In this document: piece by piece, positions 1 through 45,717 of the stretch
Layout of the letters: each line of letters begins with the position of its first letter
How positions within the stretch are numbered: the first letter of the stretch is position 1
Source: Romeriopsis navalis LEGE 11480
GTDB taxonomy: Bacteria; Cyanobacteriota; Cyanobacteriia; Leptolyngbyales; Leptolyngbyaceae
NCBI RefSeq assembly: GCF_015207035.1
Contig: NZ_JADEXQ010000050.1
Coordinates: 1-45,717 of the forward strand
Reading direction: 5' to 3'
DNA length: 45,717 nt
Notes under the pieces: model-generated
Database searches by the model: none
Told to the model about the DNA's origin: nothing
Seen by the model: the letters and a program-made list of their open reading frames with translations, nothing else
Position numbers and translations under genes: made by a program

Positions 1-63
1 ATCTTTCAGCTGACGCACACCGTTCTTGTACAACTGGTCGCTTTCACATCGGGGACAACGCAT
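1..63 (-). CDS. Transposase-like zinc-ribbon protein, N-terminus only (cut by window edge)
   Basis: The minus strand opens with ATG at 63 and reads 21 codons, without a stop, to the window edge. The peptide starts MRCPRCESDQLYKNGVRQLKD-like: a CPRC knuckle at residues 3-6 followed by a KNG motif. This resembles the zinc ribbon at the start of IS1-family InsA-type transposase proteins and related IS zinc ribbons. An AGGCAGG sequence lies about 3-9 bases upstream of the ATG as a plausible ribosome binding site. The stretch between this start and the histidine kinase stop (64-107) would hold the IS end, but no terminal inverted repeat can be tested without the other end. Seen: the CxxC start. 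Inferred: membership of an insertion sequence. Another short zinc-ribbon protein is possible. Confidence 0.45.
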   Translation of the reverse strand, partial: MRCPRCESDQLYKNGVRQLKD

Positions 64-107
64 CAAACCTGCCTCTATCGGTTGATGCACCTAGGGTTCC
101 CCATTCC

Positions 108-1526
108 TCACTTAAACGCCCAGTGCCGCTGACCACGACTAACATGCGTTGTACTACGGGTATCGATCACCGGTAGTTGAACGATAAATTCGGTGCCCAC
201 GTCTAAGGTCGATTCAACGCGGAGTATCCCACCATGCTTTTCCGTGATGATTTCGTGGGCGATCGCTAAACCCAGTCCCGTACCTTTGCCAAATTCTTTG
301 GTGGTGAAGAGTCGTTCAAAAATTCGGTTTTTGACTTCTGCTGGCATGCCTGGGCCATTATCCTTAAACCGAATAATCACTGATTCAAAATCATCGCTGG
401 AGGTAATGTTAATGCAAATTTGAGGGGATGCGGTTTGGTGATTGAACTGACCGGCGTGAATACCTTCATCGATCGCATCGATCGCATTTGCTAGGATATT
501 CATAAACACTTGGTTGAGCTGACCGGGGAAACATTCAATCTCAAGCGGTGTGTTGTCATAGTCGCAAATTACATTAATGGCACCCCTTGACTCATTGGCT
601 TTGAGCCGATGTTTGAGAATCAGTAAGGTGCTATCGACGCCATCCTGAATGCAGGCGGGGATTTTATGTTCGGTGTCAGCCCGTGAGAAATTGCGGAGAC
701 TATCGCTGAGGCTTTGAACCCGGCGAATGCCTTCATGCATGGATTGAATGAGCTTGGGCAAGTCATGTCGAATAAAGCCAAGATCAAGTTGCTCAAATTG
801 TGTTTGTAATGCCGTAGTTTGCTCGGGGCAGTTGGTTTCATAGAGGGCAAAGGCTTGAAAAATCACTTCAACATAACTGAGCGCATGATCAATATTGCCG
901 GAGAGAAACCCAATCGGATTATTAATCTCGTGGGCAACGCCCGCCACGAGATTACCTAAAGTCGACATCTTTTCGCCTTGGGCTAATTGCATCTGGGTAT
1001 CGCGCAACATGTCAATGGCTTCTGCTAACTCTTGCGTTTTGTAGTCGAGTCGAACTTCGGTTTTTTCTAATTCCAGTTCGAGGTTAAGCTGCGCGGTGCA
1101 GTCGCGGATATGAATGCAGCAATATTCTTGGTGCTCGATCGCGCAATAACGCAGGTTGAGTTCCAACGCATAGGTTTGACCGTTAGGGCCAACATAGGTT
1201 GTGACAATGATGACAGGGGATTGCCGCGCTTGCGACCAATAGCGGGACCAAGCCGCAGCGGTGGGAAGGAGACCAACTTCGAACAATGAGCGAGATTTGA
1301 GTTGATCAAGATGGCAATCAAATAACTTGCAGATGGCGGGATTTGCATCAAGAATTTTCCCATCAAACGTGACCCACAGGAGTCCTTCCAGCATGTGGGC
1401 GATCGCAAACTGATGCAGCCGCGAATCACGGTCAGTTGAGGTACGCGACGCCAACTGCGGCTCGAGCGGTAAAGACCAATTTGAGGGGGGATGATTCGGC
1501 TCTAAATCGTCGATTTCAGCGTTCAT
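108..1526 (-). CDS. PAS-domain sensor histidine kinase, soluble
   Basis: A 472-residue two-component sensor kinase that should autophosphorylate on histidine. A PAS-like domain covers about residues 40-145, followed by a coiled-coil linker (145-185). The dimerisation and phosphoacceptor box reads GVAHEINNPIGF, with His199. The ATPase domain has the N box around 337-350 (NQVFMNILANAID), the G1 box DNGPGMP at 389-395, the F region FERLFTTKEF at 403-412 and the G2 box GKGTGLGLA at 413-421. The HEINNP form is typical of PAS kinases in cyanobacteria. There is no signal peptide, membrane segment or receiver domain, so the input is probably cytosolic. No response regulator gene is adjacent, so it is an orphan in this window. 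About 20 residues beyond the ATPase core end 45 bases from the probable transposase gene. The family call is secure; the signal is unknown. Confidence 0.93.
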   Translation of the reverse strand: MNAEIDDLEPNHPPSNWSLPLEPQLASRTSTDRDSRLHQFAIAHMLEGLLWVTFDGKILDANPAICKLFDCHLDQLKSRSLFEVGLLPTAAAWSRYWSQARQSPVIIVTTYVGPNGQTYALELNLRYCAIEHQEYCCIHIRDCTAQLNLELELEKTEVRLDYKTQELAEAIDMLRDTQMQLAQGEKMSTLGNLVAGVAHEINNPIGFLSGNIDHALSYVEVIFQAFALYETNCPEQTTALQTQFEQLDLGFIRHDLPKLIQSMHEGIRRVQSLSDSLRNFSRADTEHKIPACIQDGVDSTLLILKHRLKANESRGAINVICDYDNTPLEIECFPGQLNQVFMNILANAIDAIDEGIHAGQFNHQTASPQICINITSSDDFESVIIRFKDNGPGMPAEVKNRIFERLFTTKEFGKGTGLGLAIAHEIITEKHGGILRVESTLDVGTEFIVQLPVIDTRSTTHVSRGQRHWAFK

Positions 1527-1671
1527 GCTTCACGGCTGGGCAAGCCTTAGGAGATCCGATGCGGATTCATATTTCACTTTTTTATGTTACCCGGGAAGTA
1601 AATACTGATAACAATTTAGGCAAGGCAATTTATTCCGCAAAACTACGGGGATTTGCCCGACAGATTCGCCG

Positions 1672-2913
1672 CTATGCGTGAATCGACGGACTGTTCGTGA
1701 ATTTTAGCTGATGCCGAGTAATGGCGGCCTGATAGCTGGCTTCTTGACGTTGCCCGATATTTTCTAAGCTATATTCCGTCAAGACGCGCTCCCGGGCAAT
1801 GCCGCCGAGCTGCTGCCGGCGGTCTGGATCTTGCAATAGTTGTAGCAGTGCCTCGGCCAGTGGTTTGGGTTGTTTCGGTGGAATCAGTAAGCCGGCATTG
1901 CCCCCATCGAGCATTTCGGCCATTCCACCGGCGTGGCTACCGACGACACCACGGCCTGCGGCCATTGATTCGAGGCAAACTAAGGGAAAGTTCTCCCAGA
2001 TACTAGGAAACACACAGATATCAGTCTGGGCCAAATATTCGGGAATGCGGTCCAGTGGCACGGCCCCAACAAACTCTAGGGATGCGGCATAACGTCGTAG
2101 CTTCTGGCTGAGATATTCCTGCATATTTAGGTTTGCCTGGGGTGATGGCCAAGCGGGGCCAACAAACCGGAACTTTGCGGCTGGATATTGTTGTAATACC
2201 AGGGGAATGGCTCGCATTAAGTCGAGGATGCCTTTGCGGATTTCGAGCCGACCAATGAACGTCACACGCTGTGTCGAAGTATCAAGCGGAATATCCAGGG
2301 ATATGGCGGGCGGAATGTAGGGTAACGGTACATTGATAAAGTTAGCGGGGTTTAGTTGCCAGTCGGTCTGGACCTGATGCAGGATTGCCTGGGAGGGGCC
2401 AGAAAGGACATCGGCATGGAGCGCATGTTGGTATTCGGGGTCTGCGCGATAATGATAGGCCGGTGATGACTGGGGCCATTTTCCCCGACGTAAACTCCCG
2501 AGGAAAAACCGAGCTTGGGCTAGGCGGGTCATGGGGATATGACTGATTGCAGCCAGCATGTAGCTCGGAGTATGCAGCTTAAGTACAAACGGCAAATCCG
2601 GAAATTGTTGACGAATTTCACGGCCCTCGGCACCACAATCCGGCCCTTCAATCACGTCAAAGTTGACGACGTGATGTCGTTGGGCGAATGTGGCCAAAAT
2701 TTCCTGCGGAAAACTCGTGCGATTCAGCGGTTGGATGCGATGCACCTTCAAGCCCGGGAACGCTTCACAGCCAGTGCGAGTGGGACTCGCGGTAAAAACT
2801 TCAACGGTATGACCCCGTTGCGCTAACAGATGCGCTGCCTGCTGGACATAGGTGGCAATACCGCCGATCGCATTATCCGGAGGATATTCATAACTAACAA
2901 ATGCAATCTTCAT
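1672..2913 (-). CDS. GT4 family glycosyltransferase, distal tandem copy
   Basis: A 413-residue retaining glycosyltransferase of the GT-B fold, expected at the cytosolic face of the membrane and adding a sugar from a nucleotide sugar to a growing glycan. The N-terminal acceptor domain opens SYEYPPDNAIGGIATYV with the glycine loop of GT4 enzymes. The C-terminal donor domain has FIGRLEIRKG (about 219-228) and the E-x7-E motif in WENFPLVCLESMAAG. It is the last gene of the minus-strand operon, 58 bases after its paralogue. Residues 208-402 are encoded by DNA identical to the paralogue (positions 1709-2292), while the N-terminal halves are only similar. This points to recent gene conversion or a misassembled duplication. 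The sugar donor and acceptor cannot be read from the sequence. Confidence 0.93.
   Translation of the reverse strand: MKIAFVSYEYPPDNAIGGIATYVQQAAHLLAQRGHTVEVFTASPTRTGCEAFPGLKVHRIQPLNRTSFPQEILATFAQRHHVVNFDVIEGPDCGAEGREIRQQFPDLPFVLKLHTPSYMLAAISHIPMTRLAQARFFLGSLRRGKWPQSSPAYHYRADPEYQHALHADVLSGPSQAILHQVQTDWQLNPANFINVPLPYIPPAISLDIPLDTSTQRVTFIGRLEIRKGILDLMRAIPLVLQQYPAAKFRFVGPAWPSPQANLNMQEYLSQKLRRYAASLEFVGAVPLDRIPEYLAQTDICVFPSIWENFPLVCLESMAAGRGVVGSHAGGMAEMLDGGNAGLLIPPKQPKPLAEALLQLLQDPDRRQQLGGIARERVLTEYSLENIGQRQEASYQAAITRHQLKFTNSPSIHA
1709..2292. repeat. 584-bp perfect direct repeat, copy A
   Basis: Read base by base, positions 1709-2292 are identical to 3024-3607 (offset 1315). The flanking bases differ at both ends (1708 C against 3023 G; 2293 A against 3608 G). 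The repeat lies wholly inside the GT4 gene and encodes its donor-binding C-terminal half. Confidence 0.97.
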
Positions 2914-2971
2914 GAATTGGCCAGTGGCGAGAGAGGATTCACGGTGTCAACTCAAGGAATGAGTTAGAAAT

Positions 2972-4231
2972 TTAGCTAATTTGCAGTGGGCTGGATGCTA
3001 AAGGTTGGGGGGGATAGACTTTGTGATGCCGAGTAATGGCGGCCTGATAGCTGGCTTCTTGACGTTGCCCGATATTTTCTAAGCTATATTCCGTCAAGAC
3101 GCGCTCCCGGGCAATGCCGCCGAGCTGCTGCCGGCGGTCTGGATCTTGCAATAGTTGTAGCAGTGCCTCGGCCAGTGGTTTGGGTTGTTTCGGTGGAATC
3201 AGTAAGCCGGCATTGCCCCCATCGAGCATTTCGGCCATTCCACCGGCGTGGCTACCGACGACACCACGGCCTGCGGCCATTGATTCGAGGCAAACTAAGG
3301 GAAAGTTCTCCCAGATACTAGGAAACACACAGATATCAGTCTGGGCCAAATATTCGGGAATGCGGTCCAGTGGCACGGCCCCAACAAACTCTAGGGATGC
3401 GGCATAACGTCGTAGCTTCTGGCTGAGATATTCCTGCATATTTAGGTTTGCCTGGGGTGATGGCCAAGCGGGGCCAACAAACCGGAACTTTGCGGCTGGA
3501 TATTGTTGTAATACCAGGGGAATGGCTCGCATTAAGTCGAGGATGCCTTTGCGGATTTCGAGCCGACCAATGAACGTCACACGCTGTGTCGAAGTATCAA
3601 GCGGAATGTCCAGCAGACTTGGCGTTGGGATATAGGGATAGGGAACCGAGGCGCAAAGCACGGGGTTGAGTTCCCACTCCGTGCGAACTAAGTCTTTGAT
3701 GGCATTGCAGGGGGCCGCAATTTCTTGTGCCCGTAAGGCGTTGTGGTATTCGGGATCGCGCTGTCGATCGTAGGTTTCGCCCGTGAGCTGAGGCCATTGT
3801 CCGCGTCGGAGCCCACCGAGGATAAACCGGGCTTTTCCCGATAAGCTGAGGGGCGGACGGCCAACACGACGCAGCATATAGCTGGGAGTATGCAGCTTGA
3901 GTACCATTGGTAATTCGGGGAACTTTGCCCCGATTCCCGCCGCATCAGCACCACAGTCCGGACCTTCGGCAACATCAAACTGAATGGCCTGATGCCGTGC
4001 GGTGAAAATGGGGGTAATTTCGGTGGCGAAACTCTGACGATCGGTGGGTTGAATGCGATGGACCGTCACCCCGGCATCCGTTTCGCTGCCTGCGCGATCG
4101 GGACTGGCAGCAAAAACTTCAACGGTATGGCCCCGCTGCGCCAGCATATGTGCCGCTTGGCGAACGTAGGTGGCAATGCCACCGATCGCAGTATCGGGGG
4201 GATATTCGTAGCTAATGAGGGCAATTTTCAT
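2972..4231 (-). CDS. GT4 family glycosyltransferase, proximal tandem copy
   Basis: A 419-residue paralogue of the next gene in the operon. Its N-terminus (SYEYPPDTAIGGIATYV) and middle are clearly homologous to that gene but diverged, including different residues around 120-200 where the acceptor would bind. Residues 209-403 are identical to the paralogue at the DNA level. The E-x7-E motif is in WENFPLVCLE. The last 16 residues differ again, so identity stops just before the stop codon. The start is 4 bases after the stop of the ABC ATPase gene, so translation is probably coupled. A plausible reading is that the two enzymes use the same nucleotide sugar but different acceptors. That is inference from which half is conserved. 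Confidence 0.93.
   Translation of the reverse strand: MKIALISYEYPPDTAIGGIATYVRQAAHMLAQRGHTVEVFAASPDRAGSETDAGVTVHRIQPTDRQSFATEITPIFTARHQAIQFDVAEGPDCGADAAGIGAKFPELPMVLKLHTPSYMLRRVGRPPLSLSGKARFILGGLRRGQWPQLTGETYDRQRDPEYHNALRAQEIAAPCNAIKDLVRTEWELNPVLCASVPYPYIPTPSLLDIPLDTSTQRVTFIGRLEIRKGILDLMRAIPLVLQQYPAAKFRFVGPAWPSPQANLNMQEYLSQKLRRYAASLEFVGAVPLDRIPEYLAQTDICVFPSIWENFPLVCLESMAAGRGVVGSHAGGMAEMLDGGNAGLLIPPKQPKPLAEALLQLLQDPDRRQQLGGIARERVLTEYSLENIGQRQEASYQAAITRHHKVYPPQPLASSPLQIS
3024..3607. repeat. 584-bp perfect direct repeat, copy B
   Basis: This is the second copy of the block described at 1709-2292, with no mismatch found over 584 bases. It is confined to the C-terminal half of the second GT4 gene. 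Confidence 0.97.
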
Positions 4232-4235
4232 GGGA

Positions 4236-5504
4236 TTAATGGGTCAAAATAGGGGTGTCTTGATTGAGGCGGCTACCTTGGGAGAGACGGACAAGACCGT
4301 GGTCATTGCGATAGGCCCACATGGCGTTTTCGACGATCGCGGGTTGCACTTCAAAGCTGAGGGCATCTTCAGCTTCAAGGTAGGTGACAGGATCATTCGA
4401 GCGGAAGAGGAAGATACTGGCACGGTAAGAACCGGGATAGAGCGGCAGACGACGGAGATTGAAGCTGACCGATAGTTCGTCTTTGAGTGGGAAGGGTTCG
4501 AGTCCTTCTTCACTGGTGCAGAGGCTTGAGACTAAGGTGCCCATCATGTCGTAGATACGGATGACGATCGCGCAGTCGCTCAAGGGACTATGGCCGTTGA
4601 GTTTGATATGGAGCTGATAGTCGCGATCGAAGATCGGCGATTGGGTCCGACAGAGCTCTTCGTCTTCCAGGTACGCATCAACGAGTTCGATGCCGTAGGG
4701 ACTGGTTGTACCGATTGTTGCGGGGGCGGATTCGGCACTGCTGAGATAGTGCTTAACGCCGTCTTCCGCGCTCCCAGCAAAAATCAGCTCACCTTTACGC
4801 ATCATCAGGGCGGAGTCACAGAGTTGACGAATGGCCGCCATATTGTGACTGACAAAGAGGACGGTGCGACCACCGTGGGCAACGTCTTTCATTTTGCCGA
4901 GGCACTTATTTTGGAATTGTGAGTCACCGACGGCGAGGACTTCATCCACAATCAAAATTTCGGGTTCGAGGTGGGCGGCAACGGCAAAAGCTAGGCGCAC
5001 GTACATCCCCGAGGAATAACGCTTGACTGGCGTATCGAGGAATTTTTCGACTTCGGCAAAGTCCACAATCTCATCAAACTTGCGCTTGATCTCAACTTTG
5101 CTCATGCCAAGGATGGCACCATTGAGAAAAATGTTTTCCCGGCCCGTGAGTTCGGGATGAAAACCGGTCCCAACTTCGAGTAGGCTGGCGACCCGACCGC
5201 GCATCTGAATGCGGCCCGATGTGGGTTCGGTGATGCGACTGAGCACCTTGAGCAAGGTGGATTTCCCCGCACCGTTGCGGCCAATGACGCCAACCCGCTC
5301 ACCTTGACGAATATCAAAAGAAACATCGTTTAAGGCCCAAAAATCTTGCTCGGACGATGTCTGGCGCGATCGATTAAAGCTACCTGTGAGGCGTTTGGCT
5401 TGGCCCGACAGCATTTCGCGGAACGAACCATATTGGTTATTGGCGGATTTGCCGAGGGTGTAGCGTTTACTCAGGTTCTCGACCTGAATCACAATATCTG
5501 ACAT
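4236..5504 (-). CDS. Polysaccharide ABC transporter ATP-binding protein with Wzt-like C-terminal domain
   Basis: A 422-residue ATPase that powers export of a lipid-linked polysaccharide across the inner membrane with the permease encoded just upstream. The nucleotide-binding domain has Walker A GRNGAGKST (75-83), signature YSSGM (163-167), Walker B ILIVDE (183-188) and the switch histidine in FVSHN (His220). This is the sequence type of the O-antigen and teichoic acid exporters (Wzt, TagH, RfbE). Residues of roughly 255-400 form an extra beta-rich domain resembling the Wzt C-terminal carbohydrate-binding domain, which in known systems recognises the chain terminus. The start lies 31 bases after the permease stop and the stop lies 4 bases before the first GT4 gene. 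Confidence in the family is high; the exported glycan is unknown. Confidence 0.95.
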   Translation of the reverse strand: MSDIVIQVENLSKRYTLGKSANNQYGSFREMLSGQAKRLTGSFNRSRQTSSEQDFWALNDVSFDIRQGERVGVIGRNGAGKSTLLKVLSRITEPTSGRIQMRGRVASLLEVGTGFHPELTGRENIFLNGAILGMSKVEIKRKFDEIVDFAEVEKFLDTPVKRYSSGMYVRLAFAVAAHLEPEILIVDEVLAVGDSQFQNKCLGKMKDVAHGGRTVLFVSHNMAAIRQLCDSALMMRKGELIFAGSAEDGVKHYLSSAESAPATIGTTSPYGIELVDAYLEDEELCRTQSPIFDRDYQLHIKLNGHSPLSDCAIVIRIYDMMGTLVSSLCTSEEGLEPFPLKDELSVSFNLRRLPLYPGSYRASIFLFRSNDPVTYLEAEDALSFEVQPAIVENAMWAYRNDHGLVRLSQGSRLNQDTPILTH

Positions 5505-5535
5505 GACTCAAAAATAAATAAAGTGGATGAATGAA

Positions 5536-6366
5536 TTAGATGACGTCAGCGAAGGAGCGTTCATAGGCGCGGAAGTAACGAATGCCGCCGAACAAAAAGG
5601 CAAACACAATACCGATCGAGATGACAAAGCCAGGTAAATAAAGGTGTGAGTCACCGCCCAGGATGGCCCAGCGGAAGCCGTCAATGACCCCCACCATGGG
5701 ATTGAGGGAGTAGATCCAGCGCCACTGCTCAGGCACAATACTGCTGCTAAAGCCCACCGGGGAGATATACAGACCAAACTGAATGATGAAGGGCACCACA
5801 TAGCGGAAATCCCGATATTTAACATTCAGTGCCGATAGCCATAAACCCGCACCCATGGCTGCACTAAAGGCAATCAGGATGAAAAAGGGGAGGGTAATAA
5901 TCCGCCAGCTTGGAATGAAGTGATACCAAGCCATGAGGCCAACCATAATCACACTGGAAATCATGAAGTCAATCAAGCTGACAATCACAGCACTAGTGGG
6001 GAGCACCAGGCGGGGAAAATAAACCTTCGACAGCAGATTTGCGTTGGTGATGAGGCTATTGCTACATTCAGATAAGGAATTGGCGAAGAATTGCCAAGGC
6101 AACATGGCCGCAAACACTAAAATCGGATAGGGTGCGCCTTGAGTCGGTAATTTGGCCAGGCTCCCGAAGACGACGCTAAACACGATCATCGTCAGAAAAG
6201 GTCGGAGTAAGGCCCAAGCAATCCCAATTGTGGTTTGTTTGTAGCGGACGAGAATATCGCGCCAGGCGAGAAAGTAGAAGAGTTCGCGGTAGCGCCACAG
6301 ATCCTGCCAGTATTGCCGTTCGGCGCGGCCTGATTCGATGGTGAATGAGAGGGAGCGCTGGGTCAT
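5536..6366 (-). CDS. ABC-2 type polysaccharide export permease (Wzm/TagG type)
   Basis: A 276-residue inner-membrane permease, the usual size for this family. It has about six hydrophobic segments, the first near residues 36-60 (LVRYKQTTIGIAWALLRPFL, characteristic of the family) and others near 65-90, 105-140, 150-175, 175-200 and 230-265. With the ATPase that follows it should form the pore that flips a polysaccharide chain. It is the first gene of the minus-strand operon. A 16-bp near-perfect palindrome lies 47-62 bases upstream of its start. The stop and the ATPase start are separated by 31 bases. The family is certain from sequence; the substrate is inferred from the two adjacent glycosyltransferases. 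Confidence 0.95.
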   Translation of the reverse strand: MTQRSLSFTIESGRAERQYWQDLWRYRELFYFLAWRDILVRYKQTTIGIAWALLRPFLTMIVFSVVFGSLAKLPTQGAPYPILVFAAMLPWQFFANSLSECSNSLITNANLLSKVYFPRLVLPTSAVIVSLIDFMISSVIMVGLMAWYHFIPSWRIITLPFFILIAFSAAMGAGLWLSALNVKYRDFRYVVPFIIQFGLYISPVGFSSSIVPEQWRWIYSLNPMVGVIDGFRWAILGGDSHLYLPGFVISIGIVFAFLFGGIRYFRAYERSFADVI

Positions 6367-6412
6367 GGTGTTCGCACTTGGAAAAGAGAGCTATGGGTCA
6401 CAGGGCAAAAGA

Positions 6413-6428
6413 ATTTCTTGGAAGAAAT
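6413..6428. promoter_or_regulatory. Palindrome upstream of the export operon (possible operator)
   Basis: Seven-base arms ATTTCTT and AAGAAAT flank GG. The site lies 47-62 bases upstream of the permease start, where an operator could overlap a promoter. No convincing -35/-10 pair was found on the minus strand. It is AT-rich, so chance occurrence is possible. Confidence 0.25.
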
Positions 6429-6647
6429 ATCCCGATGGCTCTACTCTGGCAAATGATTTTCTGCGATCGCGTATACGCTGTTGTGGACTTTGGTGTTTGA
6501 CTTGTGCAGGGGATTGAGTCACGCCTCGGGGATTTGTATGTGACAGTAGAAAAATCGGATAAGGTGGATCTAGTCAGAATTACCGCTTTTGGTTAAGCTG
6601 TAGGGCAGTTTTCCTGCCATCACCTGTGGCATTTGTGATTACGGCCT

Positions 6648-8873
6648 ATGAAATTTCCATTTGCAGCTTGGCGATCGCGAAGATCTTCAAGTAATGAACC
6701 ATCGGGTGCTGCAGCTCAGGGTTTAGGTACGTTTGGTGGAGTCTATACACCCTCAATTCTGACGATCTTGGGGGTGATTATGTACCTCCGGTTTGGTTGG
6801 GTTGTGGGTAATGTGGGGTTGGTCGGGTCGCTGCTGATTGTGACGCTGGCCACGGCAATTACCTTTTTGACAGCGTTGTCGGTCTGTGCGATCGCCACGG
6901 ACCGGGTGGTGCGGGTCGGGGGTGCGTACTATATGATTAGTCGCTCACTGGGGATTGAGACCGGTGGAGCTGTCGGAATTTCGCTGTATTTTGCGCAAGG
7001 GCTATCGATCGCGCTATATACGATGGGTTTTGCTGAGAGTGTGACCCAAACGTTTGGTCATTTAGATCAGACATTCGTGGCGCTGGTGACGACGATCGCC
7101 GTGGCAATACTTGCTTTAACTTCGGCGGAGGTGGCGATTAAGGCGCAGTACGTGATTATGGGGGCGATTATCCTATCGCTGTTGTCGTTGGTTCTGGGCG
7201 GGAATTTGCCGGCGGTGGCGCCGCAGGGATTGGGGGTGACGACGGGTAGCGTGCCATTTTGGAGCGTGTTTGCCGTGTTTTTCCCGGCGGTAACGGGAAT
7301 TATGGCAGGCGTCAGTATGTCGGGAGACTTGGAGAATCCGAGTCAATCGATTCCGAAGGGGACATTGGCCGCTGTGGGCACGGGTTATCTGATTTATATG
7401 GCGCTGCCGTTTTTGCTGTCGACGCGGGCCGATACTGCGAGTTTAGTGAATGATTCGCTGGTGATGCAGCGGTTGGCGATTTGGCAACCGGCGATTTTGT
7501 TGGGGGTCTGGGGTGCGACGTTATCGAGTGCACTGGGGAGTATTTTGGCCGCGCCGCGAGTATTGCAGGCGTTGGCCCGGGACGGGGTATTGCCCCGATG
7601 GTTGGCTTGGCTGGGCAATGGCAGTAAAGAAAAGGATGAGCCGCGGATTGGGACGATCGTGACTTTGATGATTGCGATCGCTGCGGTCTGTATTGGGGAC
7701 TTAAATTTGGTTGCTCCAGTATTGACGATGTTTTTCTTGACCACCTATCTGGTGCTCAATTTGGCGGCGGCGATCGAGGGAATGCTCCAGAGTCCATCAT
7801 TTCGACCAACGTTTAAGGTGAAGTGGATTTGGTCGCTGTTAGGGGCGATCGGTTGTTTGGCGGTGATGGTTTTGATCAATGCGACGGCCACATTGGCGGC
7901 AGCGGCGATCGTCTTAGCAATTTTCTTTTGGCTGAGTCAGCGAGAGCTGGAGACGACTTGGGGCGACGTACGGCGCGGCATGTGGATGGCGCTGGTGCGG
8001 TTTGGCCTATTTCAGATTGATCATGCAGAGGATACGAAGAACTGGCGACCGCATGTCTTGGTGCTATCGGGGACACCGACGAAGCGATGGCCATTGATTG
8101 AATTGGCGGAGGCGTTAACGCATAATCGGGGCTTGGTGACAGTGGCCAGTGTGTTGCCGGAGGGGTCGCGGGATGCTGAACAAAAAAGTAATCTGGAGCG
8201 ACTGATTCGGGATTATCTGATTAAGCAGAATGTGCAGGCGTTGGTACGCATTGTGACGGCGGCCGATCCGTTTGAGGGGACTCTACAGCTGGTCAGTACC
8301 TACGGTTTGGGGCCGATCGTGCCAAATACGATCGTGCTGGGGGCGAGCCAAGACGAGAAGCGGCAGCAGCAATATTGCGATATGGTGACGCAGCTACATC
8401 AGGCGAAGAAGAATGTCGTCATTTTACGGGACCACCCGCAGTATGGATTTGCGCATCGACATCAGATTGATGTGTGGTGGGGGGGGATGGAAGCCAATGG
8501 CGGTCTGATGCTGTTGATGGCTTACTTGCTGGGCTCGAATGTGGCGTGGCGGAATGCCACAATTTGCCTGAAGTTTGTGGTGCCTGATCCCAATGCGGCA
8601 CAGGCGGCAGAAGCGAATATTCAGGCGTTGGTGAGTGAGTTAAGGATTGGGGCGATCTATCAGGTGATTATTGCGGATGGGCGATCGTTTGATGAAATTT
8701 TGCATGATTCGTCGCGGGATGCCGATGTCGTATTTTTAGGGATGGCGACACCGGAGCAGGTGGATTTTGCGCAGTATTATCCAGATTTTTACCAGCGAAC
8801 AAGTGGGCTGCCAAGCGTGGTGTATGTGATGGCCGCGCCGGGGTTTGCCTATGGTCAGGTTTTGGGGGAATAG
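6648..8873 (+). CDS. SLC12-type cation-chloride cotransporter (APC superfamily)
   Basis: A 741-residue secondary transporter. Residues about 25-450 form some 12 membrane helices of the APC fold. The first helix region, LGTFGGVYTPSILTILGVI followed by MYLRFGWVVG, is the hallmark of Na-K-Cl and K-Cl cotransporters. After the membrane domain, residues about 460-741 form a large soluble domain. It begins RPHVLVLSG, contains PLIELAEAL and VVYVMAAPG-like segments, and matches the SLC12 C-terminal regulatory domain. It is expected to move chloride with sodium and/or potassium across the cell membrane, possibly for osmotic balance; ion selectivity cannot be read here. It stands alone between the export operon and the oxidoreductase gene, with a 281-base upstream gap that holds no clear promoter beyond short hairpins. 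Confidence 0.92.
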   Translation: MKFPFAAWRSRRSSSNEPSGAAAQGLGTFGGVYTPSILTILGVIMYLRFGWVVGNVGLVGSLLIVTLATAITFLTALSVCAIATDRVVRVGGAYYMISRSLGIETGGAVGISLYFAQGLSIALYTMGFAESVTQTFGHLDQTFVALVTTIAVAILALTSAEVAIKAQYVIMGAIILSLLSLVLGGNLPAVAPQGLGVTTGSVPFWSVFAVFFPAVTGIMAGVSMSGDLENPSQSIPKGTLAAVGTGYLIYMALPFLLSTRADTASLVNDSLVMQRLAIWQPAILLGVWGATLSSALGSILAAPRVLQALARDGVLPRWLAWLGNGSKEKDEPRIGTIVTLMIAIAAVCIGDLNLVAPVLTMFFLTTYLVLNLAAAIEGMLQSPSFRPTFKVKWIWSLLGAIGCLAVMVLINATATLAAAAIVLAIFFWLSQRELETTWGDVRRGMWMALVRFGLFQIDHAEDTKNWRPHVLVLSGTPTKRWPLIELAEALTHNRGLVTVASVLPEGSRDAEQKSNLERLIRDYLIKQNVQALVRIVTAADPFEGTLQLVSTYGLGPIVPNTIVLGASQDEKRQQQYCDMVTQLHQAKKNVVILRDHPQYGFAHRHQIDVWWGGMEANGGLMLLMAYLLGSNVAWRNATICLKFVVPDPNAAQAAEANIQALVSELRIGAIYQVIIADGRSFDEILHDSSRDADVVFLGMATPEQVDFAQYYPDFYQRTSGLPSVVYVMAAPGFAYGQVLGE

Positions 8874-8998
8874 GGTAAATCGGTGAGTAGGGGGTCACAG
8901 TTGTAATCGATTTATGTAGCCGTTAGGATCAATTGCGATAATGTCTCTCAAGCCCCTTTGAACAGGGAACATGTTAGTTTTACTGAGCCGATCAACCT

Positions 8999-10549
8999 AT
9001 GTCTAAGCCTGATGCTCAAGTTGATGTCATTATTGTTGGTAGCGGTATTGGTGGACTATGTTGTGGGGCATTGCTAGCAAGATACGGCTTTGAAGTTTTG
9101 GTCTGTGAGAGTCATAGCATTGCGGGTGGCGCAGCGCATGGGTTTGAGCGAGGTGGGTTTGAGTTTGATTCGGGACCTTCGCTGTATTCCGGCTTGTCTG
9201 ACCCAGCTTCGCCGAATCCACTGCGGCATGTGCTGAATGCGATCGCAGAAGAACCGGAGTGGATTCAGTACGATACCTGGGGCTGTTGCTTGCCAGAAGG
9301 CGACTTTCCGACGCGGGTTGGGGGGGAGCAGTTTATTCAGGTGTTGGAGCGATTGAGCGGTGCAGAGGCCGTTGAGGAATGGCGATCGTTGCAACAGGTC
9401 ATGCAGCCTTTGGGAGAAGCGGCGATCGCGATGCCGCCAGCTGCATTACGGTTTGATCTTGGGGCAATCCAGACGGTTTTACCCTACGCGGGAAAGCTAC
9501 TCAAACAAACCAAGCAAGTAGGGCAACTAACGGGCCCGTTTAGCAAAATTATGGATGGCGTTGTGCGGGACCCATTTGCCCGAAATTGGTTGGATATGCT
9601 GTGCTTTTTACTGTCGGGTTTACCCGCCGATGGAACGATCAGCGCGGCGGTCGCATTTATGTTTGCCGACTGGTATCGACCGGGGGTGAAGCTGGATTTC
9701 CCCGTGGGTGGCAGTAAAGGCTTAGTGGATGCATTGGTGCGAGGGATTGAGAAAAAAGGTGGAGAAGTGCGGTTACGATCGCATGTTGAGGAAATTTTGA
9801 TTGAAGGTGGTCGGGCGATCGGTGTGCGGCTACGGGGAGGTGCAGTCATGCAAGCGCGAAAGGCGGTGATTTCTAATGCTTCAGTATGGGACACGATGAA
9901 CCTGCTACCAGAGGATGCAGTGCCGTGCAAATGGCGACAACAGCGGGAGCAGACGCCGGCTTGTGAGAGCTTTATGCATTTGCATGTGGGGATCGATGCG
10001 ACTGGTTTAGATTTAGAGTGCCATTACATTGTGGTCAATGACTGGGCGCGGGGTGTGGCAGCGGCGCAAAACCTTTCACTAATTTCGATTCCATCAGTTT
10101 TAGATCCGCATATGGCGCCAAAAGGGAAACATGGGATTCATGTTTATACGCCGGGGAATGAACCCTATGCACCTTGGTCGGGGATGGATCGGCGTAGTGC
10201 GGCGTATCAGGACTTGAAGGCCGAACGATCGCAAGTGATGTGGCAGGCGTTGCGGCGGGTGATTCCGGATATCGATCGGCGAGTCGAGCTGAGTCTGGTA
10301 GGAACACCATTGACGCATGAACGATTCTTGCGGCGTGATCGGGGATCTTATGGGCCAGCGATCGCAGCCGGGAAGGGAATTTTTCCAGGGCCAAAAACAC
10401 CGCTGCCTGGATTGATCTGTTGTGGGGATTCAACGTTTCCCGGGATTGGGCTACCGGCGGTCGCAGCGAGTGGGATGATTGCAGCGAACACTTTAGCAAC
10501 GGTGAAGCAGCATCAGGAAATGCTACGGGATGCTGTCCGCTACTTTTGA
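8999..10549 (+). CDS. CrtI/CrtH-like FAD-dependent oxidoreductase (carotenoid desaturase/isomerase superfamily)
   Basis: A 516-residue flavoprotein. The N-terminal dinucleotide fold reads VIIVGSGIGGLCCGALLA (about 10-27), with the ribose-binding acidic residue in VCES at about residue 38. The C-terminal FAD motif is GLICCGDSTFPGIGLPA (about 475-491). Size and both motifs match the phytoene desaturase/carotene isomerase superfamily. The segment GGAAHGFERGGFEFDSGPSL is closer to the CrtH and all-trans-retinol saturase branch than to bacterial CrtI. Cyanobacteria carry several such paralogues, many without known substrates. No carotenoid gene is adjacent. It may act on an isoprenoid or quinone in the thylakoid or cell membrane. 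The superfamily is certain; the reaction is not. Confidence 0.88.
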   Translation: MSKPDAQVDVIIVGSGIGGLCCGALLARYGFEVLVCESHSIAGGAAHGFERGGFEFDSGPSLYSGLSDPASPNPLRHVLNAIAEEPEWIQYDTWGCCLPEGDFPTRVGGEQFIQVLERLSGAEAVEEWRSLQQVMQPLGEAAIAMPPAALRFDLGAIQTVLPYAGKLLKQTKQVGQLTGPFSKIMDGVVRDPFARNWLDMLCFLLSGLPADGTISAAVAFMFADWYRPGVKLDFPVGGSKGLVDALVRGIEKKGGEVRLRSHVEEILIEGGRAIGVRLRGGAVMQARKAVISNASVWDTMNLLPEDAVPCKWRQQREQTPACESFMHLHVGIDATGLDLECHYIVVNDWARGVAAAQNLSLISIPSVLDPHMAPKGKHGIHVYTPGNEPYAPWSGMDRRSAAYQDLKAERSQVMWQALRRVIPDIDRRVELSLVGTPLTHERFLRRDRGSYGPAIAAGKGIFPGPKTPLPGLICCGDSTFPGIGLPAVAASGMIAANTLATVKQHQEMLRDAVRYF

Positions 10550-10785
10550 TCACAAATTATAGAGCGTTTGCGAATGAGAACACGATGATGAATTCGGGGG
10601 GAATCCTGAGCGTACTATATTTGTTAGCAGTGTGGGGCAACGAGGGCAACACGGAAGAATATGTCGCATGTTCGCTGGCTGCGAGTTGAGCACTAGGATA
10701 ATCGATATCTGGGGGTGAGGTTAAATGAAGTCTCCCTGTTGAGGAATTCTGTCTATGATGGGATTGTATTTTGAAGGTTGAAGCG

Positions 10786-11364
10786 ATGACTCGTGAGGAA
10801 TTATTGGAGCGTTATGCGGCTGGGGAGAGGGATTTTTCTGGCGTTGACCTGAGCAATCTGATTTTAGACAGAGCTTGTTTGCAAGGATGTATGTTCCGCA
10901 ACGCCAATCTGACCCAAGTCAGCATAATTGATGGCAATCTGCAAGATATTGATTTCAGCGGTGCGACTTTGCGAAATGCTAATTTGACCAATGCTCACCT
11001 GGGGAACACGATATTCCAACAATCTGATTTGAGCGGTGGTATTTTTGTTAACGCCTTCTTTGAAAAAAGCCTTTGGGAGAAAGCGGAAGTCCGCGAGAGT
11101 AATTTGCAAGGTGCTCAAATTATACAATCGAAACTCCGAAGGGCGATTTTGGTTGGGAGTGTTTTGAGTGATGTCATGATTAGCCGTAGCCGATTGAATC
11201 AAGCCAACTTCCGTAGCGTTAATATGCAGAGAGCAAAAATTATTGACTCTGACTTAAGCTATATCGACTTTACTGAAGCCAACTTGGGTGAGAGTATCTG
11301 GGAGGATGTGATTACTTCCCATGCGATTTATAGCGATACGGTTATGCCTCAGGCCATTAGTTGA
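10786..11364 (+). CDS. Pentapeptide-repeat protein
   Basis: A 192-residue protein made almost entirely of A(D/N)LXX-like five-residue repeats from about residue 15 to 185, for example NANLTQ, RNANLTNAHL, ANFRSVN and EANLGES. Such repeats fold into a right-handed quadrilateral beta helix. There is no signal peptide or membrane segment, so it is probably cytosolic. ATG at 10786 is preferred over an in-frame TTG at 10771 because GAAGG lies 8 bases upstream of the ATG and fits a ribosome binding site. Cyanobacterial genomes hold dozens of these proteins, most of unknown function; a few others mimic DNA and bind gyrase. Nothing here assigns a role. The 236 bases upstream hold no gene that can be supported. 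Confidence 0.9.
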   Translation: MTREELLERYAAGERDFSGVDLSNLILDRACLQGCMFRNANLTQVSIIDGNLQDIDFSGATLRNANLTNAHLGNTIFQQSDLSGGIFVNAFFEKSLWEKAEVRESNLQGAQIIQSKLRRAILVGSVLSDVMISRSRLNQANFRSVNMQRAKIIDSDLSYIDFTEANLGESIWEDVITSHAIYSDTVMPQAIS

Positions 11365-11605
11365 GTCAGCGCTAGAACCATACTTGTCAAGGCTTTCAGT
11401 TATCAGTCCAAAAGAAAGAATAAGCTAAACTGAAGGATTATTTCCGATCGTAAAATACTGACCGATCCAGATTCTAGATGAACTATTTCAGACTCGGTTT
11501 ATCAGCATGCTGAGACGGTAAGGTGCCATGCGATCGGCTTAATCAAATAATGTCGTAGGAAGTAGTGTACGCTGCTTTTGATGTTGGTGATTTGAGAGCT
11601 AGGGT

Positions 11606-12352
11606 ATGGCGATCGAGACTTGGTTTCCGTTGGCAATTTATTACGAAGATTTGGAAGGGGCGGCGGAACATAATCTGGGGATGCTGGAGACGATTCTGGA
11701 ACTTGAGGAGTCGGGCTATGAGCGGCGGGCTTATGACGATATGGCCTGGACGGGCGATTTGCATGGGGTGCAGCAGGTGCATCTGGACGAGCGGTTTGCC
11801 TGGATTGTGTCGCAGGTAGAGCAGCATACGGTGGAATACCTGACGGCATTGGGGGTAGATCTATCGCAGGTGGCGTTGCATATTCAACGGGCATGGCCGA
11901 TCGTGTCGCGGCAGGAGCAGGCGGTCGGTGATCATATGCATAATACGGCCCACCTAAGTGCTGTCTATTACGTGCAGGTGCCGGATGTGAATATGGGTGA
12001 TCCGGGAAGTTTGGTGTTTTTGGATGATGCGCGGGTAAATGAGGTCTGTCCGGGGTTGGGCAGTGAGAATACGAATGTGGTAGATGAGGCGAATTTTTAT
12101 AACCAGCTTCAGGCGAGTTATGTGCCAGTGGAAGGTCGATTGATGTTGTTTCCAGCGAAGCAGCGGCATGGGGTGACGCCGAATGAGACGGAGGAAACGC
12201 GAGTTTCACTGTCGTTTGATATTGTACTGACGGCAAAACCGGGTGAAGCAGCGGGTTCCCATGAGTTTTTGATGCCGCCGGTGAAACAGTGGAAGTCGTT
12301 TGGTGCAGGGCCGGCGCTGCGGATTTCGGCAGAGGATATGACGAGAGAATGA
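11606..12352 (+). CDS. Putative 2OG-Fe(II) oxygenase family protein (PF13759/TIGR02466 type)
   Basis: A 248-residue protein with the layout of the 2OG-FeII_Oxy_5 family. A GDHMHNTAHLSAVYYVQVP segment (about 108-126) carries candidate metal ligands His110 and His112. It is followed by GSLVFLDDAR (134-143) and a distal FPAKQRHGVTPNE segment with His188 and Arg199, which would bind iron and the 2-oxoglutarate carboxylate. It would hydroxylate an unknown substrate in the cytosol. Relatives occur widely in cyanobacteria and marine bacteria and few are characterised. ATG at 11606 follows an AGAGCTAGGG stretch. It stands alone. The 241-base gap upstream contains a 12-bp palindrome at 11502-11513 and nothing else clear. 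The fold call is good; the substrate is unknown. Confidence 0.78.
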   Translation: MAIETWFPLAIYYEDLEGAAEHNLGMLETILELEESGYERRAYDDMAWTGDLHGVQQVHLDERFAWIVSQVEQHTVEYLTALGVDLSQVALHIQRAWPIVSRQEQAVGDHMHNTAHLSAVYYVQVPDVNMGDPGSLVFLDDARVNEVCPGLGSENTNVVDEANFYNQLQASYVPVEGRLMLFPAKQRHGVTPNETEETRVSLSFDIVLTAKPGEAAGSHEFLMPPVKQWKSFGAGPALRISAEDMTRE

Positions 12353-12574
12353 GCGATCGGTTGTCTGTGGGTATATCCAAGGCGTATATCGTATCGGCGG
12401 GATCACAAGATCAGACTTCCGCTAGATTAAAACTCACGGTGTCTTTGATATTCTGCGAGCGTTGGATTCATCGATCTTCATTGCCAATTCGAAGGTTGAA
12501 TACATGGTTCTAACTTCCTGAAGTCTCTCCAGTAAGTCGATCGTAACCATATTCAATTTCTGGCTAGGAGCCTT

Positions 12575-13342
12575 ATGATACAGAAAAGTCGGACCTGGAT
12601 AGCGCGCCGTTTTCGGTGGCTTGTCCATGGCAAGCGCTATATGCGAGCTTGGGTAGATTGCCGATTACCCAGTCGCCGGACCTATTCCCAGCAAGGGGAA
12701 GATCGTCGGTTAGCCCAGATGCTCGAACCGTTTGATCTGACGACAGGAATCTATATTGAAGTTGGTGCGAATCAACCCTCCCATCTATCCAATACATACC
12801 TTTTTTATCGTCGCGGTTTGCAGGGTATTCTGGTCGAGCCAGATGAGTCGAACTATTCGCTGCTACGGCGTTTTCGGCCTCGCGATATTACGGTTCGAGC
12901 ATTGGCTGGTGCAGATTCAAAACTATGTCAGTTTAACTACGCGATATTTTCCGTATTAAATTCTGTACATGCGTTGCCAGAATCGCAAGTTTTACGCACA
13001 GAGTATATTCCCCAAGTCCAGCTGGATGAAATTGTGGAATTAGTGAATCCAGAATGGATTTACCTCCTGAGTACGGATACGGAGGGGCATGATCTCGCAG
13101 TTCTACAGGGCGCGGAGAAAGCATTAGAACGAACGCTGCTGGTTTGTGCTGAGTATCATGACGAAGTGTCGCTCAGTGAGCTGGAGGACTATATGGCACA
13201 GCATGATTTTCAGCCAATTTTTCGCAATGGCCTCAACCTGTTTTTTCAGAATATGCCACTCTTCAAGCGTTTAACCAATGCCAAGGATGAGCATCTAGCT
13301 CAGCATCGAACGGCATTATCATACAGTGGCGTGATTGATTAG
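12575..13342 (+). CDS. FkbM family SAM-dependent methyltransferase
   Basis: A 255-residue enzyme of the FkbM (Methyltransf_21) family. The cofactor motif I region reads YIEVGANQPSHLSNT (60-74), an acidic ribose-binding residue follows in VEPDE (87-91), and the late family motif LSTDTEGHDLAVLQGAE is at about 165-181. FkbM enzymes O-methylate sugars or polyketides, and in cyanobacteria they often sit among surface-glycan genes. Here it is about 10 kb from the main glycosyltransferase block, so a glycan role is inference. ATG at 12575 has a strong AGGAG site 5 bases upstream. It converges with the minus-strand SDR gene, with 29 bases between the two stops and no obvious terminator hairpin. Confidence 0.9.
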   Translation: MIQKSRTWIARRFRWLVHGKRYMRAWVDCRLPSRRTYSQQGEDRRLAQMLEPFDLTTGIYIEVGANQPSHLSNTYLFYRRGLQGILVEPDESNYSLLRRFRPRDITVRALAGADSKLCQFNYAIFSVLNSVHALPESQVLRTEYIPQVQLDEIVELVNPEWIYLLSTDTEGHDLAVLQGAEKALERTLLVCAEYHDEVSLSELEDYMAQHDFQPIFRNGLNLFFQNMPLFKRLTNAKDEHLAQHRTALSYSGVID

Positions 13343-13371
13343 ATCATGAGGTCGAAGCAATCAGGTAGCAT

Positions 13372-14037
13372 CTACCAGGGCAGGATTTCGCCATTGGCGT
13401 GCCAGAAGGAGCCCGTGTTCTCGAGGGTGAGTTCGTCAATGCGTTGCAGTAAACCCTTGACCGAAGTTTCTGGCGTAATGCCGTTGGGCGTAAAGTTGGT
13501 CATGCGGGTTTGCACGAGGCCGGGGTGGAGGATGGCGACGGCAATTCCGTCGGGTTTGAGATCGTGGGAGAGCGATTTGCCAGCCATGGAGAGGGCGACT
13601 TTGGACATGCGATAAGCGTAAGAGCTGCCGGATGTATTATCTGCGATCGACCCCATGCGGCTGGTCATGATGGCAATTTTGGCCCCAGATTGCAGATTGG
13701 GTAAAAGTGCCTTGGTGAGACGGAGTGGCCCCAGCGCATTGACTTCAAACTGTTCACGGATATTGTCGAAATCGAGATCTTCCAGGGTAATGCGTTTGGC
13801 GATGGCGGCATTGTTGATCAGGACATCGAGTTTCGTATCGCCAAGCCGTGTGACCAATGATGCAACAGATTCGTCAGCGGTAATATCGACGTTAGTTTCT
13901 ACTCGAATCCCCAGCGCATCTAGTTCAGGGGAGCTGGAGCGACAGGCAGCAATGACGGTTTCTCCACGATCGTGCAGCTGTTTGCAGAATTCGTAGCCGA
14001 TGCCTCGGTTGGCGCCAGTGACTAGATAGGTTCCCAT
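13372..14037 (-). CDS. Short-chain dehydrogenase/reductase (SDR)
   Basis: A 221-residue classical SDR oxidoreductase, soluble, using NAD(P)H. The cofactor loop is TGANRGIG (7-14), the stabilising NNAA is at 75-78, and the catalytic Tyr142 and Lys146 lie in YRMSK, with a serine at about 126-130. The PG motif is in LHPGLVQT at about 170. Length is slightly below the usual 250, as in the C-factor-like subgroup of SDRs. The substrate cannot be inferred. It is transcribed alone, against its neighbours, and is probably monocistronic. Confidence 0.92.
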   Translation of the reverse strand: MGTYLVTGANRGIGYEFCKQLHDRGETVIAACRSSSPELDALGIRVETNVDITADESVASLVTRLGDTKLDVLINNAAIAKRITLEDLDFDNIREQFEVNALGPLRLTKALLPNLQSGAKIAIMTSRMGSIADNTSGSSYAYRMSKVALSMAGKSLSHDLKPDGIAVAILHPGLVQTRMTNFTPNGITPETSVKGLLQRIDELTLENTGSFWHANGEILPW

Positions 14038-14232
14038 AGGATGCGTTCGGAATTAGAGCTATCCGCAACCATAGCAGAAGGAAGGTGCAGTTTTTAAGGT
14101 GAAGTGAATCAACTTTCGTCAACCGTAGCTTCCTCAAATCATTTGAACCAAGCACATCAACGAGGGCATTCAGGTAAGAAAACGAGAATCTGGTGGGAAT
14201 TATTTAAGCACAGCGTGAACTTTTGGAAGATA

Positions 14233-14257
14233 AGCACGTCTATTTAGACTTAGTGCT
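14233..14257. repeat. Hairpin-forming inverted repeat in the DUF1800 leader
   Basis: AGCAC (14233-14237) pairs with GTGCT (14253-14257). Inside it GTCT (14238-14241) pairs with AGAC (14246-14249) around the loop ATTT, with TTA bulged. It lies 40 bases upstream of the DUF1800 start and could be a 5' leader hairpin. No U-run follows, so it is not a standard terminator. Confidence 0.35.
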
Positions 14258-14296
14258 GAATGTTGCGTTATTTCGCTGTGAGAGGGTATCTGGGTG

Positions 14297-15763
14297 ATGA
14301 AGCGACGCGCTTTTGTATCGTTGGCGGTGGTTGGTGGCACAGCTTGGCTGAGTGGTATCCGGCCAGCAGCAGCGGCAACTCCTGACCCAAAGGTTTTGCA
14401 TGTGCTGAATCGACTGGGCTTTGGGCCGCGTCCGGGGGATGTGGCGCGGGTCAGTCGTATGGGGGTCGAACGCTATATCCAAGAGCAACTCTCTCCAGAG
14501 AAATTACGGGAGCCAGCGAATTTACAGCGGCAGTTGAATAAGTTTGCGACGTTGAAGCTCGATAGTGGTGATTTGGTCCGAGAATATCGGCGACCGGGCT
14601 CACGGGATCAACGACGGATGCGCCGACGGATGCTCAGGCGTAAGCGGCGTCAGGTGGTGGAAGAGGCACGATCGGCAAGGCTACTACGGGCTGTGGAAAG
14701 TCCCCGGCAACTGGAAGAAGTGATGGTGGACTTTTGGTTCAATCACTTTAATGTGTATGCCTTTAAGGGATTGGGGGGGCTGTGGATTGGTAGCTATGAG
14801 CGCGATGCGATTCGGCCCTACGTGATGGGCAATTTCCGCGAGATTTTAGGGGCGACGGCGAAGCATCCAGCAATGTTGCTATACCTGGATAATTGGCGGA
14901 ATACGGCTCCGGACAGTCCTGGGGCACGGGGCCGATTTAAGGGCTTGAATGAGAACTACGCGCGGGAACTGATGGAATTGCATACGATGGGGGCCGATGG
15001 CGGCTATACCCAGAAAGATGTGGAGACTTTGGCACGGGTGCTCACGGGATGGGGATTGGCGAATTATCGGCGATCGACGGATACCGGATTTTATTTTGAT
15101 GCGCGCCGGCATGATGTACAGCCCAAGGTTGTGTTAGGCCAGCAACTCACTCAAACTGGTGAGCAGGAAGGTGAAGCTGCTCTAGATTTATTAGCAAGTC
15201 ATCCATCTACGGCGAAATTTATTAGTTTTAAGTTGGCGCAGTATTTTGTTACTGATAATCCACCCCAGCGATTGGTCGATCGATTGCAAAAGCGATTTCA
15301 GGCGACGCAGGGAAATATTCGGGCGGTGTTAGCGACATTATTTCAGAGTGATGAGTTTTGGGATGAGCGATATTTTCAGAAGAAGTATAAGACACCCTAC
15401 CGCTATATGATTTCGGCGGTGCGCTCAGCGGGAATTGATATCAAGAATCCTAAGCCGTTGGTGGGAGCCTTGGCACAGCTTTCGATGCCTTTATACGGCG
15501 CACAGACGCCCGATGGCTATGACCAAGTGGAGAAGGCATGGCTCAACCCTGATGGGATGATGCGACGGTTGAATTTTGCGGTGTTGCTGGGTGGTGGACG
15601 ATCGCGCTTGGAGATGCGGCAGCGAAAACCAATTGAACCCGGTCAATTAAGTGATACAGCCGCAATGTTTTTGCAGCCGGGAACATTGCGGATTATTGCC
15701 TCAAAGCGGCGAGGTTTGCGATCGGGGTTGATCTTGGGGAGCCCAGAGTTTATGTATCACTAG
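14297..15763 (+). CDS. DUF1800 family protein with N-terminal export signal
   Basis: A 488-residue DUF1800 protein. The family is of unknown function and usually encoded next to a DUF1501 gene, as here. The N-terminus MKRRAFVSLAVVGGTAWLSG ends in an alanine-rich cleavage region near residue 28. The RR pair makes a Tat signal plausible. The mature part begins with the family's HVLNRLGFGPRPGDV segment and contains VDFWFNHFNV and LNENYARELMELHTMG motifs that mark the family. The last residues RSGLILGSPEFMYH are also a family signature. ATG 14297 is used; an in-frame GTG at 14294 is adjacent. It probably forms an operon with the gene 93 bases downstream and acts outside the cytoplasm. Confidence 0.92.
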   Translation: MKRRAFVSLAVVGGTAWLSGIRPAAAATPDPKVLHVLNRLGFGPRPGDVARVSRMGVERYIQEQLSPEKLREPANLQRQLNKFATLKLDSGDLVREYRRPGSRDQRRMRRRMLRRKRRQVVEEARSARLLRAVESPRQLEEVMVDFWFNHFNVYAFKGLGGLWIGSYERDAIRPYVMGNFREILGATAKHPAMLLYLDNWRNTAPDSPGARGRFKGLNENYARELMELHTMGADGGYTQKDVETLARVLTGWGLANYRRSTDTGFYFDARRHDVQPKVVLGQQLTQTGEQEGEAALDLLASHPSTAKFISFKLAQYFVTDNPPQRLVDRLQKRFQATQGNIRAVLATLFQSDEFWDERYFQKKYKTPYRYMISAVRSAGIDIKNPKPLVGALAQLSMPLYGAQTPDGYDQVEKAWLNPDGMMRRLNFAVLLGGGRSRLEMRQRKPIEPGQLSDTAAMFLQPGTLRIIASKRRGLRSGLILGSPEFMYH

Positions 15764-15856
15764 ATTGTGGCTGAGGGCGTTAGGCCGGTGTTGAAAACCT
15801 TTGCCGCAATTAGTCGTTGGAATTGAACTGATAATTATTGGAATGGAGTGCGGGTT

Positions 15857-17083
15857 ATGCAACGGCGTCAGTTTTTACAGGGTTTAGCTTTAGGTAGTGC
15901 GGGGCTTATGTTGCCGGTATTGCAGCGAAGTTGGATTTCCCGCAGTGAGGCAGCGACTGATAGGGCGATGGTTGTGGTGATGCTGCGCGGTGCAGTGGAT
16001 GGCTTAAGCGTGTTAGTGCCCTACGGTGATGACGTTTACGAAGAAAGTCGGCCAACGATCGCGATTCCGGCTCCTGGGATGCCGGGTGGTGTGACGGATT
16101 TAGATGGCTATTTTGGATTGCATCCGGCATTAGCGAAGCTATTGCCTTTATGGTCGGCGGGGAAGTTGGCGTTTGTGCCGGCTTCGGGTTCACCGGATGG
16201 GACACGATCGCATTTTGATGCCCAGGATTATCTAGAATCGGGGACCCCCGGGGTGAAAAATACGCGCGATGGTTGGTTGAATCGGCTGTTGGCAGAAGTT
16301 CGCCAGCAGAATCCCATTCAGGCCGTGAGTATTAGTTCTACCACTCCGCGAATTTTAGCAGGGGCGCAGTCGATCGCGAGTGTCGCTCCGGGGAAACGGG
16401 CAACGCGAAAGTTGGCGCTCGATCGGGCATTTGTCGCGGAGAGTTTTGCCGAGTTGTATGCGGGACGGGGGAAGATCGGCGCGATTTATCAGGAAGGTCG
16501 GCAGGCGCGGGAAGCAATTATGGCGGGCCTGAACCAAGAGATGCAAAAGGCCGATAATGGTGCAACTTCCGTGGCCGGTCTCGCTGGAGATGCTCGTCGA
16601 TTGGGACAATTGATGCAACGCGATCGGCGGGTGCAGCTCGGCTTTATGCAGGTGGGAGGATGGGATACCCATATCAATCAGGGCGCGGCGAAGGGACAGT
16701 TAGCGAATAAGTTGCGGCTATTAAGTAGTGGTTTGGTGGCTTTGAGTGATGCGTTGGGTAGCCGGTTTAATCAAACCGTGATTGTCGTAATGTCGGAGTT
16801 TGGTCGGACGGTGAAGGAGAATGGCAATCGCGGTACCGACCACGGGCGCGGTAATGTGATGTGGGTTTTAGGCGGCGGTGTGAAGGGAAAGAAAATTTAT
16901 GGCAAATGGCCAGGGTTAGATCGATCGACTTTAGAAGCCGGTAGAGATGTGCCTGTGGTAACGGATTTTCGTGATGTGTTGCAGCCGATTTTGACGCAGC
17001 ACTGGGGATTATCCGATGTCCAGCTAGCGAGGGTGCTGCCAGATTATGGGTCGAAAAATTCGATATCGGGTTTACTGAAATGA
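15857..17083 (+). CDS. DUF1501 family protein with Tat signal
   Basis: A 408-residue DUF1501 protein, related in fold to the alkaline phosphatase/sulfatase clan. MQRRQFLQGLALGSAGLM is a good twin-arginine signal, with a cleavage site probably near residue 32. The segment VVVMLRGAVDGLSVLVPYGD is the family's characteristic start. VIVVMSEFGRTVKENGNRGTDHGRG contains the acidic and histidine residues expected at a metal site. ATG at 15857 is preferred to GTG at 15848 because GGAG lies 8 bases before it. DUF1800 and DUF1501 are co-encoded in many bacteria, which suggests a shared extracytoplasmic role. No enzyme activity can be claimed. Confidence 0.92.
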   Translation: MQRRQFLQGLALGSAGLMLPVLQRSWISRSEAATDRAMVVVMLRGAVDGLSVLVPYGDDVYEESRPTIAIPAPGMPGGVTDLDGYFGLHPALAKLLPLWSAGKLAFVPASGSPDGTRSHFDAQDYLESGTPGVKNTRDGWLNRLLAEVRQQNPIQAVSISSTTPRILAGAQSIASVAPGKRATRKLALDRAFVAESFAELYAGRGKIGAIYQEGRQAREAIMAGLNQEMQKADNGATSVAGLAGDARRLGQLMQRDRRVQLGFMQVGGWDTHINQGAAKGQLANKLRLLSSGLVALSDALGSRFNQTVIVVMSEFGRTVKENGNRGTDHGRGNVMWVLGGGVKGKKIYGKWPGLDRSTLEAGRDVPVVTDFRDVLQPILTQHWGLSDVQLARVLPDYGSKNSISGLLK

Positions 17084-17165
17084 TCAATGGTTGAGGATCA
17101 ATTCTTCATAAATTAGAAAGGTGCCTACACTAGTCGATGCTTCAAACTTCTTTAGTAAAGATCTG

Positions 17166-17234
17166 CCGGACAATTGACATCCGTTCATGACCGGGCGCAT
17201 ACACTGTGACTAATAACCCTGATGCAATGTCCGG
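17166..17234 (+). promoter_or_regulatory. Candidate promoter flanked by a CCGGACA inverted repeat
   Basis: TTGACA at 17174-17179 is a perfect -35. TACACT at 17200-17205 could be the -10, but the 20-base spacer is long; CATACA at 17198 gives 18. The element is bracketed by CCGGACA (17166-17172) and TGTCCGG (17228-17234), a possible operator pair. The gene start is at 17323, about 110 bases downstream. Confidence 0.35.
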
Positions 17235-17322
17235 TGTTATCTGTGTCTGATGGCTGGCTATACCCAATTCAACCCATGATCAGAGGCAGGATAATTCTCA
17301 GCTTATCGATGGAGTGAAGCGT

Positions 17323-17883
17323 ATGTGGATTAATCTTGAACAGCGAGAGCAGATCATTCTAATTAATCGGCAGTTTAATCAATTAACGATTGCTGATTTT
17401 GCTGATTATCAAATTGTGTGGCCAACCAAAACGCAGTATCTCAAAAAACGCTTTTTCTCTGCTTGGATGTCTGTACCAGAACGGGTTTATGCGCCGATCG
17501 GATGGTTGATATTTCAGGGCCAAACGATCGCTAACCTCCAGGGGCTTGATATTGCATCATTTGCGCCCGTGGATTCGTCATTTGAATTTGCGCGGCGGCT
17601 GGGTCCCGCAATTCCGATCAATTTTGAGGCAAGTAGTGAACGATCGCTGCCAAAGCGCGTATCCAACCAGGCTGCATTTACGTACGAGATGCCGGATGAA
17701 TCAATCCCACGCACTATTTTTCGGGCCGTCACCCCCAGATTTGTCCGGGTCTATGATTTTTGGCCAACACTGGAACTGAGCGAGATTGTGACGCAGATGC
17801 TGATCGAAGAGCAACGGTTTATTACCGAGAATCGTGAGCAGCTGAAGTTAGAACCATTTTATCAAGCACAATTTAATCTTTAG
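17323..17883 (+). CDS. Hypothetical protein, 186 residues
   Basis: The reading frame has good cyanobacterial codon use and a GGAG ribosome binding site 8 bases before ATG 17323; an in-frame GTG at 17314 is less likely. The product is soluble, without a signal peptide or membrane helices. It has a basic, aromatic N-terminus (residues 1-60) and an acidic C-terminal helix containing LIEEQRFITENREQLKLEPF. No family was recognised. A candidate promoter lies upstream. It converges with the VTT-domain gene, 28 bases separating the stops. Confidence 0.7.
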   Translation: MWINLEQREQIILINRQFNQLTIADFADYQIVWPTKTQYLKKRFFSAWMSVPERVYAPIGWLIFQGQTIANLQGLDIASFAPVDSSFEFARRLGPAIPINFEASSERSLPKRVSNQAAFTYEMPDESIPRTIFRAVTPRFVRVYDFWPTLELSEIVTQMLIEEQRFITENREQLKLEPFYQAQFNL

Positions 17884-17911
17884 CTTGAGTCTGGCATTTT
17901 GGGCGGATTAA

Positions 17912-18583
17912 TCAGGCTTCATCACTTAGTGAGTCTGGTTCGACAACTTGGCGATCGTTACGTTTAACCCAAGCGGAAACTGCCGCGATTGCGAGTACGC
18001 CCACAACTGAAGCCCCAAGCAACAGCTTTTCACCACTGATTAACCCCGCTCCAGCGGCAACGATCGGGGGTTTGGAAATCGTGACACTCAGAGCCAGCGC
18101 ACTGAGAAACTTGCGGGCGGGCATTTGGCTGAGACCAACGGCATAGCAAATATAGTCGAAAAAACCGGACATGAGCGCACCGGTCATTAGGAAGAAGTTG
18201 CCTTCAAGATATTTTTTGCTCCAGCGATCAAGCCGGCCCATGAAGTGCTCCCCCACGACTCGTTGTACAACGCCGCGCCCATAGCGACGGGCGATGAAGA
18301 AGTTGCCAGCACAAGCGAGAAAATCGGCGATGATGATGACGATCGTGCCTTGGACAAAGCCAAAAAGCGCACCGGAGAGCAAGGCATAGGCTGTACCAGG
18401 GAGAACGGGAATCGTGATGCTGGTGAGGCGGAGTAGCAAAATGACTATGGGTGCCCAGATGCCAAATTGTTTGATATTTTCACGAATCTGCTCCAGGCCA
18501 ACTTGATTGACAAAAACGATCGCCGCCGCAATCAGTCCGATGATTAAAACAAATTCAATGGCTTTGCGGAGTTTGGGCGACAT
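17912..18583 (-). CDS. TVP38/TMEM64 (VTT domain, DedA-like) membrane protein
   Basis: A 223-residue integral membrane protein. There are about five to six hydrophobic segments: near 8-28, 45-65, 70-105, 140-165 and 180-205. The VTT core is seen in PGTAYALLSGALFGFVQG followed by FFIARRYGR (F-x2-R-x-YGR), the conserved re-entrant region of the SNARE-associated/TVP38 family. Known relatives (DedA, TMEM41B, VMP1) act in lipid or undecaprenyl-phosphate transport. It is the second gene of a minus-strand pair, starting 41 bases after the BcsA-like gene stop. A link to lipid carrier recycling for glycan synthesis is inference only. Confidence 0.9.
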   Translation of the reverse strand: MSPKLRKAIEFVLIIGLIAAAIVFVNQVGLEQIRENIKQFGIWAPIVILLLRLTSITIPVLPGTAYALLSGALFGFVQGTIVIIIADFLACAGNFFIARRYGRGVVQRVVGEHFMGRLDRWSKKYLEGNFFLMTGALMSGFFDYICYAVGLSQMPARKFLSALALSVTISKPPIVAAGAGLISGEKLLLGASVVGVLAIAAVSAWVKRNDRQVVEPDSLSDEA

Positions 18584-18624
18584 GATGGGGAGGGAAAATC
18601 ACTAGGAGAATTTTACTGGATGAT

Positions 18625-20880
18625 CTAAACCTGACCAACGGCGATTGCCTTGCGACGCCGTTGGCGCACAAGAATCTGGGGGCGGAACAACACGTTAAGC
18701 AGTAACCACAGGGACTTAAATTCTCCTGGAGAGTTGTGGTGTTGCCATTGTCCGGGACGGCAGAAGAGGAGTTCAATCAGACGGCGATGTTGGGTCAGTG
18801 CCAGGGGCATGAATTGAAGCTGGATCGTGGGCGGCTGCGTTTCGCCGCACTGGGCGATCGCGATCGCGTCGATGTCTAGGTTAGCTTCAGGGATTTCGAG
18901 CCGTAGTGGCAAGGGCAGTTGTGCTGATATCGGCGGAAATTCACCTTGGGTTAAGTGAATACGGCAGCCCAATTCAGAAATCATACTGGTTGTGCCCCAA
19001 TAGATCTGATGGTTCAGCGTGAGTTTGGCCACGCGGCGGAGGGCGAAATATTCGTGGGGATCGGGTCGCGGGACATCCACCAAAATCATCAGGGCAATAC
19101 CGATCATTGCCAGGTTATAGGCACTCCAGATCCAGCCAAGATCCAACCCTTGTACGTGGGTAATCGCGGCATCAACGTTCTGGATATTCGCTTGATAGAG
19201 ACACATGCCAAGGGTATGCCAGAGGCTATAGGCATTCAGGGTAAAGAGAAGAATTAAGGGCCAGGCCAGATGCCAGTTGAAAATGAATTGATTGCTGGAG
19301 GTGCCTTTGGGCGTTACCTGAAACCCTTTGGAAAAGGGCTGGAGCAGGGCTTGAAATACCGTGACAAGGAGTGGGAAGAGCAGAACTAATGAGTAGATAT
19401 CAGATAAGAAGGCCGATCGCGAGCGGCCATTTAACCAGGCAAAAACAGTCAGCTGGGTGAGATAAAAGGGAATAAAGAAATAGAGTAGCTCAGCGCCGTT
19501 TGTTTTAATCGGCACAATGCCCCAAAAAGCGTAGGCCAAAGGCATCAGCAGAAAATAGGCACGGGAGAATGTCGTAAACCAATGCAAAATTCCTTCAAAA
19601 TGGCCCAGGCGTTGTATCCAGGTGAGGCCAGGAATCGTCAGAGGATTTGTTTTGATAAAGAATGCTTGGAGCGTACCGCGCGCCCAGCGGAGTCGCTGAA
19701 CCGCATGGGCCGCAATATTTTCCGCGGCTAAACCGGCACTAAGTTTTTCGTTGAGGTAGACGACGCGGTAGCCTTGGGCCGCAAGATTAATCGCGGTGAA
19801 ATAGTCTTCGCTGAGGGAATCGGTGACAAACCCACCGGTGGCTTCGATCGCGCTGCGGCGCAGGACAAAGGATGTCCCCGCACAAACCACACTACCAGCG
19901 GCGTCACGCATAGGCTGAATTTGGCGATAGAAGACTTCTTCTTCGGGGGTGAGAATATTTTCTAAGCCGAGGTTACGGGCGATCGGGTCAGGGTTATAGA
20001 ACGACTGAGGGGTCTGAACCAAGGCGATTTCCGGATCTTGGAAGAAGCCCACGGTGCGCTGGAGGAAGTTGCGGGTAGGGATAAAGTCGGCATCGAAACA
20101 AGTAATGAGTTCACCCTGGGTCTGGGCGATCGCGTGGTTCAGATTGCCGGCCTTGGCATGGCGATTATCCGGTCGGGTAATATAGGCGCAACCCAGTTCG
20201 GCTGCAAGGGCTTGGATTTCGGGGCGACGGGTGTCGTCGAGCAGGTGAATTTGGTAATTCGGATAGTCCATTGCCTGTGCCCCGATGACTGTGCGGCGCA
20301 GGATGAACGCAGGTTCATCGTAGGTGGGGATGAGCACGTCAATACTCGGTTGGTAGTGCCCAGCAGCGACATCCAGGGCAAGTTGATCGGCTTGATGACG
20401 GCGATCGCGCACTTTAAATAATAGAAAAAGCTGGATGGAACTACTGGCGAGACCCAGCAATTCGGCCGCAAATAGGCCCAGACTGAGTGTGCTCGATAAT
20501 ACGTCGTCAAGGTTGAGGGTAAACGTGCGCCAAATCAGGTAACGCACAATCAGAATTAGCATGAGTGCCACGACGATGCGTCGCGACCAGGTTTGCGGCT
20601 GTGGTGAGAAAATCCGCGTGATCAGCCAAGTGCTGATAAACAAAATCACGGTGGGGGCGATGAGATAATGCCCGGCGAGCATGGGCGCTGACACCAAGGG
20701 AGCGAACAGGCGCGTAAATTGATGCACGATCGCCGCTAGTTCTCCTTGTTGTGCCCAAGTGGCTAATTCAATCCCGAGGAATAGGAGTGTACTGCCGAGC
20801 AAGAGCAACAGGGGGAGACGAACACGCACTGGACTCGGAGAGACGATTTGTGGCTTTGCAGGAGGAGGCGCATCTAGCAT
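18625..20880 (-). CDS. Cellulose synthase-like GT2 processive glycosyltransferase (BcsA-like)
   Basis: A 751-residue membrane synthase that should polymerise and extrude a beta-glycan. Two to four N-terminal helices (about 20-145) precede the GT-A domain (about 160-400). The domain carries LIPTYDEP, LLDDTRRPE, the DAD metal motif in CFDADFIPT, the catalytic base in SEDYFT and the product-binding QRLRWARG (QxxRW). Further helices (about 400-580) lead to a C-terminal PilZ-like region (about 610-700). There the canonical RxxxR reads RRVAK and D/NxSxxG reads MISELG, so c-di-GMP binding may be weak or lost. ATG 20880 is used instead of an in-frame TTG at 20889. No BcsB or cellulase gene is adjacent. 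The product could be cellulose or another beta-glucan. Confidence 0.9.
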   Translation of the reverse strand: MLDAPPPAKPQIVSPSPVRVRLPLLLLLGSTLLFLGIELATWAQQGELAAIVHQFTRLFAPLVSAPMLAGHYLIAPTVILFISTWLITRIFSPQPQTWSRRIVVALMLILIVRYLIWRTFTLNLDDVLSSTLSLGLFAAELLGLASSSIQLFLLFKVRDRRHQADQLALDVAAGHYQPSIDVLIPTYDEPAFILRRTVIGAQAMDYPNYQIHLLDDTRRPEIQALAAELGCAYITRPDNRHAKAGNLNHAIAQTQGELITCFDADFIPTRNFLQRTVGFFQDPEIALVQTPQSFYNPDPIARNLGLENILTPEEEVFYRQIQPMRDAAGSVVCAGTSFVLRRSAIEATGGFVTDSLSEDYFTAINLAAQGYRVVYLNEKLSAGLAAENIAAHAVQRLRWARGTLQAFFIKTNPLTIPGLTWIQRLGHFEGILHWFTTFSRAYFLLMPLAYAFWGIVPIKTNGAELLYFFIPFYLTQLTVFAWLNGRSRSAFLSDIYSLVLLFPLLVTVFQALLQPFSKGFQVTPKGTSSNQFIFNWHLAWPLILLFTLNAYSLWHTLGMCLYQANIQNVDAAITHVQGLDLGWIWSAYNLAMIGIALMILVDVPRPDPHEYFALRRVAKLTLNHQIYWGTTSMISELGCRIHLTQGEFPPISAQLPLPLRLEIPEANLDIDAIAIAQCGETQPPTIQLQFMPLALTQHRRLIELLFCRPGQWQHHNSPGEFKSLWLLLNVLFRPQILVRQRRRKAIAVGQV

Positions 20881-21117
20881 ATATGTCAATATTGCGAGGA
20901 AAACGAGTGACTGTAGTACAAGTCCAAACCGAAAATGGTTTGCTTCAGAGCGGAATATGCAGTGACCGCGGAATTATCGAGAAATTTGCTTGATATTAAA
21001 ACCGATTGGCTAGGAGGACTGTAACTTTAACAACGTGCTTCGTTCGTTCCGCATCATCTAGAACGTGATTAACGGCTGCAACCAAGCCTTAACTGCCCAA
21101 ATTTGGAGAATTGATCA

Positions 21118-21933
21118 ATGCAACGCCGAAATTTACTACTTACTACTCTAACTGCAACCTTCGCGATTGGGATGACCGTCGTGCCGGAGCTGCAGATGCG
21201 TCCAGCGATGGCTGAAGCTGGTGCTACTCCATCCACGCCCATTGCTCGCAAGATCGCAACGACAAAAGCGTTGGCGAGTGGCAGTTTTGTGGGGGCAGAA
21301 CATCCCACGGCGGGGGGCGTCAAAATTGTGATGGATGGTGGCCAGCGTTACCTGGAGTTTGACAGCAAATTTAAGAGCGATAATGGCCCAGATTTGTTTG
21401 TATTGCTACATCGGCAGGCTTCACCAAAACGATATCAGGCGAACGACTATGTCAGCTTGGGGCGTCTCCAAAAGGTTAAGGGTAAGCAGCGCTATGCGAT
21501 TCCAGCCGGTGTGAAACTAGAAGATTTCAACTCGGTTGTGGTCTGGTGCCGTGAGTTTAATGCGACGTTTGGCTTTGCGGCTCTGAGTAATATTGCGCCA
21601 AAGGTAAAAACGTTGAGTAGTGGTGCATTTGTGGCATCAGAACATCCCACTAGCGGCATGGCAACAGTCGTGCAGCACGATGGAAAGCAGTATCTCAAGT
21701 TTGACAACAAATTTAAGAGCGATAATGGCCCGGATCTCTTTGTCCTGCTGCACCGCCAGGCATCCCCGAAGCAGTATCGAGCCAGTGATTATGTGAGCCT
21801 TGGACGCCTTAAGAATGTGGCTGGAGAGCAGGTATATGAAATTCCTGAGGGCATCGATGTCTCAGTATTTAAGTCGGCAGTGATTTGGTGTCGCCAATTC
21901 AATGCCACGTTTGGCTTTGCACCGCTGAGCTAG
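21118..21933 (+). CDS. Secreted protein with two tandem DM13 domains
   Basis: A 271-residue exported protein. Residues 1-32 form a signal peptide with a twin-arginine-like start (MQRRNLLLTTLTATFAIG). Two DM13 domains follow at about 50-160 and 165-271. Both contain the conserved DNGPDLFVLLH, YVSLGRL and VVWCREFNATFGFA-type segments, the cysteine being the proposed redox residue of DM13. The two copies share long identical stretches, so the duplication is internal and fairly recent or under strong constraint. DM13 is predicted to transfer electrons or bind a redox cofactor, often at the cell surface. GGAG lies 9 bases before the ATG. The divergent 237-base gap upstream (20881-21117) shows no clear promoter. 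Confidence 0.9.
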   Translation: MQRRNLLLTTLTATFAIGMTVVPELQMRPAMAEAGATPSTPIARKIATTKALASGSFVGAEHPTAGGVKIVMDGGQRYLEFDSKFKSDNGPDLFVLLHRQASPKRYQANDYVSLGRLQKVKGKQRYAIPAGVKLEDFNSVVVWCREFNATFGFAALSNIAPKVKTLSSGAFVASEHPTSGMATVVQHDGKQYLKFDNKFKSDNGPDLFVLLHRQASPKQYRASDYVSLGRLKNVAGEQVYEIPEGIDVSVFKSAVIWCRQFNATFGFAPLS

Positions 21934-21939
21934 GTAGTG

Positions 21940-22048
21940 GCGGGATCTGGAGTGGGAAAACCTGTCACGGTTTACCTCGTAATATGTGAATTTCGTGAGG
22001 TTTGCGGCTTGTAAAGCTTTCGATCGTGACAGATAGTTCAACTCCCGC
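21940..22048 (+). ncRNA. Possible structured RNA between the DM13 and DUF4079 genes
   Basis: Nested complementary segments can be drawn by eye. GCGGGA (21940-21945) pairs with TCCCGC (22043-22048). CTGTCACG (21962-21969) pairs with CGTGACAG (22025-22032). Within these, ACCTC (21974-21978) pairs with GAGGT (21997-22001) and GCTT (22007-22010) with AAGC (22014-22017). Together they form a three-way junction on a two-part stem. A further hairpin, CATCG-GTGC-CGATG, is at 22083-22096. It could be a 5' leader element of the DUF4079 gene or a small RNA. It does not match a tRNA, and no known riboswitch class was recognised. Long spacers make chance pairing possible. Confidence 0.3.
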
Positions 22049-22161
22049 AATAGGCTAAAACTTTTGTAGGACTTGGGCTGGCCATCGGTGCCGATGCTTT
22101 TGGGGTAATACCCGCCTGATCCCCACAAACTGTAAATTCATTCGCCATCGACTTTAAAATT

Positions 22162-22872
22162 ATGACTTTTGCTGATTGGCTCCGTCTGGTTCATCCGATT
22201 TTGGCTGTGGTCGTTGTTTATCCACTCATTGGAATTGTTGTCCGTTATGCCTGGCAAACCCGCCAGCGGCGACTTGAAGCGAAAGCCAAAATCAAAAGTA
22301 AGATTCCCCCAACGGCAGGGGCAGAGCATGTGAATATTGGTCGCTGGCTGACGGGCTCGGTGACGGGGCTATCGTTGCTAGGATTAGCCCATCCAATTTT
22401 CAAGACGATTGTCAAGAAGCAGGTCTGGGCCGCGAATCCCGGTCAGGTTATCTTCATTGTATTGATGTTTGCGGCGACGATCGCTTCTCTGGTATTTCTC
22501 TACCGGGCCAAGACCAAGGGCTGGCGTGTCACTTTCACGACATTGACGAGTGCGGGCTTGATTATCTTAGGTTTGCAGGACGGGGTCTTTCGCCGAACGG
22601 ATGAGTGGTTTTTCTCACACTATTACTACGGGCTGACCGCCGCGATTCTGATGGTGATATCTTTAGCGATTTTGCCGGAAATTTACCGCCAAATGACTTG
22701 GCGTAAGGTGCATATTGGCCTAAATATCATTGCGCTACTGTTGTTTCTGGGGCAGGGTGTGACCGGCGCGCGCGATTTGCTGGAAATTCCTTTGAGCTGG
22801 CAGGAACCAACGGTATTTAGCTGTGACTTTGCAAACAAAGTTTGTGGGGCACCGCCAAGCATCCCTAACTAG
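22162..22872 (+). CDS. DUF4079 family membrane protein
   Basis: A 236-residue integral membrane protein of DUF4079, a family largely confined to cyanobacteria and plastid-bearing lineages and of unknown function. Hydrophobic segments lie at about 8-30, 65-85, 93-115, 122-142, 155-175 and 185-203. Conserved histidines occur in the first segment (LVHPILAV) and in SHYYYGL and KVHIGLN, a pattern reminiscent of cytochrome b561-like haem ligation, which is only a suggestion. No ribosome binding site is evident. A strong hairpin follows the stop by 27 bases. Proximity to the DM13 protein is compatible with a redox theme but does not prove it. Confidence 0.87.
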   Translation: MTFADWLRLVHPILAVVVVYPLIGIVVRYAWQTRQRRLEAKAKIKSKIPPTAGAEHVNIGRWLTGSVTGLSLLGLAHPIFKTIVKKQVWAANPGQVIFIVLMFAATIASLVFLYRAKTKGWRVTFTTLTSAGLIILGLQDGVFRRTDEWFFSHYYYGLTAAILMVISLAILPEIYRQMTWRKVHIGLNIIALLLFLGQGVTGARDLLEIPLSWQEPTVFSCDFANKVCGAPPSIPN

Positions 22873-22899
22873 ACGGGCCATAAAATTTGTCTGATTGAA

Positions 22900-22935
22900 A
22901 CATCGGGGGCGGCCAGTATTGGCCGCCCCCGATGT
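22900..22935 (+). terminator. Strong GC-rich hairpin after the DUF4079 gene
   Basis: Sixteen-base arms at 22900-22915 and 22920-22935 are perfectly complementary around the loop GTAT, with GGGGGCGGCC in the stem. It begins 27 bases after the DUF4079 stop and separates it from the polysaccharide block. The tail (CTTGGTG) is poor in T, as is common for cyanobacterial termination or mRNA-end hairpins. Confidence 0.75.
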
Positions 22936-23094
22936 CTTGGTGTATACGATCACCGATTAATCTTCCGTCCGAACTTATACGCGATCGCAGGCCGAGGGGT
23001 GCTGATCACAGATGTAATGGTAGACAATTGCGGATCAAAATTGAGCTATTAGAAATCTCGATCGGCGCGATTGATTCGTCGCTTAGCCCTCAAC

Positions 23095-24030
23095 ATGCAA
23101 CCTATAATCAGTGTGATTATCTGTACGTACAACCCGCGTGCAGATTACTTCAAACAGGTCCTGAATGAATTAGCTTGTCAGTCGTTGCCACTCGCAGCCT
23201 GGGAGCTGTTGGTGATTGACAATGCTAGCAAACTTGCCGTTGAATCAGCGTGGAGCCTCGATTGGCATCCCCAGGGACGGATTATTCGAGAGGAAACAGC
23301 GGGCCTGACGGCGGCACGTTTACGTGGACATCAAGAAGCACAAGGTGAGATTTTAGTTTTTGTTGATGATGACAACTTACTGAATCACGAGTATTTAGCG
23401 GATGTGCAACGAATATTTCAGCAGCATCCGCAGCTCGGGGCGATTGGGGGACGATCCAAACCACGATTTGAGACGGCTCCGGAACCGTGGATGGCGGAGT
23501 TCTATAAGGTATTGGCACTGCGCGACTTTGGCCCTGAAGCCCAAATAAGTGAGCGATATGCAACGGGAGAGACGATCGAATATCCCGATTTTGCACCCGC
23601 TGGGATTGGCTTAGGAATTCGACGGGATGTGTTTGGGGCTTATGTTGAGCATATGCAACATGATGCTGCACGACTGGCGTTAGGCCGTACAGGCAAAAAA
23701 TTAACCTCCGGCGAGGATAACGATATTGTCCTCACGGTGATGAGCCAAGGATGGCAGATTGGTTATTTCCCCAGCTTAGAAGTGATTCATCTGATTTCCG
23801 CCGATCGGCTCGAGCGGGATTATTTAGCCCGACTGAATGAGGCAGCGACCCGATCGTGGGTGCAAGTGCTCGGCATGCACAACTTACAAGTTTGGTCACC
23901 GATCGCCCCTTGGACAGTGCTGCCGCGCAAAATCAAAGCATTTTTTACCTATGGGGCATGGCGTAATGCGGCGGCGTATGTCCGGTGGCGGGGTGCCTGT
24001 GGTCTATATGAAGCCTTAGCAAGTACATAG
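23095..24030 (+). CDS. GT2 family glycosyltransferase
   Basis: A 311-residue GT-A enzyme. It begins ISVIICTYNPR (5-15), has the first aspartate in LVIDNAS (about 40-45), the DxD-type metal site in FVDDDN (91-93) and the acidic base region in TSGEDNDIV at about 210. This is the sequence type of the rhamnosyl/galactosyl GT2 enzymes that elongate surface glycans. ATG 23095 fits the family start; an in-frame TTG at 23071 would add eight non-conserved residues. It is the first gene of the plus-strand glycan block, after the 22900-22935 hairpin. The sugar is unknown. Confidence 0.92.
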   Translation: MQPIISVIICTYNPRADYFKQVLNELACQSLPLAAWELLVIDNASKLAVESAWSLDWHPQGRIIREETAGLTAARLRGHQEAQGEILVFVDDDNLLNHEYLADVQRIFQQHPQLGAIGGRSKPRFETAPEPWMAEFYKVLALRDFGPEAQISERYATGETIEYPDFAPAGIGLGIRRDVFGAYVEHMQHDAARLALGRTGKKLTSGEDNDIVLTVMSQGWQIGYFPSLEVIHLISADRLERDYLARLNEAATRSWVQVLGMHNLQVWSPIAPWTVLPRKIKAFFTYGAWRNAAAYVRWRGACGLYEALAST

Positions 24031-24081
24031 CAAAACCCGACTTATCCAAGCGATACCATTGCTCACTTTTTGGAAATTATT

Positions 24082-25053
24082 ATGTACGCTTTGAATCAAA
24101 TGTATGGCCTGGCTCGGGCAATGCGACTCGGGCAGTTAGTTTACTGGGGATACCACGCGCCCAAAGGGATGATTCAGAAAACCTTGAAGCGCGGTGTCAT
24201 CAACCGGGCCGCAGATCAAAAAGCCCAACGTCAGATGGAAGCCGCAGCGGACAAGTTACCGAGACTAGAACCGAGTGAAAACCCGAAAAAAATCTATTTT
24301 CTCAGTGGTCGAAAATTTTGGTATCAAACTTGTTTTTGCGCCTATTCGCTTGTGCAACAGTCCGGGACTTATTTCCGACCTGTGATTTATGACGATGGCA
24401 GTCTTAGTCAAACGTATCAAGCCAAGATTAAACGGATCTTTCCCGATGCCGAAATCATTAGCCATGAAGTAACCGAAGCCAAGTTGGATGAGTTTTTGCC
24501 CAGTCAGCAGTTTCCAACTTTACGATCGCGCCGACTGGAGTATTTTAACCTGCGCAAGCTGACGGATATTCATGTCAATGATGCGGGTTGGAAGTTAGTC
24601 TTAGACTCCGATATGCTGTTCTTTCGGCGGCCTGATTTTCTGGTCAATTGGCTAGAAGCGCCCCAGCAGCCCTGCTATATGGTGGATGTTGAAACGGCTT
24701 ATGGCTACTCCGATAAGCTGATGCGTGAGTTAGCGGGTGCGAAGATTCCTGAGGCGATCAATGTGGGCATCTGCGGGTTACAAAGTGATGCGATTGATTG
24801 GGCCGAATTAGAGTATTGGTGCAAGACGATGATTGAGTCAGAGGGCACAAATTACTACCAAGAACAGGCAATGGCCGCCATGCTAATGGCGCGGGCTGAC
24901 AGTCAGGTGGCACCGAAGCAAGATTATATTTTGATGCCGGGTCAGGGAGAAGCACGCAATCCGCAGGGCGTTATGCATCACTATGTTGCCGATTCAAAAC
25001 CCTGGTATTTCCACTATGGCTGGAAGCATATAGCGGGTGAGGGAATGACATAA
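24082..25053 (+). CDS. Probable GT-A fold glycosyltransferase, family not assigned
   Basis: A 323-residue protein. The region after residue 70 looks like a nucleotide-sugar transferase: IYFLSGRKFWYQTCF, a VIYDDGSL element like the start of a GT-A fold, and LVLDSDMLFFRRP with a DxD metal motif at about 175-177. A QEQ segment and a C-terminal HYGWKH histidine could complete the active site. The first 65 residues are basic and not conserved in known GTs, perhaps an amphipathic membrane anchor. ATG 24082 is used; TTG 24070 is in frame. Its stop overlaps the next start by one base (TAATG), so translation is coupled. Function is inferred from the motif and context. Confidence 0.75.
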   Translation: MYALNQMYGLARAMRLGQLVYWGYHAPKGMIQKTLKRGVINRAADQKAQRQMEAAADKLPRLEPSENPKKIYFLSGRKFWYQTCFCAYSLVQQSGTYFRPVIYDDGSLSQTYQAKIKRIFPDAEIISHEVTEAKLDEFLPSQQFPTLRSRRLEYFNLRKLTDIHVNDAGWKLVLDSDMLFFRRPDFLVNWLEAPQQPCYMVDVETAYGYSDKLMRELAGAKIPEAINVGICGLQSDAIDWAELEYWCKTMIESEGTNYYQEQAMAAMLMARADSQVAPKQDYILMPGQGEARNPQGVMHHYVADSKPWYFHYGWKHIAGEGMT

Positions 25054-25859
25054 TGCAGGCTTCAAATCAGATTGTTCGCGGACTTTGGGTCGGTTCAGAA
25101 CTCTCGATCATGGAGCAGTTATCAATTCGGTCGTTTCTCGCGAATGGGCATCACTATCAGCTCTATGTCTATGAGGATGTTAAAAACATACCGCCGGGTA
25201 CACAGGTGATGGATGCAAATTGCATCTTACCGATTGAACGGGTGTTCACCTATCAACATGGGGCGGAAAAGGGGAGTTATTCGGGTTTTGCCGATGAGTT
25301 CCGTTTACATTTGCTATCTCAGAAAGGTGGATGGTGGGCGGATCTTGATGTTGTTTGCTTAAAACCCTTTGACTTTCGATCGGCCTATGTCATTGCTTCA
25401 AGTTATGAAGGCCAGTGGGGCAGTCCAGCGATTAACTGTGTGATGAAAATGCCAGCGAAAAGCTGTCTTGCATCATATTTATGCCGAGAAGCACAACGGT
25501 ATGACCCGCAGCAAATTCGGTTTACCGAAACGGGCCCACGCTTGTTACAAAAGGCGATTGAGCGTTTGGAACTGCATTCAACGGTCGTTGACCATGAAAC
25601 ATTTTGTGCGATTTCATGGCGATCGGTCCGGCAAAAAATCGTCTATGACGAGTCAAATACATTAGTTTTGCGGGCAACGCATTGGGCCAAGGATTATGTC
25701 CGATCAATACTCAAACCAGAAATGAGTGTCGATCGGCTGCGGGGAAATGCCTACGCTATTCATCTCTGGAGTGAAATCTGGCGACGAGAGCAGTTAGATA
25801 AAAATGGCACTTACCACCCAACTTGTCTCTATGAACGCTTAAAAAATCGGTACCTTTAG
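25053..25859 (+). CDS. Glycosyltransferase of the DXD sugar-transferase/capsule synthesis type
   Basis: A 268-residue GT-A enzyme resembling the Gly_transf_sug and A4GALT/Caps_synth families (GT32-like). The hallmark SGFADEFRLHLLSQKGGWW precedes DLD (97-99) and VVCLKP, the metal and nucleotide-sugar site. The late motif IHLWSEIWRR resembles the HLWN-type end of alpha-1,4-glycosyltransferases. It overlaps the preceding gene by one base. It would add a hexose or N-acetylhexosamine to the glycan at the cytosolic membrane face; the sugar cannot be stated. Confidence 0.85.
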   Translation: MQASNQIVRGLWVGSELSIMEQLSIRSFLANGHHYQLYVYEDVKNIPPGTQVMDANCILPIERVFTYQHGAEKGSYSGFADEFRLHLLSQKGGWWADLDVVCLKPFDFRSAYVIASSYEGQWGSPAINCVMKMPAKSCLASYLCREAQRYDPQQIRFTETGPRLLQKAIERLELHSTVVDHETFCAISWRSVRQKIVYDESNTLVLRATHWAKDYVRSILKPEMSVDRLRGNAYAIHLWSEIWRREQLDKNGTYHPTCLYERLKNRYL

Positions 25860-25887
25860 CCAATTGTTATCCCATTGAACCCCGACT

Positions 25888-26919
25888 ATGCAACCACTCG
25901 TCTCCATTCTGATCCCGGCTTATAATGCAGCCGAATGGATTGAACAGACTATCCATTCGGCATTAGCCCAAACTTGGAAAAACATTGAAATTATTATTGT
26001 TGATGATGGTTCGTCAGATAATACTTTAACGTTAGCTAAAGCATTTGAGCAAGACTCACGCATCCAAGTTTTTAGCCAACCGAACCAAGGTGCGACAGTC
26101 GCCCGAAATCAAGCCTTTCAGCATTCCAGTGGCGAATTTATTCAGTTTCTCGATGCGGATGATTTACTGGATGCAGGGAAAATAGCGGCGCAAATGCAAA
26201 TCCTGCTCAGGGCTGAGAATAACTGTATTGCGTCTGGTGCTTGGGCCAGGTTTTATCGTGACCCACAAGAAGCACAGTTTGAGCCAGAGGCTTTGTGGCA
26301 AGATATGCAGCCAGTGGACTGGCTGATCGCCGCCTGGTCCGATAACTTGATGATGCATCCAGCCGCCTGGTTAGTGCCGAGAGCGATCGCTGAAGCCGCA
26401 GGGCCATGGAATGAGCAACTATCCCTGAATGATGACGGCGAGTATTTCTGTCGAGTCATTTTGGCCAGTCAGGCGGTGAAATTCTGTGGAGAAGCGAAAA
26501 GCTATTATCGATCGGGACTGCTCGGCAGCTTGAGTGATCAGAAATCGGATAAGGCTTATTTATCGGGGTATAAAGCGATCGACCTTGCGGGACAGGCGCT
26601 CTTTGCGGTTGAGGATAGCGATCGAACAAGGCAGATTATTGCAACGTTATTTCAACGGTTTGTCTATGAATGCTATCCCAATGTACCGAACCTACGGCAT
26701 CAGGCGACAGCCCGAATCAAACAACTCGGTGGCTCATCCCTCAAAGCCACGGGAAGTCCATTATTTGAAAAGCTGGCGGAGTGGCTGGGTTGGCGGCTGG
26801 CCAAACGGATTCAGCAAATTATCTATGCGATTGGTTATCGTCGCTGGTTGGTGCATTTAAGACGACAGAAAGCCGATTTACCGTCCACCTCTTCTATCTC
26901 TACTCCTGCTCATGGCTAA
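25888..26919 (+). CDS. GT2 family glycosyltransferase
   Basis: A 343-residue GT2 enzyme. The GT-A core begins VSILIPAYNAAEWIEQTI. VDDGSSD (38-44) binds the nucleotide, FLDADDLL (88-95) carries the metal-binding DxD, and NDDGEYFCR at about 178-186 supplies the catalytic base. Residues 270-343 form a helical, basic tail that may contact the membrane. It starts 28 bases after the preceding stop and overlaps the next gene by 8 bases, so it is part of the same transcript. Confidence 0.93.
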   Translation: MQPLVSILIPAYNAAEWIEQTIHSALAQTWKNIEIIIVDDGSSDNTLTLAKAFEQDSRIQVFSQPNQGATVARNQAFQHSSGEFIQFLDADDLLDAGKIAAQMQILLRAENNCIASGAWARFYRDPQEAQFEPEALWQDMQPVDWLIAAWSDNLMMHPAAWLVPRAIAEAAGPWNEQLSLNDDGEYFCRVILASQAVKFCGEAKSYYRSGLLGSLSDQKSDKAYLSGYKAIDLAGQALFAVEDSDRTRQIIATLFQRFVYECYPNVPNLRHQATARIKQLGGSSLKATGSPLFEKLAEWLGWRLAKRIQQIIYAIGYRRWLVHLRRQKADLPSTSSISTPAHG

Positions 26920-28186
26920 GATCTTAATTTTACTGGGTGGGCATTTATGTAATGGCCCACGTCCTTGTAAGGAAGCGGATGCCCTCGCCGCGGCTGGCCA
27001 CGATGTGATGGTCGCCGGGGTCTGGTTTGATCCAAAGTTTGTGCAACGCGATCAGCAATTGCTTCAGGGTAGGGCTTGGCAATTTCAGCCAGTCTTAGAT
27101 TTTCGCGGAATCACCTTGGGCCAAAAAATGCAGCGTCTGGGGGTACGGCTCCAGGCGAAAATTGCCCGGGCATTATGGCTGAAATACGATATTCAATCAC
27201 CGGCTTTGCTCGGCTATGGTGCTAAAGCAATGCTGAAATTTGCACAGGGGTTTCAGGCTGATTTAACGATCGTACATTCTGAAGCAGGACTGTGGGTCGG
27301 TAATTGTCTACAAGCCGAAGGCTATAAAGTTGGGGTGGATTTTGAGGATTGGTTTTCGGAAGACCTGCTACCGGAAGCCAAAGCGAGTCGACCAATTGCG
27401 TGGATTCAGTCGCTGGAGTCACAGCTCGCCAAAACTTGTACTTACTGTTTAACACCTTCCCAAGCAATGGCGGCGGCGATAGCGGCAGCATACAATTGCG
27501 CAACGCCAACCGTCATATACAATGCCTTCCCCGCAACACCCACAACAACTGCATCCCAGGCATCAAGTGATCGGCAAGACTTAGATTTGCCATCGCTCCA
27601 TTGGTTTTCGCAGACGATCGGGCCGGGCCGGGGATTAGAAACGGTTTTTGCTGCACTTCCACATTTGCAGTCAGTGGTGGAAATTCATCTGCGGGGGAAC
27701 TGCCCGGCAATCTATCAGGACTGGATTATGTCATTGGTACCAGCAGCATGGCGCGATCGGGTCTATTTGCATGGGACTGTGGATAATCACATTTTGCCGC
27801 TGCGAATTGCGGAACATGATATTGGTCTGGCGCTCGAATCACCCCAAATTCTGAGTCGGGATTTAACGGTGACGAATAAGCTATTTCAATATTTGGAAGC
27901 CGGATTAGCGGTGATTGCCACCAATACAGCAGGCCAACAAGAAGTGTTGCAACAATCACCCCAGGCGGGAGAATTAATTCCCGCGAGTGACCCATTCCGG
28001 TTGGCGGATGTGATTAACCAGTGGATTGCCGATCCAGAGCATTTGCAACGGACGAAGCAAGCAGCCAAGCAGGCCGGGATCAAGTTGGGCTGGGATACGC
28101 AAGCGGCCAAGCTGACCCAGCAGGTTGAATTGGCGATCGGTGCGGCGCAATCGACTACGCCGCGACCCCACAGCGAATTGATTTGA
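26912..28186 (+). CDS. GT4-like (GT-B fold) glycosyltransferase
   Basis: A 424-residue GT-B enzyme. Its start, ILILLGGHLCNGPRPCKEADALAAAGH split across two blocks, has the glycine loop and acceptor-domain pattern of GT4 proteins. The C-terminal donor half contains WFSQTIGPGRGLE (about 231-243), HGTVDNHILPLRIAEHDIGL and LTVTNKLFQYLEAGLAVIA, the equivalent of the E-x7-E region with only the second glutamate obvious. It overlaps the preceding gene by 8 bases (ATGGCTAA). It probably transfers a hexose in surface-glycan assembly. Confidence 0.87.
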   Translation: MAKILILLGGHLCNGPRPCKEADALAAAGHDVMVAGVWFDPKFVQRDQQLLQGRAWQFQPVLDFRGITLGQKMQRLGVRLQAKIARALWLKYDIQSPALLGYGAKAMLKFAQGFQADLTIVHSEAGLWVGNCLQAEGYKVGVDFEDWFSEDLLPEAKASRPIAWIQSLESQLAKTCTYCLTPSQAMAAAIAAAYNCATPTVIYNAFPATPTTTASQASSDRQDLDLPSLHWFSQTIGPGRGLETVFAALPHLQSVVEIHLRGNCPAIYQDWIMSLVPAAWRDRVYLHGTVDNHILPLRIAEHDIGLALESPQILSRDLTVTNKLFQYLEAGLAVIATNTAGQQEVLQQSPQAGELIPASDPFRLADVINQWIADPEHLQRTKQAAKQAGIKLGWDTQAAKLTQQVELAIGAAQSTTPRPHSELI

Positions 28187-28242
28187 TTCAGATTGCATCA
28201 CACATTTTGGCACCCTCACATTTTTATCATTGGTAATTGTTC

Positions 28243-29235
28243 ATGTCTCAAACCACATTACAGATTAATCTCGCACCGAGTGACTGGTTGCATGCGGGGG
28301 ATATTTTGCCCCATCAGTTACGCCAATTTTCGGGACAAGTGGATGAAGTCTTATTGACGCTGGATTTGCATCGCAGTGTTGGACGATTTGCGGAAGGCTG
28401 GGAAGAACGACGGCCAAAGTTAGAAGCGTTGATTGAACAATGCTGTGGGCAATTCGACAATGTTCGAACGGTCACGGTAGATTACAGTTCTGAAGCGATT
28501 AAACAAGTAAGCCAGACCTTCTTTGGTGATGTGCTAATGCCGGCGAAGGATTTTCGGGGCGGGCCATTTTATGCCTACTTTTATGGGCTTTATGCGGCAA
28601 AATATGATTACGTATTTCATATTGATTCGGATTTGATGTTTGGTGGTGGGAGCCAAACTTGGATTACCGAAGCGATTCAGTTTCTGAATAAGTATCCAAA
28701 TGTCTTAGTGTGTGGCCCACTACCCGGGGCACCGGCAACAGATGGCAAGTTGATTTCCCAACCGACCAATCCCTTTTCCTACAAATCACTGGCGTTCCAA
28801 ATGGATGAAATGAGTACGCGCTATTTCTTAATGGATCGGGCGAGATTCCGGGAGCGGATTGGGGCCTTACCGTTGCCCTATGCTGCCCCTTGGGGATTTA
28901 TTAAAGCCAAGATTGAGGGGAATCCGCCCTATTGCTTGCCTGAGGATATTTTGACCCAGGTGATGGCAAAGCAAGGTTTATTGCGGGTGGAATTTTTGGG
29001 TGAAGGTGCGGGGATGTGGTCTTTACATCCACCTTATCGTTGTAAGGAATTCTACGATCGGTTACCAGAATTGATTGAACGGGTTGAAACCGGAAACATT
29101 CCGGATGGACAGCGGGGTTATCACGATGTGAATGAGAGTTTGATTGATTGGAGTGAGCCGCGCAGTCGCTTGCAGCAAAACCGTTGGTGGAAACGTTTAG
29201 GAAATCGGATGAGGGCGCAGTGGCAAACGACCTAA
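28243..29235 (+). CDS. Probable GT-A type glycosyltransferase, unassigned family
   Basis: A 330-residue soluble protein. Early residues resemble a GT2 start without the usual signature (TTLQINLAPSDWLHAGDILPH). A YVFHIDSDLMFGGG segment at about 124-136 carries a DxD motif, and GPFYAYFYGLYAAKYDYV just before it is a plausible nucleotide-binding helix. The rest (LPEDILTQVMAKQGL, GMWSLHPPYR) is not recognised. Context within a glycosyltransferase operon supports the call. ATG 28243 is used; TTG 28237 is also in frame. It sits 56 bases after the preceding gene. Confidence 0.65.
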   Translation: MSQTTLQINLAPSDWLHAGDILPHQLRQFSGQVDEVLLTLDLHRSVGRFAEGWEERRPKLEALIEQCCGQFDNVRTVTVDYSSEAIKQVSQTFFGDVLMPAKDFRGGPFYAYFYGLYAAKYDYVFHIDSDLMFGGGSQTWITEAIQFLNKYPNVLVCGPLPGAPATDGKLISQPTNPFSYKSLAFQMDEMSTRYFLMDRARFRERIGALPLPYAAPWGFIKAKIEGNPPYCLPEDILTQVMAKQGLLRVEFLGEGAGMWSLHPPYRCKEFYDRLPELIERVETGNIPDGQRGYHDVNESLIDWSEPRSRLQQNRWWKRLGNRMRAQWQTT

Positions 29236-29253
29236 ATCTGGCATATGAGCCTC

Positions 29254-29284
29254 AATGAGCCAAGCTCAAATTACGCGGCTCATT
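29254..29284 (+). repeat. Inverted repeat between glycan genes
   Basis: AATGAGCC (29254-29261) and GGCTCATT (29277-29284) can pair across a 15-base loop, 19 bases after a stop codon. There is no T-run. It could be an RNA-stability or partial termination hairpin inside the operon. Confidence 0.35.
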
Positions 29285-29333
29285 AAGGTCTGACAAGGAT
29301 TAATTTTGATCACCACACGCCCCGAATTTTGCG

Positions 29334-30536
29334 ATGAAAGTCACGAACTTATTGTTTTACTTCCTGGTAATTTTTGCTTGTTTGCTGTTTTGCCGTTCAC
29401 TGGTACATCGATCAACCTTTATTCAGGCTGCTGTGGCTAAGTCAGCAGCACTGAAACATACAACATTAGATGGATTACGGGGATTACTGGCAATTAATGT
29501 CGTGATTCACCATGCGGTATTCACCTACTTCTATTTTGAGCAAGATGGCATTTGGAAAATGCCGGTCGCAAGCCATTTTTATTTTTCGATCGGGTCAGAA
29601 GCAGTCACATTATTTTTTATGATGACGGCATTTCTAGCTTGGTCGGGGGTGATTAAGCGACCAAAAATTGATATTCCCAGCTTCTATCTGAAGCGAGCAA
29701 TTCGGATTTTTCCACTTTATTGGATTTCCGTGATTGGGGTAATTATCGTTGTGCTAGTCACTACCAATTTTTCGCTTGAGTCACCCAGCCTGATGCATGC
29801 CATGCGCACACTCGACGATTGGTTTACGGCACAGATCACCAATTTACCCTTTATATTTGGTCGCCAGCTGATGCCGAATATCAATGAATTTCCAGCTTGG
29901 ATGGTCAATGCAGGCGTGAGCTGGACCTTAGCCTACGACTTGAATTTTTATCTGCTCCTGCCCCTACTCGCCAATTTTGTACGGTTAGATTTGTTCGTTG
30001 GCTTGGCAATTTGTCTGGCCGCTGTGCATCGCTATTTTGATGTTGAGCAAACTGGCATCATGATTCGGTTCTTATGTGGCATGAGCTTGGCCTATATCTT
30101 TCCACGAGCCCGTCTGGATAACTATTTGAAGCATCCAATTGCATCGATCGGAATCATTATGGCTTTAGGGTTGGGCTGGGTAATCCCAATTCCGCCGAGT
30201 TTGCAGTTAGCCTGCATGCTTTTTGCATTTACCGGAATTCTCTACGGTAATTCGTTGTTTGGCTTGCTGACACTGAAGGCAACACGCTATCTCGGCATTA
30301 TTAGTTATGGTGTCTACTTACTCCATGGCATCGTCCTGTTTATTACGTTTCACAGTCTGAATCGCTGGATACCGGTTAAGACATTATCGCCGATTAGCTT
30401 TTGGTCGATTACAGGACTCTGTGCAATTGTGGCCGTCATCTTAGCGAGTCTGACATATCGATATGTGGAGTACCCAATTATCCAACGTCGCTTGTTTAGT
30501 GGCAGTTTGCCTCGGCAAATCCCCGCAACTGAGTGA
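29334..30536 (+). CDS. Acyltransferase 3 family membrane protein (OafA/NodX type)
   Basis: A 400-residue integral membrane acyltransferase with about ten hydrophobic segments. The family's first motif LDGLRGLLAINVVIHH (45-60) contains the likely catalytic histidine. FYLKRAIRIFPLYWISV is the conserved R-x10-basic cytosolic loop, and YGVYLLHGIVLF is the typical late motif. Such enzymes O-acetylate or otherwise acylate sugars of exported glycans using cytosolic acyl donors. Its stop overlaps the next start (GTGA). Modification of the polysaccharide made here is the obvious role but remains inference. Confidence 0.92.
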   Translation: MKVTNLLFYFLVIFACLLFCRSLVHRSTFIQAAVAKSAALKHTTLDGLRGLLAINVVIHHAVFTYFYFEQDGIWKMPVASHFYFSIGSEAVTLFFMMTAFLAWSGVIKRPKIDIPSFYLKRAIRIFPLYWISVIGVIIVVLVTTNFSLESPSLMHAMRTLDDWFTAQITNLPFIFGRQLMPNINEFPAWMVNAGVSWTLAYDLNFYLLLPLLANFVRLDLFVGLAICLAAVHRYFDVEQTGIMIRFLCGMSLAYIFPRARLDNYLKHPIASIGIIMALGLGWVIPIPPSLQLACMLFAFTGILYGNSLFGLLTLKATRYLGIISYGVYLLHGIVLFITFHSLNRWIPVKTLSPISFWSITGLCAIVAVILASLTYRYVEYPIIQRRLFSGSLPRQIPATE

Positions 30537-32002
30537 TCTTATACCGCTATACGGACACGATCGATAACATGGGTGGTCGACTCTGGAGAGTGAGAGATTT
30601 ATTTATCCCCCCCATGCTAATTGACCAGCCGCCCCAACCGGATCACAGCACTCATCATCGGCCAAGCTCGAAGCGCCGAGTGTTAATCATTAGTCCGCAT
30701 TTTCCACCGATTAATGCACCGGATCATCAACGTATTCGAGTGGCCTTGCCGTATTTTGCGGAATTTGGGTGGGAGGCGACGGTGTTGGCTGTCAAGCCGG
30801 AAAATGTGCCCCATTCCCAAGATGCAAAGCTGGTGGATGCACTCAGCCCCGACTTGCGCGTAATTTATGTGGATGCATTACCCAGCAAATATACCAAGCT
30901 CGTTGGTCTGGGTAATGTGGGCTGGCGATGCCTGCTAGAAATGCAGAAAATTGGCGATCAATTATTCCGCTCAGAAGTATTTGATCTCGTGTTTTTCTCA
31001 ACCACCATTTTTCCGGTTATGCTGCTCGGCAAGCGCTGGTGGCAAAAGTTTGGACTGCCCTATGTCTTAGATTTTCAAGATCCATGGCGCAGTGACTACC
31101 ATGCGGGGAACAAGCAATCAACGCCACCAGGGGGGCGATTGAAGTATGGGATTACCCAATTCCTCGCGCGGTGGTCGGAGCCGCAAGCCATGCAAGCGGT
31201 CAAACAAGTAATCAGCGTTTCCCCAAGCTATCCCGAAGTTTTGCAACGTCGTTATCCTTGGGTCAAAGCCGAGCAATTTACGGTGCTGCCATTTGGGGCA
31301 CCCGAGAAAGACTTCGCACAATTACCGCAGCTCAACGTCACACATCCGATTTTTGACCCAGAGGATGATCAACAACACTGGGTCTATGTCGGTCGGGGGG
31401 GCAGTGATATGCATACAGCGCTGAAAATTCTGTTTGACGGCATTCAAACTGCAAGAAACCAAGCGCCAGAAGTCTGGAAACCAATTCAGTTGCATTTTGT
31501 CGGCACCAGCTATGCGCCACCGCATTTAGCCATGAAGACGATCGAAGCAATGGCAGAAGCCTGTGGCGTCGCGGATATGGTGACGGAGCATACCAGTCGT
31601 ATCCCATATTTTGAGGCACAGCAGTTGTTGGTAGATAGTGACGTGATCATGATGATTGGGTCAGACGATGCCAGCTATACGGCTTCTAAACTTTATCCCT
31701 GTATCTTGGCCAAAAAGCCAATTCTGGCGGTTTTCCATGCCGCAAGTTCGGTCGTCGATATTTTAGAGGATTGTCAAGCGGGGAAAGTGGTGAGGTTTAG
31801 CGAAACCGATGTACCGAAACCCGCAGACAGTGCGATCGTCTTGCAAAAATTTGCCCAACGGCAAATCCCGTGCGACACCAATTGGGAAGCCTTCCAACCC
31901 TATACCGGACAGGAAATGACACGCCAATTATGTGCTGTGTTTGATCGATGTCTTGAGCCATCGGACAACGCGACTCGGCGAACTCCGGTGCCGACGGATT
32001 AA
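30533..32002 (+). CDS. GT-B fold glycosyltransferase (GT4-like)
   Basis: A protein of up to 489 residues. The Rossmann-like start RRVLIISPHFPPINAPDHQR at about 48-67 and the segments DFQDPWRSDYHAG and TVLPFGAPEKD match GT4 glycosyltransferases. The donor domain has WVYVGRGGSDM (about 283-293) and TASKLYPCILAKKPILAVF near the end, where the usual E-x7-E is not clear. GTG at 30533 gives a GTGA overlap with the acyltransferase stop. ATG at 30569 or 30614 are also possible, since the first 45 residues are not conserved and no ribosome site favours one. It is within the glycan block and probably adds a sugar. Confidence 0.82.
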   Translation: MILYRYTDTIDNMGGRLWRVRDLFIPPMLIDQPPQPDHSTHHRPSSKRRVLIISPHFPPINAPDHQRIRVALPYFAEFGWEATVLAVKPENVPHSQDAKLVDALSPDLRVIYVDALPSKYTKLVGLGNVGWRCLLEMQKIGDQLFRSEVFDLVFFSTTIFPVMLLGKRWWQKFGLPYVLDFQDPWRSDYHAGNKQSTPPGGRLKYGITQFLARWSEPQAMQAVKQVISVSPSYPEVLQRRYPWVKAEQFTVLPFGAPEKDFAQLPQLNVTHPIFDPEDDQQHWVYVGRGGSDMHTALKILFDGIQTARNQAPEVWKPIQLHFVGTSYAPPHLAMKTIEAMAEACGVADMVTEHTSRIPYFEAQQLLVDSDVIMMIGSDDASYTASKLYPCILAKKPILAVFHAASSVVDILEDCQAGKVVRFSETDVPKPADSAIVLQKFAQRQIPCDTNWEAFQPYTGQEMTRQLCAVFDRCLEPSDNATRRTPVPTD

Positions 32003-32077
32003 TCCTTCATTCAATCATTAGCGATCGCACCGCAAACAGTTTATACAGTCAATTATTTCCCATCTTCCCCGAGTCCC

Positions 32078-33655
32078 ATGAGTGCTGAAGTCCAACCCAA
32101 AAACCAAATGAAAACGGTCTTCTGGTTTGGGATGGGCGCGTTGCTCTTCGCAAACCGGAAAGCTTTATTTCATGTTGCTCCACAAACGGCGATCGGGGCA
32201 GTTTTGATTGGGATTGCTTGCATGTTCCCGATGTATTTATGGTGTGCCAATAAAGTCAAGGGCATGCCGATTTTTCCGTTCTTTACGTTGACCTATTTAT
32301 GGACATTTTGTTTACCCCTCTTAAGTGAGAATCCGAACGTCCTGCAATACTCGCCAGCGGCACACCTCTATGCCAGCTTTACGGTTGTGGCGTTTCTCGG
32401 CTCCGCGACACTTGTGTGGTGGGAGTTTGTCAAAGGGGCAAGAGACATTCAAAATGAGTTTCTTGCGTTGAAGTCAAGGCCAGCGGAAACGTTCTTTTTC
32501 TGGATGCTGGGTGCGGCGCTGCTGTTTAATATGTACTTCCTGGGGGGCTGGTTTACGGTTCCGGATAGTATCTTTTCGCTGGTACGCGGGATCATTATTG
32601 GACTGAGTACGCTAGGAATTTTTGTTTTATCGTATCGATGTGGTGGTGGTTATCTCAGTCGGTTTCGATCGAGCTTATTACTCTTTTTCTTAGCCGGAAT
32701 CATTCTTACGAGTGCAGCAACGCTGATTTTGAAAACGGCACTGACGTTATTTTTGATGTCGACGATCGCCTATGTGATTGGGGGACGTAAGTTGCCGACC
32801 ATTCCCCTGATTGTCGGATTAGTGTGTCTGCTGCCACTCCATTATGGCAAGCATCCAATGCGACATATCTATTGGAATGGCCCCACGAAACGCGTCCAGC
32901 CTTGGGAATATCCCGCGTGGTTTCAGGAATGGGCGGGGCACTCGGGGGGCGCCCTGTTTCACAAACCCAATCGCTGGGATGCACCAGAGGAGGAGAAGGA
33001 GTCATTTGTTGAACGATCGAGTGTGATTCATATGCTGATGATGGCGCAGGACAAGATTCCGCGCTTATATCCGTATATGAATGGTGAGACCTATGTGCTG
33101 ATTCCGGGCCTGATGATTCCCCGCTTTTTGAATCCGAATAAGCTGCGGAGCCATGAAGGTACTCACCTGCTAAACGTCCATGTGAAGCGGCAAACCTATG
33201 AACAAACGTTTAAGACCGTGATTGCTTGGGGCTTATTACCCGAAGCCTATGCCAATTTTGGCTTTATGGGTGCATTGATGTTGGGCGGTGTATTGGGGTC
33301 ATTTTATGGCTTTGTGACGGTCCAAGGGGTCGGGGCACCCACATTTTCCTTCCGCACATTATTCGGTATTTTGGTGATTAGTTTTGCCCTGGCTTCGACG
33401 GAATGGACCGCTGGCGTATACGCCGCAACGTTGCAGCAGTCATCGATGCCGCTACTCGGGATGCGGTTACTGTTTATGCGACGGTTTCAGCAAAAGCGCG
33501 CCCAGCGAAAGATAGCTGAGTCGGCCGGAATCAATACAGAAGCATTACAGGTACTCGCCGAAAATCCCGAACTCGTACAGTTCTTGCTAGAAGAACTCGA
33601 AAAACAAGAGCGTGCCCAGTCCCCCCGCACTTTACCCCCCAATGCCTCGGCATAG
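32078..33655 (+). CDS. Multi-spanning membrane protein, Wzy-like polysaccharide polymerase candidate
   Basis: A 525-residue protein with about eleven hydrophobic segments. Most lie between residues 15 and 262. A soluble loop of about 125 residues follows (about 265-390; it contains WNGPTKRVQPWEYPAWF and IPRFLNPNKLRSHEGT). Two to three more helices lie at about 390-460, then a charged tail (465-525). Many helices around one large loop near the C-terminus is the usual layout of O-antigen and capsule polymerases (Wzy) and ligases (WaaL). Sequence identity in these families is too low to assign by eye. Its place among glycosyltransferases supports the guess. No flippase (Wzx) is in the window. 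Confidence 0.7.
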   Translation: MSAEVQPKNQMKTVFWFGMGALLFANRKALFHVAPQTAIGAVLIGIACMFPMYLWCANKVKGMPIFPFFTLTYLWTFCLPLLSENPNVLQYSPAAHLYASFTVVAFLGSATLVWWEFVKGARDIQNEFLALKSRPAETFFFWMLGAALLFNMYFLGGWFTVPDSIFSLVRGIIIGLSTLGIFVLSYRCGGGYLSRFRSSLLLFFLAGIILTSAATLILKTALTLFLMSTIAYVIGGRKLPTIPLIVGLVCLLPLHYGKHPMRHIYWNGPTKRVQPWEYPAWFQEWAGHSGGALFHKPNRWDAPEEEKESFVERSSVIHMLMMAQDKIPRLYPYMNGETYVLIPGLMIPRFLNPNKLRSHEGTHLLNVHVKRQTYEQTFKTVIAWGLLPEAYANFGFMGALMLGGVLGSFYGFVTVQGVGAPTFSFRTLFGILVISFALASTEWTAGVYAATLQQSSMPLLGMRLLFMRRFQQKRAQRKIAESAGINTEALQVLAENPELVQFLLEELEKQERAQSPRTLPPNASA

Positions 33656-33685
33656 CGTGATGGCAAGTTGCGTCGCGCTATGCCG
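33648..33685 (+). terminator. Inverted repeat at the end of the Wzy-like gene
   Basis: CGGCATAGCG (33648-33657, overlapping the stop codon) pairs perfectly with CGCTATGCCG (33676-33685) over an 18-base loop. No T-run follows. It may protect or partly terminate the transcript before the next gene at 33786. Confidence 0.4.
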
Positions 33686-33711
33686 ACTCAAACTGATGCC
33701 GACTCAAACTG
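33680..33711. repeat. 16-bp perfect tandem repeat
   Basis: ATGCCGACTCAAACTG occurs twice head to tail at 33680-33695 and 33696-33711. It overlaps the right arm of the preceding hairpin. A shorter tandem, GGCCACT twice, follows within 40 bases. Confidence 0.9.
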
Positions 33712-33785
33712 GGGTTGAGATTCCCCCAACTGCGGCCACTGGCCACTGAAACTCAACTCATGATTTATTTAGGACAATCAATGTG

Positions 33786-35006
33786 ATGAAAAAATTAGCT
33801 GTTATTCTATCCCATCCGATTCAGTATTACGCCCCTTGGTTTCGGTATCTAACCGCTGATCCAGCGATCCAGTTACGGGTATTTTATCTCTGGAATTTTG
33901 GTGTGGCTGAGTCTCTCGATCGCGGGTTTGGCCAAAAGATTCAGTGGGATATTCCACTCTTAGATGGTTATGACCATGAATTTGTACCAAATGTCAGTAA
34001 ACAGCCGGGAACCCATCATATTTGGGGGTTACAGAATCCGAGTTTGATGCAGCAGGTACGGGCTTATCAGCCGGATGCGGTGCTGATGATGAACTATAAC
34101 TATGCCAGTATTTACCAGTTTTTGTGGCAGTGGCAGGATTGTCCAATTTTGTTCCGGGGGGACTCACACCGGTTGTTTACCGAGTCGGGATTAAAAGCGA
34201 CTTTGCGGCAGATTTGGATTAGTCAAGTCTATCGCCGCTGCGATCGAGTGCTATACGTCGGCAAGTCCAATCGGGGATATTTTGAAACTCATGGCGTGGG
34301 CGATGAGAAACTATTTTTCTCGCCCCATGCAATTGAGAATCAACGATTTATGGATAATGCGGCCCAGGCGAATGTCGAGGCAGTGGCCTGGAAACAGGCT
34401 CTGGGGATTCCCGCACAGCATCGTGTGGTGCTATTTGCTGGCAAGTTTATTGAGAAAAAACGACCGCTGGATCTTTTGCAGGCCTTTGTCCAGGCCAATT
34501 TGCCCAATACTTCACTCCTATTTGTGGGTGCCGGTCAGTTGGAAGCGGATTTGCGCTCACAGGCGGACGGTGTACAAAACGTATTTTTTGCACCCTTTCA
34601 AAATCAGAGTCAAATGCCACGAACTTATGCGGTCGGTGATATTTTCGTCCTCCCCAGCTATGGTAGCGGCGAAACCTGGGGCTTAGCCGTGAATGAGGCA
34701 ATGTGTTTGAGTAAACCCGTATTGGTCAGTAACCATGTGGGCTGTGCCAGGGATTTAGTCAAGGCAGGTGAAAACGGGCTGGTATTTGCGGCTGGTAATG
34801 TGGATTCACTCCAGGTTTGCCTGACACAAATGCTGAGCGACAAAGTCAATTTGGCAGAATGGGGCCGCCATAGTCAAGAACTAATCCAGCAATATAGTTA
34901 TATCCAAATGACACAGGGCCTGAAGCAAGCATTGGTGAGTTTAGGCATCGATTACATCGATGCAATCGAATCTACAAAAGTACGCAATCCGATCGGCAAA
35001 TCTTAA
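33786..35006 (+). CDS. GT4 family glycosyltransferase
   Basis: A 406-residue GT-B enzyme. It begins KKLAVILSHPIQYYAPWFRY, a start seen in several GT4 groups. The donor domain has LFAGKFIEKKRPLDLLQAF (about 220-238), VGAGQLE and the E-x7-E motif in GETWGLAVNEAMCLSKPVL. ATG 33786 is chosen; a GTG at 33783 is in frame. It is the last gene of the plus-strand glycan block, 130 bases beyond the Wzy-like gene, and the intervening DNA holds a hairpin and tandem repeats, so it may also have its own promoter. The sugar is unknown. Confidence 0.94.
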   Translation: MKKLAVILSHPIQYYAPWFRYLTADPAIQLRVFYLWNFGVAESLDRGFGQKIQWDIPLLDGYDHEFVPNVSKQPGTHHIWGLQNPSLMQQVRAYQPDAVLMMNYNYASIYQFLWQWQDCPILFRGDSHRLFTESGLKATLRQIWISQVYRRCDRVLYVGKSNRGYFETHGVGDEKLFFSPHAIENQRFMDNAAQANVEAVAWKQALGIPAQHRVVLFAGKFIEKKRPLDLLQAFVQANLPNTSLLFVGAGQLEADLRSQADGVQNVFFAPFQNQSQMPRTYAVGDIFVLPSYGSGETWGLAVNEAMCLSKPVLVSNHVGCARDLVKAGENGLVFAAGNVDSLQVCLTQMLSDKVNLAEWGRHSQELIQQYSYIQMTQGLKQALVSLGIDYIDAIESTKVRNPIGKS

Positions 35007-35110
35007 CTTCTATTTCTAGAAAATCTCGATAGGCTAAGAGAGACAATGCGGTCGGGCAATTTGTGTTGCTGATTTTTTAGCGACGGAAGTTGTACGAGGG
35101 GAAACTTCTC

Positions 35111-38100
35111 ATGTCGATGATTCATGGCGCTTGGGTGGATGAACACTTTTTCCTGTGGGGTGAGGTGTGGCGGCGGCATACCACCAAAACGACTCGAAAA
35201 AATAAGATGGCGGAGACATCAGTTGGTGTAACTGGGGTCTATCCGTTTGCCATGACCGCCGATGAGTTACAGTCACTGCTTCAAGTCAAACAGCCAGAAT
35301 TGAATTTGGTCTTGCCGAAGTTAACGGAATTATTTGCGGACAAGAAGGGGGCGACAAGCAAGCGACGATCGCAAGCCAGTCTGGCCAAAGCCGATGGTTG
35401 GTCAGTCCAAACGGTGGCAATTCCAACGGTCGTTGAGCCGACGGGGCAGCGACCCCAGTTATCCAATAGCGTCGTAGAAGCCGAAACTGAGTTATTTCCC
35501 TGGCAAATTGCCGGATTACAACTGAGTCGTGAAACGGCGATGCCATTTTTGGGATCGTTGCCTTTGAGTCGTCTGGGGCGGGAAGAAACATTCTTGAGTG
35601 ATGACTTGCGGTTTTGGTCACATTTATCGCGTTGGGGATTTGACTTAATTGCCCGGGGAAAGTATTTACCACGGCTGATTGATGCAACCAAGACGAGTCC
35701 CGCGAAGGCCGTCTGGCAAGTTTTGCTCGATAGTGCAACAGACCAAGAACGGCTGAATCGCTTTGCCAAACAGATGCCAACGGTCTGTCGATTATATGGT
35801 GAAGCCAGTAAGACGTTAGCGATGCCCCGGCCCGTTCCCGGCAAGGAACTGATTACCCAATTTTTGGATGGGCTGATTGATGTCCAGATGCGGCAAATGG
35901 GTCTGAAGCCGAAAATTCAGTCGACTTTGCAGCCGTTGCTAGCAGCCTTGACTGGGCCTGATGCGACGATTGAGGCAGAGATTGTCGCAAAACTGGGCAG
36001 CAGTTTTGAGTCATGGCTGGCCCCTTTTTCCCAGGCGATCGACCAATTTCGGGTGTGTCTGACGTTGGTGCCACCGATCGAGCAAACGATCGACAAGACT
36101 TGGATTTTGGAATATGGCTTACAGGCAATCGATGACATCACCTTGGTGATTCCGGCGGCGGTGCTGTGGCAAAATCCGGTTGATCGAATTTCCTATGCAG
36201 GGCATATTGTGGAGCGCCCCCAGGAAACTTTATTGGCGGGCTTAGGGGTCGCTTCACGAATTTATAGCGTGCTGGAAGATAGCCTTTGTACCGGCACACC
36301 GATGCAATGTGTGCTTGATCCAGCGGCGGCTTATCAGTTTTTACGGGAGATGGCAGGGCGACTGCAAGAGGGCGGCATTGGCATCGTCTTGCCACCCAGT
36401 TTGGCGAATCGGGAAGGGTGGGCGAATCGTTTGGGACTTAAGGTGCAAGCCACCACTACCAATGCAAGTTTGCGCAAAAAGCGCTTGGGGATGCAAGGAT
36501 TACTGAATTTTGAGTGGGAATTGGCGATCGGGGGCCATAGTCTTTCGAAGCGGGAATTTGATCGATTAGTCAGTTTGGGGACGCCATTAGTGGAAATTAA
36601 TGGTGAGTGGGTGGAACTGCGGCCCCAGGATATTCGATCGGCGAAGAACTTTTTTGCGGCTCGGAAGGATCAAACGAAGTTGACCTTAGAGGATGCGTTG
36701 CGGCTGAGTAGTGGCGACACGCAAACGATGGAAAAGTTACCGGTGGTGAGCTTTGAGTCTTCGGGGGCGCTGCAAGAGTTAGTCACGAACTTAGGGGATA
36801 ACGAGGCGATCGGCGCGCTCAATCCCAAACACCTCCAGGGGGAATTGCGCCCTTACCAAGCACGGGGAGTGGGTTGGCTGAGCTTTTTGGAAAAGTGGGG
36901 ATTGGGGGCTTGTCTCGCAGATGATATGGGTCTGGGTAAGACGCTACAACTAATTGCTTTTGTGTTGCATCTCCAGGAGCAGAAGTTACTCGAAGCCCCG
37001 ATTTTGATTGTTTGTCCCACTTCCGTGTTGGGCAATTGGGAACGGGAGGTCAAACGGTTTGCACCGAGTTTGAGCGTAATGGTCCAGCATGGGGATAAGC
37101 GATCGCAGGGAAAGGCGTTTGTGAAGATCGCCAAGCAGCATAATTTAGTGATTACGAGTTACGCACTTGTCCATCGTGATATGAGCAGCTTGAAGCTGGT
37201 GGATTGGCAAAGTGTCGTGCTGGATGAGGCACAGAATATCAAGAATTCCGAGTCAAAGCAGTCGCAATCGGTCCGGCAATTGGATGCCCCATTTCGGGTG
37301 GCCTTAACCGGTACACCAGTGGAGAATCGGTTGTCGGAGCTGTGGTCAATTATGGATTTTCTCAATCCAGGTTATTTGGGACCCAAGAATTATTTTCAGC
37401 GCCGGTTTGCGATTCCGATCGAACGTTATGGTGACATGACTTCATTGCAGGCACTGCGATCGTTGGCACAGCCCTTTATTCTGCGACGGTTGAAAACGGA
37501 TAAGACAATTATTCAGGATTTACCCGAAAAAAATGAGATGACGGCATTTTGTAGTTTGACGTTGTCGCAGGCCGATCTCTACCAACAAATGGTGGATGAA
37601 ACACTGGAGAAGATTGACGCTTCAAAAGGAATTCAACGCAAAGGATTAATTTTAGGTTTACTGACCAAGCTGAAGCAGATTTGTAACCATCCAGGCTTGA
37701 TTACTGGCGATGTCGATATGGCCGAAACGACCTTCCCAGCGCAGTCAGGCAAACTACAGCGTTTAGATGCGATGTTAGATGAGGCATTAGCCGAGGGCGA
37801 TCGCGCCTTGATTTTCACCCAGTTTGCCGAGTGGGGTAAATTACTGCAGGCTTATCTCACGCTAAAAATGAAGCAAGATATCTTGTTTTTATATGGTGGT
37901 ACCCGGAAAAACCAGCGAGAAGCGATGGTCGATCGGTTTCAGCATGACCCCCAGGCGCCCCAAGTCTTTATTTTGTCGCTGAAGGCTGGTGGCGTCGGTC
38001 TGAATCTGACGCGTGCTAACCATGTGTTTCATTTCGATCGGTGGTGGAACCCCGCAGTCGAGAATCAAGCCACGGATCGGGTGTTTCGAATTGGCCAGGT

Positions 38101-38293
38101 GCGCAATGTGCAGGTCCATAAGTTTGTCTGTACGGGCACGTTAGAAGAGCGCATTCACGACATGATTGAAGGCAAGAAAGCGCTGGCTGAACAAGTGATT
38201 GGCACCGGTGAGAATTGGTTAGGTGATTTAGATACTGATCAATTGCGCGAGTTGTTATTGTTGGATCGATCGACGATTTTGGGAGAGGAATAG
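35111..38293 (+). CDS. SNF2/SWI2 family DNA-dependent ATPase (DUF3670-containing)
   Basis: A 1060-residue superfamily 2 DNA translocase. The N-terminal 400 residues are specific to the bacterial branch, and a DUF3670 (SNF2-associated) region at about 420-540 includes LNFEWELAIGGHSLSKREF. The ATPase core follows. Motif I is DDMGLGKT at about residues 602-609, motif II is DEAQ at about 703 and motif III is TGTPVENRL. In the C-terminal lobe, KAGGVGLNLTRANHVFHFDR with WWNPAVENQATDRVFRIGQ (about 957-992) forms motifs V and VI. Only one polypeptide is needed for activity in known relatives, which remodel or displace DNA-bound proteins such as RNA polymerase. ATG 35111 has GAGGGG about 10 bases upstream; an in-frame TTG at 35090 is weaker. 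A partly paired hairpin follows the stop. Confidence 0.95.
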   Translation: MSMIHGAWVDEHFFLWGEVWRRHTTKTTRKNKMAETSVGVTGVYPFAMTADELQSLLQVKQPELNLVLPKLTELFADKKGATSKRRSQASLAKADGWSVQTVAIPTVVEPTGQRPQLSNSVVEAETELFPWQIAGLQLSRETAMPFLGSLPLSRLGREETFLSDDLRFWSHLSRWGFDLIARGKYLPRLIDATKTSPAKAVWQVLLDSATDQERLNRFAKQMPTVCRLYGEASKTLAMPRPVPGKELITQFLDGLIDVQMRQMGLKPKIQSTLQPLLAALTGPDATIEAEIVAKLGSSFESWLAPFSQAIDQFRVCLTLVPPIEQTIDKTWILEYGLQAIDDITLVIPAAVLWQNPVDRISYAGHIVERPQETLLAGLGVASRIYSVLEDSLCTGTPMQCVLDPAAAYQFLREMAGRLQEGGIGIVLPPSLANREGWANRLGLKVQATTTNASLRKKRLGMQGLLNFEWELAIGGHSLSKREFDRLVSLGTPLVEINGEWVELRPQDIRSAKNFFAARKDQTKLTLEDALRLSSGDTQTMEKLPVVSFESSGALQELVTNLGDNEAIGALNPKHLQGELRPYQARGVGWLSFLEKWGLGACLADDMGLGKTLQLIAFVLHLQEQKLLEAPILIVCPTSVLGNWEREVKRFAPSLSVMVQHGDKRSQGKAFVKIAKQHNLVITSYALVHRDMSSLKLVDWQSVVLDEAQNIKNSESKQSQSVRQLDAPFRVALTGTPVENRLSELWSIMDFLNPGYLGPKNYFQRRFAIPIERYGDMTSLQALRSLAQPFILRRLKTDKTIIQDLPEKNEMTAFCSLTLSQADLYQQMVDETLEKIDASKGIQRKGLILGLLTKLKQICNHPGLITGDVDMAETTFPAQSGKLQRLDAMLDEALAEGDRALIFTQFAEWGKLLQAYLTLKMKQDILFLYGGTRKNQREAMVDRFQHDPQAPQVFILSLKAGGVGLNLTRANHVFHFDRWWNPAVENQATDRVFRIGQVRNVQVHKFVCTGTLEERIHDMIEGKKALAEQVIGTGENWLGDLDTDQLRELLLLDRSTILGEE

Positions 38294-38301
38294 ATCCAAC
38301 C

Positions 38302-38339
38302 AAGCCTCCGGATGATCAAGATCACCCGAATGAGGGCTT
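38302..38339 (+). terminator. Imperfect hairpin after the SNF2 gene
   Basis: AAGCC...CGG.TGATC (38302-38317) pairs with GATCA.CCG...GGGCTT (38320-38339) with small bulges, beginning 9 bases after the stop. No T-run follows. It overlaps the start of a direct repeat at 38333. Confidence 0.4.
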
Positions 38340-38373
38340 GTAACAACAATCGAGTTTGTGCTTCGATAAGATT
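38333..38373 (+). repeat. 41-bp imperfect direct repeat, copy 1
   Basis: Matches 38488-38528 at 35 of 41 positions. The last 19 bases (from TTTGTGCTTCG to AAGATT) are identical and the six differences fall in the middle. It lies in the 298-base gap between the SNF2 and HTH-ATPase genes. Confidence 0.8.
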
Positions 38374-38487
38374 TCTGGGCAACAGAAAAGCGCGCAGTAG
38401 CAAAAGTTGTGATTGTTGGATCGATGAACTACTTTAGGCGCGGAATAGTTCTATTTAAGTCTCTCTACAATAGCGACAGCTAAGATA

Positions 38488-38528
38488 AGGGCTTGTGATA
38501 GCCATAGAATTTGTGCTTCGATAAGATT
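38488..38528 (+). repeat. 41-bp imperfect direct repeat, copy 2
   Basis: Second copy, starting 155 bases after the first and ending 63 bases before the ATG of the HTH-ATPase gene. A TACAAT at 38466-38471 just upstream could be a -10 element, but no matching -35 is evident. The repeat could be a regulator site or a duplicated leader. Confidence 0.8.
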
Positions 38529-38591
38529 ACCTCTGCTGGATTCGCCCTATACTTTGGCATCACGTTTTTACGTGGCTTTTTCACTCGTTTT

Positions 38592-40064
38592 ATGGAAACT
38601 CAAGAAGCGTTAAATCTAGTTCGACGGTTGCTTGCACCGCGCCAACTCAGCTATCTCGAAGAAGTGCTGCTGTCCCAAACGATTGAAGGGCGGCTATATC
38701 GTGAAATTGCTTTAGATGTGGGGTATGAGCTGAGCTACGTGCGGGATGTTGGTTCCAAGCTATGGAGTGCATTGTCCACCAGCACTGGTACGGCAGTGAC
38801 CAAAAAGAATGTGATGGCGATTCTGAAGCAGCAGGTTGAACGAACAACAGCACCGGTCGAACATAATCCGCAATTCAGCTTATCGAGCTTCGATCGCGCC
38901 ATGAAGGGGAATATCGCGGTCGACGGCGAGGCAGATGGTCATGTGATTAAGTTTCCGGGGCGATCGCTAGAACCGCAGGCCTCGACGTATATTGAGCGCC
39001 CTCCGATTGAGAATTTGGTCTACAACAGCTTGTTTGAACCAGGCAGTCTTATCCGGATTCAGGCACCACGCCAGATGGGAAAAACATCATTGGTGCATCG
39101 GGTGTTCGATCGGGTGAGTCGGTTAGGGCCGCAGTCGCCGCAGATGCGACTGGTCTATCTGAATTTACGTCAGGTGGATCAACCAATTTTGAGTAATCTG
39201 GATCGATTTTTGCGTTGGTTTTGTTGGACATTGAGCCAGCAGTTGGGTTTGACGCCACAGTTCAAACAATATTGGATGCCCGAAGTTGGCGCAAAGATTA
39301 GTTGCACTAACTATATGCAGGAGTATGTGTTAGCGGAATTAGATGCACCATTGGTGCTTGCCTTTGATGATCTCAGTCGCTTATTTCACTATCCGGAGGT
39401 GGCGCAGGATGTGTTGCCGATGTTCCGAACTTGGCATGAGGAGGCGATCGTCACACCCAGCTGGCAAAAACTCCGGCTGTTGCTCTTGCATAATGCAGAA
39501 GTTGATTTGCAATTACCACTGAGTCAATCGCCGTTTAATGTGGGCTTAGCCATTCAACTGCCGGATTTGACTTGGCTGCAGACACAGGAATTAGCCCAGC
39601 AATGCGGGATTTCGATAACGGCGGAGCAGGATGATTTGGTGGCGTTGTATGAGCTGGTGGGCGGACAACCCTATTTGCTGCAATTGGCATTTCATTGGTT
39701 AACCGTACGCCAACTCCCGCTGCATGAACTACTGCAGAAAGCACCGAGCCTAAGCGGCATTTTTCGGCAGCATCTACGGCATTATTGGTTAGTTTTACAG
39801 ACCAATCCCAGTCTTTGGGAAGCATTTGAGTCGGTATTGCTCGATCAGACGGCAATGGGGGTGGGTTTAGAAATTCAGGCGGCCTGTTGGTTAGAAGAGT
39901 TAGGGTTAATCCGACTGGAGGGCGATCGCGCAGTGGTTTCACGATCGCTATATCAGCGTTTTTTTACATCACAGCGATCAGTAGTCCAGACCAATCTGAC
40001 GGATAATGATACGGGTGGAAGTCGAGCGTTAAGCTTCCGTCGGGCAATAGGTGATGACTTCTAG
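38592..40064 (+). CDS. HTH (vMAP-type) and AAA_35 STAND-like ATPase
   Basis: A 490-residue soluble protein. Residues 1-85 match the N-terminal helix-turn-helix domain of vWA-MoxR-associated (vMAP) and related cyanobacterial proteins: [20 protein letters not shown], then [17 protein letters not shown] and [10 protein letters not shown]. An AAA_35 ATPase follows from about 125. Walker A is APRQMGKTS (about 157-165), Walker B is [10 protein letters not shown] (about 254-263), and [14 protein letters not shown] at about 350-363 is the winged-helix region after the ATPase. The C-terminus (460-490) is short, with no WD40, TPR or effector domain. ATG 38592 is chosen because the HTH starts there; a TTG at 38511 would begin inside a repeat. 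It overlaps the next gene by 11 bases. Families with this HTH are linked to NTP-dependent conflict and signalling systems; the function here is unknown. Confidence 0.87.
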
Positions 40065-42855
40065 GGGCAGCGACATTTATCAAGTGGGGGGAAGCCTCCG
40101 ATCAGATGCGCCGACTTACGTGGTGAGGCAGGCTGATCAGCAATTATATGAGGCAATGCAGGCCGGGGAGTTATGCTGTGTCTTTAATTCCCGGCAAATG
40201 GGGAAGTCGAGTCTGCGGGTGCAGCTACAGCAGCGACTACAGGGAAATGGCGGCCGCTGTGCCTATTTAGATATGACCCGCATTGGCAGTGAACAAGTCC
40301 AGCAGCAGGCTTGGTATCGCGGGATTATGGTGGAACTACTGCGGAGTTTCCAATTGTTTGGGCAGGTGGATTTGCAAGCCTGGTGGCGGATGCAGGCGGA
40401 TTTACCGATTCTGCAGCAGTTGAGTTTATTTATTGAGGATATTTTGCTGGGGGCACTGCCCCATGAATCAATTTATATTCTGGTGGATGAAATTGATAGT
40501 GCATTGAGTTTGCCATTTGCGATCGATGATTTTTTTGCCTTGATTCGGTCTTGCTATAACCAACGGGCTGTCGATCCTCGGTTTGAGCGCTTGAACTGGG
40601 CATTGTTTGGGGTGACGACACCCTCGGACTTGATTCAGGATCGATCGCGTACTCCCTTTAATATTGGACGGGCGATCGACTTGCAGGGGATTCAGTGGAG
40701 TGAAGCAGAACCCCTCTTAGAAGGCCTACCCGTTGATGCGCAGTTAGCGGAAAGTGCTTTACAGGAGATTCTTGGTTGGACTGGTGGACAACCCTTTTTA
40801 ACGCAGAAGCTGTGTCAAATGATGGCAAATGCCTGGGCAATGGATGCGCTACGGTTAGAGCAGCGGCCGGGATTGGTGCCACAGTATGTGTCACAAATTG
40901 TGCAAACACAGGTGATTGAACATTGGGAAACGCGTGATCAACCAGAGCACTTTCGGACAATTCGAGATCGGTTGTTACGCGATGAGTTGATGAGTGTGCG
41001 ATTACTCGGACTATATCAGCAAGTGCTAACGGGTGAAGACGTACCGAGTGATGATAGCCGCGAACAAATCGAACTGCTGCTATCGGGTTTGATCGTGGTT
41101 GATACGCAGGGCCATCTGCAAATTAAAAATCGAATTTATGCCGCTATCTTTAATGCAAACTGGGTGAGTCAGCAACTCGAACTTTTACGACCTTATGCAT
41201 TGCAGCTGAAACGATGGCAGGAATCAGCAGGAAAAGATGAAACGCATCTGCTGGTTGGAGAATCACTAGAGGTAATGCTGAGTTGGTCAAAAAATAAGCG
41301 ATTAAGCGATGCGGACTATCGATTTTTAAATGCGAGCCAGGAACTGGCAAAGCAACGGGTTGAGCAGGCGTTGATCGTCGAAAAACAAGAGCGGGAAAAG
41401 ACTGATGCGGCATTGCAGCTATTACAAGATGCAAATCAACACTTGGCAAACGCACGACAAGTGGCGAAAGCGCAGGTGAGCAAACATGGATTAGGGTGGC
41501 GGTGGGTAATCGCAATTATCGGTGGCGTGAGCGCCGCAGTGCTGGGGTTAAGAACGAGCGGCTGGTTGCAGGAATTAGAGTGGATGATGACCGATCGCTT
41601 AGTGCAGTTGCGGCCAGCCGAAGCGATGAGTCAAGAGATTACGATCGTGGCCATTGGGGAAGCGGATCTTAAAGCCGTGGGACGCTATCCCTTACCGGAT
41701 GGAGTCTTGGCCAAAGCGATTCGTCAAGTTGCCAAACATCAACCACAACAGATTGGCTTAGATATGTATCGCGATCTGCCGATCGAACCTGGCCGATCGG
41801 AGTTGCAGCAGGTTTTTCGCAGTACACCGAATTTACTGGGAATTGATAAGGTGGTAGCACCGATGGTTGCAGCACCGGTGACGTTGGCGGCGGCCCAGCG
41901 AATCGGCTTTGCGGATCAAGTGATTGACCGGGATGGCAAAGTACGGCGAGCGTTACTTTCAGTGAAGCCCGATGGTCAAAAAACGCGCTATAGCCTGGGT
42001 TTACGTTTAGCGCTCGCCTTTCTAGAAGAACGGGGAATCAAACCAAAATCAGAGTCTTCGAGCAGCCAAACCATGAATTTGGGTAAAGCCGTCATCCGCC
42101 CCTTTACTCCCAATGATGCAGGCTATATTCGCGCAGAGGCGGGCGGATATCAAATGCTAATGAATTTCTATGGCACAGGACAACAGTTCCCGTCGATTTC
42201 GTTGGAGGCATTGCTGAATAATCGGGTCAATCCGGCGTTATTGCGCGATCGCATTGTTTTGATTGGTTATACCGCCGAGAGCGTCAATGACTTATTTCAA
42301 ACACCCTATAGCAGCCAAGGTGAGGATGGACGCTATATGCCAGGGGTGATCTTACATGCCAATATCATTCAGCAGCTGGTTGGTGGTGCCTTAACGGGGC
42401 GGACAATGCAGGGGAGTTGGTCGGAGCCTTGGGAATGGCTATGGATTGTGATGTGGACGGGGGGAGGTTGCTTAATCAGTCGATGGTTATTGCCAAAAAG
42501 TTGGTGGTGGTTACCGGGGGCGCTCAGTTTAAGTGCGGTGGGGTTAGTCGGAAGTGGTTATGGTCTATTACTTGCCGGTTGGGTTGTACCAATTGTGCCT
42601 TGCACGATCGGTTTGTTCACTGGGGCCGGGGCAATTATCGGCGTGAGTCAAAAGCAATTAGAACGGCAGCAGTTGCAGCAGATCATGACGAATTTAGCGA
42701 CTGATCAGTCGATCAACCCACCGATGCGTCAGGTTATATTTGAACTCTTGAAACAGTCAGAGAGTCAGGAAGCCCAACCATTTATTGAGCATTATCAACA
42801 ACAGAATCCGCATCAGCCGCGTGATATGGCAGCTGCCGATGCAGGCTCGGAGTAA
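40054..42855 (+). CDS. AAA_35 ATPase fused to a CHASE2 sensor, membrane protein
   Basis: A 933-residue protein. An AAA_35 ATPase covers residues about 15-380, with Walker [11 protein letters not shown] (about 44-53), Walker B YILVDEID (about 141-148) and [16 protein letters not shown] coiled coil runs from 425 to 475. A first membrane helix (483-500) leads to a CHASE2 domain (about 505-770; [32 protein letters not shown] and [19 protein letters not shown] are family motifs). Helices at about 795-815, 820-840 and 842-865 return to a charged tail of 70 residues. CHASE2 is normally an extracytoplasmic sensor in front of a kinase or cyclase; here no such output follows, so the ATPase on the cytosolic side may be the output. 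The start overlaps the HTH-ATPase gene by 11 bases. ATG 40054 is used; GTG 40051 is in frame. Confidence 0.93.
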
Positions 42856-43591
42856 CGTAATGCCGAATCACACGCTGCCAAGCCGGTTGAACCGGATCGG
42901 CCTGATTCCAAAGCGTGGTTAGTAGGTCATACCAACGTCCCTGACGCGCGTGCCATTGCGCCTTTTGCAACACGGATTGGTGGGAGGTGGGGGGCGTTTG
43001 CCGCGGCACGCGTTGCACCCAACCACTCAGAATCGGATCATCGGGCTGCGGCGTTTTGCCACAAACCAAGACAACGGACCAACGATAGTTTTTGCCGATT
43101 TCCAGGGGTGGCATAGTCGTCGGTAACTGTAGCTGAACGAGTTGGGAGATTGTGGCCTGAGGCGATGGCGCAGAGGGTGTTATCGGGGCTAGCGGCAGGG
43201 AAACTTGCGCGTGAATTTGCCGGTGCTGGTCACGAAAGGTCAGGATGGCCTGAGAAACACGTTGTTGCGGTGGCACACGCAGAAAAATCACGGGTCGCTC
43301 GGCCATGGTTAACGCGTAGTTGCGTTGGGGCATGAGTGATTCGATCGATGGCGCATTCGCAATGCAGCTATTGTTGTTACGCGAACCAGCACCTTTAGTG
43401 GTGGGGGGAGCCCCACTGCCGGGCGGATCAAAATTTTCGAGAAAGACAATTTGATTGATTGCCGTCGCAGTGTCGTTGGCGCGGGAAAGCCTCTGAGCTG
43501 TCGCGGGTTGCATGCCTTTCAACACCAAGCTAAAGCCCGCACAAAGGGTGAGGGGCAGCGCGAGAATGGGAATGACAAATTCTTTTTTCAT
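42782..43591 (-). CDS. DUF928 family secreted protein
   Basis: A 269-residue exported protein. Residues 1-32 form a signal peptide (basic KKE, a hydrophobic core, and a cleavage region around ATAQ). The DUF928 hallmark follows as [17 protein letters not shown] (about 55-71) and a paired-cysteine region including [23 protein letters not shown] at about 168-180 contains the second conserved cysteine. DUF928 proteins are almost confined to cyanobacteria and are often encoded beside CHAT, CHASE2 and TPR genes. Its 3' end overlaps that of the CHASE2 gene by 74 bases on the opposite strand. A candidate promoter lies about 77 bases upstream. Function unknown. Confidence 0.88.
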
Positions 43592-43674
43592 GTGCAGTCC
43601 AAGAATAAGCGATTTCAGGGGGAATGAATGGCAATCATGAGTGAAATCGATGATTGAAATATCAACGATGACCT

Positions 43675-43703
43675 AATAAACCAAATCATTCGAAAACCGG
43701 CAA
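43675..43703 (-). promoter_or_regulatory. Candidate promoter of the DUF928 gene
   Basis: On the minus strand TTGCCG (43703-43698) and TTTATT (43680-43675) are separated by exactly 17 bases, each matching four of six consensus positions. Transcription would start near 43668, leaving a leader of about 77 bases. Confidence 0.35.
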
Positions 43704-43741
43704 GTCCGTATACTTTATTAATTCTTTACGACAACCAAATC

Positions 43742-43754
43742 CCTGCCAAGCAGG
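43742..43754 (-). terminator. Small hairpin after the CHAT gene
   Basis: CCTGC and GCAGG pair over a 3-base loop, 33 bases after the CHAT stop in its direction of transcription, followed by GATTTGG. It is short and lacks a T-run, so it is a weak candidate. Confidence 0.25.
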
Positions 43755-43786
43755 AATTACAGCCGTTTAACTGGAGAGAATTCGAG

Positions 43787-45717
43787 TTATTTCCAGTTGC
43801 CAACTAGTACAACGCCAGCCCAATAGTATGGATGCTGATTTTCTTGACTGTTGAGCTGCTTTAGTTGCGCTTTGCGCAAAGCTGATGCTGGATTAACTGG
43901 GTCTTCTTTGAGATAATGGTGTAGATCGGTCATCAGATCGGCCGTTGCCTGATCCTGAACCGTCCAGAGGGTGGAGATCGTACTGGTGGCGCCGGCCCGG
44001 ATTGCGACACCAGCGAGGCCAAGAATCGCGCGGTCATCGCCTTTCGCCGTTTGGCAAGCGCTAAGAATCAGCAGTTTGATTTGCTGCTGTAGCGTATTTT
44101 GTTGCAGCCATTGCCGGAGTTGATTCAGGTTGATGCGGTGATTCCAGGTGAGAAGGAAAGTTTCTTGCGGATTAGAACTGAATTGACCATGGGTCGCGAG
44201 GTGAACGATCGAATGTGGGCGATCACCGAGGGCAACCTGGAGATTGGCTTGGGTAAACGACTGATTTAAGAGCATCTGGGCGGGGGCGATTTGACTAATT
44301 TGGTTGAGCTCTTGGACAACGCTGGGTAAGGCAATAAAGCCTTGACGGGCTTCCGACAGACCGCCCAATAAAAGATTCGCAGATTGTGAGGGTTGTTGTG
44401 AAGTCTCAAACAGTTGCAGGCCGGGAGTGAGGACAACATTGTAAGTTTCGATCAGATATTGTTGACCGTCATGCAGCACTGACATGGGAATTTGCCGCAG
44501 AAAGTCATCGAGCACGAAGACAAGGGTTTCGCTGGATTGCGCTTGGAGCTGGGGTTCGAGCGGACGAATCAGCCAGTCATAGAAGCGTTGGGAGGCCGGT
44601 AAGCCGCCAGCCGCAGGGAGTTCGGGATTGAGGGAAGCGCGGAGCTGATTGACTAACGTGGTGACTTCCTGACGATCGAAATCGGTGGCATAGTGCTGTA
44701 GGGGTTTACCTGGAAAAGAAGCAATGACTTCGAGCCGATTCCCGAGGACGATCGGATAGATGACCGTGGCCTTGGGGTCGATTTGGTCGATTTTCGTGGT
44801 GCTATAGGTCTTACAGGCTTCACGGAGGTAGTTTTGGAGTTCGGCGAGTTGGAGTGATTCGATCGTGTTGCGGGCGGTAATCAAATGCTCTGCTTGTAAC
44901 GGCGTCGGAGTATGGGTAACGGCACTGGGCAAATCGGCAAGCAGTAATTGGACATATTCACGATAAATTGGTTCGACTTGATCACGGAAGGAGAACTGCA
45001 CATCGGGTTGCATGGCGATGAGATCTTGACGGAGCAGGCTGAGATTGTGAATTGCCTTAGCGTAACTAGCGAGGGCTTGGTCACGGTGGGCTTGGCGCGA
45101 CAAGATCCGGCCCTGTTGCCATTGCCACGGTGCAAGGATTTCGGGGGCATTGAGGCGATTGGCTTGGTCGAGGGCGGCTTGGGTCAGGACTTGGGCTTGT
45201 GACCATTGCTGTTGCTGTTCGTACCAATGGCCGAGGGTGCCGAGGACATAGGTGGAGATGCGGGGCGCATCGACGGTTTGCGCTTGGGTCAGGGCCTGAT
45301 CGAGCCAGGGTTTCAGGGTTTGTTGGAGGGCATAATCTTCGGGGGCGTAGCGTAGGGCTTGTTCGGTGAGGTTCACGATCGCTTGGATCGTGCCGGTATT
45401 GGGCTGACTTAAATAGGGTTGAAGTTGGGGAAGGAGACGGCGCGCTAACTCTGGCTGCTGGGACTGCAGATATAGCTGAAATTGTTTGACGCGGGCAATT
45501 GTTTGAATTCGGGGGGCGGGACTGCGGGACTGTGCTTGCTGATAGAGCTGAAGGGCTCGATCGATAGGCTGAAATTCGTCAACATCTTGGGTAGTCGCAA
45601 GCTGAGCCAGTTGGAGCAGGATTTCGGCTTGGAGCTGGGGTTGCGGGAGGGTTTGGGCGAGCGCTTGGCTTTGGGTCAGTATCGTTTCAGCGATGTCGAG
45701 TTCGCCCAGCATTTGCA
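43787..45717 (-). CDS. TPR-CHAT protein (caspase-like protease family), 5' end beyond the window
   Basis: At least 643 codons; the open frame continues past the window edge. The Met at 45712 is probably internal, because a TPR helix already runs through it. Residues 1 to about 270 (counted from that Met) are TPR-type helical repeats rich in Leu, Ala and Gln. The CHAT domain fills about 370-641. The catalytic dyad is predicted as His508 in VHLATHGQF and Cys553 in ILSACQTAKG, and GLAGVAIRAGATSTISTLW is the conserved late segment. CHAT domains are caspase-clan (CD) cysteine peptidases; in prokaryotic defence systems they cleave gasdermin or other proteins, and HetF-type members act in heterocyst development. 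Both catalytic residues are intact. It faces the DUF928 gene in the same direction, 195 bases away. Confidence 0.92.
   Translation of the reverse strand, partial: QMLGELDIAETILTQSQALAQTLPQPQLQAEILLQLAQLATTQDVDEFQPIDRALQLYQQAQSRSPAPRIQTIARVKQFQLYLQSQQPELARRLLPQLQPYLSQPNTGTIQAIVNLTEQALRYAPEDYALQQTLKPWLDQALTQAQTVDAPRISTYVLGTLGHWYEQQQQWSQAQVLTQAALDQANRLNAPEILAPWQWQQGRILSRQAHRDQALASYAKAIHNLSLLRQDLIAMQPDVQFSFRDQVEPIYREYVQLLLADLPSAVTHTPTPLQAEHLITARNTIESLQLAELQNYLREACKTYSTTKIDQIDPKATVIYPIVLGNRLEVIASFPGKPLQHYATDFDRQEVTTLVNQLRASLNPELPAAGGLPASQRFYDWLIRPLEPQLQAQSSETLVFVLDDFLRQIPMSVLHDGQQYLIETYNVVLTPGLQLFETSQQPSQSANLLLGGLSEARQGFIALPSVVQELNQISQIAPAQMLLNQSFTQANLQVALGDRPHSIVHLATHGQFSSNPQETFLLTWNHRINLNQLRQWLQQNTLQQQIKLLILSACQTAKGDDRAILGLAGVAIRAGATSTISTLWTVQDQATADLMTDLHHYLKEDPVNPASALRKAQLKQLNSQENQHPYYWAGVVLVGNWK

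Follow-up and report, generated by a model that had tools for sequence, protein, structure and literature searches.

Tandem GT4 glycosyltransferase genes at a Wzm/Wzt locus of Romeriopsis navalis LEGE 11480 share an identical donor-binding half, probably through partial gene conversion

Two adjacent GT4 glycosyltransferase genes of Romeriopsis navalis LEGE 11480, GTA and GTB, are identical in DNA over the half coding for the predicted donor-binding domain and strongly diverged over the other half. This is a real and well-delimited partial gene conversion, or an equivalent exchange, between tandem paralogues, and the process is a known one. The best explanation is an old tandem duplication of a GT4 gene followed, much later, by gene conversion between the two copies, to which we assign a probability of about 0.75.

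The locus

The window, i.e. the whole stretch of DNA analysed, is the entire contig C50 (45,717 bp). The features on which the analysis bears are the following, with positions counted in the window.

1672..2913, minus strand: GTA, the downstream GT4 glycosyltransferase, 413 aa (ORF list; Pfam PF13692/PF00534 in the C half, PF13579/PF13439 in the N half)
1709..2292, minus strand: identical block in GTA, residues 208-401, covering the predicted C-terminal Rossmann (donor-binding) domain and the greater part of the last helix
2293..2913, minus strand: diverged N-terminal half of GTA (58% aa and 63% nt identity to GTB)
2914..2971, no strand: spacer of 58 bp between GTA and GTB, which together with two unrelated C-terminal tails forms the 3' boundary of the block
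2972..4231, minus strand: GTB, the upstream GT4 glycosyltransferase, 419 aa, adjoining Wzt (ORF list, Pfam, synteny)
3024..3607, minus strand: identical block in GTB, residues 209-402
3608..4231, minus strand: diverged N-terminal half of GTB (69% aa identity to the orthologues from G010 and G001)
4236..5504, minus strand: Wzt-type ABC transporter ATPase with a Wzt_C domain (Pfam PF00005, PF14524)
5536..6366, minus strand: Wzm-type ABC-2 permease (Pfam PF01061)

GTA and GTB lie on the same strand, downstream of the exporter; both are intact members of GT4, a family of retaining enzymes with the GT-B fold, and carry the N- and C-terminal GT-B domains (PF13439/PF13579 and PF00534/PF13692, respectively) with scores above the curated cut-offs. 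The combination of an ABC-2 permease with an ATPase carrying the Wzt C-terminal domain (PF01061, PF00005 and PF14524) marks the region as a Wzm/Wzt polysaccharide export locus. As in other loci of this ABC-transporter-dependent type, Wzm and a Wzt with its Wzt_C domain are accompanied by an adjacent GT4 gene; unlike in typical ones, this gene is tandemly duplicated here.

The identical block and the divergence around it

The initial annotation had described a GT4 pair identical over 584 bp of DNA, silent sites included, with diverged N-terminal halves, and each of these points is borne out. Positions 1709-2292 and 3024-3607 match exactly over 584 bp, at an offset of 1315 (the range 1709-3607 given in that annotation covers both copies of the block), and the absence of any difference over 584 positions places the 95% upper bound of divergence at ~0.5%. 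The N halves, by comparison, are 63.3% identical in nucleotides and 58.0% in amino acids. Four-fold sites differ at 36 of 63 positions in the N halves and at none of 102 in the block (Fisher P = 1.7e-19). The N halves have a dS of ~1.8, which is saturated, and a dN/dS of ~0.18, which indicates constraint. Independent selection had been dismissed as a cause, rightly so, since selection at the protein level cannot yield identity at silent sites. When two orthologues are added to the alignment, GTA and GTB agree without interruption over as many as 214 of the 548 polymorphic sites, while the longest run in 10,000 permutations of the same sites was at most 27 (0/10,000 reaching 214). Both edges of the block are internal: on the 5' side it meets N halves which are homologous but different, and on the 3' side the unrelated tails and the spacer. 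The picture is that of interlocus gene conversion, i.e. a tract of near-identity between paralogues, silent sites included, lying amid diverged homologous sequence.

A search of the whole genome returned only GTA and GTB as members, the next GT4 match being 32% identical, and no further copies of the block were found in it, the copy number itself resting on one path of a short-read assembly graph. Neither viral contigs nor phage records gave a match. In a sample of ~1.2 Mb of the genome (18%, in pieces of at most 20 kb, with the window taken whole), the runner-up among non-trivial exact repeats within one piece measures 152 bp.

Relatives and age of the duplication

Relatives were found with an alignment query, a single-protein scan of genome contigs having returned none. 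The order Wzm-Wzt-GT4, with one GT4 gene beside Wzt, occurs in Alkalinema sp. RU_4_3, G001, G039, G309, G332 and G218, and G047 has the three genes in the same order but with a gap. GTB occupies the place in the gene order that the single-copy orthologues hold. Since the GT4 gene of these relatives is present in a single copy beside Wzm/Wzt, GTA and GTB represent a tandem duplicate.

In the N half, GTB shares 69% amino acid identity with its counterparts in G010 and G001, and GTA 62%, compared to 58% between GTA and GTB. In the C half, GTA and GTB are one and the same sequence, with 78% identity to G010 and 76% to G001. The N halves are thus further apart from each other than each is from the genes of other genera, which argues that the duplication is old and that homogenisation of the shared half came much later. 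In the N-half tree, GTA and GTB group with G010 and G001 in one clade (99/99), the N half of GTA being on a long branch; the best tree does not place GTA and GTB as sisters, though an AU test does not reject such a placement (p = 0.08). The duplication probably dates back to about the time of the split from the genera of G010 and G001, or further, or else the N half of GTA evolved fast. A foreign origin of this N half was also considered; it is unsupported by the tree, and neither GC nor GC3 points to it.

Proposed history and direction of the exchange

The history that we propose would start with the GT4 gene of the Wzm/Wzt polysaccharide-export operon being duplicated in tandem long ago. Much later, a non-reciprocal recombination (gene conversion) would have taken place between GTA and GTB, with a converted tract extending from the interdomain linker to the end of the alignable sequence near the C terminus. 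Because the block is bordered by diverged sequence on both sides, a single crossover is insufficient, and the block can be accounted for by one gene conversion or by a cycle of expansion and contraction through unequal crossing-over. Such a cycle, in which the locus expands to three genes and then contracts, would lead to the same outcome. Tandem copies on the same strand at a spacing of 1,315 bp should be good substrates for it, and unequal crossing-over cycles would, from what is known of recombination, also give unique ends and homogenised middles. It requires at least two events, however, and we infer that conversion is to be favoured over this two-step route, which we hold to be rather unlikely.

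The linker gives some indication of the direction of conversion. It reads PYIPTPSLLD in GTB, against PYIPTPALLD/E in G001 and G010, and PYIPPAISLD in GTA. As GTB is the copy that keeps an orthologue-like linker, the sequences weakly favour conversion from GTB to GTA.

Possible effects of the assembly

As for the cause of the identity, recent recombination between the paralogues, one of the explanations put forward in the initial annotation, is the best one, with the proviso that a few differences may have been smoothed by the assembler. The first 127 bp of the window recur without a difference at the ends of contigs C9, C79 and C90, and other contig ends likewise overlap by exactly 127 bp, which points to a short-read de Bruijn assembly with k=127. 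Read on the minus strand, positions 1-127 of the window give MRCPRCESDQLYKNGVRQLKD, which we take to resemble the start of an IS1-type transposase. The only 16S found is on contig C191 (L163; 5,351 bp), which overlaps the starts of C21 and C97 by 127 bp, and the rRNA operons were probably collapsed in the assembly.

As the repeat, at 584 bp, exceeds k, both copies of the block derive from one collapsed node of the graph, so that a few true differences may have been merged and additional units of 1,315 bp may have been missed. The C halves could then be similar but non-identical in the cell and have been merged by the assembler's bubble removal, an idea favoured by the 127-bp overlaps typical of such an assembly, the rRNA operon on its own contig and the length of the repeat. 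In a stronger form, the array would hold more than two units, since the graph sets no limit to the passes through its R-B-R loop. Bubble merging is limited to near-identical paths, however, and could not hide the ~37% divergence of the N halves; each copy of the block is flanked on either side by sequence unique to it, and these four distinct flanks require two copies. Even with a few differences lost, the sharp step from ~63% to nearly 100% identity would persist. An assembly origin of the pattern is therefore improbable: the divergence step is robust, whereas the exact perfection of the identity is not.

Domain structure and the position of the block

The AlphaFold2 model of GTB has a GT-B fold (pLDDT 91, pTM 0.88), the nearest solved structures being those of sucrose-phosphate synthase (SPS), MshA, BshA and PimA. 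In this model, the block (residues 209-402) starts in the loop 208-216, ahead of the strand that opens the C domain (217-221); it ends inside the last helix (384-405). According to the model, the block is thus the C-terminal, donor-binding Rossmann domain with almost all of the last helix, and its earlier designation as the donor half is correct to within the interdomain linker. In alignment A1, G17-G18, H114, R223, K228 and E316 (GTB numbering) are invariant and E308 is nearly so; GTA and GTB each keep all of them, including the EX7E glutamates. These positions presumably correspond, from what is known of the family, to the GG loop, the catalytic-region His, the Arg/Lys of the donor site and the EX7E motif. 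Both proteins would, judging by their sequences, be active enzymes. The EX7E motif itself reads WENFPLVCLE in both copies of the block, compared to WESFGLVCLE in the orthologues from G010 and G001, and in the wider alignment A2 most sequences have ENFP.

The coincidence of the block with a domain raises the question of whether selection contributed to its limits. Selection could purge tracts reaching into the N domain, so that one donor specificity is kept with different acceptors, a process which would add to gene conversion. The position of the 5' edge in the interdomain linker is in its favour, and so is the fact that in GT-B enzymes the N domain dictates the acceptor and the C domain the donor, with linker-joined chimeras that can be active (PMC10937113). 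At the 3' edge, however, the alignable sequence itself runs out, so only the 5' edge was free to vary, and its agreement with the domain border is no more than suggestive. With a single event and effectively one free breakpoint, the edge would fall at the linker by chance in ~5% of cases, according to our own estimate. The C half, being more conserved, is in any case the likelier site for a tract, and the pattern is absent from the ~65 other loci examined. We therefore regard a role of selection as doubtful. It is even harder to credit, as a general rule, that tandem bacterial GT-B enzymes with diverging acceptor domains are held to a single donor sugar by repeated, selection-filtered conversion limited to the donor domain. 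That GTA and GTB use the same donor and different acceptors is nonetheless plausible, and may serve as a fair working hypothesis.

The last alternative, a recent duplication of the whole gene with one N half then replaced by horizontal transfer or altered by very fast divergence, would fit the long branch of the GTA N half but is extremely unlikely, as this half lies inside the four-member clade with ordinary GC, the unrelated C-terminal tails and spacer are not expected from a recent whole-gene copy, and the N halves combine saturated silent divergence with constraint.

Comparison with known systems and other loci

GTA and GTB have a counterpart in mammalian TLR1/TLR6, an example of interlocus gene conversion, or concerted evolution, between tandem paralogues (PMC2077338): in both cases the genes are adjacent, part of the gene is homogenised and the rest diverged, and this is visible at silent sites. 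The present pair differs in consisting of bacterial GT4 genes and in being a single instance from one genome. The vertebrate UGT1 cluster also comprises GT-B enzymes with differing acceptor-binding N domains and an identical donor-binding C domain, but there the one donor domain is joined to the variable acceptor domains by splicing of constant exons, with little gene conversion (PMC1885805), whereas GTA and GTB are two complete genes made alike by recombination. If repeated conversion of the donor domain did occur, it would be a recombination-based counterpart of this shared-exon arrangement. Engineered GT-B domain-swap chimeras (PMC10937113) resemble the pair in having the joint in the interdomain linker and specificities for acceptor and donor set by the N and C domain; unlike them, the swap seen here is a natural recombination, known from sequence alone.

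The locus offers a clean natural case of recombination that follows the division of GT-B enzymes into two domains, in effect a domain swap between paralogues of a surface-polysaccharide operon. Being one case in a short-read assembly, it serves chiefly to illustrate a process already known; were it to recur, it would account for pairs of glycosyltransferases that add the same sugar to different acceptors. There is no evidence for a recurrent strategy, as the pattern occurs at this locus only among those examined. No partial homogenisation was seen in the ~65 related loci, where the exact repeats fall outside the GT4 homologues, and the literature searched, the coverage of which is incomplete, yielded no account of conversion of the donor half in a pair of bacterial GT4 genes. 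The other GT4-rich regions of the same genome contain no adjacent pair with detectable DNA similarity; on contig C6, for example, four GT4 genes lie within 8 kb (~39-47 kb) without similarity to one another in DNA. Around a related GT4 gene in an Armatimonadetes MAG (L116), two other ORFs, located 5.9 kb apart (661-1192 and 6558-7089), have in common a stretch of 537 bp at 86% identity.
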